This document shows, piece by piece, positions 1 through 64,000 of a stretch of 64,000 bases of DNA. The translations under genes and the position numbers were made by a program. The stretch is from Candidatus Marithrix sp. (lineage in GTDB: Bacteria; Pseudomonadota; Gammaproteobacteria; Beggiatoales; Beggiatoaceae): contig JADGDS010000002.1 in assembly GCA_016744775.1 (NCBI GenBank), forward strand, positions 186,001 to 250,000. The letters are read 5' to 3'. Numbering within the stretch: position 1 is the first letter of the stretch; each line of letters begins with the position of its first letter. The notes under the pieces are model-generated. The model was not told where the DNA came from, searched no databases, and saw only the letters and a program-made list of their open reading frames with translations.

Positions 1-2
1 TT

Positions 3-635
3 ATTATGGATGGTGAATCCACTGATGGCACAATAGAGATTCTTAAAGCTAATAAAAATAAAATAACTTATTGGGAGTCAAAATCAGATAAGGGGATTTA
101 TCATGCTTGGAATAAAGCACTGAAGAAAGCAACAGGAGAATGGGTTTGTTTTCTGGGTGCTGATGATTATTGGATAAATGAATTGAGTTTAGAGAAGCTT
201 ATTAGGTGTGGCAGGGATTTTGATTTAATTTCTGGAAAAGTGGCTCTTATTGATAGCAACGAAAAGTTTTTGCGAGTTGTAGGAAAACCATGGAATTGGA
301 ATCACATGAAGAAATGGCAGTGCATAGCGCATTCGGGCATGTTGCACCGTCAGGAATTATTTCTTCAATTTGGTTCCTTTAATGAAAAGTATCGTATTGC
401 GGGTGATTATGATTTTTTGTTGAGATTGGGAAGCAAAGTAACTACAGCGTTCGTGGACGAGGTTCTTGTATGTGTTAGCTCAACAGGAGTAAGTAAAACA
501 AGAGTTATAGAGGTATTGTCCGAAACAAAAAAGATTCAATCCCATCATCCAGAAATAGGAGCGTTGAAAGCCTTAATAAATTATCAATGGTCAGTAACTA
601 AATCTGTTGTCAGGAAACTTTTATGCGTGCCCTAA
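3..635 (+). CDS. Family 2 glycosyltransferase, 5' end cut by window
   Basis: Transfers a sugar from a nucleotide donor to a growing surface glycan on the cytoplasmic side. The visible 209 residues begin inside the GT-A fold at DGESTDGT, the segment that follows the first beta strand in GT2 enzymes. The reading frame is open to the window edge, so the true start lies upstream and roughly 20-40 residues are missing. Other family marks are SDKGIYHAWNKAL, GEWVCFLGADDYW (acidic donor/metal motif) and AGDYDFLLRL near the C-terminus, as in WcaA-like enzymes. The 3' end overlaps the next gene by 13 bases, indicating co-transcription with the polymerase-like gene. Donor and acceptor cannot be told from sequence. 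Confidence 0.85.
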   Translation: MMDGESTDGTIEILKANKNKITYWESKSDKGIYHAWNKALKKATGEWVCFLGADDYWINELSLEKLIRCGRDFDLISGKVALIDSNEKFLRVVGKPWNWNHMKKWQCIAHSGMLHRQELFLQFGSFNEKYRIAGDYDFLLRLGSKVTTAFVDEVLVCVSSTGVSKTRVIEVLSETKKIQSHHPEIGALKALINYQWSVTKSVVRKLLCVP

Positions 636-2089
636 TTTGTATCACGATTTTTACCTTGCCATTATATATAGTTGGAATATTCATTGACCAAAAATTTATT
701 AGCCATTCGCATATCCTTGCCATTATGATAGCTATTTTGGGTTTATTAAATATGGCAAAGCCGCAATACAAAGGAAAACGAACAGAAACATTGTGGAGTA
801 CACCATTTATTCTATTTTTAGTCATTAGTGTAATTGGGTTGATTGTATCCCCTTTTGGTATTGCTATATTGGAAAAAGGGTTAATTCAAATTATTGGGAT
901 TACAGTGATGTTAATTATGGTTTTTTCCATAGTTAATGAAATTCGCAAAGAACCGAGGTTTTTTATAACAGCCGCTAAAATTGCCATGATTAGTTTGGGT
1001 ATTTTTGCATCAATAGGAATTGTACAATTTATTCTGTGGAATCTAACTCCATGGAGTTTTCTGGTTAATTTTTCGTTTTTGAACGATCTAGCAGGTGGTA
1101 TTGTTTGGAGAGACACAAGTCATACGGGTGGTATCTATCGTGCGAATTCGTTGGCACCTGAACCATCACATTTTGTAAGATATTTGGGTTTTGGACTGGG
1201 GATCGCTTTTATCCGTGTTGGAATGTTTGGAAATCAATACAAGCAATATATTTCCACAGTGTTTCCATTATGGTCAGCATGGGCTATTATTGTAGGGACC
1301 ATACTATCAGTATCTATATTGGGGTGGGGATTAATGCTAATAATAGCGATAATGCTCTTTTTGTTACTTGGAAAGTTAAGTGTTAGACAACTCATAATAG
1401 GCATTCTTACAATAACAGTCTTAGGAATTTTATTGATATACATAGCTATACAGACTGAAGGAATATTTTTTAAAAAACTACAATCTCTATCGCTTCTTTT
1501 TGTCGATGAATCTGTGGTATTATCAAATAGCATTCATGCTCAAGATCTAAGCGCACTAGTAATCAATTATAACTATATAGTTGCAAAGGAAAATTTTCTT
1601 AGTCAGCCATTATTTGGTGGAGGACTTGGTTCTCACTCATTGGCTGCTGTAGTTTTTCTGCCTAGCTATGTCTATTTATTTAACATTCCAATTCTAAACA
1701 CAGAAGATGCAGCAAGTCTATTGTTGAGACTAATTTCAGAAACTGGGCTACTGGGTTTATGCCTATTTATGGGTGGTATTCTCTGGATAATAATGAGGGC
1801 TAGGCAGGTAATTAAGAAGAAAATGAATGCGGGAGATTTAGATGATGTTATTGTGGTTTCTATTGGTATATTGGCATCTGGTGTTGGAGTATTTTCTCTT
1901 TATTTTGGTAGGACAGGTCATTATTACGATCCAGTATTTTGGGTGTTGATTGCAATGGTAGTTGCTATACCTATGGTCCTGAAGGTAAGAACTGTTAGGA
2001 GGCAGAAGTATTTTATAACAAGGAGGATAATACCCTTTAGAAAGTGGGCAAAAGGAGCAAGGTCTTTTTCCATAGCTAGAAGAATATAA
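623..2089 (+). CDS. Wzy-like O-antigen/exopolysaccharide polymerase
   Basis: A 488-residue integral membrane protein with about 10-12 hydrophobic segments. It probably polymerises or ligates undecaprenyl-linked oligosaccharide repeats at the periplasmic face. Family marks are the NSLAPEPSHFVRYLG segment (the EPSHFA-type motif of Wzy-like proteins), a long soluble stretch near residues 290-340, and GGGLGSHSL followed by LISETGLLGL, the typical conserved end of the large periplasmic loop. Sequence conservation in this class is low, so the exact role (polymerase or ligase) is inferred from topology, motifs and the neighbouring glycosyltransferases and flippase. The basic C-terminal tail (RRQKYFITRR and beyond) is probably cytoplasmic. 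Confidence 0.75.
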   Translation: MRALICITIFTLPLYIVGIFIDQKFISHSHILAIMIAILGLLNMAKPQYKGKRTETLWSTPFILFLVISVIGLIVSPFGIAILEKGLIQIIGITVMLIMVFSIVNEIRKEPRFFITAAKIAMISLGIFASIGIVQFILWNLTPWSFLVNFSFLNDLAGGIVWRDTSHTGGIYRANSLAPEPSHFVRYLGFGLGIAFIRVGMFGNQYKQYISTVFPLWSAWAIIVGTILSVSILGWGLMLIIAIMLFLLLGKLSVRQLIIGILTITVLGILLIYIAIQTEGIFFKKLQSLSLLFVDESVVLSNSIHAQDLSALVINYNYIVAKENFLSQPLFGGGLGSHSLAAVVFLPSYVYLFNIPILNTEDAASLLLRLISETGLLGLCLFMGGILWIIMRARQVIKKKMNAGDLDDVIVVSIGILASGVGVFSLYFGRTGHYYDPVFWVLIAMVVAIPMVLKVRTVRRQKYFITRRIIPFRKWAKGARSFSIARRI

Positions 2090-2114
2090 ACAGCGTGGAT
2101 TTTACTACAAAATA

Positions 2115-3257
2115 ATGAAAATACTTCACATTGTCCCCTACTACATGCCTGCTTATCGTTATGGCGGTCCAATTTGGGCAGTGCATGGCTTGTGTAAAAG
2201 CTTAACACAGTTAGGCCATGAAGTGCATGTATTCACAACCAATGTTGATGGCTCTAACAATTCTGATGTGCCTTTAGGTGTACCAGTTGATATTGATGGA
2301 GTTAAGGTTTGGTATTATCCCTCTCAGCAACTTCGCAGATTGTTTTACTCTCCAAACATGAAAAAAGCGTTAAAACAGTCTATTAATTATTTTGATATTG
2401 TGCATTTACATTCTATTTTTCTCTGGCCTATATTAGTCGGGGCAAGGATTTCTCAAAAAAAACAAGTACCATATTTAATTATGCCACATGGTATGTTAGT
2501 TAAAGATTTAATCAAACGCAAAAGTCGTTGGATAAAATCCTTATGGATAAAGTTATTTGATCAATATACCTTAGAACATGCCAGTGGAATTCATGTCACC
2601 AGCAAGCTTGAAGAAGAGGAATTAAAGCCGTTTGGTTTTAAACTGCCGCCTATTTTTATGATTCCTAATGGAATTGATATACCAGATACAATTAGTAAAA
2701 AAAGAGCTAAAGATAATGAAAACATAATTTTATTTTTAAGTCGTGTTAATTGGAAAAAAGGCTTAGATAGATTAATTGAGGCGATGGCTTATGTGTCTAA
2801 AGGAAGACTCATTATTGCTGGTAATGATGAAGAAGCTTATCAAAAAACCTTGGAGCAAATAGCGATAAAAAATGGAGTGACTAATCGTATTCAATTTATA
2901 GGATCAGTTTATAATCAAGATAAAGAAAAATTATTAAATAGCGCGTCTATGTTAGTCTTACCATCTTATTCTGAAAATTTTGGAATTGTGGTATTGGAAG
3001 CCATGTCTTATGGATGCCCGGTTATTGTGACACCAGAGGTTGGATTAGCAGATGTTGTGGCAAAATATGGAGCTGGCTTGGTTTGCGAAGGTGAGCCTGA
3101 GATTTTAGGGAAAAATATTAATAGGCTATTAGATAACCCAGATTTAGGTGTAGAAATGGGAAAGATTGGACAACGGGTGGTTCAAGAACAATTTAGTTGG
3201 GTGGTGATTGCTCGTCAAATGGAAAGAGTTTATCAAAATCTTTTGAACTGTGATTAG
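2115..3257 (+). CDS. Family 4 glycosyltransferase (GT-B fold)
   Basis: A 380-residue retaining glycosyltransferase. The N-terminal Rossmann domain starts IVPYYMPAYRYGGPI, with the glycine-rich acceptor loop, and is followed by LGHEVHVFTTN. The C-terminal domain has LFLSRVNWKKGLDRLIEA (donor-domain entry), LVLPSYSENFGIVVLEAM with the EX7E-type motif, and GCPVIVTPEVGLADVV. Length and domain order are normal for the family. It follows the polymerase-like gene by 25 bases in the same direction, which suggests one operon. The specific sugar is unknown. No frameshift or truncation is visible. Confidence 0.88.
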   Translation: MKILHIVPYYMPAYRYGGPIWAVHGLCKSLTQLGHEVHVFTTNVDGSNNSDVPLGVPVDIDGVKVWYYPSQQLRRLFYSPNMKKALKQSINYFDIVHLHSIFLWPILVGARISQKKQVPYLIMPHGMLVKDLIKRKSRWIKSLWIKLFDQYTLEHASGIHVTSKLEEEELKPFGFKLPPIFMIPNGIDIPDTISKKRAKDNENIILFLSRVNWKKGLDRLIEAMAYVSKGRLIIAGNDEEAYQKTLEQIAIKNGVTNRIQFIGSVYNQDKEKLLNSASMLVLPSYSENFGIVVLEAMSYGCPVIVTPEVGLADVVAKYGAGLVCEGEPEILGKNINRLLDNPDLGVEMGKIGQRVVQEQFSWVVIARQMERVYQNLLNCD

Positions 3258-3601
3258 ACTTGCTCTTTAATTACAGATTGTTAATAGACTTGTCCCTTAA
3301 TAAGAATTATAATGAAGTCCCTCATCCAATGAAGATGAAAACTCTAAAGCAGAAACAAGCTTGATAAAACAAACAGCTATTGAATAGTTAGTTTAATGAA
3401 AATGAGCTGGTGGTTTGTAAACCAGAGGAGGTTTTGAATTGTTTTCTGATAACTAAGATGGATGTGTTGGTTATGGGCAATTGGTTTATAAGGCGTTCAA
3501 TATAAAAAATTTAAAAATTCGTTAAATTCTTAATTAGTTGTACTGAATTTTTATAAGTAATTTATATGAAATATATTACAATTAATTTAGAATATCTATG
3601 A
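3258..3601. other. Intergenic stretch holding a carbamoyltransferase gene scrap
   Basis: This 344-base gap separates a glycosyltransferase from a flippase. It has no complete gene. A 108-base piece matching the end of a carbamoyltransferase gene lies inside (listed separately). Just after the glycosyltransferase stop there is an imperfect direct repeat: gattagacttgctctttaat and aatagacttgtcccttaata. The last 90 bases are very AT-rich (a taagtaatttatatgaaatatattac tract in part) and probably contain the flippase promoter, but no clear -35/-10 pair can be assigned. Confidence 0.6.
3391..3498 (+). pseudogene. Carbamoyltransferase C-terminal remnant (second copy)
   Basis: This stretch reads on the plus strand almost base for base like the end of the carbamoyltransferase fragment at 19215-19322. 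By eye about nine in ten bases agree. The encoded piece corresponds to FNENE...VVCKPEE...LDCF...TKMDVLVMG.WFIRRS. It has no upstream coding part here and no start codon, so it is a dead scrap. It shows that the carbamoyltransferase gene, or this corner of the locus, was duplicated and then mostly lost. Confidence 0.8.
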
Positions 3602-5083
3602 ATGATGATAATTAAAAGACTATTAAAAAACCAAACCTTCAAAAACGCCTATTTTAGTGTTATAGATGCTGTTTTTCTGCCTTTTGCTATGCTGGTGGCA
3701 ACTCCTTTATTTTTGAAACAATTAGGAGCCGAACAGTATGGGATGTGGATGCTGATTAATTCCATTATTGCATCAATGACCATCTTAAATATTGGTAGCG
3801 TAGATGTTGTTACCAAGTACGTATCTGCCTACAAAAAAAACAATAATACGCAAAATATCCAGAAAGTTTTTAGTACCCTATTTATTCTTCAAATCATATT
3901 AGGCGCAATCATTTCTATTTTAATCATTTGGCTTGCTCCCATTTTGGTCACATCAGGAATATTTAAAGTCGAACTCAAATCTCAACCACTTTTTGCTCAA
4001 TCTCTTATATTTGGTGGATTTTTGTTCGTTATTAAGATGATAGAACAAGTCATGATTGGCTTTTTAAGAGGCCAAGAAAGATACGATTTTTCTTCAATCA
4101 TGTCAATTTTCTCAAAATCCATACTTATTATCACCCAAATAGTTGTTGTTATTAACGATGGTAATTTAAGTGATCTTTTTTTATACAGTTTTATTGTATT
4201 ATCACTCATTTTAGGTATTGAAATAATAGGGTTAAAACTTTTATATTTAGAAGCACAATTTTTAACGGGCTTTAGTATAAACACATTGATAGAATTGCTG
4301 AACTTTAGTGGTTGGGCATGGTTACTTTCTCTTGCTTTACTTTTTACCTCACAAATAGATAGGTGGTTAATTGGAGCATTGGTAGGGATGGAAATGTTAG
4401 CCTATTACTCCATTGCATTGTTGATTTTTAATCAAATACATGCTATTATTGCTTCAAGCCTTAGCTGGATTTTTCCAAAAGTATCAAAAACGGGTATCAA
4501 TAAAGAAACAATGCGGTTACTTTATAATGCTCAAAGCTATGCTGTTATATTAAGTTCGTTAGTCAGTTTATTTTTATTATATTTTAACGAAATATTTTTA
4601 TTTTGGCTGGGAGAAGAAAATTATCAATTAATTGCAAATTACCTAAAATATTTCCTAATTTTACAACCCATTTATGCTCTTTCTATTGTGCCTTATTATT
4701 TTATAAATGGATTAGGATTGATTAAGTATAATTTTTTTAATGCAGCCATTAATGGCCTATTAAAATTATTTTTCATGTTTTTCTTATTCAAGAGTTTAGG
4801 AATGCTAGGAATAATGATTGGAGTAGGCATAAGTATCATTATTTTATCCGGTTATGCCTTGTGGATTGCCAAAACCAAAATGGGTATAATCGAATTGCCA
4901 ATCATTAAATTAATGAGCCCGGTTATTTTATATGCCATCATTGGTTTTTATCAAATAAGTTATGAATTAAATGGTATAATTTTTAGTGTGGTTATTGTTT
5001 TATTATTTATTATTTATTACAAAAACTATTTAAACGGATATATGAGTTTTGTTGGACAATGGCTTAAACCAAAATTGAAGTGA
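3602..5083 (+). CDS. Oligosaccharide flippase (Wzx-like, MOP superfamily)
   Basis: A 493-residue polytopic membrane protein, with 12-14 predicted hydrophobic segments, of the polysaccharide-biosynthesis/MOP exporter superfamily. It would flip lipid-linked oligosaccharide to the periplasm before polymerisation. The N-terminus is typical: FLPFAMLVATPLFLKQLGAE then YGMWMLINSIIASM. A polar break at YVSAYKKNNNTQN and the GLGLIKYNFFNAAINGLLK segment late in the protein also fit. It starts at ATG-ATG after a 344-base gap, so it likely has its own promoter. A second, different flippase lies near 29000 on the other strand; the two are not close paralogues. Confidence 0.82.
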   Translation: MMIIKRLLKNQTFKNAYFSVIDAVFLPFAMLVATPLFLKQLGAEQYGMWMLINSIIASMTILNIGSVDVVTKYVSAYKKNNNTQNIQKVFSTLFILQIILGAIISILIIWLAPILVTSGIFKVELKSQPLFAQSLIFGGFLFVIKMIEQVMIGFLRGQERYDFSSIMSIFSKSILIITQIVVVINDGNLSDLFLYSFIVLSLILGIEIIGLKLLYLEAQFLTGFSINTLIELLNFSGWAWLLSLALLFTSQIDRWLIGALVGMEMLAYYSIALLIFNQIHAIIASSLSWIFPKVSKTGINKETMRLLYNAQSYAVILSSLVSLFLLYFNEIFLFWLGEENYQLIANYLKYFLILQPIYALSIVPYYFINGLGLIKYNFFNAAINGLLKLFFMFFLFKSLGMLGIMIGVGISIIILSGYALWIAKTKMGIIELPIIKLMSPVILYAIIGFYQISYELNGIIFSVVIVLLFIIYYKNYLNGYMSFVGQWLKPKLK

Positions 5084-5191
5084 AAAATATGAAAATAGCC
5101 AAAACCATTACATATTTAACCCTCATATTTGTCAAAATTCCACTCCATTCAGAGTGCAAGACAAACAATTTGAATATTAAAAAAAACTGAT

Positions 5192-7045
5192 ATGATGCGT
5201 AGATTAACCAGTCTTAGCCGATTTATGGGTTCACATTTTTGGCGAGATGTTATGATGGTAGTCGCCATTGTGATTCTATCATTGGCTTTTAGTATTGTAT
5301 TTAACCTAGAAACCATTCTTTCTTATGCCATAAGTGGTGATAATTTTGCGCTTATGTTATATAGCGCATCCTTTTTTGATATTTCCTTAGATGATTGGTT
5401 GCTAAACGGATTTAGATACTACTTTTGGGTGTATCCAGAGTTGTTTCTGGATCTTCAGTATTTCATTCGTCCAACGCAAAATATACTGATTTTTTTGATA
5501 AGTTTATTTGCAGAAACCCCTAACTCGGCACTTTTTTTAGTCACATACTATCTGATTCATTCACTCTGTAGTGCATTGGTTTATCTGTACACTCGTTTTT
5601 TCTGTCGTCTTAATCAGAAACTCTCATTATTAGTAGCCATCCTATTTTGGGGCACGATGTCAAGTGAAAAAATCTATGTGGCAGCACCTGCTTTTGGTGG
5701 CGATGCACTTGGTGCATTATTAGGCATGGGTGCATTGCTGCTGACTTATGTTTATTTGAATCATGTAGAGCGGTACAAACGGTTGATTTTTGTCTTCATT
5801 TTTATATTGCTAATGCTGACCGTATATACTAAAGAATCAGTCATCATAGCACCTTTTATAGTGGCAATTTACTGGATTTGGCAGAAATTAGACCAACAAG
5901 AATTCAAATTGAATTTAAAATCCTCATTAGTTATTATACGACGCGATTGGATTGCACTGGTTTTATTACTGTTACCAAGTGTTGTGTATGTTCTGCATAT
6001 TTTTATGCTCAGAATTATATTTGATACCGGATTAGCGGCTTATCCGTTTCAAAAACAACTGTTATCATTCTTAACAACACCAATCTCTACTTTGCTGGGT
6101 TATTTTTTTCCATTGGAACAAGGTGCTGGTGTATTTATCAAATCCCTTTTAAGTATGGAATCACAACCACTTATACCCTTATTAAGAAGCAGTGTGGCGG
6201 TTTTATTCAATCTGACTTGTTTTGCTTTCATTGCAGTTATGTTTGTAAAAGACAAGTGGTCAAATGGACATTTCGATAGTCGATTTTCTTTGCTAATAGT
6301 GCTGAGCATTATATCAATGGCGGTTCCATTTTCTATGAATGCTGAACAGCGGTTTATGTATTTTGGACAGATGTTTTCAATTCCTCTGTTAATTTATAGC
6401 CTATCACGCTTTTATGATGTTAAAAAAAGCTATATCAAATATTTAGCGTATGTGGTTTTGATTGCATTTGTATTGCTCAATCCAATTTATCTGTTCTTCT
6501 CTAAATTGCCAATGCAGCGAAGTGAAGTTATTACAATCAATCAAGCTTCAACTCAACTCCAAAAAATACTGTTAAAAGAATTGAAAAACGATAAAATTAA
6601 GAGGGTCTATTTATTTCATGAGATCACCGGTCATTATGCAGCACTGGCTCAACTACACTTCATCGCTGCATTAACGAATCGACAAGACTTGCAACTTCGA
6701 GTGGTTAATTCAATGCTAAGATATGAAATCAGCCCTTTACCCAAGGTAAACGAAGGCATGAGTTTTGAGAAAAGAACAGATGATTTATGCGTGACCACCA
6801 AAATTGATGAAGAACAGTTTTTCTTTGGCAATGTGAAACAGCATCAAATTGAAAAATTAGGAATTGTTGAGATTATCCAATATGAATTTGGAGTGCATAA
6901 AGTCAGTTGGGAGGATATGAAGGTAATGACCGCTTGTATACCAAACGTCGCGAAAAATGACTTCTTGCTCATCGGCTTCGATCCAGCAGAATCGGGTGTA
7001 CATGTTTGGAAAACTGAGCGACCGATATGGGAAGCTGTTCGATAA
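5192..7045 (+). CDS. Large multi-pass membrane protein of unknown function
   Basis: A 617-residue protein with about 10-11 hydrophobic segments in the first 440 residues and a soluble C-terminal domain of about 170 residues. The layout (an N-terminal transmembrane helix, the extracytoplasmic loop LSYAISGDNFALMLYS, then a membrane bundle and a soluble tail) resembles GT-C type glycosyltransferases or related mannosyltransferase-like proteins of polysaccharide loci. I cannot point to a certain catalytic motif. The acidic residue in SGDN after the first helix is where GT-C enzymes carry their catalytic Asp. It lies between a flippase and a sugar-nucleotide reductase, supporting a role in surface glycan assembly. 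Function left open. Confidence 0.6.
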   Translation: MMRRLTSLSRFMGSHFWRDVMMVVAIVILSLAFSIVFNLETILSYAISGDNFALMLYSASFFDISLDDWLLNGFRYYFWVYPELFLDLQYFIRPTQNILIFLISLFAETPNSALFLVTYYLIHSLCSALVYLYTRFFCRLNQKLSLLVAILFWGTMSSEKIYVAAPAFGGDALGALLGMGALLLTYVYLNHVERYKRLIFVFIFILLMLTVYTKESVIIAPFIVAIYWIWQKLDQQEFKLNLKSSLVIIRRDWIALVLLLLPSVVYVLHIFMLRIIFDTGLAAYPFQKQLLSFLTTPISTLLGYFFPLEQGAGVFIKSLLSMESQPLIPLLRSSVAVLFNLTCFAFIAVMFVKDKWSNGHFDSRFSLLIVLSIISMAVPFSMNAEQRFMYFGQMFSIPLLIYSLSRFYDVKKSYIKYLAYVVLIAFVLLNPIYLFFSKLPMQRSEVITINQASTQLQKILLKELKNDKIKRVYLFHEITGHYAALAQLHFIAALTNRQDLQLRVVNSMLRYEISPLPKVNEGMSFEKRTDDLCVTTKIDEEQFFFGNVKQHQIEKLGIVEIIQYEFGVHKVSWEDMKVMTACIPNVAKNDFLLIGFDPAESGVHVWKTERPIWEAVR

Positions 7046-7151
7046 ATGAAAATAAATAATGAGGCAAAATGAATTCCATTTCAGTGCTGATATATGATAA
7101 TTTTTTAAATTTACCTCCTCTACTATATATTAAGGATACTGGAAATTGCAT

Positions 7152-8030
7152 ATGCGAATACTTGTAACTGGTGCTGCTGGAATGATCGGAAATAAACTCA
7201 GCGAATATCTCTGCGAAACCGGTCATAAGATTATACCTGTGGATGTTGTACAACATGATGGGGTAATTGATGCTGACTTACGATACCAAGCCACTGTATT
7301 TCGTCTTGTAAAAGAGTACACTCCTGACCTAATACTGCATCTAGCAGCTATGACTAATCTACGCTTCTGTGAGCAAAACAAAGAAACAGCTCATGCAACT
7401 AATTATGGCATCACAGAAGTTCTAACTAGAGCATGTTTAGAATTCGGAACTCGCATGATATTCTTTTCATCAGATTATGTCTTTGGAAAATATGATCACT
7501 TCTGGCAAGAGGATGATCCTCCTTGCCCAACTACCCAATATGGTATAGACAAAGCAGCATCTGAGCTGCTTATTCGAGAACAACTTTCCAACTATGCAAT
7601 CGTGCGAACTGCCCAGCTATATGGTTTCGCTGGGGACTTTGTGAGTTTAGTTTGTGAAGCACTGCTCTCTCATCAAGAGTTCATAGCCTTCGCAAACCTA
7701 GTAAATTGCCCAACATGGATCGGTGATTTATTTCCTATGATCAATCAAATAATAAATAATGGTAATCATGGTATTTTTCATTGCGTGGGACCAGAAGCCA
7801 TGTCTCGATACCAATATGCGTGTGAAATAGCCGAAGCGTTTTATTTGGACACATCCTGCATTAAAGCCGTAAATCTGGATTTTTCAACCGATATTCGTCC
7901 TCCTGTCGTTCGGATCAATGGTGCATCCACCTACGATACTCTTCAGGTTAATCCAGGAATGTTAAAAGATAATCTTCCTTTATGCTCTTCTTATGCAATG
8001 GAGGCAACTCGTGAGCAAGGCATGTTATGA
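7152..8030 (+). CDS. RmlD-like NAD(P)-dependent sugar-nucleotide reductase
   Basis: An extended short-chain dehydrogenase/reductase of about 292 residues that likely reduces a 4-keto nucleotide sugar, as RmlD does for dTDP-rhamnose. The N-terminus MRILVTGAAGMIGNKL carries the GxxGxxG cofactor motif. LHLAAMTNLRFCEQN, FFSSDYVFG (Ser/Thr-Asp-Tyr-Val-Phe, very RmlD-like) and YGIDKAASE (catalytic YxxxK) follow. NCPTWIGDLFPMI matches the RmlD substrate-side segment. ATG 7152 is chosen over the in-frame TTG six bases earlier because it starts the canonical Rossmann strand. No rmlA, B or C is present in the window, so the exact product sugar is uncertain. Confidence 0.78.
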   Translation: MRILVTGAAGMIGNKLSEYLCETGHKIIPVDVVQHDGVIDADLRYQATVFRLVKEYTPDLILHLAAMTNLRFCEQNKETAHATNYGITEVLTRACLEFGTRMIFFSSDYVFGKYDHFWQEDDPPCPTTQYGIDKAASELLIREQLSNYAIVRTAQLYGFAGDFVSLVCEALLSHQEFIAFANLVNCPTWIGDLFPMINQIINNGNHGIFHCVGPEAMSRYQYACEIAEAFYLDTSCIKAVNLDFSTDIRPPVVRINGASTYDTLQVNPGMLKDNLPLCSSYAMEATREQGML

Positions 8031-8096
8031 GCAACTACCTTTCATACTGTGGAAAGGATTACCTTTAAATGTTAGACCAAATAAGAATAAAATCTT

Positions 8097-9332
8097 ATGA
8101 TAATAAAATATTTACGCATAAAAATATTAAGAAAGTGGGTTACTAACTCCCTTCTTGTAATAAGCAGTATTACCCTATCTATAATTGGTTTAGAATCGCT
8201 TTATCGTATTTATTTGTATCAAAAAGGTGCTTTCCAGCCTTATACTTATAGAGTGACAAATTCTGTCCATGGTGTATATGACAAAAATTTTGGGCTTAAA
8301 TATAAACCAAATCATAAATGGACTTGGTTTAATGTAACAAACGGAAAAGTAACTTGGTGTCCTGATGCAGTATTTGTATCAAACCAAGACGGGCTAGATG
8401 GAAAAACAACCATAGATGAATATAACCATGCAGATATAAAAATATTGGTTTTTGGCGACTCATTCTCTCATTGGAATCAAAAAGGCTACACTTGGCCTGA
8501 TTTGTTACAAGATAATCTAGCCAACAAACTTGATGTCAATGTTGGTGTATTGAATTATGCTCGTGGAGGATATGGTATTCTTCAAATGTTTGACCTTGCA
8601 GAAGCCAAAATAAAAGAACATCAACCTGATTTAGTCATATTTGCGTTTATAACTGATGACTTAACAAGGGCTCGCTTGTGGTTCAAAACCATGGAAATTG
8701 GAGAGTACACACGTATTTTGGTTTCCCCTAAAAAGGATGATTTTCATCCCAAATTTGCTTTAGATACAGTTCTCGTCAACCCTGCTGTAGATTTGGCATG
8801 GTGCAAGAAATCATTAAAAAACCGCAAAAGCAACCCAGTGTTAGAGCAGATCAATAAGCAATATGAAGAAATAAAACGATCTGTTTATAAAATACACAGA
8901 TTAACCGAGGATAATCTATTTTCTGTCAACAATTTATATTTATTTAATAGAATCATATATGGAAGTGCCTTCGTCTCCCTCCGTATTGGTATTCCACAAC
9001 TCACAATTAACAATTTTGTGTTTGATAAACAACTAGTATCAAGAATCAAGAGCATAAAACACTCGAAGACACCGTATCTCTTATTTCATCTACCCATTCA
9101 AAAGGAGATAGCTCAATCGAAAATACAGACTAACCAAGAACAAGCCCTATTACTATCTAGTTTAGAAAGATTAACCAATAATAAAGTTATTTATTTATTC
9201 AAAGACATCAATAAATATGAAGTACCTGAAGCAATTGATTCGCTACCTCATGATATCCATCCTAACTTTTATGGTCTAAAGCTGTATGCTGATTTGATTA
9301 CAGGCCATGTTATAAAAAACATTGTTCCCTAA
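8097..9332 (+). CDS. SGNH/GDSL-type hydrolase with N-terminal membrane anchor
   Basis: A 411-residue protein with one hydrophobic helix near residues 18-35 and an extracytoplasmic SGNH domain. The block I motif is VFGDSFSHW with the nucleophile Ser. An NYARGGYG segment gives the block II Gly, and the C-terminal DIHPNFYGLKLYADLI carries the catalytic Asp-x-His. Such proteins act as esterases or acyltransferases on surface polysaccharides, for example to add or remove O-acetyl groups. It sits in the glycan cluster between an RmlD-like reductase and the paired membrane glycosyltransferases. Substrate unknown; an O-acetyl role is inferred from the family and context. Confidence 0.75.
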   Translation: MIIKYLRIKILRKWVTNSLLVISSITLSIIGLESLYRIYLYQKGAFQPYTYRVTNSVHGVYDKNFGLKYKPNHKWTWFNVTNGKVTWCPDAVFVSNQDGLDGKTTIDEYNHADIKILVFGDSFSHWNQKGYTWPDLLQDNLANKLDVNVGVLNYARGGYGILQMFDLAEAKIKEHQPDLVIFAFITDDLTRARLWFKTMEIGEYTRILVSPKKDDFHPKFALDTVLVNPAVDLAWCKKSLKNRKSNPVLEQINKQYEEIKRSVYKIHRLTEDNLFSVNNLYLFNRIIYGSAFVSLRIGIPQLTINNFVFDKQLVSRIKSIKHSKTPYLLFHLPIQKEIAQSKIQTNQEQALLLSSLERLTNNKVIYLFKDINKYEVPEAIDSLPHDIHPNFYGLKLYADLITGHVIKNIVP

Positions 9333-9420
9333 ATTGTTTTTAGATGATAATTATGTTATAGTATATTGAATTGACAATAACAAATATTTAAATATTCAAC
9401 TTTTTAACAGGTCGTAAAAA

Positions 9421-11016
9421 TTGAAAAATACACCATCAATTCCGTTTTCCCACAAAGCTGTAGAAGGCGTGAAGTATCTACTTATTGCATCGTTAGCCAC
9501 GATCTTCTTATTAGAGCTTGTCCTGTCGTTCGGCTGGAGAGTAAGAGGAGATTCAGTTTATATACACTATATTGCATATTTGATTAATGAACATGGTTTT
9601 GTGCCGTATCGTGACATTTTTGAACCCAATATGCCGGGTACGTACCTATTTCACATGGCAGTGGGAAAAATGTTTGGTTACTCCGATTATGCACTTCGCA
9701 TGGTGAATATTGCTTGGCTTACCACAACATTTGTAGTCACTTGGTTTATTATGAACTTATTTGGGATATTTACTGCTTTTGCTAGCTGCTTATTGTTTGG
9801 TATCATATACTTGGGATCTGGACCCTATATGAGTCTACAGAGATATTTCATTGTCATATTGCCAATAGCTACCGCTATCTTAATCATCATTCAGCGAAAA
9901 CCCAACAATTCCTTTAATTTCATCCATTTTCTACTTGGAGTACTCTTTGCGCTTGTTGCACTCATCAAACCACATTTGGCTATCGGGCTTCCGGCTATTA
10001 TTGTGTACAACTGTATAAATGACAGAAATGGCTCGAAGTCGGTAAAGACCCTTATCAAGCCATGTATTGTAGGGGGAATCTTTGCGCTACTTGGTTTTCT
10101 ATTAACCATAATAATTCCTTTTATATGGCTTTGGCGAATTGGAGCACTTCAAGCTTTTTGGAATATTTTTTCATCATATACACCATTATATGCACAGATG
10201 TCTGGAGACCATCAGTTTAGGGAAACCTTCTTTCATGTGATTAACATATTATATAGTTATACACACTTTAAAAATGTTGGGATTTTGCTTGTTGCTTCTA
10301 TATTTGGAGTGTATCTTATCTTAACCAAATCTATATCTGTTGCAACAAAAAAGCTGTCAATATTATTACTCTTATTCTCCATACTCTATGCAGTATCTGC
10401 TGGTATTGGTGGGAAATTATGGTTTTACCATTTGCTGCCATATATCTACTTTGCTAGTTTGGGTACAGCAATTATCCTCTATTCACCTCCTTTATTTGCA
10501 AACTTATATCGTCCGAACATTTTTCCTCTCTTAGTTTTCATCGTTGCCTCAACGCCAATACTCCAATATAGTGTTTTCCAACAAATTGTGATAAAATCGA
10601 AAACACCATACGAGTTATCCGCAGAGATGAGACAAGATGAAATAACCGCGTACTTAAATGCGCATATGTTACCAACCGATAAAGTTCAACCATTAAGTTG
10701 GGCGGGAGGGACTATGGAGGCAATGCTTGCTTCAAAAGCAATCCTTGCAACTCCCTATATTGCTGAACTTCAATTTTATCATAATGTGTCAAGCCCGTAT
10801 ATTCAAAAGTTGAGAGAAGATTTTATTACAAAGTTAGAGGAAGAAATGCCAAGATTTATTATTGATGTATATGCATACCGAAAAATATCAGGATTAGACA
10901 CAACATATGAATTTCCAGAATTGAAAGCCTTTATAAAACAACATTATGATAAAGATCATACTGGAAAAAATGGTTTTGATATTTTTCGTAAAAATTATGA
11001 ACTGCGTAAGCCTTAA
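9421..11016 (+). CDS. GT-C family membrane glycosyltransferase, tandem copy 1
   Basis: A 531-residue polytopic protein. After the first helix comes RGDSVYIHYIAYLINEHGFV with an acidic residue at the GT-C catalytic position, then YRDIFEPNMPGTYLFHMA, a signature of ArnT/PMT-like enzymes that use polyprenyl-phosphate sugars as donors. About ten further helices and a soluble tail follow. The start codon is TTG; it aligns exactly with the ATG start of the next gene, whose product is a close paralogue along its full length. A polyprenyl-phosphate glycosyltransferase gene just downstream (13891) could supply the lipid-linked donor. Acceptor is unknown. Confidence 0.72.
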   Translation: MKNTPSIPFSHKAVEGVKYLLIASLATIFLLELVLSFGWRVRGDSVYIHYIAYLINEHGFVPYRDIFEPNMPGTYLFHMAVGKMFGYSDYALRMVNIAWLTTTFVVTWFIMNLFGIFTAFASCLLFGIIYLGSGPYMSLQRYFIVILPIATAILIIIQRKPNNSFNFIHFLLGVLFALVALIKPHLAIGLPAIIVYNCINDRNGSKSVKTLIKPCIVGGIFALLGFLLTIIIPFIWLWRIGALQAFWNIFSSYTPLYAQMSGDHQFRETFFHVINILYSYTHFKNVGILLVASIFGVYLILTKSISVATKKLSILLLLFSILYAVSAGIGGKLWFYHLLPYIYFASLGTAIILYSPPLFANLYRPNIFPLLVFIVASTPILQYSVFQQIVIKSKTPYELSAEMRQDEITAYLNAHMLPTDKVQPLSWAGGTMEAMLASKAILATPYIAELQFYHNVSSPYIQKLREDFITKLEEEMPRFIIDVYAYRKISGLDTTYEFPELKAFIKQHYDKDHTGKNGFDIFRKNYELRKP

Positions 11017-11037
11017 CACAATGGAGGTAACTCAACA

Positions 11038-12615
11038 ATGAAAAATACACAATCAATTCCACTCTTTCACAAAGCTGTTGAAGGCGTGAAGTATCTGTTT
11101 CTTGCATCACTGGCCACGGTTTTCTTAGTGGAACTTGGCCTGTCGTTACACTGGCAACTACAGTATGATTCAGCTTTTCTGCACTATGTTGCGTATTTAA
11201 TTAATGAGCATGGTTTTGTGCCGTATCGTGACATCTTTGAACTCAATATGCCGGGTACCTACCTATTCCACATGGCAATAGGAAGAATGTTTGGTTACTC
11301 CGATTTTGCATTTCGCATGGTGGATATCGCTTGGCTCACAGCAACACTCACCGTGACTTGGTTTATTATGAAGCCAGTTGGCCGAGTGGTTGCGTTTGCT
11401 AGTTGTCTGTTATTTGGTCTAATATACTTGGGATCCGGACCCAGTACGAGCCTTCAGAGAGATGCCATTACCATATTACCAATAGCTACCGCTCTCTTGC
11501 TCGCCACACGGCATAGTTCCAATAATTTGATTAATAATTTCATACATTTTTTACTTGGAATACTCTTTGCAATTGTGGCACTCATCAAACCACATCTGGC
11601 CATCGGGCTTCCCGCTCTGATTGTGTACAAGTGTATATATGACACCAATGCCTTGAAGTCAGTAAAGACCCTTATCAAACATTGTATTGTAGGGGGGATC
11701 TTTGCACTGGTCGGCTTTTTAGCAACACTGACAATGCCTTTTCTATGGCTTTGGCGAATTGGTGGCCTTCAACCTTTTTGGGATATTTTTTCATCATATG
11801 TACCGCTATACCTACAGATGTCTGGAGACTTTCAGTTTCGGGAAACATTATATCGTGTTATAGATGTGCTACGATTGTATCTAAAATTTGGTGGGTTTGA
11901 CATCCTACTGATGACTTCTATGTTTGGTATGTATATTGTCTTAATAAAGTCTATGTCTGCTGCGACAAAAAAGCTGGCTATATTATTATTATCATTCGTC
12001 ATCCTCTATAGTATATCTGCTGCTATTGGTGGGAAACTCTGGGTTTACCATTGGATGCCGTATGTATACTTTGCAAGCTTGTGTACAGCAATGGTCCTTT
12101 TTTCCTCTCCTTTGTTTGAGAACTTACATCGCTCGATTATTCTTCCCCTCTTAATTTTCATCGTTACTGTTATGATGACAGTACGCCCTGCACAAGTTGC
12201 TGTCCAGCAAGTTTTTTATGATCAACAGCCAGCTATCATGAAGGGGAGAGTCGACGAAATAGCTACATACCTGAATGAGCATCTTTCGCCAACTGATAAA
12301 GTTCAACCCTTAGAATGGATTGGTGGGGCTGTACACGCAATGCTCATTTCAAAGTCCGTTGTTGCAACTCCCTATATTACTGATTTTCAATTTTATCATC
12401 ATGTGTCAAATCCTTACATTCAGAAGTTGAGGAAAAATTTTATGATAAAATTGAAGGGAGAGATGCCAACGTTTATTATTGAAGTATATGAAACTTCAAG
12501 GGTATCAGGATTAGATACCACTGACAATTTTCCCGAATTGAGAAAGTTTATCAAACAAAATTATAAGAAAGATTATACAGGAGATGGTTTTGATATTTTT
12601 CGCAGGAATGACTAG
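11038..12615 (+). CDS. GT-C family membrane glycosyltransferase, tandem copy 2
   Basis: A 525-residue paralogue of the preceding gene with the same start (MKNT.SIPL.HKAVEGVKYL), the same NMPGTYLFHMA motif, and the same terminal pattern ending in GFDIFRRND. The acidic residue after helix 1 is kept in QYDSAFLHYVAYL. The two genes are separated by 21 bases and clearly come from a tandem duplication that has since diverged, with many substitutions in the membrane helices and the C-terminal soluble part. They may add two different sugars or act on two positions. They belong to the same transcription unit as the downstream methyltransferase. Confidence 0.72.
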   Translation: MKNTQSIPLFHKAVEGVKYLFLASLATVFLVELGLSLHWQLQYDSAFLHYVAYLINEHGFVPYRDIFELNMPGTYLFHMAIGRMFGYSDFAFRMVDIAWLTATLTVTWFIMKPVGRVVAFASCLLFGLIYLGSGPSTSLQRDAITILPIATALLLATRHSSNNLINNFIHFLLGILFAIVALIKPHLAIGLPALIVYKCIYDTNALKSVKTLIKHCIVGGIFALVGFLATLTMPFLWLWRIGGLQPFWDIFSSYVPLYLQMSGDFQFRETLYRVIDVLRLYLKFGGFDILLMTSMFGMYIVLIKSMSAATKKLAILLLSFVILYSISAAIGGKLWVYHWMPYVYFASLCTAMVLFSSPLFENLHRSIILPLLIFIVTVMMTVRPAQVAVQQVFYDQQPAIMKGRVDEIATYLNEHLSPTDKVQPLEWIGGAVHAMLISKSVVATPYITDFQFYHHVSNPYIQKLRKNFMIKLKGEMPTFIIEVYETSRVSGLDTTDNFPELRKFIKQNYKKDYTGDGFDIFRRND

Positions 12616-12639
12616 CCAAACAGCAACAACGGGTCGAAT

Positions 12640-13887
12640 ATGAAAAATAGCTATTGTATGAATTGCCACAGTCCACATTTGGAGCGGTTTATTGATCTTG
12701 GTAACCAGCCAAACGGTAATGTTTTCCCCAGCTTGAATGAGCTTGATGGCGAACATATGTTCCCTTGTGTTATGTTGGTCTGCACAATGTGTTGGCAAGT
12801 ACAATTGGAAGAGTTTCCTTCTGTTGATAGCATGTTTACAAATCACCCATATATCACCGGGCTGAATCAACCAGTGGTTACCCACTTTGAGAAACTTACG
12901 CATGATCTTGTGCAGAAATTTGCCATTCCACCAAACAGTCTTGTGCTTGACATTGGTGCTAATGATGGAACGCTGCTTTCAAAGTTTCGTGACCGTGGAA
13001 TGCGAGTGTTGGGCATTGACCCTTGTAAGCGGACCAGTGAATTGTCCCGAGATGCGGGAATTACTATCTTTGAGGCTTTTTGGAACAAGCAGAGTGCCGA
13101 AGCAATGAAACAGCTTGGAATCTATCCAGATATTATCACTGCTACAGCTGTATTCTATCATGTGGAAGATATTCATAGCTTTGTTCAGGGCTTAGATATT
13201 ATTATGAGGGAGAATACGATTTTTTGTACCCAATGTGTGTATCTGAAAGACCTGATTGACAAGGTTCAATTTGACCATTTCTATCACGAACACACAATGA
13301 TTCATGCTATTAGTCCTCTACAAAATATTTTCTCAGAATATGGTCTGCGATTGTTGGATGTGGACTTCTATCCTATTCATGGAGGGTCTTTTGTATTGTA
13401 TGTTGGCAGAGAAGAGTCACGTTTTCCTACAACAAGAAAAATTTATGATGCAATTACCGAGGAGAAACGCGCTGGGCTTGATCAACTTCAAACATATCTC
13501 GACTTTTCTAAACGTGTGGAACACAACAAGCAGGAGCTGATGTCATTTCTTAGGCAAATCAGAAGTGCAGGAAAGCGTGTGTTTGGAATTGGTGCCCCTT
13601 TGAAAGGAAGTACTCTGCTAAATTACTATGGTATTGGCCCTGATCTAGTCGAATGTCTCACCGAAATCAATCAGTACAAAATTGGTCGATACACCCCCGG
13701 AACTCATATTCCTATAGTATCTGAGGATGCAATTGATGAGCATCCTGATTATTATTTGCTTTTATCATGGAATTTTCTAGATTTCTTTATTGAGAAATAT
13801 GCTGACTATCTCAACGCTGGTGGTAAGTTCATTATTCCACATCCAACTGTCAAGCTTATCGGAAAAGACTCAGTTGTTGGAGTTTAG
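12640..13887 (+). CDS. Sugar C-methyltransferase (zinc-binding, SAM-dependent)
   Basis: A 415-residue enzyme with the three-part layout of NDP-hexose C-methyltransferases. First is an N-terminal zinc-binding module (CMNCHS near residues 6-11, and CTMC about residue 49-52). A class I SAM domain follows, with VLDIGANDGTLLSKF and VLGIDPC. Last is the C-terminal methyltransferase domain, with FGIGAPLKGSTLLNYY and TPGTHIPI. The QFDHFYHEH segment is the characteristic active-site motif of the TylC3/EryBIII group. It would add a branching methyl group to a keto sugar nucleotide, giving a rare branched sugar. It lies 24 bases after the GT-C pair and 3 bases before a polyprenyl-phosphate glycosyltransferase gene. 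Confidence 0.85.
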   Translation: MKNSYCMNCHSPHLERFIDLGNQPNGNVFPSLNELDGEHMFPCVMLVCTMCWQVQLEEFPSVDSMFTNHPYITGLNQPVVTHFEKLTHDLVQKFAIPPNSLVLDIGANDGTLLSKFRDRGMRVLGIDPCKRTSELSRDAGITIFEAFWNKQSAEAMKQLGIYPDIITATAVFYHVEDIHSFVQGLDIIMRENTIFCTQCVYLKDLIDKVQFDHFYHEHTMIHAISPLQNIFSEYGLRLLDVDFYPIHGGSFVLYVGREESRFPTTRKIYDAITEEKRAGLDQLQTYLDFSKRVEHNKQELMSFLRQIRSAGKRVFGIGAPLKGSTLLNYYGIGPDLVECLTEINQYKIGRYTPGTHIPIVSEDAIDEHPDYYLLLSWNFLDFFIEKYADYLNAGGKFIIPHPTVKLIGKDSVVGV

Positions 13888-13890
13888 ATT

Positions 13891-14577
13891 ATGAAAACAT
13901 CGCTCATCATTCCGTTTAAGAATGAGGTAGAATATGCGGAAACTACCATGACTACTGCATATGGATATTTATCCGAACGTGAAATTGAGTTTGAACTTGT
14001 TGCAGTTGACGACAGTTCTGATGGAACATGGGATATTCTTAAATCCTTTGAGAGTTTACACCAAAACGTTGTTGCCGTGAGAGGAGATGATCCTCCGGGG
14101 TATGGCAAGGCGTTACAAAAAGGGTTTAGTGTTGCCACTGGAGACATTATTATTCCGTTCAATGGTGATCTTAGTGATTCGCTCGACGACGTGATCTCAT
14201 ATATCCATCTGATAGAGGATGGGTATGAAATGGTCTTTGGCTCGCGGTTCATGGCTGGTGCGAAAGTGACTGACTCCACAGCGGTGAAAGGGTTTCTATC
14301 ACAGTTGGGTAACGCATTTTTCCAAATACTTTTTCGCACAAACTGTAGTGATATAACCAACTCATTCAAGGCTTATAGAAGGATGGTGTTGGAAGAGATT
14401 AACCCAACTGCCAATGGATACAATATTGGAATGGAGATTGCTCTAAAAGGCATTCTCAAGAAGTACAAATATACAACAATTCCTGTGGCTTGGTCAGGTC
14501 GAAAGTATGGACGCTCAAAGATGTCAATTATAAAATCAATTCCAATGTATTTATCTACTGCACTTAGAATTAGATAG
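13891..14577 (+). CDS. Dolichol/polyprenyl-phosphate sugar synthase-like GT2
   Basis: A 228-residue soluble GT2 enzyme of the DPM1/polyprenyl-phosphate-mannose type. Motifs are SLIIPFKNEVEYAE, VAVDDSSDGTWDIL, GYGKALQKGFSVATGD, the acidic NGDLSDS, and FGSRFMAG, which is shared by DPM1-like proteins. The C-terminal part has ITNSFKAYRR and GRKYGRSKM. It lacks the C-terminal membrane helices of some relatives. It would charge a lipid phosphate with a sugar for use by periplasmic GT-C enzymes, which fits the two GT-C genes just upstream. It is the last gene of this run: a 449-base gap with a palindromic element follows. Confidence 0.82.
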   Translation: MKTSLIIPFKNEVEYAETTMTTAYGYLSEREIEFELVAVDDSSDGTWDILKSFESLHQNVVAVRGDDPPGYGKALQKGFSVATGDIIIPFNGDLSDSLDDVISYIHLIEDGYEMVFGSRFMAGAKVTDSTAVKGFLSQLGNAFFQILFRTNCSDITNSFKAYRRMVLEEINPTANGYNIGMEIALKGILKKYKYTTIPVAWSGRKYGRSKMSIIKSIPMYLSTALRIR

Positions 14578-15026
14578 TCCCTATAAATCAGTCGTTGTAT
14601 TAATTATCCTTGTATCTATTGCAGAAATATTTTGAACTGTGATTTTTATGATTAATCTAAAGTGGTTTCATAATAAAAATCATACCACTCACACAAATCA
14701 CAGCTAAGTACAGGATATTTTTGTTACTGTCATCCCGAGCGAAGCGACACTGCCATTAAGTTAAGCTAATTTTAACTTTGGAGTTTAAAGCGATACGCAG
14801 TTATGTAGCGAAGCGAAGTAAGCTTTGTTTTTACTAGTATTTACAAAGCTGCGCTTTGAACTCCAGTTCTTAACTTAATGGCAGTGGAGCGAAGCAAGGG
14901 ATCTTAAGATTAGCTTCGCTGACTTCGTATCGTATCCTATACAACCGTAATTAATTTGGATATTTTGGAAGAGTATAAGGTATAATAATATTTAGTTATT
15001 GATTTGAAATTAATAGGAAAAATACC
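14578..15026. other. Intergenic gap with palindromic insertion and REP-like sequence
   Basis: No gene is visible in these 449 bases. The central part is a MITE-like palindromic element (listed separately). The element is embedded in a sequence of the type gtcatcccgagcgaagc...gcgaagcaagggatct, a REP-like phrase found between genes in many bacteria. The last 90 bases lead to the first AAA ATPase gene. They contain AT-rich sequence (agtataaggtataataat) that could be a -10 region, and an aggaaaa ribosome-binding site. Confidence 0.6.
14748..14886. repeat. MITE-like palindromic element with 18-bp perfect inverted ends
   Basis: The left end cactgccattaagttaag (14748-14765) and the right end cttaacttaatggcagtg (14869-14886) are exact reverse complements. 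Inside, ggagtttaaagcg pairs with cgctttgaactcc with one mismatch, and agctttg pairs with caaagct, so most of the 139 bases can fold. The 9-base direct repeat gagcgaagc stands at 14737-14745 and 14887-14895, which looks like a target-site duplication (two bases separate the left copy from the end). There is no coding capacity. It is best explained as a short non-autonomous transposable element inserted in a REP-like sequence. Confidence 0.7.
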
Positions 15027-16622
15027 ATGAGACATTTTCATTCCTATGGTCCAGTAAATTCCAAAGCTCATTTTTGTGTCCAACGCCAAGCACTAATTGC
15101 ACAAGGTGTTGGGCAACTGATTGGTAGTCCTGAAGATGGTGGACACTATTTCACAATCTGGGCACCGCGTCAAACTGGCAAAACTTGGTTAATGAGACAA
15201 TTGGAGCTGAATATCAATCAGCAATATCCAGAGAAATTCAGCATCCTTAAATTTTCACTGGGCACATTAAGAGGGATGAGTTTTACGCCATCTGAAAACT
15301 CTATTTTTCCAAAAGCTTTTGGCAGATTAATCAATAAAAATTTTCCAAAACACCCTGAAATCACAAACTGGGATGATTTTTTGCAACTATTTGCGAAGAC
15401 TGATGGACTCTGGGATCGTCCTGTCATCCTATTAATAGATGAAGTAGATACCATTCCCTTATCTTTGATAGATTTAATGGTTGCACAATTTAGAGAAATG
15501 TATCTTGCCCCTGAAAACAACTGGCTACACGGACTAGCACTAGTTGGAGTTCGGGCAGTTTTGGGGATTGAAAGTAAGCAGGGTTCTCCGTTTAATGTTC
15601 AACGATCATTAAAAGTGCCCAATTTAACTTCTGATGAAGTCACGGAGTTATATCATCAATACCAAGACGAAAGTGGACAACAGATTGAGGCTGCTGTTGT
15701 TGAAAAGGTTTATGAAACCACACAAGGGCAACCGGGTTTGGTTTCATGGTTTGGTGAAATGTTGACTGAAAAGTATAATCCCGGACAAAACCAAGTTATT
15801 CATAATGAAACATGGAAACTGGTTTGGCAAAAAACTAGATTTGTTGAACCCAATAATACTGTGATGAATCTCATTGCTAAAGCTCGTATGCCAGAATATC
15901 AAAGATTTTTAATCAAACTGTTTGGCAACCAGAATATAGCTTTTTCTTTTCATCATCCATTGTGTAGCTATCTCTATCTTCATGGCATTATAGAACCAAA
16001 AGGCATCCAACACGCCAATGGTGAACTGAGTGATATGTGCAGTTTTTCATCACCTTTTATTCAGGATTGCTTATATTATGCGCTTTTGGATGAAATTATT
16101 GGTGATGAAACTTCTATATTGCCCCTGCAACCGCTAGATGATTTGGCAGATGTTTTTGGAGATAGTTTTCTAAATATACCAGCTTTGCTAATGAGATACA
16201 AAGATTATCTAGCTCGGCTTAAAGCGCAAGGTATTAATCCTTGGAAAGAGCAACCCCGCAGAAAAACAGATTTGCATTTGATAGAGGCGGTGGGACATTT
16301 TCATCTATTTAGTTGGCTTAGGGAAGCAATTGGACGACGTTGTGTAGTGAGTCCAGAATTTCCAGCTGGTAGTCGTCAAGTCGATCTTCATCTTCGATGT
16401 GGCACACAACTGGGCATTATTGAAGTAAAAAGCTTTGTCGATAATTATCAAATAAAATCTTATCGAGAGCAAGCGGCTGACTATGGCAAAAGTTTAGGTA
16501 TTGATCGTGTGACAGTGGCACTATTTATTCCAGTGCTTGATGAAAATGTGCTTGAAACTCTGTCAACAATTGAGGTGGTTTATGGGGTTGAGGTGACTGT
16601 TGTTGCTATTGGGTGGCAGTAG
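15027..16622 (+). CDS. AAA ATPase with C-terminal PD-(D/E)XK nuclease domain, copy 1
   Basis: A 531-residue two-domain protein. The N-terminal AAA-like domain has Walker A APRQTGKTW at about residues 46-54 and Walker B PVILLIDEVDT. The C-terminal domain carries QVDLHLRCGTQLGIIEVKSF, a PD-(D/E)XK nuclease signature (Asp, then Glu-x-Lys). Proteins of this AAA_35-like type are abundant in cyanobacteria and large sulfur bacteria; their cellular job is not settled, though a link to mobile DNA or defence has been suggested for relatives. The next gene is nearly identical from codon 40 on. A good aggaaa ribosome-binding site precedes the ATG. Confidence 0.82.
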   Translation: MRHFHSYGPVNSKAHFCVQRQALIAQGVGQLIGSPEDGGHYFTIWAPRQTGKTWLMRQLELNINQQYPEKFSILKFSLGTLRGMSFTPSENSIFPKAFGRLINKNFPKHPEITNWDDFLQLFAKTDGLWDRPVILLIDEVDTIPLSLIDLMVAQFREMYLAPENNWLHGLALVGVRAVLGIESKQGSPFNVQRSLKVPNLTSDEVTELYHQYQDESGQQIEAAVVEKVYETTQGQPGLVSWFGEMLTEKYNPGQNQVIHNETWKLVWQKTRFVEPNNTVMNLIAKARMPEYQRFLIKLFGNQNIAFSFHHPLCSYLYLHGIIEPKGIQHANGELSDMCSFSSPFIQDCLYYALLDEIIGDETSILPLQPLDDLADVFGDSFLNIPALLMRYKDYLARLKAQGINPWKEQPRRKTDLHLIEAVGHFHLFSWLREAIGRRCVVSPEFPAGSRQVDLHLRCGTQLGIIEVKSFVDNYQIKSYREQAADYGKSLGIDRVTVALFIPVLDENVLETLSTIEVVYGVEVTVVAIGWQ

Positions 16623-16717
16623 TTGTTTTACTTACTTGTAAAAAAACTAGAAGACTACATGGATTGTATAAAAAAGATAAATATTTTTAATATAATAAGA
16701 TTAAAAGGAAAAATACA

Positions 16718-18313
16718 ATGAGACATTTTCATTCCTATGGTCCAGTAGATTCTCAAGAGCATTTTTGTGTCCAACGCCAAGCATTGATTACACAAGGCGT
16801 TGAACAACTCATTGGTAAGCCTGAAAAGGGTGGACACTATTTCACAATCTGGGCACCGCGTCAAACTGGCAAAACTTGGTTAATGAGACAATTGGAGCTG
16901 AATATCAATCAGCAATATCCAGATAAATTCAGCATCCTTAAATTTTCACTGGGCACATTAAGAGGGATGAGTTTTACGCCATCTGAAAACTCTATTTTTC
17001 CAAAAGCTTTTGGCAGATTAATCAATAAAAATTTTCCAAAACACCCTGAAATCACAAACTGGGATGATTTTTTGCAACTATTTGCGAAGACTGATGGACT
17101 CTGGGATCGTCCTGTCATCCTATTAATAGATGAAGTAGATACCATTCCCTTATCTTTGATAGATTTAATGGTTGCACAATTTAGAGAAATGTATCTTGCC
17201 CCTGAAAACAACTGGCTACACGGACTAGCACTAGTTGGAGTTCGGGCAGTTTTGGGGATTGAAAGTAAGCAGGGTTCTCCGTTTAATGTTCAACGATCAT
17301 TAAAAGTGCCCAATTTAACTTCTGATGAAGTCACGGAGTTATATCATCAATACCAAGACGAAAGTGGACAACAGATTGAGGCTGCTGTTGTTGAAAAGGT
17401 TTATGAAACCACACAAGGGCAACCGGGTTTGGTTTCATGGTTTGGTGAAATGTTGACTGAAAAGTATAATCCCGGACAAAACCAAGTTATTCATAATGAA
17501 ACATGGAAACTGGTTTGGCAAAAAACTAGATTTGTTGAACCCAATAATACTGTGATGAATCTCATTGCTAAAGCTCGTATGCCAGAATATCAAAGATTTT
17601 TAATCAAACTGTTTGGCAACCAGAATATAGCTTTTTCTTTTCATCATCCATTGTGTAGCTATCTCTATCTTCATGGCATTATAGAACCAAAAGGCATCCA
17701 ACACGCCAATGGTGAACTGAGTGATATGTGCAGTTTTTCATCACCTTTTATTCAGGATTGCTTATATTATGCGCTTTTGGATGAAATTATTGGTGATGAA
17801 ACTTCTATATTGCCCCTGCAACCGCTAGATGATTTGGCAGATGTTTTTGGAGATAGTTTTCTAAATATACCAGCTTTGCTAATGAGATACAAAGATTATC
17901 TAGCTCGGCTTAAAGCGCAAGGTATTAATCCTTGGAAAGAGCAACCCCGCAGAAAAACAGATTTGCATTTGATAGAGGCGGTGGGACATTTTCATCTATT
18001 TAGTTGGCTTAGGGAAGCAATTGGACGACGTTGTGTAGTGAGTCCAGAATTTCCAGCTGGTAGTCGTCAAGTCGATCTTCATCTTCGATGTGGCACACAA
18101 CTGGGCATTATTGAAGTAAAAAGCTTTGTCGATAATTATCAAATAAAATCTTATCGAGAGCAAGCGGCTGACTATGGCAAAAGTTTAGGTATTGATCGTG
18201 TGACAGTGGCACTATTTATTCCAGTGCTTGATGAAAATGTGCTTGAAACTCTGTCAACAATTGAGGTGGTTTATGGGGTTGAGGTGACTGTTGTTGCTAT
18301 TGGGTGGCAGTAG
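16718..18313 (+). CDS. AAA ATPase with C-terminal PD-(D/E)XK nuclease domain, copy 2
   Basis: Same length and domains as the preceding gene. The first 40 codons differ at about nine positions (for example GPVDSQEHF against GPVNSKAHF). From 16829 to 18320 the DNA then matches copy 1 (15138-16629). The only protein difference after codon 42 is Asp for Glu in the PxKFS segment. The identity stops abruptly eight bases after the stop codon. This pattern indicates recent gene conversion between older tandem copies, not simple duplication of the whole unit. Ribosome-binding site aaaagga precedes the ATG. Function as for copy 1: ATP-dependent protein with a probable nuclease domain. Confidence 0.82.
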   Translation: MRHFHSYGPVDSQEHFCVQRQALITQGVEQLIGKPEKGGHYFTIWAPRQTGKTWLMRQLELNINQQYPDKFSILKFSLGTLRGMSFTPSENSIFPKAFGRLINKNFPKHPEITNWDDFLQLFAKTDGLWDRPVILLIDEVDTIPLSLIDLMVAQFREMYLAPENNWLHGLALVGVRAVLGIESKQGSPFNVQRSLKVPNLTSDEVTELYHQYQDESGQQIEAAVVEKVYETTQGQPGLVSWFGEMLTEKYNPGQNQVIHNETWKLVWQKTRFVEPNNTVMNLIAKARMPEYQRFLIKLFGNQNIAFSFHHPLCSYLYLHGIIEPKGIQHANGELSDMCSFSSPFIQDCLYYALLDEIIGDETSILPLQPLDDLADVFGDSFLNIPALLMRYKDYLARLKAQGINPWKEQPRRKTDLHLIEAVGHFHLFSWLREAIGRRCVVSPEFPAGSRQVDLHLRCGTQLGIIEVKSFVDNYQIKSYREQAADYGKSLGIDRVTVALFIPVLDENVLETLSTIEVVYGVEVTVVAIGWQ

Positions 18314-18339
18314 TTGTTTTTAATTAAAGGATATTATAA

Positions 18340-18400
18340 ATGGCAACTATTCTAGGCATAAATGCCTATCACGGCTTCCGCAGCACTATTTATTGATGGA
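18340..18400 (+). pseudogene. Carbamoyltransferase N-terminal remnant
   Basis: ATG at 18340 with an aaagga ribosome-binding site begins MATILGINAYHG, the exact start of NodU/CmcH-type carbamoyltransferases. Reading then continues in the +1 frame as ASAALFIDG, which is the next conserved piece of that family. The shift fits a 5-base loss at the HGDAS position. The coding sequence then stops. The rest of the gene is missing here, and a WcaF-like gene follows directly. A piece of the far end of the same family occurs at 18991. Confidence 0.75.
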
Positions 18401-18414
18401 TAAGGATAATTAAT

Positions 18415-18957
18415 TTGCGTTTAGATCGTTATAATTATGAAGGTTTTGATAGGGGACGTTCTGTATGGATTGAAGCCTTATGGCTTTTCTTACAAGAATT
18501 TTTTATTAGTTCTTGGATTCCCGGTTCAGCATATCGCGTATTTTTATTGCGCTTGTTTGGAGCTAAAATTGGAAAAGGTGTTAATATAAAACCTCGCATT
18601 AGAGTGAAATTTCCTTGGCGTTTGGAAATTGGTGATTATAGTTGGATTGGTGAAGACGTTTGGATTGATAATCTTGCGAATGTGACAATTGGTCATCACT
18701 GTTGTTTGTCCCAAGGAACATATCTCTGTACTGGTAGCCATGACTGGAGCAGAGAATCTTTTAATTTAATTGTTAAACCTATTACCGTTGAGTCTCATAC
18801 TTGGCTAGCAGCACAATCAATTGTAGCCCCGGGAGTCATTGTAAGGGAAGGTGCAGTTCTGGGATTAGGTAGTGTTGCAACAACAGAGCTTAAAGCATGG
18901 TGGATTTATCAAGGTTCTCCTGCTTTAGCGGTCAAAAAACGCCACTCAAGATATTAG
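18415..18957 (+). CDS. WcaF-like surface-polysaccharide O-acetyltransferase
   Basis: A 180-residue left-handed beta-helix acyltransferase of the WcaF/colanic acid type. It has the N-terminal YNYEGFDRGRSVWIEALW block, FLLRLFGAKIGKGVNI, then hexapeptide repeats (GDYSWIGEDVWIDNL, VTIGHHCCLSQG), the LCTGSHDW motif holding the catalytic His, and APGVIVREGAVLGLGSV. It would transfer acetyl from acetyl-CoA to a glycan sugar. The start is TTG, placed 14 bases after the end of the carbamoyltransferase remnant. The gene is sandwiched between N- and C-terminal pieces of a broken carbamoyltransferase. It appears intact. Confidence 0.85.
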   Translation: MRLDRYNYEGFDRGRSVWIEALWLFLQEFFISSWIPGSAYRVFLLRLFGAKIGKGVNIKPRIRVKFPWRLEIGDYSWIGEDVWIDNLANVTIGHHCCLSQGTYLCTGSHDWSRESFNLIVKPITVESHTWLAAQSIVAPGVIVREGAVLGLGSVATTELKAWWIYQGSPALAVKKRHSRY

Positions 18958-18990
18958 TTAAGTTATTGGATGCAGGATATGAAATAAATT

Positions 18991-19368
18991 TTGAATCTTA
19001 AGATTAAGCGGCGATTTGAAGAAGATGAGGATGTGCCGTTTATGATGAAAGTATTTCAGATTAGAAAAGATAAACGCTCAAAAATTCCAGCTGTAACGCA
19101 TGTTGATGGTTCTGGGCGGTTGCAGACTGTATTTAAAACAACTAATCCTAGATACTATCATCTCATTGAAGCATTTCGTGAACTTAGCGGAGTGCCAATG
19201 GTATTGAATACTTCGTTTAATGAAAATGAGCCAGTGGTTTGTAAGCCAGAGGAGGCTTTGGATTGTTTTCTGCGAACTAAGATGGATGTGTTGGTTATGG
19301 GAAATTGGTTTATAAGGCGTTCTTTATTATTATGCAAGCATTACGTGAAATCCATGATGTTACCTTAA
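18991..19368 (+). pseudogene. Carbamoyltransferase C-terminal remnant
   Basis: The encoded residues match the C-terminal domain of NodU/CmcH-like carbamoyltransferases: NLKIKRR, PFMMKVFQIRKDKR, IPAVTHVDGSGRLQTV, TNPRYYHLIEAF, MVLNTSFNENEP, PEEALDCFLRTKMDVLVMG. Between NLKIKRR and FEEDEDVPF about 20 residues of the normal family sequence are absent, an in-frame deletion. The N-terminal three quarters are missing apart from a scrap at 18340. The last residues after FIRRS run into unrelated sequence. An open frame exists from a TTG, but a functional enzyme is not possible. Another scrap of the same end is at 3391-3498. Confidence 0.82.
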
Positions 19369-19502
19369 ATAAGGTAACAATCAACATTCCTCAAACATTT
19401 CCTTTTAAAAGAGTAGAAATTGTGGTGTTGCCAATGACATTAAGTTCAGCTCAGGAATTTTTTGTTACTGGACGCTGGAACGTCCATAGAAAAATTAGTT
19501 GA
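19332..19502 (+). CDS. Small antitoxin-like protein, possibly broken
   Basis: A 56-residue frame starting MQALREIHDVTLNKVTINIP and continuing FKRVEIVVLPM. This start pattern is familiar from short antitoxin-like proteins of cyanobacteria and sulfur bacteria, where it is usually followed by a longer tail. Here the tail is short and ends RWNVHRKIS, so the gene may be truncated by the repeat-rich sequence that follows. It overlaps the end of the carbamoyltransferase remnant by 37 bases in another frame. No toxin gene follows; the next 130 bases contain a long inverted repeat. Low confidence that it is expressed. Confidence 0.35.
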   Translation: MQALREIHDVTLNKVTINIPQTFPFKRVEIVVLPMTLSSAQEFFVTGRWNVHRKIS

Positions 19503-19543
19503 TTTACTTCGTTTCTTAATTCGTTATACTAAATCTATATTGT

Positions 19544-19618
19544 ATTTTGGAGTCCAAGATTTATCTTGGAAATACGCACTTTTAATACTCTTCCAAGATA
19601 AATCTTGGACTCCAAAAT
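19544..19618. repeat. 28-bp perfect inverted repeat (GGAGTCCAA family)
   Basis: The left arm 19544-19571 and the right arm 19591-19618 are exact reverse complements with a 19-base loop. Each arm contains ggagtccaagatttatcttgga. A shorter relative with the pattern ggagtccaa-8 bases-ttgga is at 20747-20768, upstream of fcl. Both lie directly before a sugar-nucleotide gene (gmd, fcl). It may be a dispersed repeat family of this genome; a transcriptional role is possible but unproved. Confidence 0.8.
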
Positions 19619-19633
19619 CTCTTAATAATAAAA

Positions 19634-20713
19634 ATGAAAAAAGCCCTAATTACCGGAATAACCGGACAAGACGGCGCATACCTTGCCGAATTTTTACTCA
19701 ACAAAGACTACGAAGTTCACGGCATAAAACGCCGTTCGTCTTTATTTAATACCGATAGAATTGATCATCTTTATCAGGATCCGCATGAAGATAATCAGCG
19801 ATTTTTTTTGCATTATGGTGATTTGACTGATTCTTCCAGTTTAATTAGAATTATTCAACAAATACAGCCAGATGAAATTTATAATTTAGCCGCGCAATCG
19901 CATGTCCAAGTTTCTTTTGAAGAGCCTGAATATACTGCTAATTCTGACGCGCTGGGTGCCTTGCGGATTTTAGAAGCTATTCGGATTTTAGGTTTAGAGA
20001 AAAAAACTCGCTTTTATCAGGCTTCTACTTCTGAACTTTATGGATTAGTTCAAGAAACGCCACAAACAGAAACAACGCCATTTTATCCCCGTTCTCCGTA
20101 TGCAGTAGCAAAATTATATGCCTATTGGATTACTGTAAATTATCGAGAAGCTTATGGTTTGTATGCTTGTAATGGCATACTTTTCAACCATGAATCTAAG
20201 CTAAGAGGAGAAACCTTTGTCACCCGAAAAATTACTCGTGCCTTGACACGAATCAGTTTAGGTTTGCAAAATTGTGTTTATTTGGGTAATCTGGAGGCGA
20301 AACGAGATTGGGGACATGCGAAAGATTATGTGAAAATGCAATGGCTGATGTTGCAGCAACAACAGGCTGAAGATTTTGTAATTGCAACTGGTGTACAATA
20401 TTCAGTACGGGATTTTGTAGAACAAGCGGCACAAGTTTTAGGTATGACCATAGAATGGCAAGGGGAAAATGAAGAAGAAATTGGCATCTGGAATGATAAA
20501 GTGATTGTAAGAATTAATCCGCGCTATTACCGCCCAACTGAAGTGGAAACTTTATTAGGTGATGCAAGTAAAGCCAAGGAAAAATTGGGCTGGACTCCAG
20601 AGATTTCCTTTAATCAATTAGTTAAAGAAATGGTGTTGAATGATTTAGAAGCGGCTAAGCGGGATAGTTTGGTTAAGGAACATGGGTTTGGAGTGTTTGA
20701 ATATAATGAATAG
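19634..20713 (+). CDS. gmd: GDP-mannose 4,6-dehydratase
   Basis: Converts GDP-D-mannose to GDP-4-keto-6-deoxy-D-mannose, the first step to GDP-L-fucose and GDP-rhamnose. At 359 residues it is normal length. The Rossmann start is [35 protein letters not shown] carries the cofactor-binding Arg pair. [11 protein letters not shown] has the catalytic Thr/Ser-Glu pair and [12 protein letters not shown] the YxxxK. One oddity is that the usual HESPRRGETF segment reads [10 protein letters not shown], replacing two residues of a normally conserved loop. The next gene is fcl, so the pair makes GDP-L-fucose. Confidence 0.93.
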
Positions 20714-20735
20714 TGCCAATAGTACCAAAATAAAT

Positions 20736-20768
20736 TTTGGACTCCTGGAGTCCAAACTTTAGTTTGGA
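20736..20768. repeat. Short nested inverted repeat upstream of fcl
   Basis: tttggactcc at 20736-20745 pairs with ggagtccaaa at 20747-20756 across one base. ccaaac at 20752 then pairs with gtttgg at 20762. The stretch ggagtccaa-8 bases-ttgga is shared with the large inverted repeat at 19544-19618. A TTG-started reading frame runs through it into fcl, but that extension is not believable as protein. Confidence 0.6.
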
Positions 20769-20781
20769 AAAAATAACGAAA

Positions 20782-21729
20782 ATGATCTCAAAAAATTCAA
20801 CAATATACATAGCAGGACACAGGGGCATGGTCGGTTCAGCCTTATTAAGAAAACTCGACGCTGAAGATTATCGAAATATCATTACCCAAACTCATTCTCA
20901 ATTAGACTTAACTCGTCAAGCGGATGTGGATAATTTTTTTCAGTCAAACCAGATTGATTATATGGTCATTGCTGCGGCTAAAGTCGGCGGTATTTATGCA
21001 AATTCACATTATCCTGCCGATTTTATCTACCAAAACTTGATGATAGAGGCTAACTTAATCAATGCTGCTTATCAAAGCGGCATCAAAGGTTTGCTTTTTT
21101 TAGGTAGTTCTTGCATTTATCCCAAATTTGCTAGTCAACCAATGGCGGAATCTGAATTACTTACGGGCAGTTTGGAACCCACTAATGAACCATATGCTAT
21201 TGCCAAAATTGCCGGAATAAAACTGTGCGAATCCTATAACCGCCAATACGGTACTCACTATCGTAGCGTTATGCCCACCAATTTGTATGGTCCAAATGAT
21301 AATTTTAATTTGGAAAATAGCCATGTCATTCCTGCGTTAATTAGAAAATTTCACGAAGCCAAATTAAATAAGGCAAAATCAGTATCAATTTGGGGTTCTG
21401 GTAATGTGCGACGCGAATTTTTATATGTGGATGATATGGTTGAGGCTTGTTTTTATGTGATGCAATTAGATGATGCTATTTATGCTGATCTGATGCTATC
21501 ACACTTAAACATTGGTACTGGAGTTGACATTAGCATTCGTGAATTAGCAGAATTAATCAAAACTGTGGTAGAATTTGATGGCGAGATTGTCTTTGATGTC
21601 AGTAAACCCGAGGGTCCACCTAGAAAATTATTAGATACCAAACGTTTGACATCGCTTGGCTGGCAGCCTAAAGTTAGTTTTAAAAAGGGACTTGCTGCTA
21701 CTTATCAATGGTATTTAGAAAACTATTAA
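20782..21729 (+). CDS. fcl: GDP-L-fucose synthase
   Basis: Epimerises and reduces GDP-4-keto-6-deoxymannose to GDP-L-fucose with NADPH. The product has about 315 residues. [18 protein letters not shown] is the family's N-terminal signature. Further marks are [35 protein letters not shown] (active-site Ser and Cys), [15 protein letters not shown] (YxxxK) and [22 protein letters not shown] 20782 is chosen because the upstream in-frame TTG lies in a palindromic repeat and the family starts here. The stop codon overlaps the next ATG by one base (TAATG), so it is translationally coupled to the WcaI-like gene. Confidence 0.93.
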
Positions 21730-22940
21730 TGAAAAAAATAATATTTATAAACCGCTACTTTTATCCAGATCAATCAGCAACTAGCCAGTTATTAACTGAT
21801 CTCGCTTTTGATCTATCTGAAGATAAAAATATTCATATAATCACCAGTGCCCAACGCTATGATGATCCCAAGCAAAAACTCCCGCCTTTTGAAATTAAAA
21901 ATTCTATTAAAATTCATCGTCTTTGGACTACCCGTTTTGGTCGGCAACGTTTATTAGGACGCGCTGTTGATTATTTGAGTTTTTATTTTTCAGCGGCATG
22001 GCGGTTATGGCGTTTAACTTCAAAAGGTGATGTGGTCATCGCAAAAACGGATCCACCGTTAATTTCGGTAGTTGCAGCGGTGATAGTGAAATTGCGCGGT
22101 GCCACCTTAGTTAATTGGTTACAAGATGTCTATCCTGAAATAGCCACATCTTTAGGTGTTGTAGGTATGCGACGTGGTCCATTACTTAATATTCTACAAT
22201 GGTTACGAAATCGTTCTCTACGCAGCGCGTTGACAAATGTGGTATTAGGTGATTTGATGGCAAAACGGCTAGAGCAGCTTGGAATAGCATCACATAAAAT
22301 CAGGATAATACCGAATTGGGTAGATGGTGATCATATTCAAGCAATAGCAAAAGCTAATAATCCATTAGCTGTAAAATGGGGAGTATCAAAGCAATTTGTA
22401 GTGGGTTATTCAGGAAATATGGGACGTGCTCATGAATTTGCGACTATATTAGAAGCGGCTGAAAAACTTGTTAAAGATAAACAGATTATCTTTTTATTTA
22501 TCGGAGATGGACCCATGAGAACATGGATAAGGCATGAAGTTCAGAAACGTAGCTTAACCAATGTCATTTTCCGTCCCTATCAACCAAGGGAAGAATTAAG
22601 CCAAAGTTTAACAGTACCCGATATCCATCTAATTTCTTTACGTTCTGACTTAGAAGGTTTAATTGTACCCAGTAAATTTTATGGTATTGCAGCTGCTGGG
22701 CGACCAAGTCTGTATATTGGAAATAAGACTGGAGAAATTCCACGTATTTTGCAGAACTATGATTGTGGTCTAACAATATCTGAACAAGATAGTGATGAGC
22801 TTGCCAATCATATAAAACTATTAGCAAGCAATTCACAATTTTGTCAAAAAATGGGAAACAATGCTCGTAATACTTTTGAGAAGTTATATGATAAAACTAT
22901 TGCTTTGAGCTTATGGCGACAAGTTTTAGATAAAATATAA
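21729..22940 (+). CDS. WcaI-like family 4 glycosyltransferase
   Basis: A GT-B fold enzyme of about 403 residues. It starts KKIIFINRYFYPDQSATSQL, the standard N-terminus of WcaI-like (colanic acid) glycosyltransferases. NWLQDVYPEIATSLG is the well-known conserved segment of that group. The donor domain has VVGYSGNMGRAHEF, FLFIGDGPMR, and LISLRSDLEGLIVPSKFYGIAAAGRP. It likely transfers fucose or another sugar, as it is coupled to fcl. ATG 21729 overlaps the fcl stop, preferred over an upstream ATG inside fcl. Its last 44 bases overlap tail to tail with the WecA-like gene on the other strand. Confidence 0.88.
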   Translation: MKKIIFINRYFYPDQSATSQLLTDLAFDLSEDKNIHIITSAQRYDDPKQKLPPFEIKNSIKIHRLWTTRFGRQRLLGRAVDYLSFYFSAAWRLWRLTSKGDVVIAKTDPPLISVVAAVIVKLRGATLVNWLQDVYPEIATSLGVVGMRRGPLLNILQWLRNRSLRSALTNVVLGDLMAKRLEQLGIASHKIRIIPNWVDGDHIQAIAKANNPLAVKWGVSKQFVVGYSGNMGRAHEFATILEAAEKLVKDKQIIFLFIGDGPMRTWIRHEVQKRSLTNVIFRPYQPREELSQSLTVPDIHLISLRSDLEGLIVPSKFYGIAAAGRPSLYIGNKTGEIPRILQNYDCGLTISEQDSDELANHIKLLASNSQFCQKMGNNARNTFEKLYDKTIALSLWRQVLDKI

Positions 22941-23928
22941 AATATAATCCAAATAAACTCATAAATGTCCAAAACATAATAGTTTCAGAAACACCTAAAT
23001 AAAACCCGACAAGCCCAAAACCAGCTAAGACAATAGCTGAACCTAGGAGAACTAAAAGTGTCTGATTAACTGTCAAACCAAGATCTAAGAGAATATAGTG
23101 AATATGTTTCCTATCTCCAACAAAGGGAGAACACTTTTTTACAAAACGATATATTATCATGGTAGCTATATCAAATAAAGGTATGGCAAAAATCCACAAT
23201 GTTGTTACAGGAGACATAGAACGTTGCTCACCTTGAGATAGATCAATTAAAAACCATACCACTATAAATCCTAAAAACATGCTGCCAGCATCTCCCATAA
23301 AGATTTGTGCTCCTGATTTATTTAGACAGGGTAGATTGAATATTAAAAACGCCAGCAGAATGGGGATTAATAATAATAAAATATTAAATGATTGGTCTAA
23401 ACCTGCTTGCCAAGAGATAAAAGCTAAGGCTGAAACAGTAATAAGTATTAATCCACCTGCTAAACCATCTATACCATCAATCATATTAACACTATTAAAT
23501 GCAGCAATAATTGCTAAAATGGTTACAGATTCTGCAAACAACCCTAATTGAACATTGTTCAAACTAAAACCAATAGATCCAAAATCGTTAATTACAATAT
23601 CACCACCTATAATCATCAAAACTGCTACTAGAATTTGAGTCAGAAACCGTATAGATATTGATAACTTATGGAAATCATCCAGAACTCCTACAATGATCAG
23701 AATGGTCGCTCCACTAATAAATATTAGTAATTCTGAGATTGGTTGAATGAAACTCAATAGTACTAACATAAAACTACAATACATAACTATACCACCAATC
23801 ATAGGCGTTGGTTTTTTATGAAGCTTGTAGTCATAAGGATAATCTACAAGCTTTATAGACAGTGCCAAGGGTATTGATTGATGTAAAATAATTAGTGTAA
23901 TAATAAAAACAATAATAAAATTAATCAT
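22897..23928 (-). CDS. WecA/MraY-type undecaprenyl-phosphate sugar-1-phosphate transferase
   Basis: A 343-residue polytopic enzyme that starts glycan synthesis by putting a HexNAc-1-phosphate on undecaprenyl phosphate at the inner membrane. Family motifs are LHKKPTPMIGGIVMY (cytoplasmic loop 1), LDDFHKLS (the DDxxD-type motif), NMIDGIDGLAGG, FMGDAGSMFLGF and DRKHIHYILL (the HIHH-type motif, here with one His replaced by Tyr). The protein has about 11 helices. It overlaps the upstream O-antigen ligase gene by four bases (ATGA), so both form one minus-strand unit. Its end overlaps the convergent WcaI-like gene. Confidence 0.88.
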   Translation of the reverse strand: MINFIIVFIITLIILHQSIPLALSIKLVDYPYDYKLHKKPTPMIGGIVMYCSFMLVLLSFIQPISELLIFISGATILIIVGVLDDFHKLSISIRFLTQILVAVLMIIGGDIVINDFGSIGFSLNNVQLGLFAESVTILAIIAAFNSVNMIDGIDGLAGGLILITVSALAFISWQAGLDQSFNILLLLIPILLAFLIFNLPCLNKSGAQIFMGDAGSMFLGFIVVWFLIDLSQGEQRSMSPVTTLWIFAIPLFDIATMIIYRFVKKCSPFVGDRKHIHYILLDLGLTVNQTLLVLLGSAIVLAGFGLVGFYLGVSETIMFWTFMSLFGLYFIFYLKLVAISSKQ

Positions 23929-25346
23929 GTACTATAATGAGAAGGTAAAAAATACGCTATCCATGCCATTGCGAGAATTAGCATAAAAGTCGCTGCATTG
24001 GCAGGAATTTGTAGATTAAAATCTACGGTACTATGAATAAGTATAGCCGTTATAGCCATAACTACACTAAAGGCAATGCCCCTGCATAAGGGATCACGCC
24101 GTCGATATAGTGCTAATAGGGCAATAATTAAAGATAAAATAACACTACTCCCTATTAATAATACACCTATTATACCAGTTTCTGCGCCAAATTCCAAATA
24201 ATCATTATGAGCATGGTCAAAAAAACCAGTTACATCATGTTGTTGATAACGGGGAAAAGTCTGAGCAAAAGTACCTAAACCAGAGCCTGTCCATAAGTAA
24301 TCTTGCCAGTAAGGAATAGTATATATATCAACTTCATCACGCTGTTCACTGGCAAAACTGGTTTGTTCTAAGCGATCTGCTACTTTATCTATACCAAACC
24401 AAGCTCCAACAATTAACATATCAATCACAATCAAACTGACTAATAGTATGATGGTTGCTCGGGTAGCATGTCGGGATAGCACTAAACCGATAACACCGGC
24501 AATTAGCAGACTCGCAAAAAAAGCGGTATTACCCATACGAGAACGTGTCAACACTAAAGCGATGACCATCATGGCAAGGTATAATCTCAAGCGCATTTTG
24601 TCACTCAACAACCAACTCAGTAAAGATCGCAGACGTTGCCGCCAAGTGGTGCTAGTAGAATCGTTCAGTTGAGCAATCAACAAACCAATTCCTACCGCCA
24701 AACACATTTCTAAGTAGCCTGCAAGATGATTACGGTTAATGAAAGTACCGGTTGTTAGCCCTAAATTATGGATCTTTTGAATAAAAAAACCGTATTCAAG
24801 ACCAGATAATGTCATTAAGCTGCCGTAAACTGCTTGAAATAGACCACTCAAGACTAAGGTGTAGGCTAACCAACGTAGTCGTTTGCGTCGGTTGACAACT
24901 AATAGAATTAATACAAATAGCAATACATAAGTAATACTTTTGAGTAGAGCAACAGTTGTTATATGAGGGATTACGGAGATAGTCGCGGTGGCAGGAGGGA
25001 ATCCAGTTACCAAAGTATGTATTTCAGCAGCTTTTGGAGATAGCGATTCAATAATTGAGAAAGGTAAGGCTATGCACTGAAAGCTAATGTATATGAGCCA
25101 TATAATAAATATTGCTATTATAGGTTTAGCTTTATGAAAAACCTGCGTAGGGCTAACCAAACCTCGCCGAAACTTCCATAACCAAGCTATGAACAAGCTC
25201 AATATCCATACTTCCATGATAGCCCATGCCCAAGGGCGATTGCTGCCCAAAGGTAAAGGTAACCAGAATATTAAAATTAGCAAACTGATAAAAATACCAT
25301 TATCAGCGGCATTAGATTTTGAATAAAAATTAGGGTTTATAGTCAT
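23925..25346 (-). CDS. O-antigen ligase family membrane protein
   Basis: A 473-residue protein with about 10-12 helices and a large periplasmic loop, of the Wzy_C/WaaL family. It joins undecaprenyl-linked polysaccharide to its acceptor or polymerises it. Marks are GTFINRNHLAGYLEM, RSRMGNTAFFASLL (arginine-rich motif near a helix end), GSGLGTFAQTFPRYQ and DHAHNDYLEFGAETGIIG. The HAHNDYLE motif is diagnostic for ligases of the WaaL type. It is the first gene of a two-gene unit with the WecA-like gene. A second polymerase-like protein is coded at 623. An 86-base gap separates it from the FGE-like gene. Confidence 0.88.
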   Translation of the reverse strand: MTINPNFYSKSNAADNGIFISLLILIFWLPLPLGSNRPWAWAIMEVWILSLFIAWLWKFRRGLVSPTQVFHKAKPIIAIFIIWLIYISFQCIALPFSIIESLSPKAAEIHTLVTGFPPATATISVIPHITTVALLKSITYVLLFVLILLVVNRRKRLRWLAYTLVLSGLFQAVYGSLMTLSGLEYGFFIQKIHNLGLTTGTFINRNHLAGYLEMCLAVGIGLLIAQLNDSTSTTWRQRLRSLLSWLLSDKMRLRLYLAMMVIALVLTRSRMGNTAFFASLLIAGVIGLVLSRHATRATIILLVSLIVIDMLIVGAWFGIDKVADRLEQTSFASEQRDEVDIYTIPYWQDYLWTGSGLGTFAQTFPRYQQHDVTGFFDHAHNDYLEFGAETGIIGVLLIGSSVILSLIIALLALYRRRDPLCRGIAFSVVMAITAILIHSTVDFNLQIPANAATFMLILAMAWIAYFLPSHYST

Positions 25347-25432
25347 GAATTAACGTAATATTATCTACCAATATAACGTTAATTAATGCAATAATAATAC
25401 CGTATATTAAATAGTAAATTGGGAGTTCAAGT

Positions 25433-26683
25433 TTAATTTATCATCACCACTCTAAATCCCCCCATTCTTACCGGCACAAATGCTGTGCCTTTGTAACGAT
25501 AGGCTGAGCGTAAGCTGTGATGTTCTCCTCCCCATGATCCTCCACGTAATACTTTGTATTCATTAGATTCTTCATATCCTGAAGCTGTCCATTCCCAGAC
25601 GTTACCGTGCATGTCATGTAAACCAAAGGCATTTGGGTGGTAACTACCTACTGCAATAGTTCCTTCTGAGTGAGTTTCATAATTTGCTAATTGTGGTGTT
25701 ATGGTTTCACCATAATGAAATGGGCTTGTGGTGCCAGCGCGACAAGCGTATTCCCATTCTGCTTCTGTTGGTAATCTATAGGATTTTCCAGTTTTTTCAG
25801 ATAGGAGTTCGCAAAATTTTACTGCATCATACCAAGAAACTTTTTCTACTGGTAAATTTTTACCCCTAAAACAGGATGGATTATTACTCATAATAATTTG
25901 CCATTGTGCCTGTGTAATGGGATATTTGCTCATAAAAAAACTATTTAGTTGGACTTTATGTTGTATTTCGTCATGCTTTCTGCCAATTTCTATTTCTGGT
26001 GAACCCATGGTAAATAAGCCACCGGGAATATAAATCATTTCTAAATTAATGTCATCATCTAGGTTTTCTAATTTACGATAGCTTTGTTGACGCTGACGTT
26101 TAATAATATTGCCCGTTGCATTGACAGTTACAAAGTCAAAATCAAATAGTTCTCCATAATCTAAAAAGCTGTTAATTTCAATCGGATTAGTTTTTGATAA
26201 TAAATTATTATTTGGCTGCCATTGTGAATATGATTGGCATCCTAATTCAGATAAATTATCTGGTGATTGCCAGCCTATATAATTGATTCCATTATCATTA
26301 AATAAAATTGGAATCCAATCTTTTGTTATTGGAATTGTGATATGTTTTAAGGGTGAAATGTCTTTTAAAAAGTGATGTGCTTGTCTTGAGGTGATTTGCT
26401 GAGGTGCTGAAACGAATGCGGAAGATAATATTGGTTGATTTAGTTTAGTTTGAATAACTTCGAGCTGTTGTCGAATATCACGTAGATTATTAATATAATG
26501 TTTATATTTAGTATTTATTCCGTCTAAATTAACTGCATATAAAATTGTATCAGATAATTTTTCTAAATGAATATCATGATTTGGTTGTTTATTGGTAAAT
26601 TCCTGTAAATATTGTTTACGTTTATCTCCAAAAATTAAACTACTTATATGTTTATCATATATATTAAGAGCTATTTCAATCAT
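25433..26683 (-). CDS. Formylglycine-generating-enzyme-like (SUMF1) domain protein
   Basis: A 416-residue protein. Residues from about 210 to the end form a clear SUMF1/FGE-sulfatase domain: MIYIPGGLFTMGS, ITQAQWQIIM, PVEKVSWYDAVKFCELLS, YRLPTEAEWEYACRAG, NAFGLHDMHGNVWEWT and VLRGGSWGG. The first 200 residues have no family I recognise and contain no clear helix or signal peptide. Bacterial proteins with this domain include true formylglycine generators, iron-dependent oxidases and many of unknown role, so the activity cannot be named. It starts eight bases inside the end of mtnP, suggesting translational coupling to purine salvage genes, an odd partner. No sulfatase is in the window. Confidence 0.8.
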   Translation of the reverse strand: MIEIALNIYDKHISSLIFGDKRKQYLQEFTNKQPNHDIHLEKLSDTILYAVNLDGINTKYKHYINNLRDIRQQLEVIQTKLNQPILSSAFVSAPQQITSRQAHHFLKDISPLKHITIPITKDWIPILFNDNGINYIGWQSPDNLSELGCQSYSQWQPNNNLLSKTNPIEINSFLDYGELFDFDFVTVNATGNIIKRQRQQSYRKLENLDDDINLEMIYIPGGLFTMGSPEIEIGRKHDEIQHKVQLNSFFMSKYPITQAQWQIIMSNNPSCFRGKNLPVEKVSWYDAVKFCELLSEKTGKSYRLPTEAEWEYACRAGTTSPFHYGETITPQLANYETHSEGTIAVGSYHPNAFGLHDMHGNVWEWTASGYEESNEYKVLRGGSWGGEHHSLRSAYRYKGTAFVPVRMGGFRVVMIN

Positions 26684-27395
26684 TCATTTTAATAAAATTA
26701 CTCAATAAGGTTTGAAATTTAGCAATACCATTAATTAAATTAGTTTCAATTTCTGCCATAGTAATTTCTGCTTTACCACGTCCAGCGGCTTCATTTGCTA
26801 TCACTGCACAACAGGCATAACATAATTCTAATTCACGGGCTAAAGCTGCTTCTGGCATTCCTGTCATGCCAACAATATCAGCTCCATCTTTTTCCAGACG
26901 ATCAATTTCAGCGGCTGTTTCTAATCGAGGTCCTTGTGTTACCGCATATACAGCTTTTGCATGAGCTTCCGTTGCTACTAATAATTTCTGACGCAAATTT
27001 TCACAATATGGTTCTGTAAAGTCAATATGAGTTACAATTTCTTGATCGAAAAATGTATGTTCTCGTGAGTATGTGTAATCAATGATTTGATGAGGAATTA
27101 CTAAGTCACTGACTTGCAATGTTGGATTAATACTACCTACTGCTGCAACAGCAATAATGTTTTGTATTCCAATTTCTTTCAATCCCCAGATATTGGCGCG
27201 GTAATTTATTTTGTGCGGCGCAATGGTATGTTTAGCTCCATGACGGGCTAAAAATACTATTTCTTGATCATTATATATTCCATAAGTTATAGGGCAAGAA
27301 CCATAGGGGGTTTCTATAGTTTGCTGTTTAACAACTTCTAAGCCTTGTAATTCTGTTAAGCCAGAACCACCAATAATTGCTAATTTATTATTCAT
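26676..27395 (-). CDS. mtnP: S-methyl-5'-thioinosine / methylthioadenosine phosphorylase
   Basis: A 239-residue purine nucleoside phosphorylase of the MTAP/PNP family. It starts KLAIIGGSGLTEL (phosphate-binding GSG) and has FLARHGAKHTIAPHKINYRAN, VAAVGSINP, VTQGPRLETAAEIDRL and VGMTGMPEAALARE, all diagnostic. In gammaproteobacteria without MTA/SAH nucleosidase this subgroup often acts on methylthioinosine, releasing hypoxanthine. It overlaps the upstream hypoxanthine phosphoribosyltransferase gene by four bases, which fits that route: hypoxanthine made here would be turned to IMP by the neighbour. The inosine preference is inferred from context and should be read as likely. Confidence 0.9.
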   Translation of the reverse strand: MNNKLAIIGGSGLTELQGLEVVKQQTIETPYGSCPITYGIYNDQEIVFLARHGAKHTIAPHKINYRANIWGLKEIGIQNIIAVAAVGSINPTLQVSDLVIPHQIIDYTYSREHTFFDQEIVTHIDFTEPYCENLRQKLLVATEAHAKAVYAVTQGPRLETAAEIDRLEKDGADIVGMTGMPEAALARELELCYACCAVIANEAAGRGKAEITMAEIETNLINGIAKFQTLLSNFIKMND

Positions 27396-27931
27396 AATCC
27401 ATGAACTGCATAAATTCCGGGCACATAACGTAATTGCCCTTGATAATCCATACCATAACCAAAAACATAGCGATTTGGTACAATTAAGCCTGTAAAATCA
27501 GCCTTTTGTAATCCAGCGCGTTGTTCAAGTTCTTTTTCTACTAATACTGCGGTAAACACTTCTTTGGCACCAGCTTCAAGGCAATATTTAACAATTGCTT
27601 GTAAAGTCAGCCCCTCGTCTAAAATATCATCAATTACTAGGATGGTACGATTTTCTAAATTTATACTTGGATATTTAATCCAATCTAAATCACCGCCAGT
27701 AGTTGCCTTTTTATAACGAGTGGCATGAATATAGTCAAGTTCTAATGGAAAATCAAGACGTGGCAATAATTGCCCGGTTGGAATTAAGCCTCCAATCATT
27801 ACACTTAAACATATAGGCTGTTTATCTTGTAATTGCTGACTTATTTCCGCCGCCATTTCATCTATTGCATCTAATATTTGGCGTTCAGTATATAATTGTT
27901 CAGCTTTAGCTAAAATGGTTTCAATAGTCAT
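27392..27931 (-). CDS. hpt: Hypoxanthine-guanine phosphoribosyltransferase
   Basis: A 179-residue purine salvage enzyme making IMP or GMP from hypoxanthine or guanine and PRPP. VLVIDDILDEGLTLQAIV is the PRPP-binding motif. ICLSVMIGGLIPTGQLLPRL is the N-terminal loop and YVFGYGMDYQGQLRY the C-terminal substrate-binding region, which agrees with HPRT of proteobacteria that use the mtnP pairing. Length is normal. The gene begins a unit hpt-mtnP-FGE-like on the minus strand, with 22 bases to the preceding DUF547 gene. Confidence 0.9.
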   Translation of the reverse strand: MTIETILAKAEQLYTERQILDAIDEMAAEISQQLQDKQPICLSVMIGGLIPTGQLLPRLDFPLELDYIHATRYKKATTGGDLDWIKYPSINLENRTILVIDDILDEGLTLQAIVKYCLEAGAKEVFTAVLVEKELEQRAGLQKADFTGLIVPNRYVFGYGMDYQGQLRYVPGIYAVHGL

Positions 27932-27953
27932 AAGAACTTGATTCTAGGTTAAA

Positions 27954-28733
27954 TTAAAGTTTGTTTAAATTCCAATTATAATCATAGCTTAATGAACCAC
28001 GATAGTTTCTGAGTCGTTTGGCTAACTGTGGTTTAGCATATTTAATTAAATGATTTTTGACATTGCCAAAATCAACTTGGTACCATTTATAAATATTAGA
28101 AACTACTAACTTGCGATTTTTAAACTGTACACCGCGTTTATGATTAATATAATCTTTGGCAGCATTATTTAATAATCTTTCTGTATTTGTAGATGTATAA
28201 GCTTTTGCGCCTAAATTCGGACAACCAAGACTGGCGCAATTCACTGCATAATGTATTCTGTTATCGCGCCAAATTGGACGTAATATGTTATGCTCTATAT
28301 TGTTCAAGCTTAATTTTTGACTCTTGATTGTAACATACTTCTTATCCCAAGGTCCTCTTCCAAACCAACCAATTTTTTTAATTGATGAATTATCTACAAT
28401 TACTTTTACTGTCAAAGCGTTATAAAAATTAATCCAATATGCCTTTTGTGCTGCTTTTGAATAGCGGCGTGGATCTATGCTTTGTAGATATACAATATAA
28501 TTATTTAACTTGCTACGATTTTTTAAGCCTGCATAGTTGAAACGATTAATACCAGAACGGTGTTTATTTAAATAGTGATTTAAGATTTGTTGCCAAGCAC
28601 CATGATTAATTCTAGCATGATTGCCTTCATTACTGTGATTCCAAAACGGCATTAATTGCGCTTTTGGAGCCGCATTTACCATTCCAACCGTTGCTAATAA
28701 CAATATTATAACTGTATATCTTAACTGTTTCAT
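27954..28733 (-). CDS. Exported DUF547 protein
   Basis: A 259-residue secreted protein. The N-terminal 21 residues form a signal peptide (YTVIILLLATVGMVNA before APK). DUF547 marks are KAYWINFYNALTVKVIVDN, IHYAVNCASLGCPNLGAKAY with a conserved Cys pair, and YKWYQVDFGN. The family is widespread in gammaproteobacteria and eukaryotes; a biochemical role is not established. It lies between a flippase gene and hpt, with 14 bases to the former, so it may be co-transcribed with the flippase. The mature protein is very basic and rich in Asn and Tyr. Confidence 0.85.
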   Translation of the reverse strand: MKQLRYTVIILLLATVGMVNAAPKAQLMPFWNHSNEGNHARINHGAWQQILNHYLNKHRSGINRFNYAGLKNRSKLNNYIVYLQSIDPRRYSKAAQKAYWINFYNALTVKVIVDNSSIKKIGWFGRGPWDKKYVTIKSQKLSLNNIEHNILRPIWRDNRIHYAVNCASLGCPNLGAKAYTSTNTERLLNNAAKDYINHKRGVQFKNRKLVVSNIYKWYQVDFGNVKNHLIKYAKPQLAKRLRNYRGSLSYDYNWNLNKL

Positions 28734-28747
28734 ACTTAATTTTCCAA

Positions 28748-30067
28748 TTATAAATAAAAAGCTAAACCAACAACAAGAAACGAACTACTAAAGGCTATTA
28801 TATCCAACATTGGTAGCCACACCTTATAAGGGTGAATCAGATATACCAATACAGGATAACAGAATAACTCTGCAATTGCAATTCCAATTATAAAGCCTTC
28901 AACCCCTGCTAAATAAGCTCCTACAGCCATTCCTATAATTTGAAAACCTAATTGGGTTGCAGTAAAAATAAGATTTTTAAATGAATTACCAAGAGCTAAT
29001 AATACTGGGCTAATCGTCGCCATTATCGCGGCTGCTATACTACCAGACACTAAAATTTGCAACATCCAACCAGCATCTGCATAACGATCATCATAAACTA
29101 AGCGAATAAAATCATCTCCTAAAAAAACCATTAACCAAAGTGGAGGTAAAAATACTAATAATAATAAAGCCCGTGTTTTAAATGTTTGATTACGTAAAGT
29201 GTCCAATCCTTGTTCAGAGATACGAGAATATACTGGAAATAATACTGTTGAAGATAAATCCAATAAAGCAGTAATTGCTAAACGCGATAAATTTTTAGCT
29301 AAAATATAAATTCCTAAAACCGCCAAACCGCCAAAACTTCCTAAAATAAAGACATCAAGACTAGAGACTAAAAAGGTCAAAGCTGTACTTATAAATATCC
29401 AACGACCAAAATGGATTAACTCTTTAACTGCTGAACTATCCCATTGAAAGCTCATAGTTAATCCAGCTAAGAGGGTATGACTAAAAATTAATATTAAAAT
29501 GACACTTGTAAATTCACCAACAACTAATGCCCAAATTGAATTAAAATACCAAGCACAACTAACCATGACAATCAGACTTACAACATAGCTAGCTAATTCT
29601 AACATTGTCATTTTACCAATATTCATACGACGCGATAAAACTAACAACCATGTTGACTCAAAGCCTGATATTATGGCGGTAACTCCGGCGACTGCGATTA
29701 ATAAAACTAAACTAGGTTCATTATAATATGCGGCTATTGGCCATGCTAATAGTGCGGCTGCTAAACTAAGTAAAAACCCACGAATAACTTGAATTGTCCA
29801 TGCGGTGCGTAAAAACGCTGGTTCTTCACCACGGGGATTTTGAATAACGCTGGGTTTTAATCCTACATCAGAAAACATTGCTAAACCTCCCAGCACAGCA
29901 CTAACAATCCCCATTAAACCAAAAACTTCAGGAGCTAATAATCGTGTTAGAATAACATTACTAACAAAGCGTAAACCTTGTCCAATAACAACATCAATCA
30001 TCACCCACATAGAACTACTAAAAGCTAATTTTTTCAGTGATGCCAAACCATCAGACTGCACACTCAA
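28748..30067 (-). CDS. Lipopolysaccharide/oligosaccharide flippase (WzxC-like)
   Basis: A 439-residue membrane protein of the MOP superfamily, closest in appearance to WzxC/polysaccharide-synthesis proteins. It has FVSNVILTRLLAPEVFGLMGIVSAVLGG, MFSDVGLKPSVIQNPRGEE and ESTWLLVLSRRMNIGKMT. The start codon is TTG with a strong aaggag ribosome-binding site eight bases before it; no ATG is available nearby. It has about 12 helices. It belongs to a minus-strand run with DUF547, hpt and mtnP. A different flippase (3602) serves the glycan cluster, so this one may act on another polymer. Confidence 0.85.
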   Translation of the reverse strand: MSVQSDGLASLKKLAFSSSMWVMIDVVIGQGLRFVSNVILTRLLAPEVFGLMGIVSAVLGGLAMFSDVGLKPSVIQNPRGEEPAFLRTAWTIQVIRGFLLSLAAALLAWPIAAYYNEPSLVLLIAVAGVTAIISGFESTWLLVLSRRMNIGKMTMLELASYVVSLIVMVSCAWYFNSIWALVVGEFTSVILILIFSHTLLAGLTMSFQWDSSAVKELIHFGRWIFISTALTFLVSSLDVFILGSFGGLAVLGIYILAKNLSRLAITALLDLSSTVLFPVYSRISEQGLDTLRNQTFKTRALLLLVFLPPLWLMVFLGDDFIRLVYDDRYADAGWMLQILVSGSIAAAIMATISPVLLALGNSFKNLIFTATQLGFQIIGMAVGAYLAGVEGFIIGIAIAELFCYPVLVYLIHPYKVWLPMLDIIAFSSSFLVVGLAFYL

Positions 30068-30123
30068 GATTGTATCTCCTTATGAAATATATATCTTGAT
30101 ACTAATGGCAAAAATTATACCTT

Positions 30124-31341
30124 TTATAATTTATCCCAGCCTAATTCCTTGACATCTTTTATAAAAGGGATTGCACCAAATCTACCATTCAAATAACCTT
30201 TTGTGATATTCAAATGATCTACATCTGCATTAGCTAATGAATACAATACAGATTCTCCATTTTGATTTTTTTCCATAAACCAAATTTCATCCTTTCTAAA
30301 CAAATTCTTTATATCCAATAAATTAACCTCATGAGTTGAAGCAATTAATTGACTTTGTGCTGAATCAAATAATTCATGTTGTAACAGTAATTCAAATAAT
30401 TTTCTGATGAGTAGAGTGTGAAGACTTCTTTCAATTTCATCAATAACAAATACTTTATCCTTAGATAAACCTATAATCATAGGGATAAAATCCATAAATC
30501 GTTGTGTACCTTCAGATTCTTCACTGATATCAAATCTAACATCATTACCAGTTTTATTTTTTCTTACAGTAATTAGTTTTGATACTAAATCTCCTGATTT
30601 CTTGTCTTTAAATTCTTCTATTTGAATTTTATCAATTCCAAAATTAAAAAGTTTAATCACTTTATTAAAAAAATCGATATTTAATTTAGCTAAAGAAGTT
30701 AAAGCTTGATGTTTAGAATTAGTAAAAACAATAATCAGAATTTCTGCAAACCATTGGTAAATAGATTGTAAAGACTGAATATTACGCTCTTGACAATTAG
30801 TTAAAAATAATAAATTTGTTCTAGTGCTTTTAGCCTCATAACTGATTCTTTGTTTTTCTTCTTCAGCTAAATTAACAAATAATTCATGTTCAAAATGAAA
30901 AGAAATGCTGTTTTTTACCCTTTCAAAAATAGGCTTTTCAATCTCATGCCCCATTTCAAATAACCATTCTTCATGAACCTGATTTTTATCAACAGCAAAT
31001 CCATAAGCATACTGTTTTTCTTGATAAGAAAATTCAAATTCAAATCGAGATGGTTTTTTATAACAGGAACTATCAAGTTTAAAAGGTTTAGCATCAATAG
31101 TTTGATTTTTGGCTAGACCATTAACAATAAAATTTTGAGCAAAAGACATTGCTTTAATAAGATTAGACTTACCAGATGCATTAGCACCATAAATAATAGA
31201 TGTTTTTAATAAGTCTATATCATCAGCAGCTTGCCCTTGTAAAATATGATGATTATGATGCTCCTCGGCAGAGGCAATCATGTTAAAATCAATCAGCTCA
31301 TTAAACGATAAATAATTTTCTACAGTAAACCTTATTAACAT
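30124..31341 (-). CDS. AAA_15/RloA-like ATPase, no partner gene
   Basis: A 405-residue ABC/SMC-like ATPase of the OLD/RloA group. The N-terminus is IRFTVENYLSFNELIDF. Walker A is IYGANASGKSNLIKA near residue 50, Walker B is KVFVIDEIERSLH, and QLIASTHEVNLLD is the switch/H-loop. The end GRFGAIPFIKDVKELG is typical of this group. Such ATPases usually act with a nuclease partner in defence or retron-like modules. Here no partner is next to it: the neighbours are a flippase and the divergent split AAA ATPase gene. A second member of the same group lies at 34434. Function in defence is inferred from family. Confidence 0.82.
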   Translation of the reverse strand: MLIRFTVENYLSFNELIDFNMIASAEEHHNHHILQGQAADDIDLLKTSIIYGANASGKSNLIKAMSFAQNFIVNGLAKNQTIDAKPFKLDSSCYKKPSRFEFEFSYQEKQYAYGFAVDKNQVHEEWLFEMGHEIEKPIFERVKNSISFHFEHELFVNLAEEEKQRISYEAKSTRTNLLFLTNCQERNIQSLQSIYQWFAEILIIVFTNSKHQALTSLAKLNIDFFNKVIKLFNFGIDKIQIEEFKDKKSGDLVSKLITVRKNKTGNDVRFDISEESEGTQRFMDFIPMIIGLSKDKVFVIDEIERSLHTLLIRKLFELLLQHELFDSAQSQLIASTHEVNLLDIKNLFRKDEIWFMEKNQNGESVLYSLANADVDHLNITKGYLNGRFGAIPFIKDVKELGWDKL

Positions 31342-31470
31342 AATTTTATTATATAAAATATAAACAGGATAGCAAAGTTTAGCATAGATATCTAATTATG
31401 ATTACTGAAAATTTATGTTAAAATTTCCAGAGTTATTTATAATATAGAGTTTATAAATTCCAGAGTAAAA

Positions 31471-32163
31471 ATGTTACCTAGAGAATTAACTAGCCAAATT
31501 TTGGCACATTTTGATTCAGCAGATTTAGTATTTTTGCTTGGCACACGGCAAACTGGTAAAACTACACTGACTCATTTAGTTGCAAATGATTCTTCATTTT
31601 TAAATGATAAAATTTGGTATTTTGATATTGAAGATAAACAATATCGAGCTTTGTTTAATACTGCAACAATTTCCAGTCTAAAGCAAATTCTGCCTCTGGA
31701 AGGAATTGATTATAAGCAGCGTCAATTACTAATTTTTGATGAAATTCAATTATTAGATGATCCTTCTAATCTACTGAAATTATTACATGATCATTTTCCT
31801 GCTTTAAAGATTATTGCTACAGGTAGTTCTTCTTTACATTTAAGAAAATATTTAGCAATTAATGCAGGTAGCCAATTTAATTTATCATCAGCGCGTGAAA
31901 CCATCGGTATTTCTTCTGCTACTTTATCTAAATATCTAAATATATTAGAAGAAACTTTTATTATTGCTGAACTTCCACCATTTTTATTTTTGCAAAACTT
32001 TAATTCACTTGATCTTCGTAGAGATGCCGGTGCGTTGTATGAAACTTATGTATTTAATACATTAAATTGGAGCAAAAATATTACTAGCAGTCTCTATTTT
32101 TATAAAAGTAGTGGCAAGAAAACCCCTTTGTCTTTAGCAGAGGGGATGAATTGCCACGCCTAA
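31471..32163 (+). pseudogene. AAA/DUF4143 ATPase, N-terminal part, cut by an IscB element
   Basis: Encodes VFLLGTRQTGKTTLTHLV (Walker A) and QLLIFDEIQLLDD (Walker B) of a DUF4143-type AAA ATPase. ATGSSSLHLRKYLA jumps directly to NAGSQFNLSSARETIGIS: compared with the related gene at 40151 about 100 residues are absent, so the gene was already internally deleted. The gene's own sequence ends at about 32118 (SSGK). The last 14 residues of the open frame are read from the insertion element. The C-terminal nuclease piece resumes in the matching frame at 33889. These proteins are common in accessory DNA, with unclear function. Confidence 0.88.
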
Positions 32164-32172
32164 CCTTGCTCT

Positions 32173-32427
32173 TCAATCTATTTCCTTACGGTTTCGATGG
32201 AAGCATTCCCGATAGAGCTTCCAGATTCCCACAGTTGTTTCTTGTTTTAGTTTTCTAACAATCTGCAAAGGTGAAATTTTAGGTACGCTTGTTACCATCA
32301 AATGAAGATGATCCTTATCAACTTCCATTTCCTGAATATCAAAGTCAGATTTTTTTGATATTTCAAAAATAATATGATATATGAGCAAGAATTTTGAATG
32401 ATTTAGTGTCTTATAATCATTACTCAT
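32173..32427 (-). pseudogene. tnpA: TnpA (Y1/HUH transposase) remnant
   Basis: Eighty-four residues of an IS200/IS605 TnpA. NHSKFLLIYHIIF is the normal start, and EVDKDHLHLMV carries the HUH metal motif as His-Leu-His. SPLQIVRKLKQ is also family-typical. Between HIIF and EISKKSDF about 20 residues of the usual sequence are missing, and the protein ends soon after YRECFHRN. The C-terminal helix with the catalytic Tyr is therefore absent. It starts four bases before the iscB stop (overlap). It cannot be an active transposase by itself. Confidence 0.85.
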
Positions 32428-33608
32428 TCGTAAACCAAGCCTTTTTGATGGAACACAACTTCAATTTTCTTCATAGATTTCACAATGGCGTTTACACCAT
32501 CACTCATCTTTAAATAACCCCCTTTGTTTTGTATGCCCACTGCATGATATTGTTTGCCTTCAAATTTAACTAAATCTTTTGGTTGAATATTGTATCTTTG
32601 TCGCCGAATAGCAGGAGCGTATCCATTTCGATTCTTCTGCAAACAACGGTTATTTTTTCGTTTAAAGCCGATTGTTCTTTCTTCAGTTCTTTTCTGATTA
32701 AATCCACCTGCAATAACAAAAGCATCATTTGCATGTGTTTTCACAATATTGTGCTTGTAGCGGTTTGCCTTGGTGACATAGCCGAATGTTTCTACAGCAT
32801 CAGGGTAAATACTTAATAATCGTTGTCTGATGATATTCATTGTTGTGGCTGATCTGAGACTTTTGTGGTGCTTGATCGTTAGCTTTAGCTTGCCAGCATG
32901 TAATGCTTTGTGATGTTTCTGGCAAAGCGTGATAAGATTATTAGGTGCATCAGAACCGCCTTGTGAACGATATTTGATATGATGGATTTCTAATTTGTTG
33001 CTACAACCCTTCTTTTTGCTTTGGCACTGATGGCTATCCCGACTTAAAATATAGGCTTTCGTGTTTTCAAAACCATATTGAACACCTTTTTGATATTGTT
33101 TGTTTCTTATCTCTGGATTCTTCATCTTTGCCATATCGAATAAACCTGTTTCTAAAACAAGCTTTGTAATAGGTAGCAAGGATTTAAACTGGTTAATCAT
33201 CCTTGTGTGAGCATCTACAATCCATTGGACAGAGGGTGCTAAACGTCCTTTTATGGTACTTGCTGAACGGTTATTAAAACGTGGCTTTCGGTATCTAAGC
33301 CTGTTTCTTTTCTGCCTTCTGTACATGCGTCTTGTATCCATTTTTTCAGAGATGTCATTACGCATTTTGGCAACTGCTGAAAACACCTCCTTGGTTTCTG
33401 ACACAACAGATAACCCTACCTCCGAATGACCTGTATCAACACCCAAGGTCAAATCCTGCTTATAGCCTGTTGAGCCATACTTAAGCTGGATAGTGAATGG
33501 ATTACGGCGAACGACCTTAGCCTTGCCGCTTTTAAGCAATAGTCTTGCTTTTCTTGGAGTACACGGCATCAACGCTTCGCCATGCTGATTCATTACAAAA
33601 ACTTCCAT
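32424..33608 (-). CDS. iscB: IscB RNA-guided nuclease
   Basis: A 394-residue IscB, the Cas9-ancestor family that cuts DNA guided by an omega-RNA. The N-terminal PLMP domain shows EALMPCTPRKARLLL. RuvC-I LGVDTGHSEVG has Asp58. The bridge helix is RRMYRRQKRNRLRYR (about 93-107). RuvC-II LVLETGLFD has Glu153. The HNH domain has a CQ..K.GC zinc-type pair, His209-His210, Asn223-Asn224 and His232-His233. RuvC-III is THANDAFVIAG with His292 and Asp295. Every catalytic position is present and the frame is intact. Length is typical of compact IscB. The omega-RNA is expected just upstream. Activity on DNA is inferred from these residues. Confidence 0.93.
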   Translation of the reverse strand: MEVFVMNQHGEALMPCTPRKARLLLKSGKAKVVRRNPFTIQLKYGSTGYKQDLTLGVDTGHSEVGLSVVSETKEVFSAVAKMRNDISEKMDTRRMYRRQKRNRLRYRKPRFNNRSASTIKGRLAPSVQWIVDAHTRMINQFKSLLPITKLVLETGLFDMAKMKNPEIRNKQYQKGVQYGFENTKAYILSRDSHQCQSKKKGCSNKLEIHHIKYRSQGGSDAPNNLITLCQKHHKALHAGKLKLTIKHHKSLRSATTMNIIRQRLLSIYPDAVETFGYVTKANRYKHNIVKTHANDAFVIAGGFNQKRTEERTIGFKRKNNRCLQKNRNGYAPAIRRQRYNIQPKDLVKFEGKQYHAVGIQNKGGYLKMSDGVNAIVKSMKKIEVVFHQKGLVYE

Positions 33609-33886
33609 TTTAAAACCTTTATGTTAATCGTTAAAATTGAACTATTCCTCTTTCGAGGTAGATTCCCATCGGCAATGTTGTAAAAGCTTGTCAGTCCAAG
33701 CACACCGACCAGTTGAGGTCTTTTAATACTTGGAGACAGAGCCGTAGACTTGGGAGGCATCCACGGGTGTCATAACTTAAACAATGTAGTGAGTTAACAC
33801 TTAGCCTAATCACCTATTCAGTCCTAAGACCTATCTCGAATCTCACGATTCAAGCCCCTGTGTCTTTAGCTCAGGGGTAGTTGACA
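33609..33886 (-). ncRNA. IscB omega-RNA (HEARO-type) region
   Basis: Upstream of iscB, on the same strand, about 275 bases have no reading frame but strong structure. In transcript order there is CCCCTG/CAGGGG next to the element end, GAATC/GATTC around a gtga loop (33838-33851), GCTTG/CAAGC (33686-33701), and CCTC/GAGG closed by a GAAA tetraloop (33647-33658). Position, length and hairpins agree with omega-RNA, whose guide is at the 5' end and is taken from the flanking DNA. The guide here would be about 16 bases ending at the junction, beginning cttttagattgtgttc on the minus strand. Exact ends are estimates. Confidence 0.75.
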
Positions 33887-33888
33887 GA

Positions 33889-34107
33889 ACACAATCTAAA
33901 AGTGAAATTGATTTCATATTAGTAAAAGACGCAAATTATCATTTAATAGAAGTAAAATCGGGCAAATATAAACAAATTCCATGCGCTATGATCGAATTTG
34001 AAAAAAAATATACTTCACAATTAACAATTGTAAGTAAACGACTCATAAATCAATCAGTATATTTACAAAAATCAGGGGTAGAATTTTTACCGGCATATTT
34101 ACTTTGA
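33889..34107 (+). pseudogene. AAA/DUF4143 ATPase, C-terminal nuclease part
   Basis: After the element the frame resumes as TQSKSEIDFILVKDANYHLI then EVKSGKYK, the PD-(D/E)XK-like motif (Asp, then Glu-x-Lys) that ends DUF4143 ATPases. It finishes VEFLPAYLL and a TGA. Joining 32118 to 33889 restores one continuous frame (SSGK-TQSK). It therefore is the missing half of the ATPase gene at 31471. It has no start codon of its own. Confidence 0.85.
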
Positions 34108-34116
34108 GTAATTAAG

Positions 34117-34434
34117 ACACATTATAAAAATTTTTTAGCGATGTTTCCAATCTCTGGATAATTCTGAATTGCTGTTTCAATTTTTTTCTTTTGTAATATA
34201 TTTTTCTAGCAGCCTACAATCAGATTTTTTATAATTTGGAATACGATCAGGATGATCAAGTGCCTTTTCGTATTCTTTACATTTTTTATCACTTTTCAAA
34301 TTTAAATTTTTAATTTTTCCGGGCTTGCGGTAAACTGTCTTTAAAAGCCGAATATAATTTTCTTCTGTACAGCCTTCAACAATAAAATAATAGACAGCCT
34401 TACTTTTCCTTGGTTTTCTGGTTTTCCTTGTCAT
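34117..34434 (-). pseudogene. Shortened RloB-like partner protein
   Basis: The start KAVYYFIVEGCTEENYIRLL is the RloB-like (OLD-type, Toprim-like) beginning, with the metal-binding Glu in VEGxTE. The remainder YKKSDCRLLEKYI resembles the family's end. About 90-100 central residues, including the DxD metal motif, are absent, so the nuclease site is lost. After 85 residues a TGA occurs in a run of seven A. A one-base change there would give KKIETAIQNYPEIGNIAKKFL and a stop near 34117. The gene overlaps the ATPase stop by one base (TAATG), the normal RloA-RloB coupling. Likely non-functional. Confidence 0.7.
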
Positions 34435-35654
34435 TACAATCCTCTAGGTGTGGCACCAAATCTACCGAGACGATATAATTTTTCAAGGTTTTTTTGATGT
34501 AAATCCTTGATGTCATGAAAATCTGCGGCTGAAAATAACTCAGTTTGACCATCATCATTTTTTTCAGCAAACCATAATTGTTCTGGCTTTAGCAATTCCA
34601 TAAACGCCGCATTATGAAAAGAGAAAATGAGCTGGGCACAATTGCGATTTTCATCAGGATTTTGAAATAATCCAATCAAAAAAGCAACTAAATTCTGATG
34701 CAGCTTTAATTCGATCTCATCCAGTATCAATAAATGACCGTTTTCTAATGTGGATAAAATCCTATATAATAAGCTTAAAAATTGCAATGTGCCGGCACTT
34801 TCTCGCTCAGAACTTGAAAAATCAATTGGCTGACCATCAATATGATGTGTGAAAACCAATTTTTTTATGTCTTTACTTTTGATTTGCAACATCTCCAATA
34901 ATTTTTCAGGAAGATGCTCCTTATTTTCATCATCTAAATTCTGTAAAGCTGCCAGTACTTTATTAAGTTCTTCTTCATCAGCCTTTTTAAGTGTTACTGT
35001 ATCAATACCAACATCGGCAATCGGCAAAAATGTCGGCAAACGTGATTGAAAATATTCATCTTCAACCATCTTTTCTAAATTATGTGTGAAGTGTTCTTCT
35101 CTGAAGCCGCCATGAGTGACATTGCTATGAACAATATATTCTTTACATGATTTGGCAATGATTTGAGTATCATCTTGGGCAGCATAAGAAATTATAGAAC
35201 TGTTTTGTCTTAAACCGGAAGTACTGATATTGGATATTTGGTCACCAAATTTAACTGTTTTATTCTCTCGAATATATGCACACTGCTTTTCAGTATTTTT
35301 ATGAGAATAATAGAGTGATTCAGAGATCAGTTTTTCTTTATTGACGCAGAGTTTATATTCATAATCAATTTTTTTATTGGAAAAAATAAGATGAAAACGT
35401 GTTGGTTGCTCTTTTTGTGTACAAAAAGCATCAAGAGGGATTTCTTCATCCGGTTCTTGGTTCAAAAATGAATCTTTCAAAAACCAAAACACAAAAGAAA
35501 GGGCTTGTAATAAAGCCGTTTTACCAGAAGCATTCGCTCCAGCTAATCCAATTAAAGGATGGGCTGTGCAAGCTATTTCTTTTTTTAAATCAAATTCCAA
35601 GACACTTTCGTTTTTTATAGAACGAAAATTTTCAACTGTAAAATATTTAATCAA
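34434..35654 (-). CDS. AAA_15/RloA-like ATPase
   Basis: A 406-residue ATPase of the same group as the product of 30124. It has KYFTVENFRSIKNESVLEF, Walker A GLAGANASGKTALLQAL, Walker B HLLILDEIELKLHQNL, and IFSFHNAAFMELL, ending GRFGATPRGL. Related pairs of such an ATPase with an RloB or other Toprim nuclease work in anti-phage defence modules; this is established for some families (for example PARIS-like ATPases) and is inferred here. Its coupled partner gene is shortened, so the module is probably broken. It diverges from ppk1 with 122 bases between. Confidence 0.82.
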   Translation of the reverse strand: MIKYFTVENFRSIKNESVLEFDLKKEIACTAHPLIGLAGANASGKTALLQALSFVFWFLKDSFLNQEPDEEIPLDAFCTQKEQPTRFHLIFSNKKIDYEYKLCVNKEKLISESLYYSHKNTEKQCAYIRENKTVKFGDQISNISTSGLRQNSSIISYAAQDDTQIIAKSCKEYIVHSNVTHGGFREEHFTHNLEKMVEDEYFQSRLPTFLPIADVGIDTVTLKKADEEELNKVLAALQNLDDENKEHLPEKLLEMLQIKSKDIKKLVFTHHIDGQPIDFSSSERESAGTLQFLSLLYRILSTLENGHLLILDEIELKLHQNLVAFLIGLFQNPDENRNCAQLIFSFHNAAFMELLKPEQLWFAEKNDDGQTELFSAADFHDIKDLHQKNLEKLYRLGRFGATPRGL

Positions 35655-35776
35655 ACTAACCTCTTGTAAACTATTTTTTATAATATATCATAACCATTTT
35701 CCTATTGAAAATGTTAAAATCAATAAGCTTATTAAGTGAAATTTTAACATAGATATGTAATTGAAACAGAAAAATT

Positions 35777-37843
35777 ATGACAGAAGATCAACCCATAGAT
35801 ATTACTAACCCTAAATGGTACATTAATCGTGAACTCAGTCTCTTAAGTTTTCATCATCGAGTTTTAGCACAAGCTAAGGATGAAAATATACCTTTACTTG
35901 AACGTTTACGCTTTTTATGTATTGCTAGCACTAATTTAGATGAATTTTTTGAGGTGCGAGTTGCTGGTTTGAAGCAACAAGTTGCTTATGGTTCGGTACA
36001 AACTGGTCCAGATAATTTATCTCCTCAAGAAACTCTTAATCGTATTAGTTTAGCCGCTCATGATTTTGTTGAGGAGCAATATAATTTACTTAATGATAAT
36101 ATTTTTCCTGCTTTAGAACAAGAGGCTATTTGTTTTTTTAAACGCGATCAATGGAATGATGCCCAGATTAAATGGGTGGCAGATTATTTTAAAAATGAAT
36201 TGCAACCAATATTAAGTCCGATAGGTTTGGATCCAGCTCATCCTTTTCCACGTATTCTTAATAAAAGTTTAAACTTTATTATTTCCTTAAAAGGTAAAGA
36301 TGCTTTTGGACGTGATAGCCGTATGGCTGTAGTACAAGCTCCACGTTCCTTACCACGTTTAATTCAATTTCCAGCCGAATTGTTTTCTAACAATACTAAT
36401 AACTTTACTTTTTTATCTTCTGTAATTCATGCTCATATTGAAGATTTATTTCCGGGTATGAAGGTTACTGGTTGTTATCAATTTCGAGTAACTCGTAATA
36501 GTGAATTATTTGTTGATGAGGAAGAAATTGATGATTTATTACGTGCATTGGAAGGGGAATTACATGGTCGCCGTTATGGTGATAGTGTACGTTTAGAGGT
36601 ACCTAATAATTGCCCAGATCGAATGATTCAATTTTTATTAAAACATTTTAAATTAAACAAAGAAGATGTATATCAAGTAAATGGCCCAGTGAATCTTAAT
36701 CGTTTACTACCTTTACCTGATTTAGTTGATCGCCCGGATTTAAAATTTCCTAGCTTTACGCCTAAAGTTACAATTAGTTCAAAAAGTAATTTATTTGCAG
36801 CTATAAGTGAACATGATATATTATTGCATCATCCATTTGAATCTTTTACTCCGGTAATTGATTTTGTACGTCAAGCCGCTACTGATCCCAAAGTTTTAGC
36901 GATTAAACAAACTCTTTATCGCACCGGACCTGATTCTGTCTTAGTTGATGCTTTAGTAGAAGCAGCGCGTTCTAATAAAGAGGTTACGGTTGTAATTGAG
37001 TTACGTGCCCGTTTTGATGAAGAGGCAAATATTCGTTTAGCTAACCGTTTACAAGAAGCCGGAGTTCACATAGTTTATGGGGTAGTAGGTTATAAAACTC
37101 ATGCTAAAATGATTATGGTAGTACGTCGAGAAGCGAAAAAATTAAGACGTTATGTACATTTAGGAACCGGGAATTATCACCATCGCACAGCGCGTATTTA
37201 TACTGATTATGGTCTTTTAACTTGTGATAAAGAAATGGGTGAAGATGTACATAATATGTTTATGCAGCTTACTAGTCTTGGGCGCGGCGAAACATTGAAT
37301 AAAATGTTGCAATCACCTTTTACCTTACACAGCGGCTTAATTGAGCGTATTGAACGTGAAGCTGAGGCGGCAAAACAGGGTAAAAAAGCTCATATAATTG
37401 CTAAATCGAATGCCTTAACAGAACATAAGATTATTCATGCCTTATATAAAGCTTCGATGGCTGGGGTTAAGATTGATTTAATCATACGTGGAATCTGTTG
37501 CTTAAAACCGGGTATTAAGGGTTTATCAGAAAATATTCATGTACGTTCTATAGTTGGACGTTTTCTGGAACATACTCGTTGTTATTATTTTTTTAATCAA
37601 GGACAAGAAGAAGTATTTGGTGCCAGCGCCGACTTGATGGCACGTAATTTATTAAAAAGAGTAGAAGAATGTTATCCAATAGAAAATAACAAATTAAAAA
37701 AACGCATTATAGAACATTTGAATATATATTTACAAGATAATAGTCAAGCATGGATACTAGATAGCGAAGGAAACTATTCTCGCTTGCATCCTAAAGATGA
37801 TGAAGCTCCAATATCAGCGCAACAATATTTATTGGATGTTTAA
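35777..37843 (+). CDS. ppk1: Polyphosphate kinase 1
   Basis: Makes inorganic polyphosphate from ATP reversibly at the membrane. The 688 residues show the four PPK1 domains: N domain (WYINRELSLLSFHHRVL, STNLDEFFEVRVAGL), head domain (GLDPAHPFPRILNKSLNF), and C1/C2 catalytic domains. IKQTLYRTGPDS, GYKTHAKMIMVVRREAKKLR and YVHLGTGNYHHRTARIYTDYGLLT hold the conserved His that is phosphorylated, and RFLEHTRCYYFF is near the end. Length matches E. coli PPK1. A separate transcript is likely, since both neighbours point away or have their own frames. Polyphosphate granules are typical for large sulfur bacteria, which fits but is not proof. Confidence 0.95.
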   Translation: MTEDQPIDITNPKWYINRELSLLSFHHRVLAQAKDENIPLLERLRFLCIASTNLDEFFEVRVAGLKQQVAYGSVQTGPDNLSPQETLNRISLAAHDFVEEQYNLLNDNIFPALEQEAICFFKRDQWNDAQIKWVADYFKNELQPILSPIGLDPAHPFPRILNKSLNFIISLKGKDAFGRDSRMAVVQAPRSLPRLIQFPAELFSNNTNNFTFLSSVIHAHIEDLFPGMKVTGCYQFRVTRNSELFVDEEEIDDLLRALEGELHGRRYGDSVRLEVPNNCPDRMIQFLLKHFKLNKEDVYQVNGPVNLNRLLPLPDLVDRPDLKFPSFTPKVTISSKSNLFAAISEHDILLHHPFESFTPVIDFVRQAATDPKVLAIKQTLYRTGPDSVLVDALVEAARSNKEVTVVIELRARFDEEANIRLANRLQEAGVHIVYGVVGYKTHAKMIMVVRREAKKLRRYVHLGTGNYHHRTARIYTDYGLLTCDKEMGEDVHNMFMQLTSLGRGETLNKMLQSPFTLHSGLIERIEREAEAAKQGKKAHIIAKSNALTEHKIIHALYKASMAGVKIDLIIRGICCLKPGIKGLSENIHVRSIVGRFLEHTRCYYFFNQGQEEVFGASADLMARNLLKRVEECYPIENNKLKKRIIEHLNIYLQDNSQAWILDSEGNYSRLHPKDDEAPISAQQYLLDV

Positions 37844-37857
37844 GCACAAAAGCCCCC

Positions 37858-37890
37858 AACCCAGCTCCTTAAAGGGGGAGCAATAAACTC
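37858..37890 (+). terminator. Possible terminator after ppk1
   Basis: Fifteen bases after the ppk1 stop, a ccccc/ggggg stem encloses about 17 bases (cccccaacccagctccttaaaggggg). No U-run follows directly, so a rho-independent function is uncertain. The phrase cccagctccttaaaggggga is also a common intergenic sequence in bacteria. Confidence 0.35.
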
Positions 37891-37922
37891 CAAAATGGAT
37901 TTGATATTTTTTAATTTACCTT

Positions 37923-38204
37923 TCAACAAGGTGTTTTTATTGATAGTTTTAGCCCTAATGCTTGTAGTACATTATAAATAGTGTCAAGGCGTGGCTTACC
38001 TGTTTCAGAAAGTTATTTATATAAACTATCACGTCCGACATTTGCTTTTTTTGCAATTTCTGTCATACCATGAGCTTTAGCCACATGCCCTAATGCTCGT
38101 TGAAAACCTTCAATACCATTCTCTTCGAGCATTATTTCTAGGTATTCTTTTATTGCTTCAGGACTATCAAGATATTTTGAAGCATCAAATTTTTTTGTTT
38201 TCAT
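37923..38204 (-). pseudogene. HigA-like antitoxin with in-frame stop
   Basis: Starts MKTKKFDASKYLDSPEAI and continues to a helix-turn-helix MTEIAKKANVGRDSLYK, typical for antitoxins paired with small RelE/ParE killer proteins. A TAA follows LYK at codon 64. The same frame then goes on without gap as LSETGKPRLDTIYNVLQALG and LKLSIKTPC, exactly the family's normal ending (SLYKALSETGKPR...). One codon has therefore turned into a stop, giving a protein without its last 30 residues. The start is four bases after the toxin stop. An ATG 24 bases earlier also exists inside the toxin gene. Confidence 0.82.
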
Positions 38205-38208
38205 TGTC

Positions 38209-38505
38209 TTATCCTGATATTTGTTCAAGTATTGCTTGTGCTTTTTTTATGTCTTTTCTTTGGCTTGATTTATCGCCACCATTAAGAAGTAGAACAACTG
38301 TTTTTTCTTCTAAGATGTAATAGATTCGGTATCCACTTCCAAAGAAAAACCGTAATTCTGATATTTCATCAGTGATTGATTTTGTATCTCCGAAGTTTCC
38401 TTGTTCTATTCGGTCAATTCTTGCGGCTATTCTTAAAACTGCGGTTCTGTTTTTCAGGTTATCTAGCCAGTCATCAAACGTTTGTGTAGTTCTTACTTCA
38501 TACAT
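38209..38505 (-). CDS. RelE/ParE-family toxin (Gp49/HigB-like)
   Basis: A 98-residue addiction-module killer protein: EVRTTQTFDDWLDNLKNRTAVLRIAARI, SELRFFFGSGYRIYYI and VVLLLNGGDKSSQRKDIKKAQAI are family-typical. The conserved basic patch and the GYRIYY strand are intact. Toxin-first order is the HigBA type. The antitoxin gene follows after a few bases but carries an in-frame stop. If the short antitoxin does not neutralise, the toxin must be silent, weak or controlled elsewhere. Target (mRNA cleavage at the ribosome) is inferred from the family. Confidence 0.85.
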   Translation of the reverse strand: MYEVRTTQTFDDWLDNLKNRTAVLRIAARIDRIEQGNFGDTKSITDEISELRFFFGSGYRIYYILEEKTVVLLLNGGDKSSQRKDIKKAQAILEQISG

Positions 38506-38518
38506 GATTAAAGTTTTA

Positions 38519-38536
38519 ACACCCCCTTTAGGGGGT
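38519..38536. terminator. GC-rich hairpin between trxB and the toxin gene
   Basis: A short stem of ccccc and ggggg with a ttta loop (aacacccccttta gggggtt) lies between the trxB stop and the toxin start. It may end trxB transcription on the minus strand, although no long U-run follows in that direction. Confidence 0.4.
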
Positions 38537-38548
38537 TACTCTATAAAG

Positions 38549-39762
<1,214 letters not shown>

Positions 39763-40095
39763 TTGTTAATATTTTTAGCAAATGTATTATTTACCTTTGT
39801 TTATCTCTCGACGGCACAAGCTGCTGTTATTCAGATGGACAGAGAAGAAGTCATTCAGCGTTCCAAGTTGATCTTGGTGGGTACTATATTAGAGAAAAAA
39901 ACTCTAATCGTAACTGATTACCGCTTGAAAGTTGATGAGCTACTGTTTGGAAAAGCAAAAACAGAGATCAGTTTAACTTTTGCAGGTGGTTTTTTGCCGG
40001 GTGAAGGCGGACACCGCATTTCTGAGGTTCCTAGTTTCACGGTTGGAGATACTTCATATTTAATGACATTGGCGCGAAGCGTGGGATCTGTATAA
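39763..40095 (+). CDS. Exported protein of unknown function, probably truncated
   Basis: A 110-residue frame with a TTG start and a signal-peptide-like beginning (LIFLANVLFTFVYLSTAQA before AVI). The mature part, VIQRSKLILVGTILEKK, LKVDELLFGKAK, LTFAGGFLPGEGGHRI and PSFTVGDTSYLM, resembles the N-terminal beta-rich domain of exported proteins that often have a longer continuation. Here it ends LARSVGSV shortly after GDTSYLM, and the DNA at that point (gcgaagcgtgggatct) resembles the REP-like phrase seen at 14891. The gene may have been cut by a repeat. Function unknown. Confidence 0.45.
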   Translation: MLIFLANVLFTFVYLSTAQAAVIQMDREEVIQRSKLILVGTILEKKTLIVTDYRLKVDELLFGKAKTEISLTFAGGFLPGEGGHRISEVPSFTVGDTSYLMTLARSVGSV

Positions 40096-40150
40096 TTAAT
40101 ATGCTACTATAAATATAAACCCAATATTTTACGAGTAGCACTTAAATATC

Positions 40151-41383
40151 ATGGATAAAAACCGGCATATTGCCTCAAAAATTAATCAATTGCTCGATAT
40201 GTTCCCAATTGTTGTCATTATTGGTTCCCGTCAATGTGGAAAATCGACATTGGTTAAACAACTTAAACCTGATTGGAAATATTATGATTTAGAAAGCCCT
40301 GATGATTATCAATTAATCAGTAGTGATCCTATTGCTTTTTTGACTTTAAATCCACAACAGATCATCATTGATGAAGCACAGCAATATTCTGAAATATTTC
40401 GAGTGCTTAGAAGCGTTATTGATGCAGATAGAAAAACTAAAGGGCGTTTTATTATCACAGGCTCTAGTTCTCCAAAGATCATCAAAGGCATTACAGAAAG
40501 TCTAGCAGGTAGAATTGCAACCATAGAAATGTCTCCTTTCAAACAAAGCGAATTATATGAAAAACCCTTATCTGAACTTTATTCGCTGATAAATTGTGGC
40601 AGGCAACAAGATTTTTTAACTCTAAAACCACAACTTAATTTAGAACGCAGCATGAAACTCTGGTTAAAAGGAGGTTTTCCAGAACCAATGATTGAAAGTG
40701 AAAATAATGAACTTTATTATCAACATTGGATGGAAAATTATATTGATAATTATATTAATCGTGATATCAGAAGTTTATTTCCGCGTTTGAATATTTATAA
40801 TTATCGACGTTTTCTGACGCTATTAGCGCAATATTCTGGGCATCAACTTAATATGAGCAATATGGCAACAGCCTTAGAAGTTAGCGTCTCGACGGTTAAA
40901 GATTATCTGGATATAATCCATCAAACCTTTTTGTGGCGTAATCTGGAACCGTATATTAATAATCCATTAAAAAAAGTTCAGAAAAGTAATAAAGGTTTTT
41001 TTAGAGATCAAGGCATATTACATCATTTACTTAGAATCAACGAATTAGAACAATTATTGCTTCATCCAGTAGCCGGATTTTCCTTTGAAAGTTTTGTAAT
41101 AGAAGAACTAATACGTGGTTTAGAAGCAACTATGGCAACTCAATTAGAATTTACTTACTATCGAACGGTTGATAAATCTGAAGTGGATTTAGTTATTGAA
41201 GGAAATTTTGGCATTCTACCTGTTGAAATAAAATTAAATACAGTAATAAAACAACGCGATTTGCGTGGACTGAAAAATTTTATTGAAGATATGAAATGCC
41301 CCTATGGATTTGTGATTAATCGGGGAAAACGTATTGAGATGTTGACAGATAAAATTGTGCAAATCCCTGTACACTATCTATAA
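40151..41383 (+). CDS. AAA ATPase with DUF4143 domain
   Basis: A 410-residue protein of the AAA_14/DUF4143 type. Walker A is VIIGSRQCGKSTLVKQL, Walker B QQIIIDEAQQYSE, sensor region IITGSSSPKI. A winged-helix-like MSNMATALEVSVSTVKDYLDII follows, and the C-terminal domain ends with SEVDLVIEGNFGILPVEIKLN, the PD-(D/E)XK-like motif. Full length in comparison with the broken relative at 31471. Function of this widespread family is not settled. It stands alone in front of ispE, separated by 13 bases, so it may be read with ispE by chance of location rather than by function. Confidence 0.85.
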   Translation: MDKNRHIASKINQLLDMFPIVVIIGSRQCGKSTLVKQLKPDWKYYDLESPDDYQLISSDPIAFLTLNPQQIIIDEAQQYSEIFRVLRSVIDADRKTKGRFIITGSSSPKIIKGITESLAGRIATIEMSPFKQSELYEKPLSELYSLINCGRQQDFLTLKPQLNLERSMKLWLKGGFPEPMIESENNELYYQHWMENYIDNYINRDIRSLFPRLNIYNYRRFLTLLAQYSGHQLNMSNMATALEVSVSTVKDYLDIIHQTFLWRNLEPYINNPLKKVQKSNKGFFRDQGILHHLLRINELEQLLLHPVAGFSFESFVIEELIRGLEATMATQLEFTYYRTVDKSEVDLVIEGNFGILPVEIKLNTVIKQRDLRGLKNFIEDMKCPYGFVINRGKRIEMLTDKIVQIPVHYL

Positions 41384-41396
41384 AAGCAAACCTGAC

Positions 41397-42230
41397 ATGC
41401 AAACCAATTCAAAAAAATACTTAGCCCCTGCAAAATTAAATTTATTCTTACATATAACTTCAAGACGAGCCGATGGTTATCATTGTCTTCAAACAATATT
41501 TCAATTTATTGATTTAAATGATGTTTTGAAGTTTAGAAGACGTGAAGATGATAAATTATCATGTAAATCATCTGCCATTAATTTGCCACCAGAACAAGAT
41601 ATAGTATTACGCGCCGCCAAGCTACTACAACAATACACAAATTTAGGTGTAGATATAGAAGTCGAAAAAAACATTCCTATGGGTGGGGGATTAGGAGGCG
41701 GCAGTTCTGATGCCGCTACCACTTTATTAGCTTTAAATCAAATGTGGAAATTGAATTTATCAATAGACACATTAGCAAAACTAGGCTTGAGTTTAGGCGC
41801 AGATGTACCAGTATTTATACATGGTCACGCAGCTTGGGCGGAAGGAATTGGAGAATCTTTAAAACCAATTATTCTTAAAGAACCTTGGTATCTTATAGTG
41901 CATCCGGGCTGTTCAGTGTCAACTGCTGAAATTTTTAACGCAAAAGACTTGACACGCAATACAAGACCGATTATAATGTCCGACTTTAATGCAGCTCATA
42001 CAAAAAATGACTGCGAACAAGTAGTACGTTCTCGTTATCCTTCAATAGGACAAGCACTAGATTGGCTAAATCAATATAGTCAAGCTCGCTTAACGGGAAC
42101 TGGAGCTTGTATTTTTGCTGCCTTTGATAATTATTCAGATACTGAAAAAGTACTGAAACAATTACCAAGCAAATGGCAAGGCTTTATAGCACAAGGTAAA
42201 AATACTTCTCCTTCAATCATTGGGGTATAG
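41397..42230 (+). CDS. ispE: 4-diphosphocytidyl-2-C-methyl-D-erythritol kinase
   Basis: A GHMP kinase of the non-mevalonate (MEP) isoprenoid pathway, about 277 residues. YLAPAKLNLFLHITSRRADGYH is the IspE start. PMGGGLGGGSSDAATTLLALN is the ATP-binding GHMP motif, and ARLTGTGACIFAAF is the third GHMP motif. ATG 41397 fits the family start; an earlier in-frame start overlaps the ATPase gene. The last three codons and the stop (ggg gta tag) lie inside the tRNA-Gln gene, an overlap of ten bases. The ispE-tRNA-Gln-prs order is common in gammaproteobacteria. Confidence 0.93.
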   Translation: MQTNSKKYLAPAKLNLFLHITSRRADGYHCLQTIFQFIDLNDVLKFRRREDDKLSCKSSAINLPPEQDIVLRAAKLLQQYTNLGVDIEVEKNIPMGGGLGGGSSDAATTLLALNQMWKLNLSIDTLAKLGLSLGADVPVFIHGHAAWAEGIGESLKPIILKEPWYLIVHPGCSVSTAEIFNAKDLTRNTRPIIMSDFNAAHTKNDCEQVVRSRYPSIGQALDWLNQYSQARLTGTGACIFAAFDNYSDTEKVLKQLPSKWQGFIAQGKNTSPSIIGV

Positions 42231-42295
42231 CCAAGCGGTAAGGCACTAGGTTTTGATCCTAGCACGCCCAGGTTCGAATCCTGGTACCCCAGCCA
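42221..42295 (+). tRNA. tRNA-Gln (anticodon TTG)
   Basis: A 75-base tRNA including an encoded CCA end. The acceptor stem is tggggta/taccccag. The D arm carries agcggtaaggc, the anticodon stem ctagg/cctag encloses loop ttttgat with anticodon TTG, and the T arm has ggttcgaatcc. It resembles gammaproteobacterial tRNA-Gln closely. Its first ten bases are shared with the end of ispE. Confidence 0.97.
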
Positions 42296-42333
42296 TATCT
42301 CCTCAATTAATTTAATCCCACGGGAGTTCGGAT

Positions 42334-43284
42334 TTGTCAAGCCGAATGAAGATTTTTACGGGTAATGCCAACCCTGCTTTAGCAAAAGCAGTAGTCAATC
42401 ATCTTAATTTATCCTTAGGCAACGCCGTTGTCGGTCGTTTTAGCGATAATGAAATCATGGTAGAAATCCGCGAAAATGTACGCGGCACAGATGTTTTCAT
42501 TATTCAACCCACCTGTATTCCAACAAACGATAACCTAATGGAATTATTAGTATTAGTAGATGCAGTTCGGCGAGCTTCAGCCAAACGTGTCACTGCTGTT
42601 ATTCCTTATTTTGGTTATTCTCGTCAAGATCGTCGTACTCGTTCAGCTCGTGTTCCTATCACTGCCAAAGTAGTTGCTAATATGATTACTAGTGTTGGGG
42701 TTGATCGCGTTCTCACTGTCGATTTACATGCTGATCAAATTCAAGGTTTTTTTGATCTACCAGTAGATAATATCTATGCTTCTCCAGTATTATTAGGAGA
42801 CATTTGGCGACATGAATATCCAAATTTAGTTGTAGTTTCACCCGATGTTGGTGGTGTTGTTCGAGCGCGTGCGGTTGCAAAACAACTTGATGATGCCGAT
42901 TTAGCCATTATCGATAAACGCCGACCTCGTCCCAATGAGGCTAAAGTGATGAATATCATTGGCGATGTCAATAATCGTACTTGTATCATTGTTGATGATA
43001 TGGTTGATACGGCTGGTACTTTATGTGAAGCAGCTTCTGCTTTGAAAGAACGTGGTGCCGCTAAGGTAATAGCTTATTGTACACATCCGATATTATCAGG
43101 TAAAGCTGTAAAAAATATCGAATCATCTAAATTAGATGAATTAGTAGTCACAAATACTATTCCATTACAAGAAAACGCAGCAGCTTGCAAACAAATTCGT
43201 CAATTAACTATTGCTGAAATGCTAGCTGAAACCATACGTAGAATTAACAAAGAAGAATCAGTTACTTCTATGTTTATGGATTAA
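42334..43284 (+). CDS. prs: Ribose-phosphate pyrophosphokinase
   Basis: Makes PRPP from ribose-5-phosphate and ATP for nucleotide, His and Trp synthesis. 316 residues, close to E. coli Prs. It shows [55 protein letters not shown] (ATP-binding), [11 protein letters not shown] and the PRPP loop [18 protein letters not shown]. The TTG at 42334 has a gggag ribosome-binding site eight bases before it; the ATG at 42346, where homology begins, has none, so the TTG start is preferred with moderate certainty. A tRNA-Gln lies just upstream and rplY-pth follow. Confidence 0.96.
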
Positions 43285-43337
43285 TAAGCTCTGGTCGCGG
43301 AGTTTTATAAATATATATATATAGAGAATAATAAAAT

Positions 43338-43949
43338 ATGGAAAATTTTGAAATTAACGCAAAAGTACGTACAGATATAGGTAAAGGTGCGAGCCGCCGT
43401 ATGCGTAATACTGGAATAATACCAGCTATTATTTATGGTGCTGGTAAAAATCCAGTATCTTTAAGTTTATCTCATAATGAAATAAATAAAAACTTATCCA
43501 ACGAAAGTTTTTATTCACAGATATTAACAGTTAATATTGATGGTAAATCAGAAAGAGCCGTCTTAAAAGATTTACAGCGTCATCCATATAGGCCTTCAAT
43601 CTTACATTTAGATTTGCAGCGCGTTAGTGATACTGAAAAATTACATTTACGTGTGCCATTACACTTTATTAATGAAGAGAATTGTGTAGGTGTAAAACAA
43701 GATGGAGGCAAAATTTCGCATCAAATGACCGAAGTTGAAATATCTTGTTTACCTAAAGATTTGCCAGAATTTATTGAAATAGACTTAGAAAATGTGAAAA
43801 CAAATGAAATTGTTCATTTATCTAGTCTAACTCTTCCTGAAAATGTGGAATTAGTATCTTTAGCACATGGAGATTTGCCAGTTGTTTCTGTGAACTTACC
43901 ACGTGGCACTCAAGAAGAAGAAGAAGAAACTGAAAATCCAGAAGGATAA
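43338..43949 (+). CDS. rplY: 50S ribosomal protein L25 (long Ctc form)
   Basis: A 203-residue general-stress (Ctc-type) L25 that binds 5S rRNA. The N-terminal half INAKVRTDIGKGASRRMRNTGIIPAIIYGAG is the L25 domain. The C-terminal beta domain with HLRVPLHFINEENCVGVKQDGGKISHQM and an acidic tail (EEEEETENPEG) identifies the long TL5/Ctc form found in gammaproteobacteria other than enterics. It has 53 bases to prs and overlaps no gene. It belongs to a prs-rplY-pth run. Confidence 0.93.
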   Translation: MENFEINAKVRTDIGKGASRRMRNTGIIPAIIYGAGKNPVSLSLSHNEINKNLSNESFYSQILTVNIDGKSERAVLKDLQRHPYRPSILHLDLQRVSDTEKLHLRVPLHFINEENCVGVKQDGGKISHQMTEVEISCLPKDLPEFIEIDLENVKTNEIVHLSSLTLPENVELVSLAHGDLPVVSVNLPRGTQEEEEETENPEG

Positions 43950-43951
43950 GC

Positions 43952-44512
43952 GTGTCTATTACGCTAATTGCGGGGCTGGGTAATCCCGGTTCCTCTTATG
44001 TAGAAACTCGTCATAATGCTGGCTTTTGGTTTTTAGATCAATTAGCACAACAAGCAAATCAGTCGTTTAATAGTAATAATAAATTTCATGGCGATATATG
44101 TAAAATTAATTCATATTGGTTATTGAAACCGAATACTTTTATGAATTTAAGCGGCAAGGCAATAGCCGCATTAGCTAATTTTTATAAAATTCCTGCTGAA
44201 CAAATTTTAGTAGTACATGATGAATTAGATTTTCCAGCGGGCACTATTCGTCTTAAAAAAGGCGGAGGTGATGGGCTACATAATGGTTTAAAAGATATTA
44301 TAGCTAAACTAGGTAGTAGAAATTTTTTACGTTTACGAATTGGTATTGGACATCCGGGGCATAGTAGTAAAGTCACTAACTATGTTTTAAATAAACCAAC
44401 TACTGATGACCAAATTGCTATTGATCTAGCCATAAATTCCGCTTTAAAACAAATGCCATTAATAATGGCAGGAGAATTAAATCAAGCTATGCAGTTATTA
44501 CATAGTCAGTAA
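43952..44512 (+). CDS. pth: Peptidyl-tRNA hydrolase
   Basis: Releases peptides from prematurely dissociated peptidyl-tRNA. 186 residues. AGLGNPGSSYVETRHNAGFWFLDQLA includes the catalytic His20. NTFMNLSGKAIAALANFYK and VVHDELDFPAGTIRLKKGGGDGLHNGLKDI contain the other conserved Asn and Asp. LRIGIGHPGHSSKVTNYVLN is typical. The start codon is GTG two bases after the rplY stop. The usual next gene ychF is not here; lon follows after 141 bases. Confidence 0.95.
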   Translation: MSITLIAGLGNPGSSYVETRHNAGFWFLDQLAQQANQSFNSNNKFHGDICKINSYWLLKPNTFMNLSGKAIAALANFYKIPAEQILVVHDELDFPAGTIRLKKGGGDGLHNGLKDIIAKLGSRNFLRLRIGIGHPGHSSKVTNYVLNKPTTDDQIAIDLAINSALKQMPLIMAGELNQAMQLLHSQ

Positions 44513-44653
44513 TTCTCTATTTCAACATAGCTTGAACCTACCTTAATAAACTCCACTTAAATCATCTAGTGCGCATTGCGCACTATATTTGCGTGTGCTA
44601 TCAATTCTTGCATTAATTCATTGGCATAACATATCATAACTAGAGCCATAAAT
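44513..44653. promoter_or_regulatory. Intergenic region before lon, with palindrome
   Basis: This 141-base gap precedes lon. A palindrome agtgcgca-t-tgcgcact at 44568-44584 could be a regulator site. Downstream, tcttgcatt and an AT-rich cataacatatcata stretch could serve as promoter elements, but spacing is not convincing enough to define a heat-shock or housekeeping promoter. Confidence 0.35.
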
Positions 44654-47128
44654 ATGACTAGCGAAACTGATCCAAAAGATAATATTGAGATTGAACATAA
44701 TATTGATGAAACTGAACAAGCTACAGATATTCAAATCATTAAAGAAATTGAATTAGAAAAACCAGATGATGATAAGAAGCAAGAGCTTCCAGAGAAATTA
44801 TATATTTTACCGCTTGCTAATCGTCCTTTTTTTCCTCATCAAGTCATTCCCTTAATTATAGATAATGATCTTTGGGATGAAACTATTACAGCAGTTACAA
44901 AGTCATCAGATAATATAATTGGATTGGTACTTGCGAAAACTGATAATTTATCAGAAGTTAAAACTGATGATTTTTATCCTATAGGCACTGCATGTCGCTT
45001 ACATCGCGTAGTTCAATCTGATAATCAATTACAAATTGTAGTTGAAGGATTAGAACGTTTTGATGTTGGAGAATGGGTTTCAGAGCAACGACCTTTTCGC
45101 AGTAAACCTATTTATCATCCTGAAACTCGCTATGAGGAAGATGATGAGTTAAAGCCTTATGTTTTAGCTGTCATTAATACTATTAAGGAATTATTACCTT
45201 TAAATCCACTTTATAATGAAGAGTTAAAACTATTTCTTCAACGTTTTAGTTCTGAAGAGGCTTCACCATTAGCTGATTTTGCTGTTAGTTTAACTACTGC
45301 TAAATACACAGAATTACAAGATGTATTAGAAACACTTCCAATTTTAGAACGCTTAGAAAAAGTATTGTTATTACTAAATAAGGAAGTCAAACTTGCTAAG
45401 GCACAAGCTGATATTCGTGAGCAAGTTGAAGAAAAAATGCAAGATCAACAACGAGAGTTTTTCTTGCGCGAGCAGCTTAAAACCATCCAAAAGGAATTGG
45501 GTATAGAAAAGGATGATCGTACCACTGAAATTGATAAATATATAGAGCGTCTTGAAGTATTAACAGTACCAGAATCGGTCCAAAAAATCATTGATGAAGA
45601 AATTGAAAAAATGTCAGTTTTGGAAATCGGTTCAGCGGAATATGCAATTAGTCGTAATTATCTTGATTGGCTAACATTAATGCCTTGGGGTAAATATTCA
45701 AAAGATAAATTGAATATTAGACATGCGCGAGAAGTATTAGATCGTGATCATGAAGGCTTAGAAGATGTCAAAGATCGCATTATGGAATTTTTAGCGGTTG
45801 GCAAATTAAAGGGTAGTATTAGCGGCACTATTCTGTTATTAGTTGGACCACCGGGAGTTGGTAAAACTTCAATTGGTCGATCCGTTGCAGATGCAATTGG
45901 ACGCTCATTTTATCGTTTTTCTGTTGGTGGTGTACATGATGATGCAGAAATTAAAGGACATAGACGTACTTATATTGGGGCTATGCCGGGTAAGTTCATC
46001 ATGGCGATGAAGGAAGTTAAATATGCCAATCCAGTAATCATGTTGGATGAAATTGATAAAATTGGTAATTCCTATCGAGGTGATCCAGCTTCTGCATTAT
46101 TAGAAGTTCTTGATCCAGAACAAAATATAGAATTTTTGGATCATTATCTTGATGTACGTTTTGATTTGTCTAAAGTCTTATTTATTTGTACTGCTAATCA
46201 AGTTGATACAATTCCAGCACCTTTATTAGATCGGATGGAGGTGATTCAATTATCTGGTTATATTACTAGTGAAAAAGTGGAAATTGCTAAAAAACACTTA
46301 GTAAAAAAACAATTACAAAAAGCTGGTTTAAAATCAAAACAATTGAAATTTCCAGATAATACCTTGCGTCTAATAATTGAAGATTATGCCAGAGAGGCAG
46401 GGGTACGTAATTTAGAAAAGCGTCTAGGAACTATTAGTAGAAAAGTTGCTCTAAAGATACTTGAAGGTACAAGATTACCGATTAAAATTAAATCTGATCA
46501 GGTTTCTGACTATTTAGGTAAGCCTGTATTTGATAATGAAAAAAGTATTAAAGGTGTAGGTGTTGTAACTGGTTTAGCTTGGACATCTATGGGTGGCGCA
46601 ACTTTAAGTATAGAAGCTAGATGTATTCATAATTATAATCGCGGTATTAAATTAACTGGGCAATTAGGTGATGTTATGAAGGAATCAGCAGAAATCGCTT
46701 ATCATTACATCATGTCAAAAGCAGAACAATTTGGTATAGACAAAGATTTTTTTGAAAAAGCCTTTATTCATTTGCATGTTCCTGCTGGTGCAACACCAAA
46801 AGATGGTCCAAGTGCTGGCGTGACAATGGCGACTGCATTATTATCCTTGGCAACAGGATGGGAAATAAAACATGATCTTGCTATGACTGGTGAATTAACC
46901 TTAACAGGGCAAGTGTTACCAGTCGGTGGTATTCGTGAAAAAGTTATTGCAGCGCGACGGATTAAAATTTATGATTTAATCATGCCTGAAGCCAATAAGC
47001 GTGATTTTGAGGAATTGCCTGATTATGTACGCGAAGGTATTAATATTCGATTTGTGGCTGAATATTCAGAGCTTTTCAAAATATTGTATAATGAGAAATT
47101 TATATCAACTAAGGATAATAAATGTTAG
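44654..47128 (+). CDS. lon: ATP-dependent protease Lon
   Basis: A cytoplasmic protease for damaged and regulatory proteins. 824 residues, slightly longer than E. coli Lon (784) because of an acidic N-terminal extension ([17 protein letters not shown]). The substrate-binding domain begins [20 protein letters not shown]. The AAA domain has [15 protein letters not shown] and [11 protein letters not shown]. The protease domain has [17 protein letters not shown] with the catalytic Ser and [12 protein letters not shown] with the Lys. Its last seven bases overlap the start of nuoA, an unusual coupling of a protease and complex I genes. Confidence 0.96.
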
Positions 47129-47478
47129 AACAATATTTACCAATTCTGTTGTTTATCTTAATCGGTTTAGTGATGGGAATTATACTACCGATGCTAGGCT
47201 TTTTTTTAGGTAAGCGTGAACCTGATCCTGAAAAAAATTCACCTTATGAGTGTGGTTTTGAGGCATTTGATGATGCGCGTATGAAGTTTGATGTACGTTA
47301 TTATTTGGTTGCTATTTTATTTATTATCTTTGATCTTGAAATTGCATTTTTATTTCCATGGGCTGTAGTCTTTAAAGACATTGGATTATTTGGTTTTGTA
47401 TCAATGATGATATTTTTAACTATATTAATCATTGGTTTTATTTATGAATGGAAAAGAGGGGCACTTGAATGGGAATAG
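47122..47478 (+). CDS. nuoA: NADH-quinone oxidoreductase subunit A
   Basis: A three-helix membrane subunit of respiratory complex I, 118 residues. The middle segment [43 protein letters not shown] is diagnostic (positions about 33-75) and holds the conserved Cys in a loop near the quinone site. It overlaps lon by seven bases at the start and nuoB by ten bases at the end. It begins a nuoABCDE run. Confidence 0.95.
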
Positions 47479-47945
47479 AACAGATTCTACCAGAAGGTTT
47501 TGCTACAACTACGGCTGATGACTTAATCAATTGGGCACGAACTGGTTCAATGTGGCCGATGACATTTGGTTTGGCTTGTTGTGCAGTCGAAATGATGCAC
47601 GCTGGTGCCTCGCGTTATGATCTTGATAGGTTTGGTATGGTATTTAGACCTAGTCCTCGTCAATCTGATGTTATGATTGTTGCTGGAACTTTAGTCAATA
47701 AAATGGCTCCAGCTTTGCGTAAGGTTTATGATCAAATGCCTAATCCTCGTTGGGTTATTTCAATGGGTTCATGTGCTAATGGTGGTGGTTACTATCATTA
47801 TTCATATTCGGTTGTTCGTGGTTGCGATAGGATTGTTCCAGTTGATATTTATGTGCCGGGCTGTCCACCTACTCCAGAAGCTTTGGTATATGGCATCATG
47901 CAGCTACAACAAAAAATCAAACGTACTAACACAATTTTGAGTTAA
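47469..47945 (+). CDS. nuoB: NADH-quinone oxidoreductase subunit B
   Basis: Carries the N2 [4Fe-4S] cluster that passes electrons to quinone. 158 residues. Cluster ligands are seen in [14 protein letters not shown] (two adjacent Cys), [16 protein letters not shown] and [14 protein letters not shown]. Length is normal. The ATG lies inside the end of nuoA, so translation is coupled; nuoC follows after 10 bases. Confidence 0.96.
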
Positions 47946-47955
47946 GGGATAATAA

Positions 47956-48618
47956 ATGACGAATTCTCTTGAAACTCTTCGATCTGAACTTGAAGAAAGA
48001 TTTGCTGATATTCCATTTCTGACCGAAATTAATTATGATGAATTAACTATAGAAGTTCCAGCGGCACATCTGTTATATGTTTGTGAAGCTCTGCGTAATC
48101 GTTTTGATTTTTCTCAATTAATGGATTGTTGTGGAGTTGATTATTTACAATATGGACAAGCTGACTGGGATACAGAAACCGCAACTAGTAGTGGTTTTAG
48201 TCGTGGTGTCAGTAAAGGTGTATATGAAGAAGATGAGGCGACAGAAAAACAACGTTTTGCTGTGGTTTATCATCTTTTATCTATAAAACGTAATCAACGT
48301 TTACGTCTTGTCTGTTTTGCTGAAGGTAATCCACCATATATAGATTCTGTGATTAATATTTGGAATTCAGCTGACTGGTTTGAACGTGAAGCTTTTGATT
48401 TATATGGCATTTTATTTAATGGACATCCTGATTTACGTCGTCTTTTAACCGATTATGGATTTATTGGACACCCATTCCGTAAAGATTTCCCTCTTACTGG
48501 TAATGTTGAAATGCGCTATGATTCTGAGAAAAAACGGGTAGTTTATGAACCAGTGAGCATAGAACCTCGTACTTTAGTACCTAAAGTGATACGTCATGAT
48601 AACCGTTATGCAGATTAA
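47956..48618 (+). CDS. nuoC: NADH-quinone oxidoreductase subunit C
   Basis: The 30-kDa subunit of complex I, 220 residues, separate from NuoD, as in many non-enteric proteobacteria (E. coli has a fused NuoCD). [16 protein letters not shown], the 25-residue insertion rich in Thr, Ser and acidic residues, and [16 protein letters not shown] follow the gammaproteobacterial form. The conserved signature is [40 protein letters not shown]. It is an intact gene in the nuo run. Confidence 0.95.
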
Positions 48619-48629
48619 GGAATAGCACT

Positions 48630-49883
48630 ATGCCAGAAATTCGCAATTATACTCTGAATTTTGGTCCACAACATCCTGCTGCTCATGGGGTGTTACGTTT
48701 AGTTTTAGAATTAGACGGTGAAGTAATTGAAAGAACTGATCCACATATTGGATTATTACATCGTGGTACTGAAAAATTAGCTGAAAGTAAGCCGTTTAAT
48801 CAAAGTTTGCCATACATGGATCGACTAGATTATGTTTCCATGATGTGTAATGAACATGCTTATGTGATGGCAATTGAACGTTTAATGGGTACAAAAGTAC
48901 CAATTCGCGCTCAATATATCCGGGTAATGTTTGATGAAGTGACTAGAATACTTAATCATTTGATGTGGTTAGGCGCACATGCTTTAGATATTGGTGCGAT
49001 GTCTGTGTTTTTGTATGCCTTTAGAGAACGGGAAGATTTAGTAGATTGTTATGAGGCAGTGTCAGGTGCGCGAATGCACGCTGCTTATTATCGCCCGGGT
49101 GGAGTTTATCGAGATTTGCCTGATAAGATGCCACATTATAAGGCTTCTCAATGGCATAATGATAAGGAAGTTAAGGAATTAAATGAATCTCGCCAAGGTT
49201 CATTATTAGACTTTCTTGAAGATTTTACTCAGCGTTTTCCTAAATTAGTTGATGAATATGAAACTTTATTGACTGATAATCGTATTTGGAAACAACGTAC
49301 TGTAGATATTGGTATAGTTTCACCTGAACGCGCTTTAAATTTAGGTTTTTCTGGTCCTATGTTACGGGGATCGGGTATAGCATGGGATTTACGTAAAAAG
49401 CAACCTTATGAAGTTTATGATAAATTAGATTTTGATATTCCGATTGGGGTTAATGGTGATAGTTATGATCGTTACCTTGTTCGTATGGAAGAAATGCGTC
49501 AATCTAATAAGATTGTTAAACAATGTATAAACTGGCTGCGTAACAATCCCGGTTCGGTGATGGTAGATGATCATAAAGTAGCTCCACCAAATCGTGAAAC
49601 TATGAAAGGCGATATGGAAGGTTTAATTCATCATTTCAAGCTATTTACAGAAGGTTATTGTGTTCCAGAAGGTCAAGTTTATCAAGCGGTAGAACATCCT
49701 AAAGGTGAATTTGGTATATATTTAGTATCTGATGGCGCAAATAAACCTTATCGTCTGAAAATTCGTGCCCCGGGTTTTGCTCATTTAGCATCTATAAATG
49801 AAATGGCTAAGGGACATATGATTGCAGATATAGTTGCAATTATTGGTACTCAAGATATTGTTTTTGGAGAGGTGGATAGATAA
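48630..49883 (+). CDS. nuoD: NADH-quinone oxidoreductase subunit D
   Basis: The 49-kDa subunit lining the quinone chamber of complex I, 417 residues. The N-terminal [21 protein letters not shown] holds the His and Tyr region near the ubiquinone head-group site. [14 protein letters not shown] and [16 protein letters not shown] are strongly conserved. [23 protein letters not shown] and the final [14 protein letters not shown] are typical. The stop is followed by nuoE after one base, so the two are coupled. Confidence 0.96.
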
Positions 49884-49884
49884 A

Positions 49885-50367
49885 ATGTCAACACTATTAT
49901 CAGAACAATCCCGCACAGAAATTGATGCTTGGATAGCAAAATATCCGCCTGAACAAAAACAATCAGCAGTTATGGGTGCTTTAAAGATTGTTCAAGAAGC
50001 TAATGGCGGCTATTTAACTACAGAATTAATGGATGCAGTAGCTGAATATTTAGAAATGGCTCCAATAGCTGTTTATGAAGTTGCTACTTTTTATTCCATG
50101 TACGAACTTAAACCAGTTGGAAAGCATAAAATCTGTGTTTGTACAAATATATCTTGTATGCTTTGCGGCTCAGATGACATTGTTGCTCATTTAAAGCAAA
50201 AATTGAATATTGGCTTTGGAGAAACCACAGCTGATAATAAATTCAGCTTGAAAGAAGTTGAATGTTTAGGAGCATGTGGAGGGGCACCAATGATGCAAAT
50301 TGGCAAGACGTATTATGAGAATCTTACTTCTGAAAAGATTGATGATATTTTATCTCAATTAGATTAG
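49885..50367 (+). CDS. nuoE: NADH-quinone oxidoreductase subunit E
   Basis: The 24-kDa flavoprotein-fragment subunit with the N1a [2Fe-2S] cluster, about 160 residues. The ligands are in CTNISCMLCGSDD and VECLGACGGAPMMQI. YEVATFYSMYELKPVGKHKICVC is conserved before them. ATG 49885 lies right after the nuoD stop and starts the normal N-terminus; a longer frame begins inside nuoD and is rejected. Downstream a palindromic element and a small DUF2283 gene separate it from nuoF. Confidence 0.94.
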   Translation: MSTLLSEQSRTEIDAWIAKYPPEQKQSAVMGALKIVQEANGGYLTTELMDAVAEYLEMAPIAVYEVATFYSMYELKPVGKHKICVCTNISCMLCGSDDIVAHLKQKLNIGFGETTADNKFSLKEVECLGACGGAPMMQIGKTYYENLTSEKIDDILSQLD

Positions 50368-50382
50368 GTTTTTTATTAACTT

Positions 50383-50484
50383 ATGTTACGCACCACCATT
50401 TTGGCATCATCGTTCCCAAGTTTTACTTGGGAACGATGATGCCATCAGATGCTTGCAAAGAGGCTTGCCATTTTTGCGTAACAT
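50383..50484. repeat. Nested palindromic repeat between nuoE and nuoF
   Basis: Outer arms atgttacgca (50383-50392) and tgcgtaacat (50475-50484) match exactly. Inside, tggcatcatcgttcccaagt (50402-50421) pairs exactly with its reverse complement at 50425-50444 across three bases. The inner phrase cgttcccaag...cttgggaacg is a kind of repeat known from cyanobacteria and large sulfur bacteria. It stands inside the nuo run and could attenuate or process the message. No gene is in it. Confidence 0.8.
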
Positions 50485-50510
50485 CAGTTATTAAGAAACA
50501 TGTCTAAGTA

Positions 50511-50705
50511 ATGAATATTAAATATTTTCAAGAAACAGATACTTTAATGATAAATTTTAGTGATACAGAAATTGTAGAAACTAAAGATATTAATGAGTAT
50601 GTTTTAATTGAAGTAGATAAACTAGGTAACTTAGTTAGTATGACTATAGAACAAGCACAACAACAAGCTAATCTACGATATTTCTCATATCAGCAAGTAG
50701 CATAA
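50511..50705 (+). CDS. DUF2283 small protein
   Basis: Sixty-four residues: MNIKYFQETDTLMINFSD, then a short conserved ETKDINEYVLIEVDKLGNLVSMTIEQA. This is the DUF2283 pattern (a small beta-rich domain, often linked with toxin-antitoxin-like or mobile genes). Function is unknown. It lies 12 bases before nuoF and is not a complex I gene in other organisms, so it is an insertion with the adjoining palindrome. Confidence 0.75.
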   Translation: MNIKYFQETDTLMINFSDTEIVETKDINEYVLIEVDKLGNLVSMTIEQAQQQANLRYFSYQQVA

Positions 50706-50717
50706 TAGGATTATTTT

Positions 50718-51974
50718 ATGGCAAATGAACTTTGTTTTAAGAATATTCATTTAGACAAATCATGGACATTAGATGTTTATGAAAGCACCGGTGGTTATAA
50801 GGCTCTACGTAAGATATTAACAGAAAAACCTGATCCTAAAGAGATTATTGATCAATTAAAAGCATCTGCATTACGTGGGCGTGGTGGTGCTGGTTTTTCT
50901 GCTGGTGTTAAGTGGAGTTTCATGTTATCAGCACGCGATAAGCCCGGGCAAAAATATATTGTCTGTAATTCAGATGAAGGTGAGCCGGGTACTTTTAAGG
51001 ATCGCGATATTTTACGTTATAATCCTCATGCTCTTATTGAGGGTATGGCAATTGCCTGTTATACAATTGGTGCCACTGTTGGTTATAATTATATTCGTGG
51101 TGAATTTGATGAACCAATTGAGCGTTTTGAAGAGGCTTTAAAAGAGGCTTATGCCGCTGGGCTATTGGGTAAAGGTATTGATATTTATACCCATTATGGT
51201 GCTGGAGCTTATATATGTGGTGAAGAAACTGCATTATTAGAATCTATTGAAGGTAAAAAGGGTCAACCTCGTTTTAAGCCACCTTTTCCTGCCGCTTATG
51301 GTTTATATGGTAAACCTACAACCATTAATAATACTGAAACTTTGGCATCAGTGCCAGAAATATTAAATAATGGTGCAGACTGGTTTTTAAAGATAGGAAA
51401 ACCTAATAATGGTGGTCCAAAATTATTTTCCATTTCTGGGCATGTCAATAAACCGGGTAATTATGAAATTCCGATGGGAACACCGTTTTCTGAGTTATTA
51501 GAAATGGCTGGCGGAGTTAAAGATGGACGTAAATTAAAAGCCGTGATTCCCGGTGGTTCATCTACACCAGTTTTAAAAGCTGATGTTATGATGGGTTTAA
51601 CTATGGATTATGATTCAATAGCTGAAGCTGGATCAATGTTAGGTTCTGGTGCAGTAATAGTTATGGATGATAGCACTGATATGGTAAAAGTATTAGCGCG
51701 TCTCTCCCATTTTTATTATGAAGAATCTTGTGGGCAATGTACTCCATGTAGAGAAGGCACAGGTTGGCTATCGCGTGTAATACATCGTATTTATCACGGA
51801 GAAGGTGAGCAAAAGGATTTAGATCTTTTGTCTGATGTTGCAGAGAAAATCTGTGGCAGAACTATTTGTGCATTAGGAGATGCCGCTGCAATGCCTGTGA
51901 TGAGTTTTATTGAGAACTTTCGTGAGGAATTTCAGTATTATATTGATCATCAGAAAAGTATGATTAGTGCATGA
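50718..51974 (+). CDS. nuoF: NADH-quinone oxidoreductase subunit F
   Basis: The 51-kDa subunit with FMN, the NADH site and the N3 [4Fe-4S] cluster, 418 residues. [17 protein letters not shown] and [19 protein letters not shown] are the NADH/FMN-binding motifs. [16 protein letters not shown] (three Cys) and [15 protein letters not shown] (fourth Cys) hold the cluster. Intact and of normal length. The complex I operon usually continues with nuoG-N, but here a palindrome and a reverse-strand gene follow. The rest must be elsewhere in the genome. Confidence 0.96.
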
Positions 51975-51978
51975 TATT

Positions 51979-52011
51979 AGACCTGTCAGGTTTTTAAAAC
52001 CTGACAGGTCT
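51979..52011. repeat. Palindrome ACCTGTCAGG family, between convergent genes
   Basis: agacctgtcaggtttt at 51979-51994 is mirrored exactly at 51996-52011 across one base. A nearly identical element is at 59462-59494. Both stand between two genes that meet tail to tail, with T runs at the centre, so each may act as a two-way transcription terminator. The reverse-strand GNAT gene ends inside this repeat. Confidence 0.8.
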
Positions 52012-52546
52012 GAGAGTCTTTAGTTATTTTATAAAGCACATGTTCACATAATTGATGACCAATTGGTAGTTTTGGATGTTGAAAGTTTTGGTTGGTATTA
52101 ATCATATTTAGTCTTTGCATTAGTGCTTCTGATCTTTGGTTTTTTAAGGATGTGAATGATACTACTTCTTTTAACTTTAGGATTTCAAAAGCAAATTTTA
52201 ATGCAGAGCGTGCGGCTTCTGTAGCATAACCATTATTCCAGTATTTTTTTGATAATCGCCAACCTATTTCTACGCAAGGGCTAAATGGTAATTCGACATC
52301 TGCTTGATGTAAGCCAACAAAGCCTATAAAAGAGTTTGTACTTTTTAGCTCTACTGCCCAAAATCCCCAGCCTTGATTTGAAATAATGGTTTCCATTTTT
52401 TTAGCTGATGCGTTACTCTCTGTTTGGCTTAGAGTGTTAGGGAAATATTTCATTACTTGAAGATCAGTATTTAATTCTGCAAAAGGTGCGTAGTCACTTG
52501 GCAACCATTGACGTAGTTTTAGACGGTTTGTTTCTAATTCATTCAT
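51986..52546 (-). CDS. GNAT-family N-acetyltransferase (RimJ/RimL type)
   Basis: A 186-residue acetyl-CoA-dependent transferase. NRLKLRQWLPSDYAPFAELN is the RimL-like start, AVELKSTNSFIGFVGLHQ a central strand, and EIGWRLSKKYWNNGYATEAARSALKFAF the acetyl-CoA binding region (NGYATEA as the Q/RxxGxG/A motif). LKEVVSFTSLKNQRSEALMQRLNM follows. Substrate unknown; relatives acetylate ribosomal proteins or small amines. The last residues (SQTCQVLKT) are read from the palindromic repeat, so the real end has been replaced or extended by it. It has no clear operon partner. Confidence 0.85.
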   Translation of the reverse strand: MNELETNRLKLRQWLPSDYAPFAELNTDLQVMKYFPNTLSQTESNASAKKMETIISNQGWGFWAVELKSTNSFIGFVGLHQADVELPFSPCVEIGWRLSKKYWNNGYATEAARSALKFAFEILKLKEVVSFTSLKNQRSEALMQRLNMINTNQNFQHPKLPIGHQLCEHVLYKITKDSQTCQVLKT

Positions 52547-52567
52547 TATTAGTTAAAATTTAACAAT

Positions 52568-52647
52568 TGTAGGTTGGGCTGACGAGAGGAAGCCCAACGA
52601 TTCTAGCACCATAGATGTTGGGCTTCCTCTCGTCAGCCCAACCTACA
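52568..52647. repeat. 80-base hairpin with 31-bp perfect arms
   Basis: The arms 52568-52598 and 52617-52647 are perfectly complementary with an 18-base loop. Each includes gtaggttgggctgacgag, a phrase commonly found in bacterial dispersed repeats. It is in the gap between the GNAT and aldo/keto reductase genes, both on the minus strand. A reading frame over it is a by-product of the palindrome. Confidence 0.8.
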
Positions 52648-52726
52648 GTATAATAAGTAACCGCTCTTTTTCCAATATTGACTTGATTTGTATAAATTAT
52701 TTGGTAGAGGCAAAAGTAAATACAAA

Positions 52727-53461
52727 TCAAATATGCTGAGGATGAGTAGCAAACCCACAATCAAGTTCATCTAAACGCCTCATAATCTGCTCAGATAATA
52801 ATTCTGAGCCTAGATTAAAATTATCAAAAATATGTTTCTGGTTGGCTGAGCGCGGAATAATTTTTAGATTCTTTTGTAGTGCCCATTTCAATAATACAGT
52901 TGCACTTGTTATATTTAGTTGTTTTCCTTTAGTTAATGAGGAATGGGCAATTACCTGAATCTTTTGGTTTTTACAGTATTGTCTCAGTTTTTGTCGCGTT
53001 AAAAAGGGTGTAATTTCAATCTGATTGGCATAGGGTTTAATAGGAGCGTCTTCTAGTTGCTTTAAATGTATTTCTTGATAATTACTGACTCCTATATGGC
53101 GTATGTTTCCATATAAACAATAAAGTCGGCTAAGTTCGTTCCAAGTTTGATTTAGCTTGGCATCAGGGGAATGCAATAATATTAAGTCAATATAATCCAA
53201 ATCCAATTGATGTAAACTACTTTCAATCGCCGGTTGAAGCTGATGTTGTCGAATTGCTTTGGCTGAAATTTTAGTAGTCACAAAAATTCGCTGTCGAGAT
53301 ATTCCTGAATCTCGTATGGCTTGCCCTACTTGTTTTTCATTTCTATATAAGGCTGCTGTGTCAATATGACGATAACCTATTTCCAATGCCCAGCGAACAC
53401 TGCGATAGGTTTGTTCATGATCTAATTGATAAGTGCCTAAACCAATATCTGGCAATTCCAT
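52727..53461 (-). CDS. Aldo/keto reductase
   Basis: An NADPH-dependent oxidoreductase of about 244 residues with the (beta/alpha)8 fold. The catalytic tetrad is visible as HIDTAALYRNE (Asp and Tyr), TTKIS (Lys) and LLLHSP (His). RHIGVSNYQEIHLKQL and IIPRSANQKHIFDN are the cofactor-binding segments of family AKR3/5-like enzymes. ATG 53461 is chosen: it is just after the stop of the LRR gene and begins ELPDIGLGTYQL, the usual start. An ATG 42 bases earlier lies within the LRR gene. Substrate unknown. It is downstream of YhiN-like and LRR genes. Confidence 0.9.
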   Translation of the reverse strand: MELPDIGLGTYQLDHEQTYRSVRWALEIGYRHIDTAALYRNEKQVGQAIRDSGISRQRIFVTTKISAKAIRQHQLQPAIESSLHQLDLDYIDLILLHSPDAKLNQTWNELSRLYCLYGNIRHIGVSNYQEIHLKQLEDAPIKPYANQIEITPFLTRQKLRQYCKNQKIQVIAHSSLTKGKQLNITSATVLLKWALQKNLKIIPRSANQKHIFDNFNLGSELLSEQIMRRLDELDCGFATHPQHI

Positions 53462-53462
53462 A

Positions 53463-54773
53463 TCAACGGTTACGATAGATACTATCAATATGACGCACAG
53501 CATCAGTATGTTTCAGATAACGCAAATACTTATGCCGAAAAGTATGCATATCAATTCCATAAGTATTCTGAATATTTTCAGCTAATTTGTCGTTAAATCG
53601 TTGAGTCAGTGTTTCTGGTATTTTTACACCAAGTTGTTCATAATTTAGCATTAATAAGCTATTATTAGCTTGAATAGCTTGGCACAATTGTTCTAAGCCA
53701 GTCAAGCTTATATTGGCATCTTTGATACTCATAATTTGCACGCTATTATTGGTTTGTATAAATTCAGCCAATAAGGGAACTGATTCGTCACCTAAATTAT
53801 TAGGCAATTCTTGCATGTCACTAGTAGCTTTATATAATCCTAAATCTAAATAAATTAAGTTGGAATGATTAACCAGTTGTTCTAATAAAACTTTTAAACC
53901 TTGATAAGCTAAACGGTTTGCTCCAAATGATAGGCGTTTCAGATGATGATAATCATGTAAACTTTCAGCAATTGTAGCTACACCTTCGTCACCTAAGCGA
54001 TTAATTCCACAGTATAATGATGAAATACCGGTTTGCTTAATTTTGGTTAAATGAGCAAAATAATCGGCAATATGTTTGGCACCACTACTTGAAATACCAT
54101 TAGCTTCAAGATATAACAAATCTAGGGAGCGGTTATTTTTTAAGCCATCAAAAAAATAAGAAATTCCTTCATCAAGCAGCCCAGTATTATGCAAATCAAG
54201 AATTTCCAAACTCTGATTTTGTTCTAATAAACTAGCAAGATGCTTAGCACCCATAGCTTTGAGTGGATTACGTTTTAACCATAAGGCTTTGCAGTGTTGA
54301 TCAGTTTGCAGTGCCTTGGAGATTAATTCAATACCATTAGCATCAATACGATTGCCAGCTAAATACCATGTCTCAATTTGGCTCTTATGAGGATTACTAA
54401 TAAAATTAGCAATGGAATTTGCACCCGCTAAATCAACAATATTATTGCCGAGTAAGAAATGTTTTATATGCTGATTATTGACTAATGAATCCATTAAATT
54501 CTGAATCCAATCTTGAGCAACTACTTGTTTACACAAATCCATACGCCCATCATTAAAAATGGTGCCACGCATAAAACTCAGTGATTCATTTTTATTCTCA
54601 CGCAGAAAGTCAAAAAATGGCTGTAATTCTGACAATGGTGCAACATCAACTGGCATTGGTTCAGGATTCACAATGACATCAGGTATTTCTTCAATCTGTT
54701 GTAATTGATGATAAATTTTTCTATCACCAGTTAAGCGTGCTTGTTTATAAAGTGTTACAATTTTAGGTTTCAT
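53463..54773 (-). CDS. Leucine-rich-repeat protein (RanGAP/RI-like)
   Basis: About 436 residues. After an 80-residue N-terminal part, roughly nine leucine-rich repeats of the long ribonuclease-inhibitor/RanGAP type follow, for example SLEILDLHNTGLLDEGISYF, LDLLYLEANGISSSGAKHIA and HLKRLSFGANRLAYQGLKVL. The repeat length is about 28 residues, the kind common in eukaryotic NLR and RanGAP proteins. There is no signal peptide or membrane helix, so it is cytoplasmic. ATG 54773 (MKPKIVTLYKQ) is preferred as the upstream gene's stop is at 54779. It is coupled with YhiN-like and AKR genes. Partner protein unknown. Confidence 0.85.
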   Translation of the reverse strand: MKPKIVTLYKQARLTGDRKIYHQLQQIEEIPDVIVNPEPMPVDVAPLSELQPFFDFLRENKNESLSFMRGTIFNDGRMDLCKQVVAQDWIQNLMDSLVNNQHIKHFLLGNNIVDLAGANSIANFISNPHKSQIETWYLAGNRIDANGIELISKALQTDQHCKALWLKRNPLKAMGAKHLASLLEQNQSLEILDLHNTGLLDEGISYFFDGLKNNRSLDLLYLEANGISSSGAKHIADYFAHLTKIKQTGISSLYCGINRLGDEGVATIAESLHDYHHLKRLSFGANRLAYQGLKVLLEQLVNHSNLIYLDLGLYKATSDMQELPNNLGDESVPLLAEFIQTNNSVQIMSIKDANISLTGLEQLCQAIQANNSLLMLNYEQLGVKIPETLTQRFNDKLAENIQNTYGIDMHTFRHKYLRYLKHTDAVRHIDSIYRNR

Positions 54774-54778
54774 AATTT

Positions 54779-55948
54779 TTACACATATTGACCAGCGCAC
54801 CATCCAGATGACCAAGCCCACTGCAAATTATAACCGCCTAACCAACCAGCTACATCAACTACTTCTCCAATAAAATAAAGTCCTATTTGTGTTTTAGTTT
54901 CCATTGTCTTTGATGAAAGACTATCACAATCAACACCTCCTTGTGTTACTTCCGCTGTTCTATAGCCTTCTGTTCCCGCAGGTGTTATCTGCCATGATTT
55001 TAGCCTTAGAGTAAGATTCTTTATCTGAGAATTAGTGAGTTGGTTTAACGGTTTTTCTGCAATATTTTCATCTATTAAAAGTGGTACTAATCTCTGTGGC
55101 AATAGAGTCGCAAGAAGAGTTTTAAGCTGTTGCTTAGGATGGAATTTAGCCGTTGCAATAATTGTTGTATCTAGTTCCATGTCGGGTAGCCAGTTAATAC
55201 ACAGGTTTTGACCTGAATTCCAATAATTAGAAATTTGCAAAATAGCAGGGCCACTTAATCCTCGGTGTGTGAAAAGAATGTTTTCACGAAAACTTTGCCC
55301 ATTGCAGCTTACTGTGACTTCCACTGATATACCTGATAATGGAGCCATACGTTTTTTGTCTTCAGGTTTTAAGGTAAATGGCACTAAGCCTGCTGACGGT
55401 GGCCATACTTTTATATCGAATTGTTCAGCAATCTGGTAGCCAAACGGTGTCGCACCCGAGGTAGGAATAGACAAACCACCAGTGGCAATTACTAGGGATT
55501 CACACTTCCATATCTGGTTTTCCCCATGCACATTGAACCCTCCCTCTGTAATAGTAGCTATTTTTGTCACTGATGTTTTAACATGTATTTCACATTTAGA
55601 CCGTAGCATATCCAAAATATCTTTTGAGCTATTTTTGCAAAAAAGTTGACCATGGTCACGTTCGTGATAAGGAATATTGTGATCATTGACCATAGCAATA
55701 AAATCCCATTGCGTATAACGGCTTAATGCCGATTTGCAGAAATGTGGATTATGAGAAATGAAATTGCTGGCATCAATATTGATATTGGTGAAGTTACAAC
55801 GGCCACCACCAGCCATTAGAATTTTATTGCCCGGCTTGCGACTGTGTTCCAAAAGCAACACCTTGCGTCCACGCTTACCCGCTTCAATAGCGCACATCAT
55901 ACCAGCAGCACCTGCACCAATTATAATAACATCTAATCTTTCTTTCAT
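54779..55948 (-). CDS. YhiN/HI0933-type flavoprotein
   Basis: A 389-residue FAD-dependent oxidoreductase of the BaiN/HI0933 family. DVIIIGAGAAGMMCAIEAGKRG is the FAD motif, LLEHSRKPGNKILMAGGGRCNFTN is the strongly conserved second segment, and CESLVIATGGLSIPTSGATPFGY the third. RGLSGPAILQIS and VTQGGVDCDSLSSKTMETK are also typical. The C-terminal FIGEVVDVAGWLGGYNLQWAWSSG is nearly invariant. Function is unclear for most members. It heads the unit with the LRR and AKR genes. Confidence 0.92.
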   Translation of the reverse strand: MKERLDVIIIGAGAAGMMCAIEAGKRGRKVLLLEHSRKPGNKILMAGGGRCNFTNINIDASNFISHNPHFCKSALSRYTQWDFIAMVNDHNIPYHERDHGQLFCKNSSKDILDMLRSKCEIHVKTSVTKIATITEGGFNVHGENQIWKCESLVIATGGLSIPTSGATPFGYQIAEQFDIKVWPPSAGLVPFTLKPEDKKRMAPLSGISVEVTVSCNGQSFRENILFTHRGLSGPAILQISNYWNSGQNLCINWLPDMELDTTIIATAKFHPKQQLKTLLATLLPQRLVPLLIDENIAEKPLNQLTNSQIKNLTLRLKSWQITPAGTEGYRTAEVTQGGVDCDSLSSKTMETKTQIGLYFIGEVVDVAGWLGGYNLQWAWSSGWCAGQYV

Positions 55949-56044
55949 AATTGTAGTTTCGTTTCTAGTTTATTTTTATAACACCTAGACAATGATCATT
56001 ATCTATGTTAGCTTTAATTATAATTTATAATTAGGTGATCTAAC

Positions 56045-56581
56045 ATGTTAAAAGTCATTATATGTATAACATTACTCTTAATAGTGCCTAACACATGGGG
56101 CATTGAAGTTGAAGTTGAAGATAATTACCTACAATCAATTATGATTGTAGGTAAACAAAAAATAGCCAATTTTGCTATTAATGGAGAAATTATTTCTGCT
56201 CGTGAGGGTGATAAATTTATTGTCGCTACCAACGAAGTTATTAATGTTTGGCGGGTTATTAGCATACAAACTAATTCAGTAAAATTAAAAGCAACATCTG
56301 GTCTAATTACTGAATTACGTTTAGATAGTCAATTGCCTAATAATGAGGTTCTTGAACAACAAACTGAAAATTATCAAACTTTATCACCACCGCCACCGCC
56401 AAAAGTGCAAGCCGGTTATCGTATTATTAATACGCCTTTTGGACAATTTACTGTTAAAGATGAACCAAAACCACCTGAAAATGATGAAAAATTTTTGATA
56501 GATGAAGAAGAAAAAGTGCCAGCGGGTTACCATTTAGTAAAGACACCCTTCGGTTCTTTCATGGTAAAAAATGAAGACTAA
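56045..56581 (+). CDS. Exported protein with two C-terminal motif repeats
   Basis: A 178-residue protein with a signal peptide (VIICITLLLIVPNTWG before IEV). Residues 30-95 resemble the small beta-rich domain of GspC/PilP-type proteins (IANFAINGEIISAREGDKF, WRVISIQTNSVKLKATSG), as a loose similarity. A proline-rich linker SPPPPPK follows. Then VQAGYRIINTPFGQFTVKDE and VPAGYHLVKTPFGSFMVKNE form a duplicated 20-residue motif about 45 residues apart. It is alone between YhiN and minE. The motif's role is not known to me. A periplasmic location is likely. Confidence 0.6.
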   Translation: MLKVIICITLLLIVPNTWGIEVEVEDNYLQSIMIVGKQKIANFAINGEIISAREGDKFIVATNEVINVWRVISIQTNSVKLKATSGLITELRLDSQLPNNEVLEQQTENYQTLSPPPPPKVQAGYRIINTPFGQFTVKDEPKPPENDEKFLIDEEEKVPAGYHLVKTPFGSFMVKNED

Positions 56582-56582
56582 A

Positions 56583-56828
56583 CTATTTAGGTAAAGCTAT
56601 ATTCATTTCTAAAACTTCATAATTACCCTGTTTTTCTAAATGAATTTGTATATCTTCTTCTTCAATAGAAGCATATTTTCTCACAACTTCTAATAATTCT
56701 TGTTGTAATAATGGTAAATAACGACGTTTACGACGTTCCTGAGTGACAATAATTTGCAGACGTTCTTTTGCAAGATTAGCACTTTTCTGTGATGAGAAAA
56801 GACTAATTATATAATATATAATTCTCAT
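56583..56828 (-). CDS. minE: Cell division topological specificity factor MinE
   Basis: An 81-residue partner of MinD that drives its pole-to-pole movement and keeps MinC away from midcell. It has the N-terminal anti-MinCD part (AKERLQIIVTQERRKR with the MinD-contacting segment) and the C-terminal dimer domain ending MNIALPK. Length is normal. The stop of minD is two bases before its start, so it is the last gene of a minCDE run. Confidence 0.92.
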   Translation of the reverse strand: MRIIYYIISLFSSQKSANLAKERLQIIVTQERRKRRYLPLLQQELLEVVRKYASIEEEDIQIHLEKQGNYEVLEMNIALPK

Positions 56829-56830
56829 AG

Positions 56831-57628
56831 TTATATTCCAAATAAGCGGCTAAAAAAGCCTTTCTTCTTACGTTGTGGAGGTTCTTCCCCAAGAAAACGT
56901 GCAACTATATCAAGATAGGCTTGCCCTGCATCTGTTTCTTTATTTAATATTACAGGAATACCTGAATTAGATGCTTTTAAAATTTCCAATGATTCCGGAA
57001 TTACCCCCAATAAAGAAATTGCCAAAATTTCTTGCACATCTTTAATACTAAGCATTTCACCCTTATTAACCCGTTTTTCTTCATAACGAGTAATTAATAA
57101 GTGTTCTTTAATCGCTGGCATTTTTTGCATAGCCCGACGAGTTTTGCTCGATAACATTCCAATAATTCTATCTGAATCACGTACAGACGAAACTTCAGGA
57201 TTGGTGACAATTAAAGCCTCATCAGCAAAATACATCGCCATAATGGCACCATGTTCAATACCAGCCGGAGAATCACATATTATATAGTCAAAGTCTTTTT
57301 TCAACTCTTCCAATATTCTTGCCACACCTTTTAAAGTCAGAGCATCTTTATTACGTGTTTGTGATGCTGGTAAAATAAATAAATTTTCAACCCGTTTATC
57401 TTTAATTAAAGCTTGATTTAAATTTGCTTCACCATTTATTACATTAATAAAGTCATAAACTACACGCCGTTCGCAACCCATTACTAAGTCAAGGTTCCTC
57501 AAACCAACATCAAAATCTATAACTACAGTTTTATTACCACGTAATGCCAAACCAGTTGCAAAGGCTGCACTAGTGGTAGTTTTGCCTACACCGCCTTTAC
57601 CAGATGTTATAACAATAATTTTACTCAA
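56831..57628 (-). CDS. minD: Septum site-determining ATPase MinD
   Basis: A 265-residue membrane-associated ATPase that recruits MinC. The deviant Walker A is ITSGKGGVGKTTTSAAFATGLA. VIDFDVGLRNLDLVMG and YIICDSPAGIEHGAIMAM are family-specific. The C-terminus GFFSRLFGI is the amphipathic membrane-targeting helix. Spacing to minC is 16 bases and to minE two bases. Intact. Confidence 0.96.
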   Translation of the reverse strand: MSKIIVITSGKGGVGKTTTSAAFATGLALRGNKTVVIDFDVGLRNLDLVMGCERRVVYDFINVINGEANLNQALIKDKRVENLFILPASQTRNKDALTLKGVARILEELKKDFDYIICDSPAGIEHGAIMAMYFADEALIVTNPEVSSVRDSDRIIGMLSSKTRRAMQKMPAIKEHLLITRYEEKRVNKGEMLSIKDVQEILAISLLGVIPESLEILKASNSGIPVILNKETDAGQAYLDIVARFLGEEPPQRKKKGFFSRLFGI

Positions 57629-57644
57629 GATATTTTCCTGCCTA

Positions 57645-58340
57645 TTACAGTTTTTTAATATTTAATTTATCTTGTTCTAAATAAGTTTGCGTAGATTTAC
57701 CGATTAAATCTTCAGGAAAATCTTCATTAACTTGATATTTCCCTGCTACTGAGAGTAAATCAGCATATAATTGTTGACAAAAAATCTGCGCCTTATTATC
57801 TCCATTAATTCCAGCCAAAGCACGCCCACGTAAAGCACCGTAAACATGAATATGCCGATCTGCTAAAATTTCTGCGCCATGACTCACAGCTGATAAAATA
57901 ATTAAATCGCCTTTCTCAGCTATGACTTGTTGCCCTGAACGAATTGGATCCCTAATAATTTTAGCCGCAGGAATTTCTGGAACAGCCGCTACTTTAGTTT
58001 CTAGCGTTAATTGTGGTGCTGGAGATTTTATATTGTTTAAAATACCCAAATTCATATTAAGTGCGATTTCATTGTGTTCTATATTGCCACCACGCACTGC
58101 CACTGGAGTTAAGCCATAAGTTCTTAATAATTTTACTAATTCTGATAAATCAAGAACTGCTTGATTATCTTCTACCGCTTGTAGATCAATAACTATTGGC
58201 ACTTGTTGGAAAAAATCTGGGGCTTTAGAAATTTTTTCAGCTAAGGCTTTAGCAATAAGCTCATTGTCACTATTAAATAGATTTAAAACCATTAAGGTTA
58301 ATAAACTACCTTTTAATTCTAGTACAGGTTTATATTTCAC
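57645..58340 (-). CDS. minC: Septum site-determining inhibitor MinC
   Basis: A 231-residue inhibitor of FtsZ ring formation. The N-terminal domain (LELKGSLLTLMVLNLFN) interacts with FtsZ, and the C-terminal beta-helix domain (RSGQQVIAEKGDLIILSAVSHGAEILADRHIHVYGALRGRALAG) binds MinD. The start is GTG; an ATG slightly upstream is followed by an immediate stop. It diverges from prfB with only 17 bases between the start codons, so the promoter of each gene must lie within or overlap the other coding region. Confidence 0.93.
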   Translation of the reverse strand: MKYKPVLELKGSLLTLMVLNLFNSDNELIAKALAEKISKAPDFFQQVPIVIDLQAVEDNQAVLDLSELVKLLRTYGLTPVAVRGGNIEHNEIALNMNLGILNNIKSPAPQLTLETKVAAVPEIPAAKIIRDPIRSGQQVIAEKGDLIILSAVSHGAEILADRHIHVYGALRGRALAGINGDNKAQIFCQQLYADLLSVAGKYQVNEDFPEDLIGKSTQTYLEQDKLNIKKL

Positions 58341-58357
58341 TTTTAAAAAAACACATT

Positions 58358-59453
58358 ATGGAACTTAATCTTATTTTTCAAGCTATTACCGATATGCAAA
58401 ATCGAGTCGATGCACTTCGGGGGTATCTTTGACTATACTAGTAAATCTGAACGTCTAATTGAAGTAATACGCGAACTTGAAGTACCAACTATTTGGAATA
58501 ATCCTGAACAAGCACAAGCACTTGGACGTGAACGTGCCAGCCTAGAACAAGTAGTAAACACTATCAAGCAACTTGATATCGCCCTTGAAGAGCTACGCGA
58601 ATTATTAGAATTAGCACAAGAAGAAAATGATCATGATACCACAAATTTAGTCTGTCAAGACATTGAAAAATTGGAACAAACATTATCCAAACTAGAATTT
58701 TCCCGCATGTTTTCAGGGGAAATGGATATTAACAATGCCTTTGTAGATATTCAATCTGGTTCTGGTGGCACAGAAGCCCAAGATTGGGCAGAAATGTTAT
58801 TACGCATGTATTTACGTTGGACTGAACAACATGGCTTTGCTACTGAGATCATTGATTATTCAGCCGGTGAAGTAGCAGGAGTTAAAAGCGCAACAATTCG
58901 TGTAATTGGTGATTATGCTTATGGTTGGTTACGCACAGAAATTGGTGTTCATCGCTTAGTAAGAAAATCACCTTTTGATTCTGGTAATCGCCGTCATACT
59001 TCATTTGCTGCGGTTTTTATAGCCCCAGAAGTGGATGATGAAATTGATATTGATATTGATCCTAGTGATTTACGCATTGATGTTTATCGCGCTAGTGGAG
59101 CAGGTGGGCAACATGTGAATAGAACTGAATCAGCAGTACGTATCACTCATTTACCTACAAATACTGTAGTCCAATGCCAAAATGATCGTTCTCAGCATAA
59201 AAATAAAGCAACTGCAATGAAACAATTAAAGGCAAAATTATATGAATTAGAACAACAACAACGCCGTTCAGAACAACAATCAATTGAAGCAACTAAAGCT
59301 GATATTGGTTGGGGAAGTCAAATACGTTCTTATGTATTAGATAAATCACATATAAAAGATTTAAGAACTGGAATAGAGACTAGTAATACGCAAGCGGTAC
59401 TTGATGGTGATTTAGATAAATTTATTGAGGCTAGTTTAAAAAGCGGATTATAA
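58358..59453 (+). CDS. prfB: Peptide chain release factor 2 with programmed +1 frameshift
   Basis: RF2 ends translation at UGA and UAA. The gene starts ATG at 58358 ([16 protein letters not shown]) and after 24 codons meets TGA at 58430. The ribosome must shift +1 at CTT-TGA-C to continue with GAC at 58431. The upstream gggggtat provides the Shine-Dalgarno-like signal, and low RF2 favours the shift, an autoregulation known from E. coli. Total about 364 residues, as in E. coli. RKSPFDSG holds the SPF anticodon-like tripeptide and [16 protein letters not shown] the GGQ motif. A plain frame from 58410 would miss the first 17 codons. Confidence 0.95.
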
Positions 59454-59461
59454 AGTTGATT

Positions 59462-59494
59462 AAACCTGACAGGTTTTAAAAACCTGTCAGGTTT
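59462..59494. repeat. Palindrome ACCTGTCAGG family, after prfB
   Basis: aaacctgacaggtttt at 59462-59477 is mirrored at 59479-59494 across one base and followed by tt. It is the same core as the element at 51979-52011. It lies between prfB and the convergent lipoprotein gene, a natural place for a two-way terminator. Confidence 0.8.
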
Positions 59495-59503
59495 TTAATT
59501 ATG

Positions 59504-59926
59504 TTAGCGTGATTGCCAATTACCATTAGCTTGACGGCAAGCAGTGCCATTTTGCCCATTAATAGTATAATTACGACAATTTTGACCATTAGCATTTCTG
59601 TAAGTATTAGTTGGAGTAACTCGGTATTTATTTTGAGTAGAAGGATTGGTCCAACTCGTAGTTCTACCTGTTTCTAAAGCACTGCGTGTTCTATATAAAT
59701 CATCTTGATCCATAGAACGACCAATAGAACTACCAAGAGCAGCACCTAATAATGTACCTGCTACTATAGCAATAGTGTTACCTTGACCACCAATAACACC
59801 ACCGGCAACACCACCTGCAACACCACCTAAAACACCACCAATACCTTGTTTAGAAGGCATGTGACCATTACAAGCTACTAAAAATAGAGTCACAACCGTT
59901 AAAAAGCTTATCAATTTCATCTTCAT
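59504..59926 (-). CDS. Glycine-zipper outer-membrane lipoprotein, copy A
   Basis: About 140 residues. A lipoprotein signal with lipobox VAC is seen in KLISFLTVVTLFLVACNG. A glycine-zipper 2TM domain, GGVLGGVAGGVAGGVIGG and GTLLGAALGSSIGRSMD, follows. The C-terminal part has WTNPSTQNKYRVTPTNTY and CRNYTINGQNGTACRQANGNWQ, typical of 17-kDa-antigen/SlyB-like small lipoproteins. The start MKMKLISF is chosen to match its paralogues; a longer frame begins upstream. Two relatives follow upstream in the same direction. Confidence 0.85.
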   Translation of the reverse strand: MKMKLISFLTVVTLFLVACNGHMPSKQGIGGVLGGVAGGVAGGVIGGQGNTIAIVAGTLLGAALGSSIGRSMDQDDLYRTRSALETGRTTSWTNPSTQNKYRVTPTNTYRNANGQNCRNYTINGQNGTACRQANGNWQSR

Positions 59927-60012
59927 AGTTTTATATCCTAATATATTAACACTTATAAGTGTTAATATATGCAAGTTATATACCACTATATAAACTTTAT
60001 GATACCTGACAA

Positions 60013-60171
60013 CTAATGCTCAGAATTAGTCCAACTCACGGTTTGACCACTTTTATCTATAGAAACAGCATTATCTGAAAAACCGTATAGAAAACCATCA
60101 CCTGTTGTTTGACAACCTGCTAAAAACATCATACTTACAACGGTTAAAAAACCTATAATTTTCATCTTCAT
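60013..60171 (-). CDS. Small truncated paralogue lipoprotein, 52 residues
   Basis: ATG at 60171 encodes MKMKIIGFLTVVSMMFLAGC, a lipoprotein signal that resembles the two neighbours (lipobox LAGC). The body is only QTTGDGFLYGFSDNAVSIDK followed by SGQTVSWTNSEH. The GQTV.WTN piece is shared with copy B, while the glycine zipper and the Cys-rich end are missing. It is thus a short derivative of the family. It has the same upstream start spacing as the other two and may be expressed as a tiny lipoprotein. Below 60 residues, but the signal is convincing. Confidence 0.6.
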   Translation of the reverse strand: MKMKIIGFLTVVSMMFLAGCQTTGDGFLYGFSDNAVSIDKSGQTVSWTNSEH

Positions 60172-60249
60172 AGTTTAAACCTCAATTCACTTACTGAATA
60201 CAAGTGAATAAAAGCAATTTATACACCACTATGAAAACTTCATTAGATA

Positions 60250-60708
60250 TTATTGTGACTTCCAACTACCATCAGCTTGACGGCAAGCTGTGCCTTTTAT
60301 TACTTCACGTTCTCCACCAATTATACCAACTGTAGTATAATCACGACAATCTTGACCCCTACTACTTTTATAAGTATTAGTTGGTGTAACTTGATATTGA
60401 TTTTGAGTATCAGGGTTAGTCCAACCTACAGTTTGACCTGTTGCAGTATTATTTAAGGCACCTTGTGTTTGATATAAATCAGTTTGATCCATAGAACCAC
60501 CAATTGCACCACCAAGTGCTGCACCTAATAATGTACCTGCTACTATAGCAACAGTTCTACCTTTACCGCCACCAATTTGAGATCCGGCAATACCACCTAA
60601 AACACCACCTAAACCACCACCCATAGCTTGTTTAGAAGGCATTTGACCATTACAAGCCACTAAAAACATACTTACAACAGCTAAAAAGCTTATCAGTTTC
60701 ATTTTCAT
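60250..60708 (-). CDS. Glycine-zipper outer-membrane lipoprotein, copy B
   Basis: A 152-residue paralogue of copy A. The signal and lipobox are KLISFLAVVSMFLVACNGQMP. Then GGGLGGVLGGIAGSQIGGGKG and GTLLGAALGGAIGGSMDQTD form the zipper. The C-terminal part has GQTVGWTNPDTQNQYQVTPTNTYK and CRDYTTVG, then a 14-residue insertion (IIGGEREVIKGT) and ACRQADGSWKSQ. Role of the family is structural or stress-related in the envelope; this is inferred. Three such genes in a row point to local duplication. Confidence 0.85.
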   Translation of the reverse strand: MKMKLISFLAVVSMFLVACNGQMPSKQAMGGGLGGVLGGIAGSQIGGGKGRTVAIVAGTLLGAALGGAIGGSMDQTDLYQTQGALNNTATGQTVGWTNPDTQNQYQVTPTNTYKSSRGQDCRDYTTVGIIGGEREVIKGTACRQADGSWKSQ

Positions 60709-60789
60709 ACTTGAATATCCTAATTAATATATTAAAAAATATATTCTATCAAAAAATATATGTAAAAATAAAGCTATTTCTATATCACT

Positions 60790-61344
60790 ATGAATAATAT
60801 TCATTTAAAACACGCAATACGCGCTTTAAACAGCGGCGGTATTATAGCTTATCCAACCGAATCTATTATGGGTATCGGTTGTGATCCATTTAATCAAAAT
60901 GCTGTAACAAGTTTATTACAGTTAAAACAACGTTCATGGAAAAAAGGATTAATTTTAATCGCAGCTAACTATAAACAATTATTACCTTTAATTCAACCTT
61001 TAACACCAATATTAAAACAACGAGTATTTGCAACATGGCCCGGGGCGGTAACATGGTTATTACCAGCTAAACCAAATATACCATTATACTTACGTGGTCA
61101 ATCAACAAAACTCGCGGTACGAGTGACTGCACATCCTGAAGCAGCCGCTTTATGTCAATATTGGGGTGGTCCCCTAGTATCGACTAGTGCTAATATCGCT
61201 GGTCGTCCGCCTGCTAAAACTGCTGTAAAACTAAGGCATAATTTTAGAAACAAGATTGATTATATTTTACCCGGTAAAATAGGTGGGAATTCTCGTCCTA
61301 GTGAAATTCGTGACGCAATAACTAATACTATATTAAGAGTATAG
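60790..61344 (+). CDS. tsaC: Threonylcarbamoyl-AMP synthase (TsaC/YrdC)
   Basis: Makes threonylcarbamoyl-AMP for the t6A37 modification of ANN-decoding tRNAs. 184 residues. HAIRALNSGGIIAYPTESIMGIGCDPFN is the YrdC start, LLQLKQRSWKKGLILIAANYKQL contains the nucleotide-binding Lys-Arg patch, and GGPLVSTSANIAGRPPAKT is the third motif. The usual YPTEAVYGLG is YPTESIMGIG here. Size equals E. coli TsaC. It faces away from the lipoprotein genes and is 83 bases before the diguanylate cyclase gene. Confidence 0.93.
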   Translation: MNNIHLKHAIRALNSGGIIAYPTESIMGIGCDPFNQNAVTSLLQLKQRSWKKGLILIAANYKQLLPLIQPLTPILKQRVFATWPGAVTWLLPAKPNIPLYLRGQSTKLAVRVTAHPEAAALCQYWGGPLVSTSANIAGRPPAKTAVKLRHNFRNKIDYILPGKIGGNSRPSEIRDAITNTILRV

Positions 61345-61427
61345 AATGGAAAACAATTTGCAATACAGTTTAAAGCAACTCCTACATAAATCCATCTATA
61401 TATAATCATATAAAAACAAGGTAATAG

Positions 61428-62306
61428 ATGAACAAACAATTAGTAATACTTATTATTGATAATAATCCTGAACAAATTCAGGAACTAACTGAATTATTTC
61501 AAGAACAAAATTATGATTTAACGCTAGCAAATAATGGCGAACAAGCCTTGGAAATTATTGAATCAAATCCTCCTGATTTGATTGTAATGGAACGAGTATT
61601 AGCTGATATAGATGGAATTACTTTATGTACGCAAATAAAAGAAATGGAATTAACTAAAGAAATTCCAATTTTATTTGTTAGTGCTATATCTAACATACAA
61701 GATAAATTACAAGCGTTTGAAGCAGGCTGCGTTGATTATGTAACTAAGCCGTTTATACCGCAAGAATTATTAGCTCGTATAAATGTCCATATAGAAATTT
61801 TACACGGTTTGAAACTGTTGGAAAATCGTGCAGTCACAGATGAATTGACAGGCTTATTTAATAGACGCTTTGCATATGAAACCTTAGCAAAAAATATTGA
61901 AATTTCTAAAAGAAATCAACAGGGCTTTGTTGTTTGTTATATAGATATAGATAATTTAAAAACTATTAATGATACTTATGGTCATGCAGAAGGTGATGTT
62001 CTCATTAAGACGGCAGTAGAGTCGTTTAAAAAGGTTGTCAGATTATCTGATTATCTATTTCGTATTGGAGGAGATGAATTTTTATTCGTGTTGCCAAAGG
62101 CGAAAATAGAAAATTCTCATAAATTAATTAAAAGACTCAGAACTGAATTAAACCATAAAAAAATACATGGAATTCCTATTGATTTTAGTTATGGCTTTTC
62201 TGAATATCATCCTAATGATAATCTGTCACCAGAAGAATTAATCAAAATTGCTGATTTTCGTATGTATCAAATTAAAATCAGGAAAAAAGCTGCAAAAAAT
62301 GGATGA
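61428..62306 (+). CDS. Response regulator with diguanylate cyclase domain, atypical receiver
   Basis: A 292-residue protein: receiver domain (residues 5-125) and GGDEF domain. The receiver has LIIDNNP with a single Asp where two acids are normal, and PDLIVMERVLADIDG with Glu55 in place of the phospho-acceptor Asp; Ser (FVSA) and Lys (VTKPF) positions are kept. The GGDEF domain has DNLKTINDTYGHAEGD and FRIGGDEFLFVLP intact, and RLSD five residues earlier forms the RxxD inhibitory site. It would make c-di-GMP. Glu at the phosphorylation site often mimics the active state, so the cyclase may be always on. This is an inference. Confidence 0.9.
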   Translation: MNKQLVILIIDNNPEQIQELTELFQEQNYDLTLANNGEQALEIIESNPPDLIVMERVLADIDGITLCTQIKEMELTKEIPILFVSAISNIQDKLQAFEAGCVDYVTKPFIPQELLARINVHIEILHGLKLLENRAVTDELTGLFNRRFAYETLAKNIEISKRNQQGFVVCYIDIDNLKTINDTYGHAEGDVLIKTAVESFKKVVRLSDYLFRIGGDEFLFVLPKAKIENSHKLIKRLRTELNHKKIHGIPIDFSYGFSEYHPNDNLSPEELIKIADFRMYQIKIRKKAAKNG

Positions 62307-63477
62307 ATTAATAGATAATATATCTCCATCTGATGGAGTCGTTCACTTTGGAAATATCGATTGGTGGTACCATAATAGGGGTCATTCCTCTGTACGTATG
62401 GCTACTCGAATCGCCAAACATGTTCCTACTTTATGGATTAATAGTATTGGTATGCGTATGCCGGTGCCGGGAAAAACTGAAATTGCTTGGTCAAGATATT
62501 GGCGCAAAATCAAGAGTTTAACTCGTGGTTTAAAACGCGATCCTCAATCAGGCATGTATATATATAGCCCACTATTTGTGCCGCTATATTCAGAAAAAAT
62601 GCTCAAATTCAACGGTTGGCTACTTGCCTTACAAGTGAAAATACTACGTTGGCATTTAAATATGAAACATCCTTCTGTTGTAGTTTCTATGCCTACCATG
62701 ACACCAGCGGTAGAAAAACTAAAATGGAATAAAATCTTATTTGAACGTTGTGATGATTTTACCACTTTGCCTGAAGCTGATAAAGATAGAATAGCCGCTT
62801 TAGAAAAACGATTATTAGAAATATCTGATACCGCAATTTATGTACATGAAGGCTTAATGGAACGTGAATTAGGTTTAGTTAAGGAGTCAGTATTAATTGG
62901 TCATGGAGTCGATTTCGATAAATTTGTAGCGGCGCGTAATTCACCCAATTCTAGCCTTGATTTACCAAAACCAATTATTGGTTTTTTTGGTGGCATGGAT
63001 GATTATCGCATGGATGTCGAACTGATGATTAAAATAGCGCGTCATATTCAGGGTACTTTAGTACTAATTGGTCCAAAACAAATGGACTTATCATCAGTAT
63101 TAGCAGAAAAAAATGTTAAGCATATTGATCAAATCAGCCCAGATGAATTAGCAACATATGCGGCTAATTTTGATGTTGGTATAATTCCATTTTTACAAAA
63201 TGATTTTAATAAAATGTGTAACCCTATTAAGTTAAAGGAATATTTAGCTCTAGCTTATCCTAGCGTTGTAATGGCATTACCAGCATTTGAAGAATATAAT
63301 TCATTAGTTTATAATTCTAATTCACACCAAGAATTTTTGGATAATATTGATAAGGCTTTAGAAGAAAATGATCCATCACTAATTGAAAAACGACGAGCCG
63401 CAGTTTCTAATAGTAGTTGGGATAATGTAGCTGCGCGAGTTGCTAAATTATTAGCAGTACCATCAACAAAGGCATAA
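62299..63477 (+). CDS. Glycosyltransferase family 1/4-like protein
   Basis: About 392 residues. Start MDELIDNISPSDGVVHF and FGNIDWWYHNRGHSS, a beginning found in a group of glycosyltransferases for exopolysaccharides. The second domain has KPIIGFFGGMDDYRMDVELM, TLVLIGPKQMD and DVGIIPFLQNDFNKMCNPIKLKEYLALAYPSV, a GT-B donor domain. ATG 62299 overlaps the end of the cyclase gene by eight bases, an upstream longer frame being less likely. The coupling with a c-di-GMP-making enzyme suggests the glycan is under c-di-GMP control. The sugar is unknown. Confidence 0.8.
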   Translation: MDELIDNISPSDGVVHFGNIDWWYHNRGHSSVRMATRIAKHVPTLWINSIGMRMPVPGKTEIAWSRYWRKIKSLTRGLKRDPQSGMYIYSPLFVPLYSEKMLKFNGWLLALQVKILRWHLNMKHPSVVVSMPTMTPAVEKLKWNKILFERCDDFTTLPEADKDRIAALEKRLLEISDTAIYVHEGLMERELGLVKESVLIGHGVDFDKFVAARNSPNSSLDLPKPIIGFFGGMDDYRMDVELMIKIARHIQGTLVLIGPKQMDLSSVLAEKNVKHIDQISPDELATYAANFDVGIIPFLQNDFNKMCNPIKLKEYLALAYPSVVMALPAFEEYNSLVYNSNSHQEFLDNIDKALEENDPSLIEKRRAAVSNSSWDNVAARVAKLLAVPSTKA

Positions 63478-63479
63478 TT

Positions 63480-63767
63480 ATGAAATCAATAATTTTTTTG
63501 ATAACATTTATTTTAACTAGTAATGTATTCGCAGCTAATACAAAATACCTAATTCAAGTTGATACCTTAGACTGCCCCTTTTGCAGCTTTGGTATTGAAA
63601 AACAACTTAGAAGAAACATAGATGGCATTGAAGATATTGAAGTTAATGTTAAAAAAGCACAAGTGCGTTTATTTATTGATGAAGATATAAGCTTAGATGA
63701 AATTTTTGTGCGTAAAACTGTAAATGAAGCAGGATTCGCTTTAGAAGATTTTTATATTATCAAATGA
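63480..63767 (+). CDS. Exported heavy-metal-associated domain protein
   Basis: A 95-residue MerP-like protein with a signal peptide (IIFLITFILTSNVFA before ANT). The HMA domain has VDTLDCPFCSFGIEKQL with Cys-x-x-Cys, and ISLDEIFVRKTVNEAGFALEDF as the second half. The CxxC is a metal-binding pair. A periplasmic copper or mercury-type carrier role is possible, but such domains can serve others. It is two bases after the glycosyltransferase and overlaps the next gene by four bases (ATGA), so it is in the same operon. Confidence 0.82.
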   Translation: MKSIIFLITFILTSNVFAANTKYLIQVDTLDCPFCSFGIEKQLRRNIDGIEDIEVNVKKAQVRLFIDEDISLDEIFVRKTVNEAGFALEDFYIIK

Positions 63768-64000
63768 ATTATAAAATTCGACTTACTCTAGTAAGTCTTT
63801 TTATATTTATAACATTATTATATATCTGGATACCTTCAACTAAGGAAGCTGGATATATATTTGTTACCGCATGGGGTACACAAGGCAAAAAACCCGGGCA
63901 ATTTAGAGATCCGATTGGAATCGCCGTCAGCGATAGCGAAGTTTTTGTTAGCGATTCGCGTAATGCTAGAATTCAAGTATTTGATTTTTTTGGTAATTTA
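63764..64000 (+). CDS. NHL-repeat protein, 3' end cut by window
   Basis: Only the first 79 residues are seen. One transmembrane or signal helix LTLVSLFIFITLLYIWI is followed by YIFVTAWGTQGKKPGQFRDPIGIAVSDSEVFVSDSRNARIQVFDFFG, a typical NHL repeat (beta-propeller) start. Such proteins are often exported and bind others or carry oligosaccharide-related roles. ATG at 63764 overlaps the previous stop. The gene continues beyond the window, so length and full domain set cannot be known. Confidence 0.75.
   Translation, partial: MNYKIRLTLVSLFIFITLLYIWIPSTKEAGYIFVTAWGTQGKKPGQFRDPIGIAVSDSEVFVSDSRNARIQVFDFFGNL

Follow-up and report, generated by a model that had tools for sequence, protein, structure and literature searches.

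A flank-guided IscB omega-RNA system, aimed at the uninterrupted allele of the DUF4143 ATPase gene in which it sits, is the reading that we prefer for the element described here, with a probability of about 80%. The element lies within a window of 64,000 nucleotides (the whole stretch of DNA analysed) from a Candidatus Marithrix genome, of which the full assembly (G000; 3.09 Mb, 11 contigs) was surveyed for further copies. This kind of system is already known (OMEGA/IscB, with IS200/IS605-type ends), the main IscB sources reportedly being Altae-Tran 2021 and Meers 2023, and the locus is a well-preserved new example of it. The coordinates of its features are collected in Table 1.

Table 1. Features of the IscB element and of the gene that it interrupts.
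Feature	Position	Strand	Remarks
Whole IscB element	32104..33885	-	1782 bp; IS200/IS605-type ends; sits in DUF4143 ATPase gene; no target duplication
5' subterminal hairpin CCCCTGAGCTAAAGACACAGGGG	33855..33877	-	doubles as first omega-RNA hairpin
3' subterminal hairpin CCCCTCTGCTAAAGACAAAGGGG	32123..32145	-	same motif as 5' end
omega-RNA scaffold (HEARO, RF02033)	33658..33885	-	cmscan; covariation in 7 sequences (copies and relatives)
CCTCGAAAGAGG hairpin between omega-RNA core and iscB	33647..33658	-	from sequence; kept in other copies
iscB	32424..33608	-	394 aa; RRXRR (PF14239) and HNH (PF01844)
tnpA remnant (Y1 transposase)	32173..32427	-	84 aa; overlaps iscB end; Y1_Tnp positions 28-87 of 121 only
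DUF4143 ATPase gene, 5' part	31471..32103	+	Pfam AAA_14 and DUF4143; alignment to L060-L062
DUF4143 ATPase gene, 3' part	33886..34107	+	alignment to L060-L062
Predicted guide 5'-TTTTAGATTGTGTTCT-3'	33886..33901	-	right half of DUF4143 gene; may extend further 5'
Putative TAM ATAAA (TTTAT on +)	32099..32103	-	flank at element 3' end

Boundaries and copies of the element

Five HEARO copies are assembled in the genome, and more element ends are found at the ends of contigs C1, C3, C6 and C9, where the assembly breaks inside element copies; counted by 5' ends, the copy number is at least seven. All of these 5' ends open with GTCAACTACCCC, whereas the bases upstream differ in every copy, so that the element must begin exactly at 33885. 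At the opposite side, the intact 3' ends read CTTGCCAC...TTTT followed by ATAAA in six out of six cases, namely the window copy, the copy at C9:380.7k, those at the starts of C6 and C9, and two copies from a Thiotrichaceae MAG (L030 and L031), whose IscB is 79% identical. The other assembled copies, with truncated or altered 3' ends, were left unscored for the 3' flank.

Uninterrupted DUF4143 alleles were found in three relatives (L060, L061 and L062), and these align without gaps over the 32103|33886 junction at 79–80% identity. Together with the common 5' end, this defines the element as 32104–33885 without target duplication, and rejoining the flanks restores the reading frame (LYFYRTQSKSEIDFIL). 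The ends show the traits of the IS200/IS605 type, with hairpins at both ends, a fixed short motif (TTTAT on the plus strand at the left end) and no duplicated target, and the subterminal hairpin motif occurs 10 times in the genome compared to 0 for a control pattern.

Two element copies lie in tandem at locus L008 (positions 1487-3613; C9:321286-323415 of G000), the second of which starts inside the first copy's tnpA remnant and is cut off at about iscB codon 122. With regard to the interrupted gene, the insertion aside, about 115 and 23 codons are missing in frame with respect to L060; given these missing codons it may be decaying anyway, which counts against our preferred explanation. Only the two ends of the DUF4143 gene are kept in the genus-mate G001.

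The omega-RNA scaffold and its fold

The original prediction placed an omega-RNA upstream of iscB and named comparison with a covariance model as one way to check it. This comparison upholds it: cmscan against Rfam gave a HEARO match over the full model (1-211; 33885→33658 on the minus strand) with 123.8 bits and E = 7e-26, above the gathering score of 83 bits. Apart from a tRNA, no other Rfam family was found in the window. The RNA lies directly upstream of iscB and on the same strand, its end at 33658 being 50 bases from the iscB start at 33608, and its minimum free energy alone is 2.76 sd better than that of shuffles.

With the Rfam pairing applied to seven sequences (copies and relatives), 88% of the cells were paired, compared to 29–41% with slid partners, and eight pairs were changed on both sides, a count reached in 1 of 500 shuffles. 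In the strongest helix (33695-33703/33726-33734), both partners of five pairs have changed among the relatives, and compensatory changes with respect to the window copy are seen in it both in copy C3 and in the MAG copies. On the other side of the balance, the window copy carries a private A-C mismatch at 33785/33677, a pair that is G-C in the other six sequences.

Of the four hairpins proposed for this region, all of the words are present in the sequence (CCCCTG at 33855 with CAGGGG at 33872, GAATC at 33838 with GATTC at 33847, GCTTG at 33686 with CAAGC at 33697, and CCTC at 33647 with GAGG at 33655), but they fared differently as structures. CCCCTG/CAGGGG is real and is the same as the transposon-end hairpin, and GAATC/GATTC is supported by the minimum free energy fold. 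GCTTG/CAAGC conflicts with the conserved covarying fold and was rejected, as 33686 pairs with 33776 and the helix between 33726–33734 and 33695–33703 excludes it. The CCTC-GAAA-GAGG hairpin is present, although it overlaps the HEARO model at 33658 only, the rest lying 3' of the model.

The identity of the first hairpin with that of the element 3' end might suggest that the structured RNA is a mere transposon-end signal or an iscB leader, with the flank unused as guide. We hold this to be highly improbable, given the covariation in helices distant from the end (33695-33734), the full-length family match and the published function of the HEARO family as guide RNA (PMC9755519).

Guide, TAM and targets

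As judged from the sequence, the guide position of the omega-RNA would be filled by the DNA flanking the element 5' end. A guide from this flank had been predicted and is borne out, but the sequence first given for it was off by one base: as the element begins at 33885, the base adjacent to the scaffold is T33886, and the 16 nt, a length taken by analogy with known IscB systems, run 33901→33886. The ATAAA that directly follows the element 3' end in all six intact ends, two of them from another genome, would be the TAM, supplied by the opposite flank and placed 3' of the target. ATAAA is the TAM of KraIscB-1, and it is present in two of the three empty alleles of the relatives. The rejoined empty site reads guide+ATAAA, whereas the occupied site reads guide+GTCAA.

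That the RNP would target the empty-site form of the DUF4143 gene, as first proposed, agrees with these data, the guide matching only that gene and abutting ATAAA in the rejoined site. In the proposed genome search for guide targets, the assembly gave the source as the only exact guide match and contained no exact guide+TAM site. The idea of further genomic targets was discarded, as near matches were about as common as for a reversed control: 131 matches at up to three mismatches vs 106, only the source being exact; near guide+TAM sites numbered 9 vs 8 for the reversed control, and those of the guide of a sibling copy 8 vs 8.

A flank-derived guide could in principle serve in defence, aimed at phages or invading elements and not at the empty site, and IscB is indeed a relative of Cas9. 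No feature of the locus points there specifically, no exact guide+TAM match was found in 2.9 million viral contigs, the guide consists of ordinary DUF4143 coding sequence, and the flank is different in each copy, all of which leaves this idea with a negligible probability. The empty alleles of the relatives differ from the guide by 4, 4 and 5 mismatches out of 16 (counting the TAM-proximal base), reading as TTTTAGACTGGGTTCG or TTTTTGACTGGGTTCG. If the effective guide is about 13 nt long, the length reported for other IscBs (PMC13180657), these alleles would probably be poor targets. Read in this way, the specificity of the predicted guide is for the host lineage's own DUF4143 allele.

The organization described above resembles that of the OMEGA IscB/HEARO systems (OgeuIscB, MG35-1, KraIscB-1), with an RRXRR and HNH nuclease, a HEARO RNA directly 5' of its gene and, as predicted here from sequence, a 5' flank guide and a short 3' TAM. 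OgeuIscB is longer (496 aa compared to 394 aa), with no functional difference shown. ISDra2, an IS200/IS605 element with TnpB, shares with our element the type of ends, the flank guide and the donor-joint targeting model (PMC8612924). It differs in having TnpB where IscB is found here and in carrying its TAM 5' of the target, the putative TAM of our element being 3' of it; moreover, in our element the guide is at the RNA 5' end and tnpA is broken.

An intact nuclease gene and a broken transposase gene

The IscB protein scores 199.7 bits against RRXRR (PF14239) and 32.5 bits against HNH (PF01844), and matches solved IscB structures in the PDB with E 1e-40. The catalytic motifs of the RuvC and HNH domains are present (GVDTG at 56, LVLETG at 150, HH at 209-210 and THANDAF at 291), as is a PLMP-type motif, LMPCTP, at residue 13. 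Four genome copies have the gene as an open frame of 394 aa, with pairwise dN/dS values of 0.13–0.19 (comparisons with the MAG copies being left out because of saturated dS), and it is thus intact and under purifying selection.

In contrast, tnpA shows an internal deletion and a frameshift near the C-end, and in its C-terminal frame a TAG stands for the catalytic Tyr codon; another frame reads IETVRK*IEEQG* vs IETVRKYIEEQG* in sibling copies. With only positions 28-87 of 121 of the Y1_Tnp profile left and the Tyr codon region frameshifted, the remnant does not encode a functional Y1 transposase (HUH motif and catalytic Tyr), so the element is a derivative deficient in tnpA which, unlike an autonomous IS, cannot excise itself. 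Every copy with an assembled 3' side has a deleted or broken tnpA, and both MAG copies carry an identical near-complete deletion at different sites, which is consistent with mobilization in trans once the deletion had occurred, or with repeated deletion between short repeats. No intact cognate tnpA was found among the assembled sequences of the genome, which, like the broken tnpA of the element itself, counts against our preferred reading. Contigs C6 and C9 open with the tail of a tnpA in which the Tyr codon is preserved, and the assembly gaps may thus conceal an autonomous copy. Two full-length Y1 transposases of the genome (L023 and L024), considered as movers in trans, were set aside for their absence of DNA similarity to the tnpA remnant, although they may still serve this function.

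Predicted transcription of the guide

The guide transcript must start outside the element and run antisense to DUF4143, a requirement that weighs against our reading. Two minus-strand ORFs to the right point at the element (35654→34434, an AAA ATPase, and 34434→34177, weakly RloB-like), and promoter-like words are found on this strand; neither observation is proof of transcription. As evidence of read-through, the orientation of the upstream gene, co-oriented in 27 of 31 loci (p 3e-5, in a test made in several versions), was rejected, since the downstream gene is also co-oriented (15/19, p 0.02) and the bias is therefore not specific to the guide side. The RloB-like match of the ORF at 34177-34434 (minus strand) reaches 15.3 bits, below the cut-off, and this ORF adjoins the AAA_21 ATPase gene; the two are possibly a truncated defence-type pair.

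The need for an outside promoter, the broken tnpA, the single private scaffold mismatch and the truncation of other copies (the second L008 copy stops at about iscB codon 122) would also be expected of a recently silenced relic, that is, a copy of the same architecture, inactive or untranscribed, that looks intact because it is young. We consider this unlikely, as iscB is open with all its catalytic motifs, four open copies have dN/dS well below 1, and, the mismatch apart, the scaffold is intact over the full length of the model.

Discussion

In the standard model for nucleases of this kind, proposed for TnpB (PMC8612924), flank sequence guides the nuclease to the allele that lacks the transposon, and the element is restored when the break is repaired from an occupied copy; a related gene-drive effect has been demonstrated on plasmids (PMC11870625). 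For the flank-guided IscB system, we infer transcription, RNP formation, cleavage and repair along similar lines. A minus-strand transcript from the right flank would carry, 5' of the HEARO scaffold, about 16 nt of DUF4143 sequence (33901→33886), and IscB would bind this omega-RNA and cut DNA in which the guide is followed by ATAAA. Such a sequence would exist in sites free of the element and nowhere else, an occupied site being protected because the guide there precedes GTCAA. An empty allele to be cut could arise after excision in trans, or be present on a sister or incoming chromosome, and the occupied copy would act as repair template, so that the element would spread to the DUF4143 site or stay at it.

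The original prediction added that targeting would help keep the element in place. Keeping in place usually means that the copy is restored after excision by TnpA and, as stated, the claim is not supported, the self-excision step being missing with tnpA broken. With tnpA dead, the element might be retained after excision by a transposase acting in trans, or it might home into empty alleles with no excision at all. In all assembled full-length copies and in both Thiotrichaceae MAG copies tnpA is deleted or broken and iscB open, from which a bolder view can be drawn, that transposase-less IscB elements persist and become fixed by RNA-guided homing alone, with selection keeping the nuclease while tnpA decays repeatedly. 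We put this forward as a tentative and rather doubtful proposal.

HEARO RNA has multiplied greatly in three genomes of the same class (G157, G272 and G369; family f116), with 114, 69 and 37 matches respectively, whereas RRXRR (IscB) stretches number only 5, 4 and 4, several of them fragments. No iscB-like ORF was found downstream of HEARO in seven screened f116 loci (L115-L119, L124 and L125) with a crude ORF filter. The picture is one of apparent swarms of omega-RNA-only elements, with an IscB perhaps shared in trans.

The locus represents a fully worked natural IscB case, with exact ends, a predicted guide, a putative TAM and relatives that carry the uninterrupted allele, and from it a single sharp prediction can be drawn, that guide+ATAAA would be cut and guide+GTCAA spared. 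The persistence, in the assembled copies, of an open iscB next to a decaying tnpA bears on whether such nucleases are selected for beyond aiding their own transposase.
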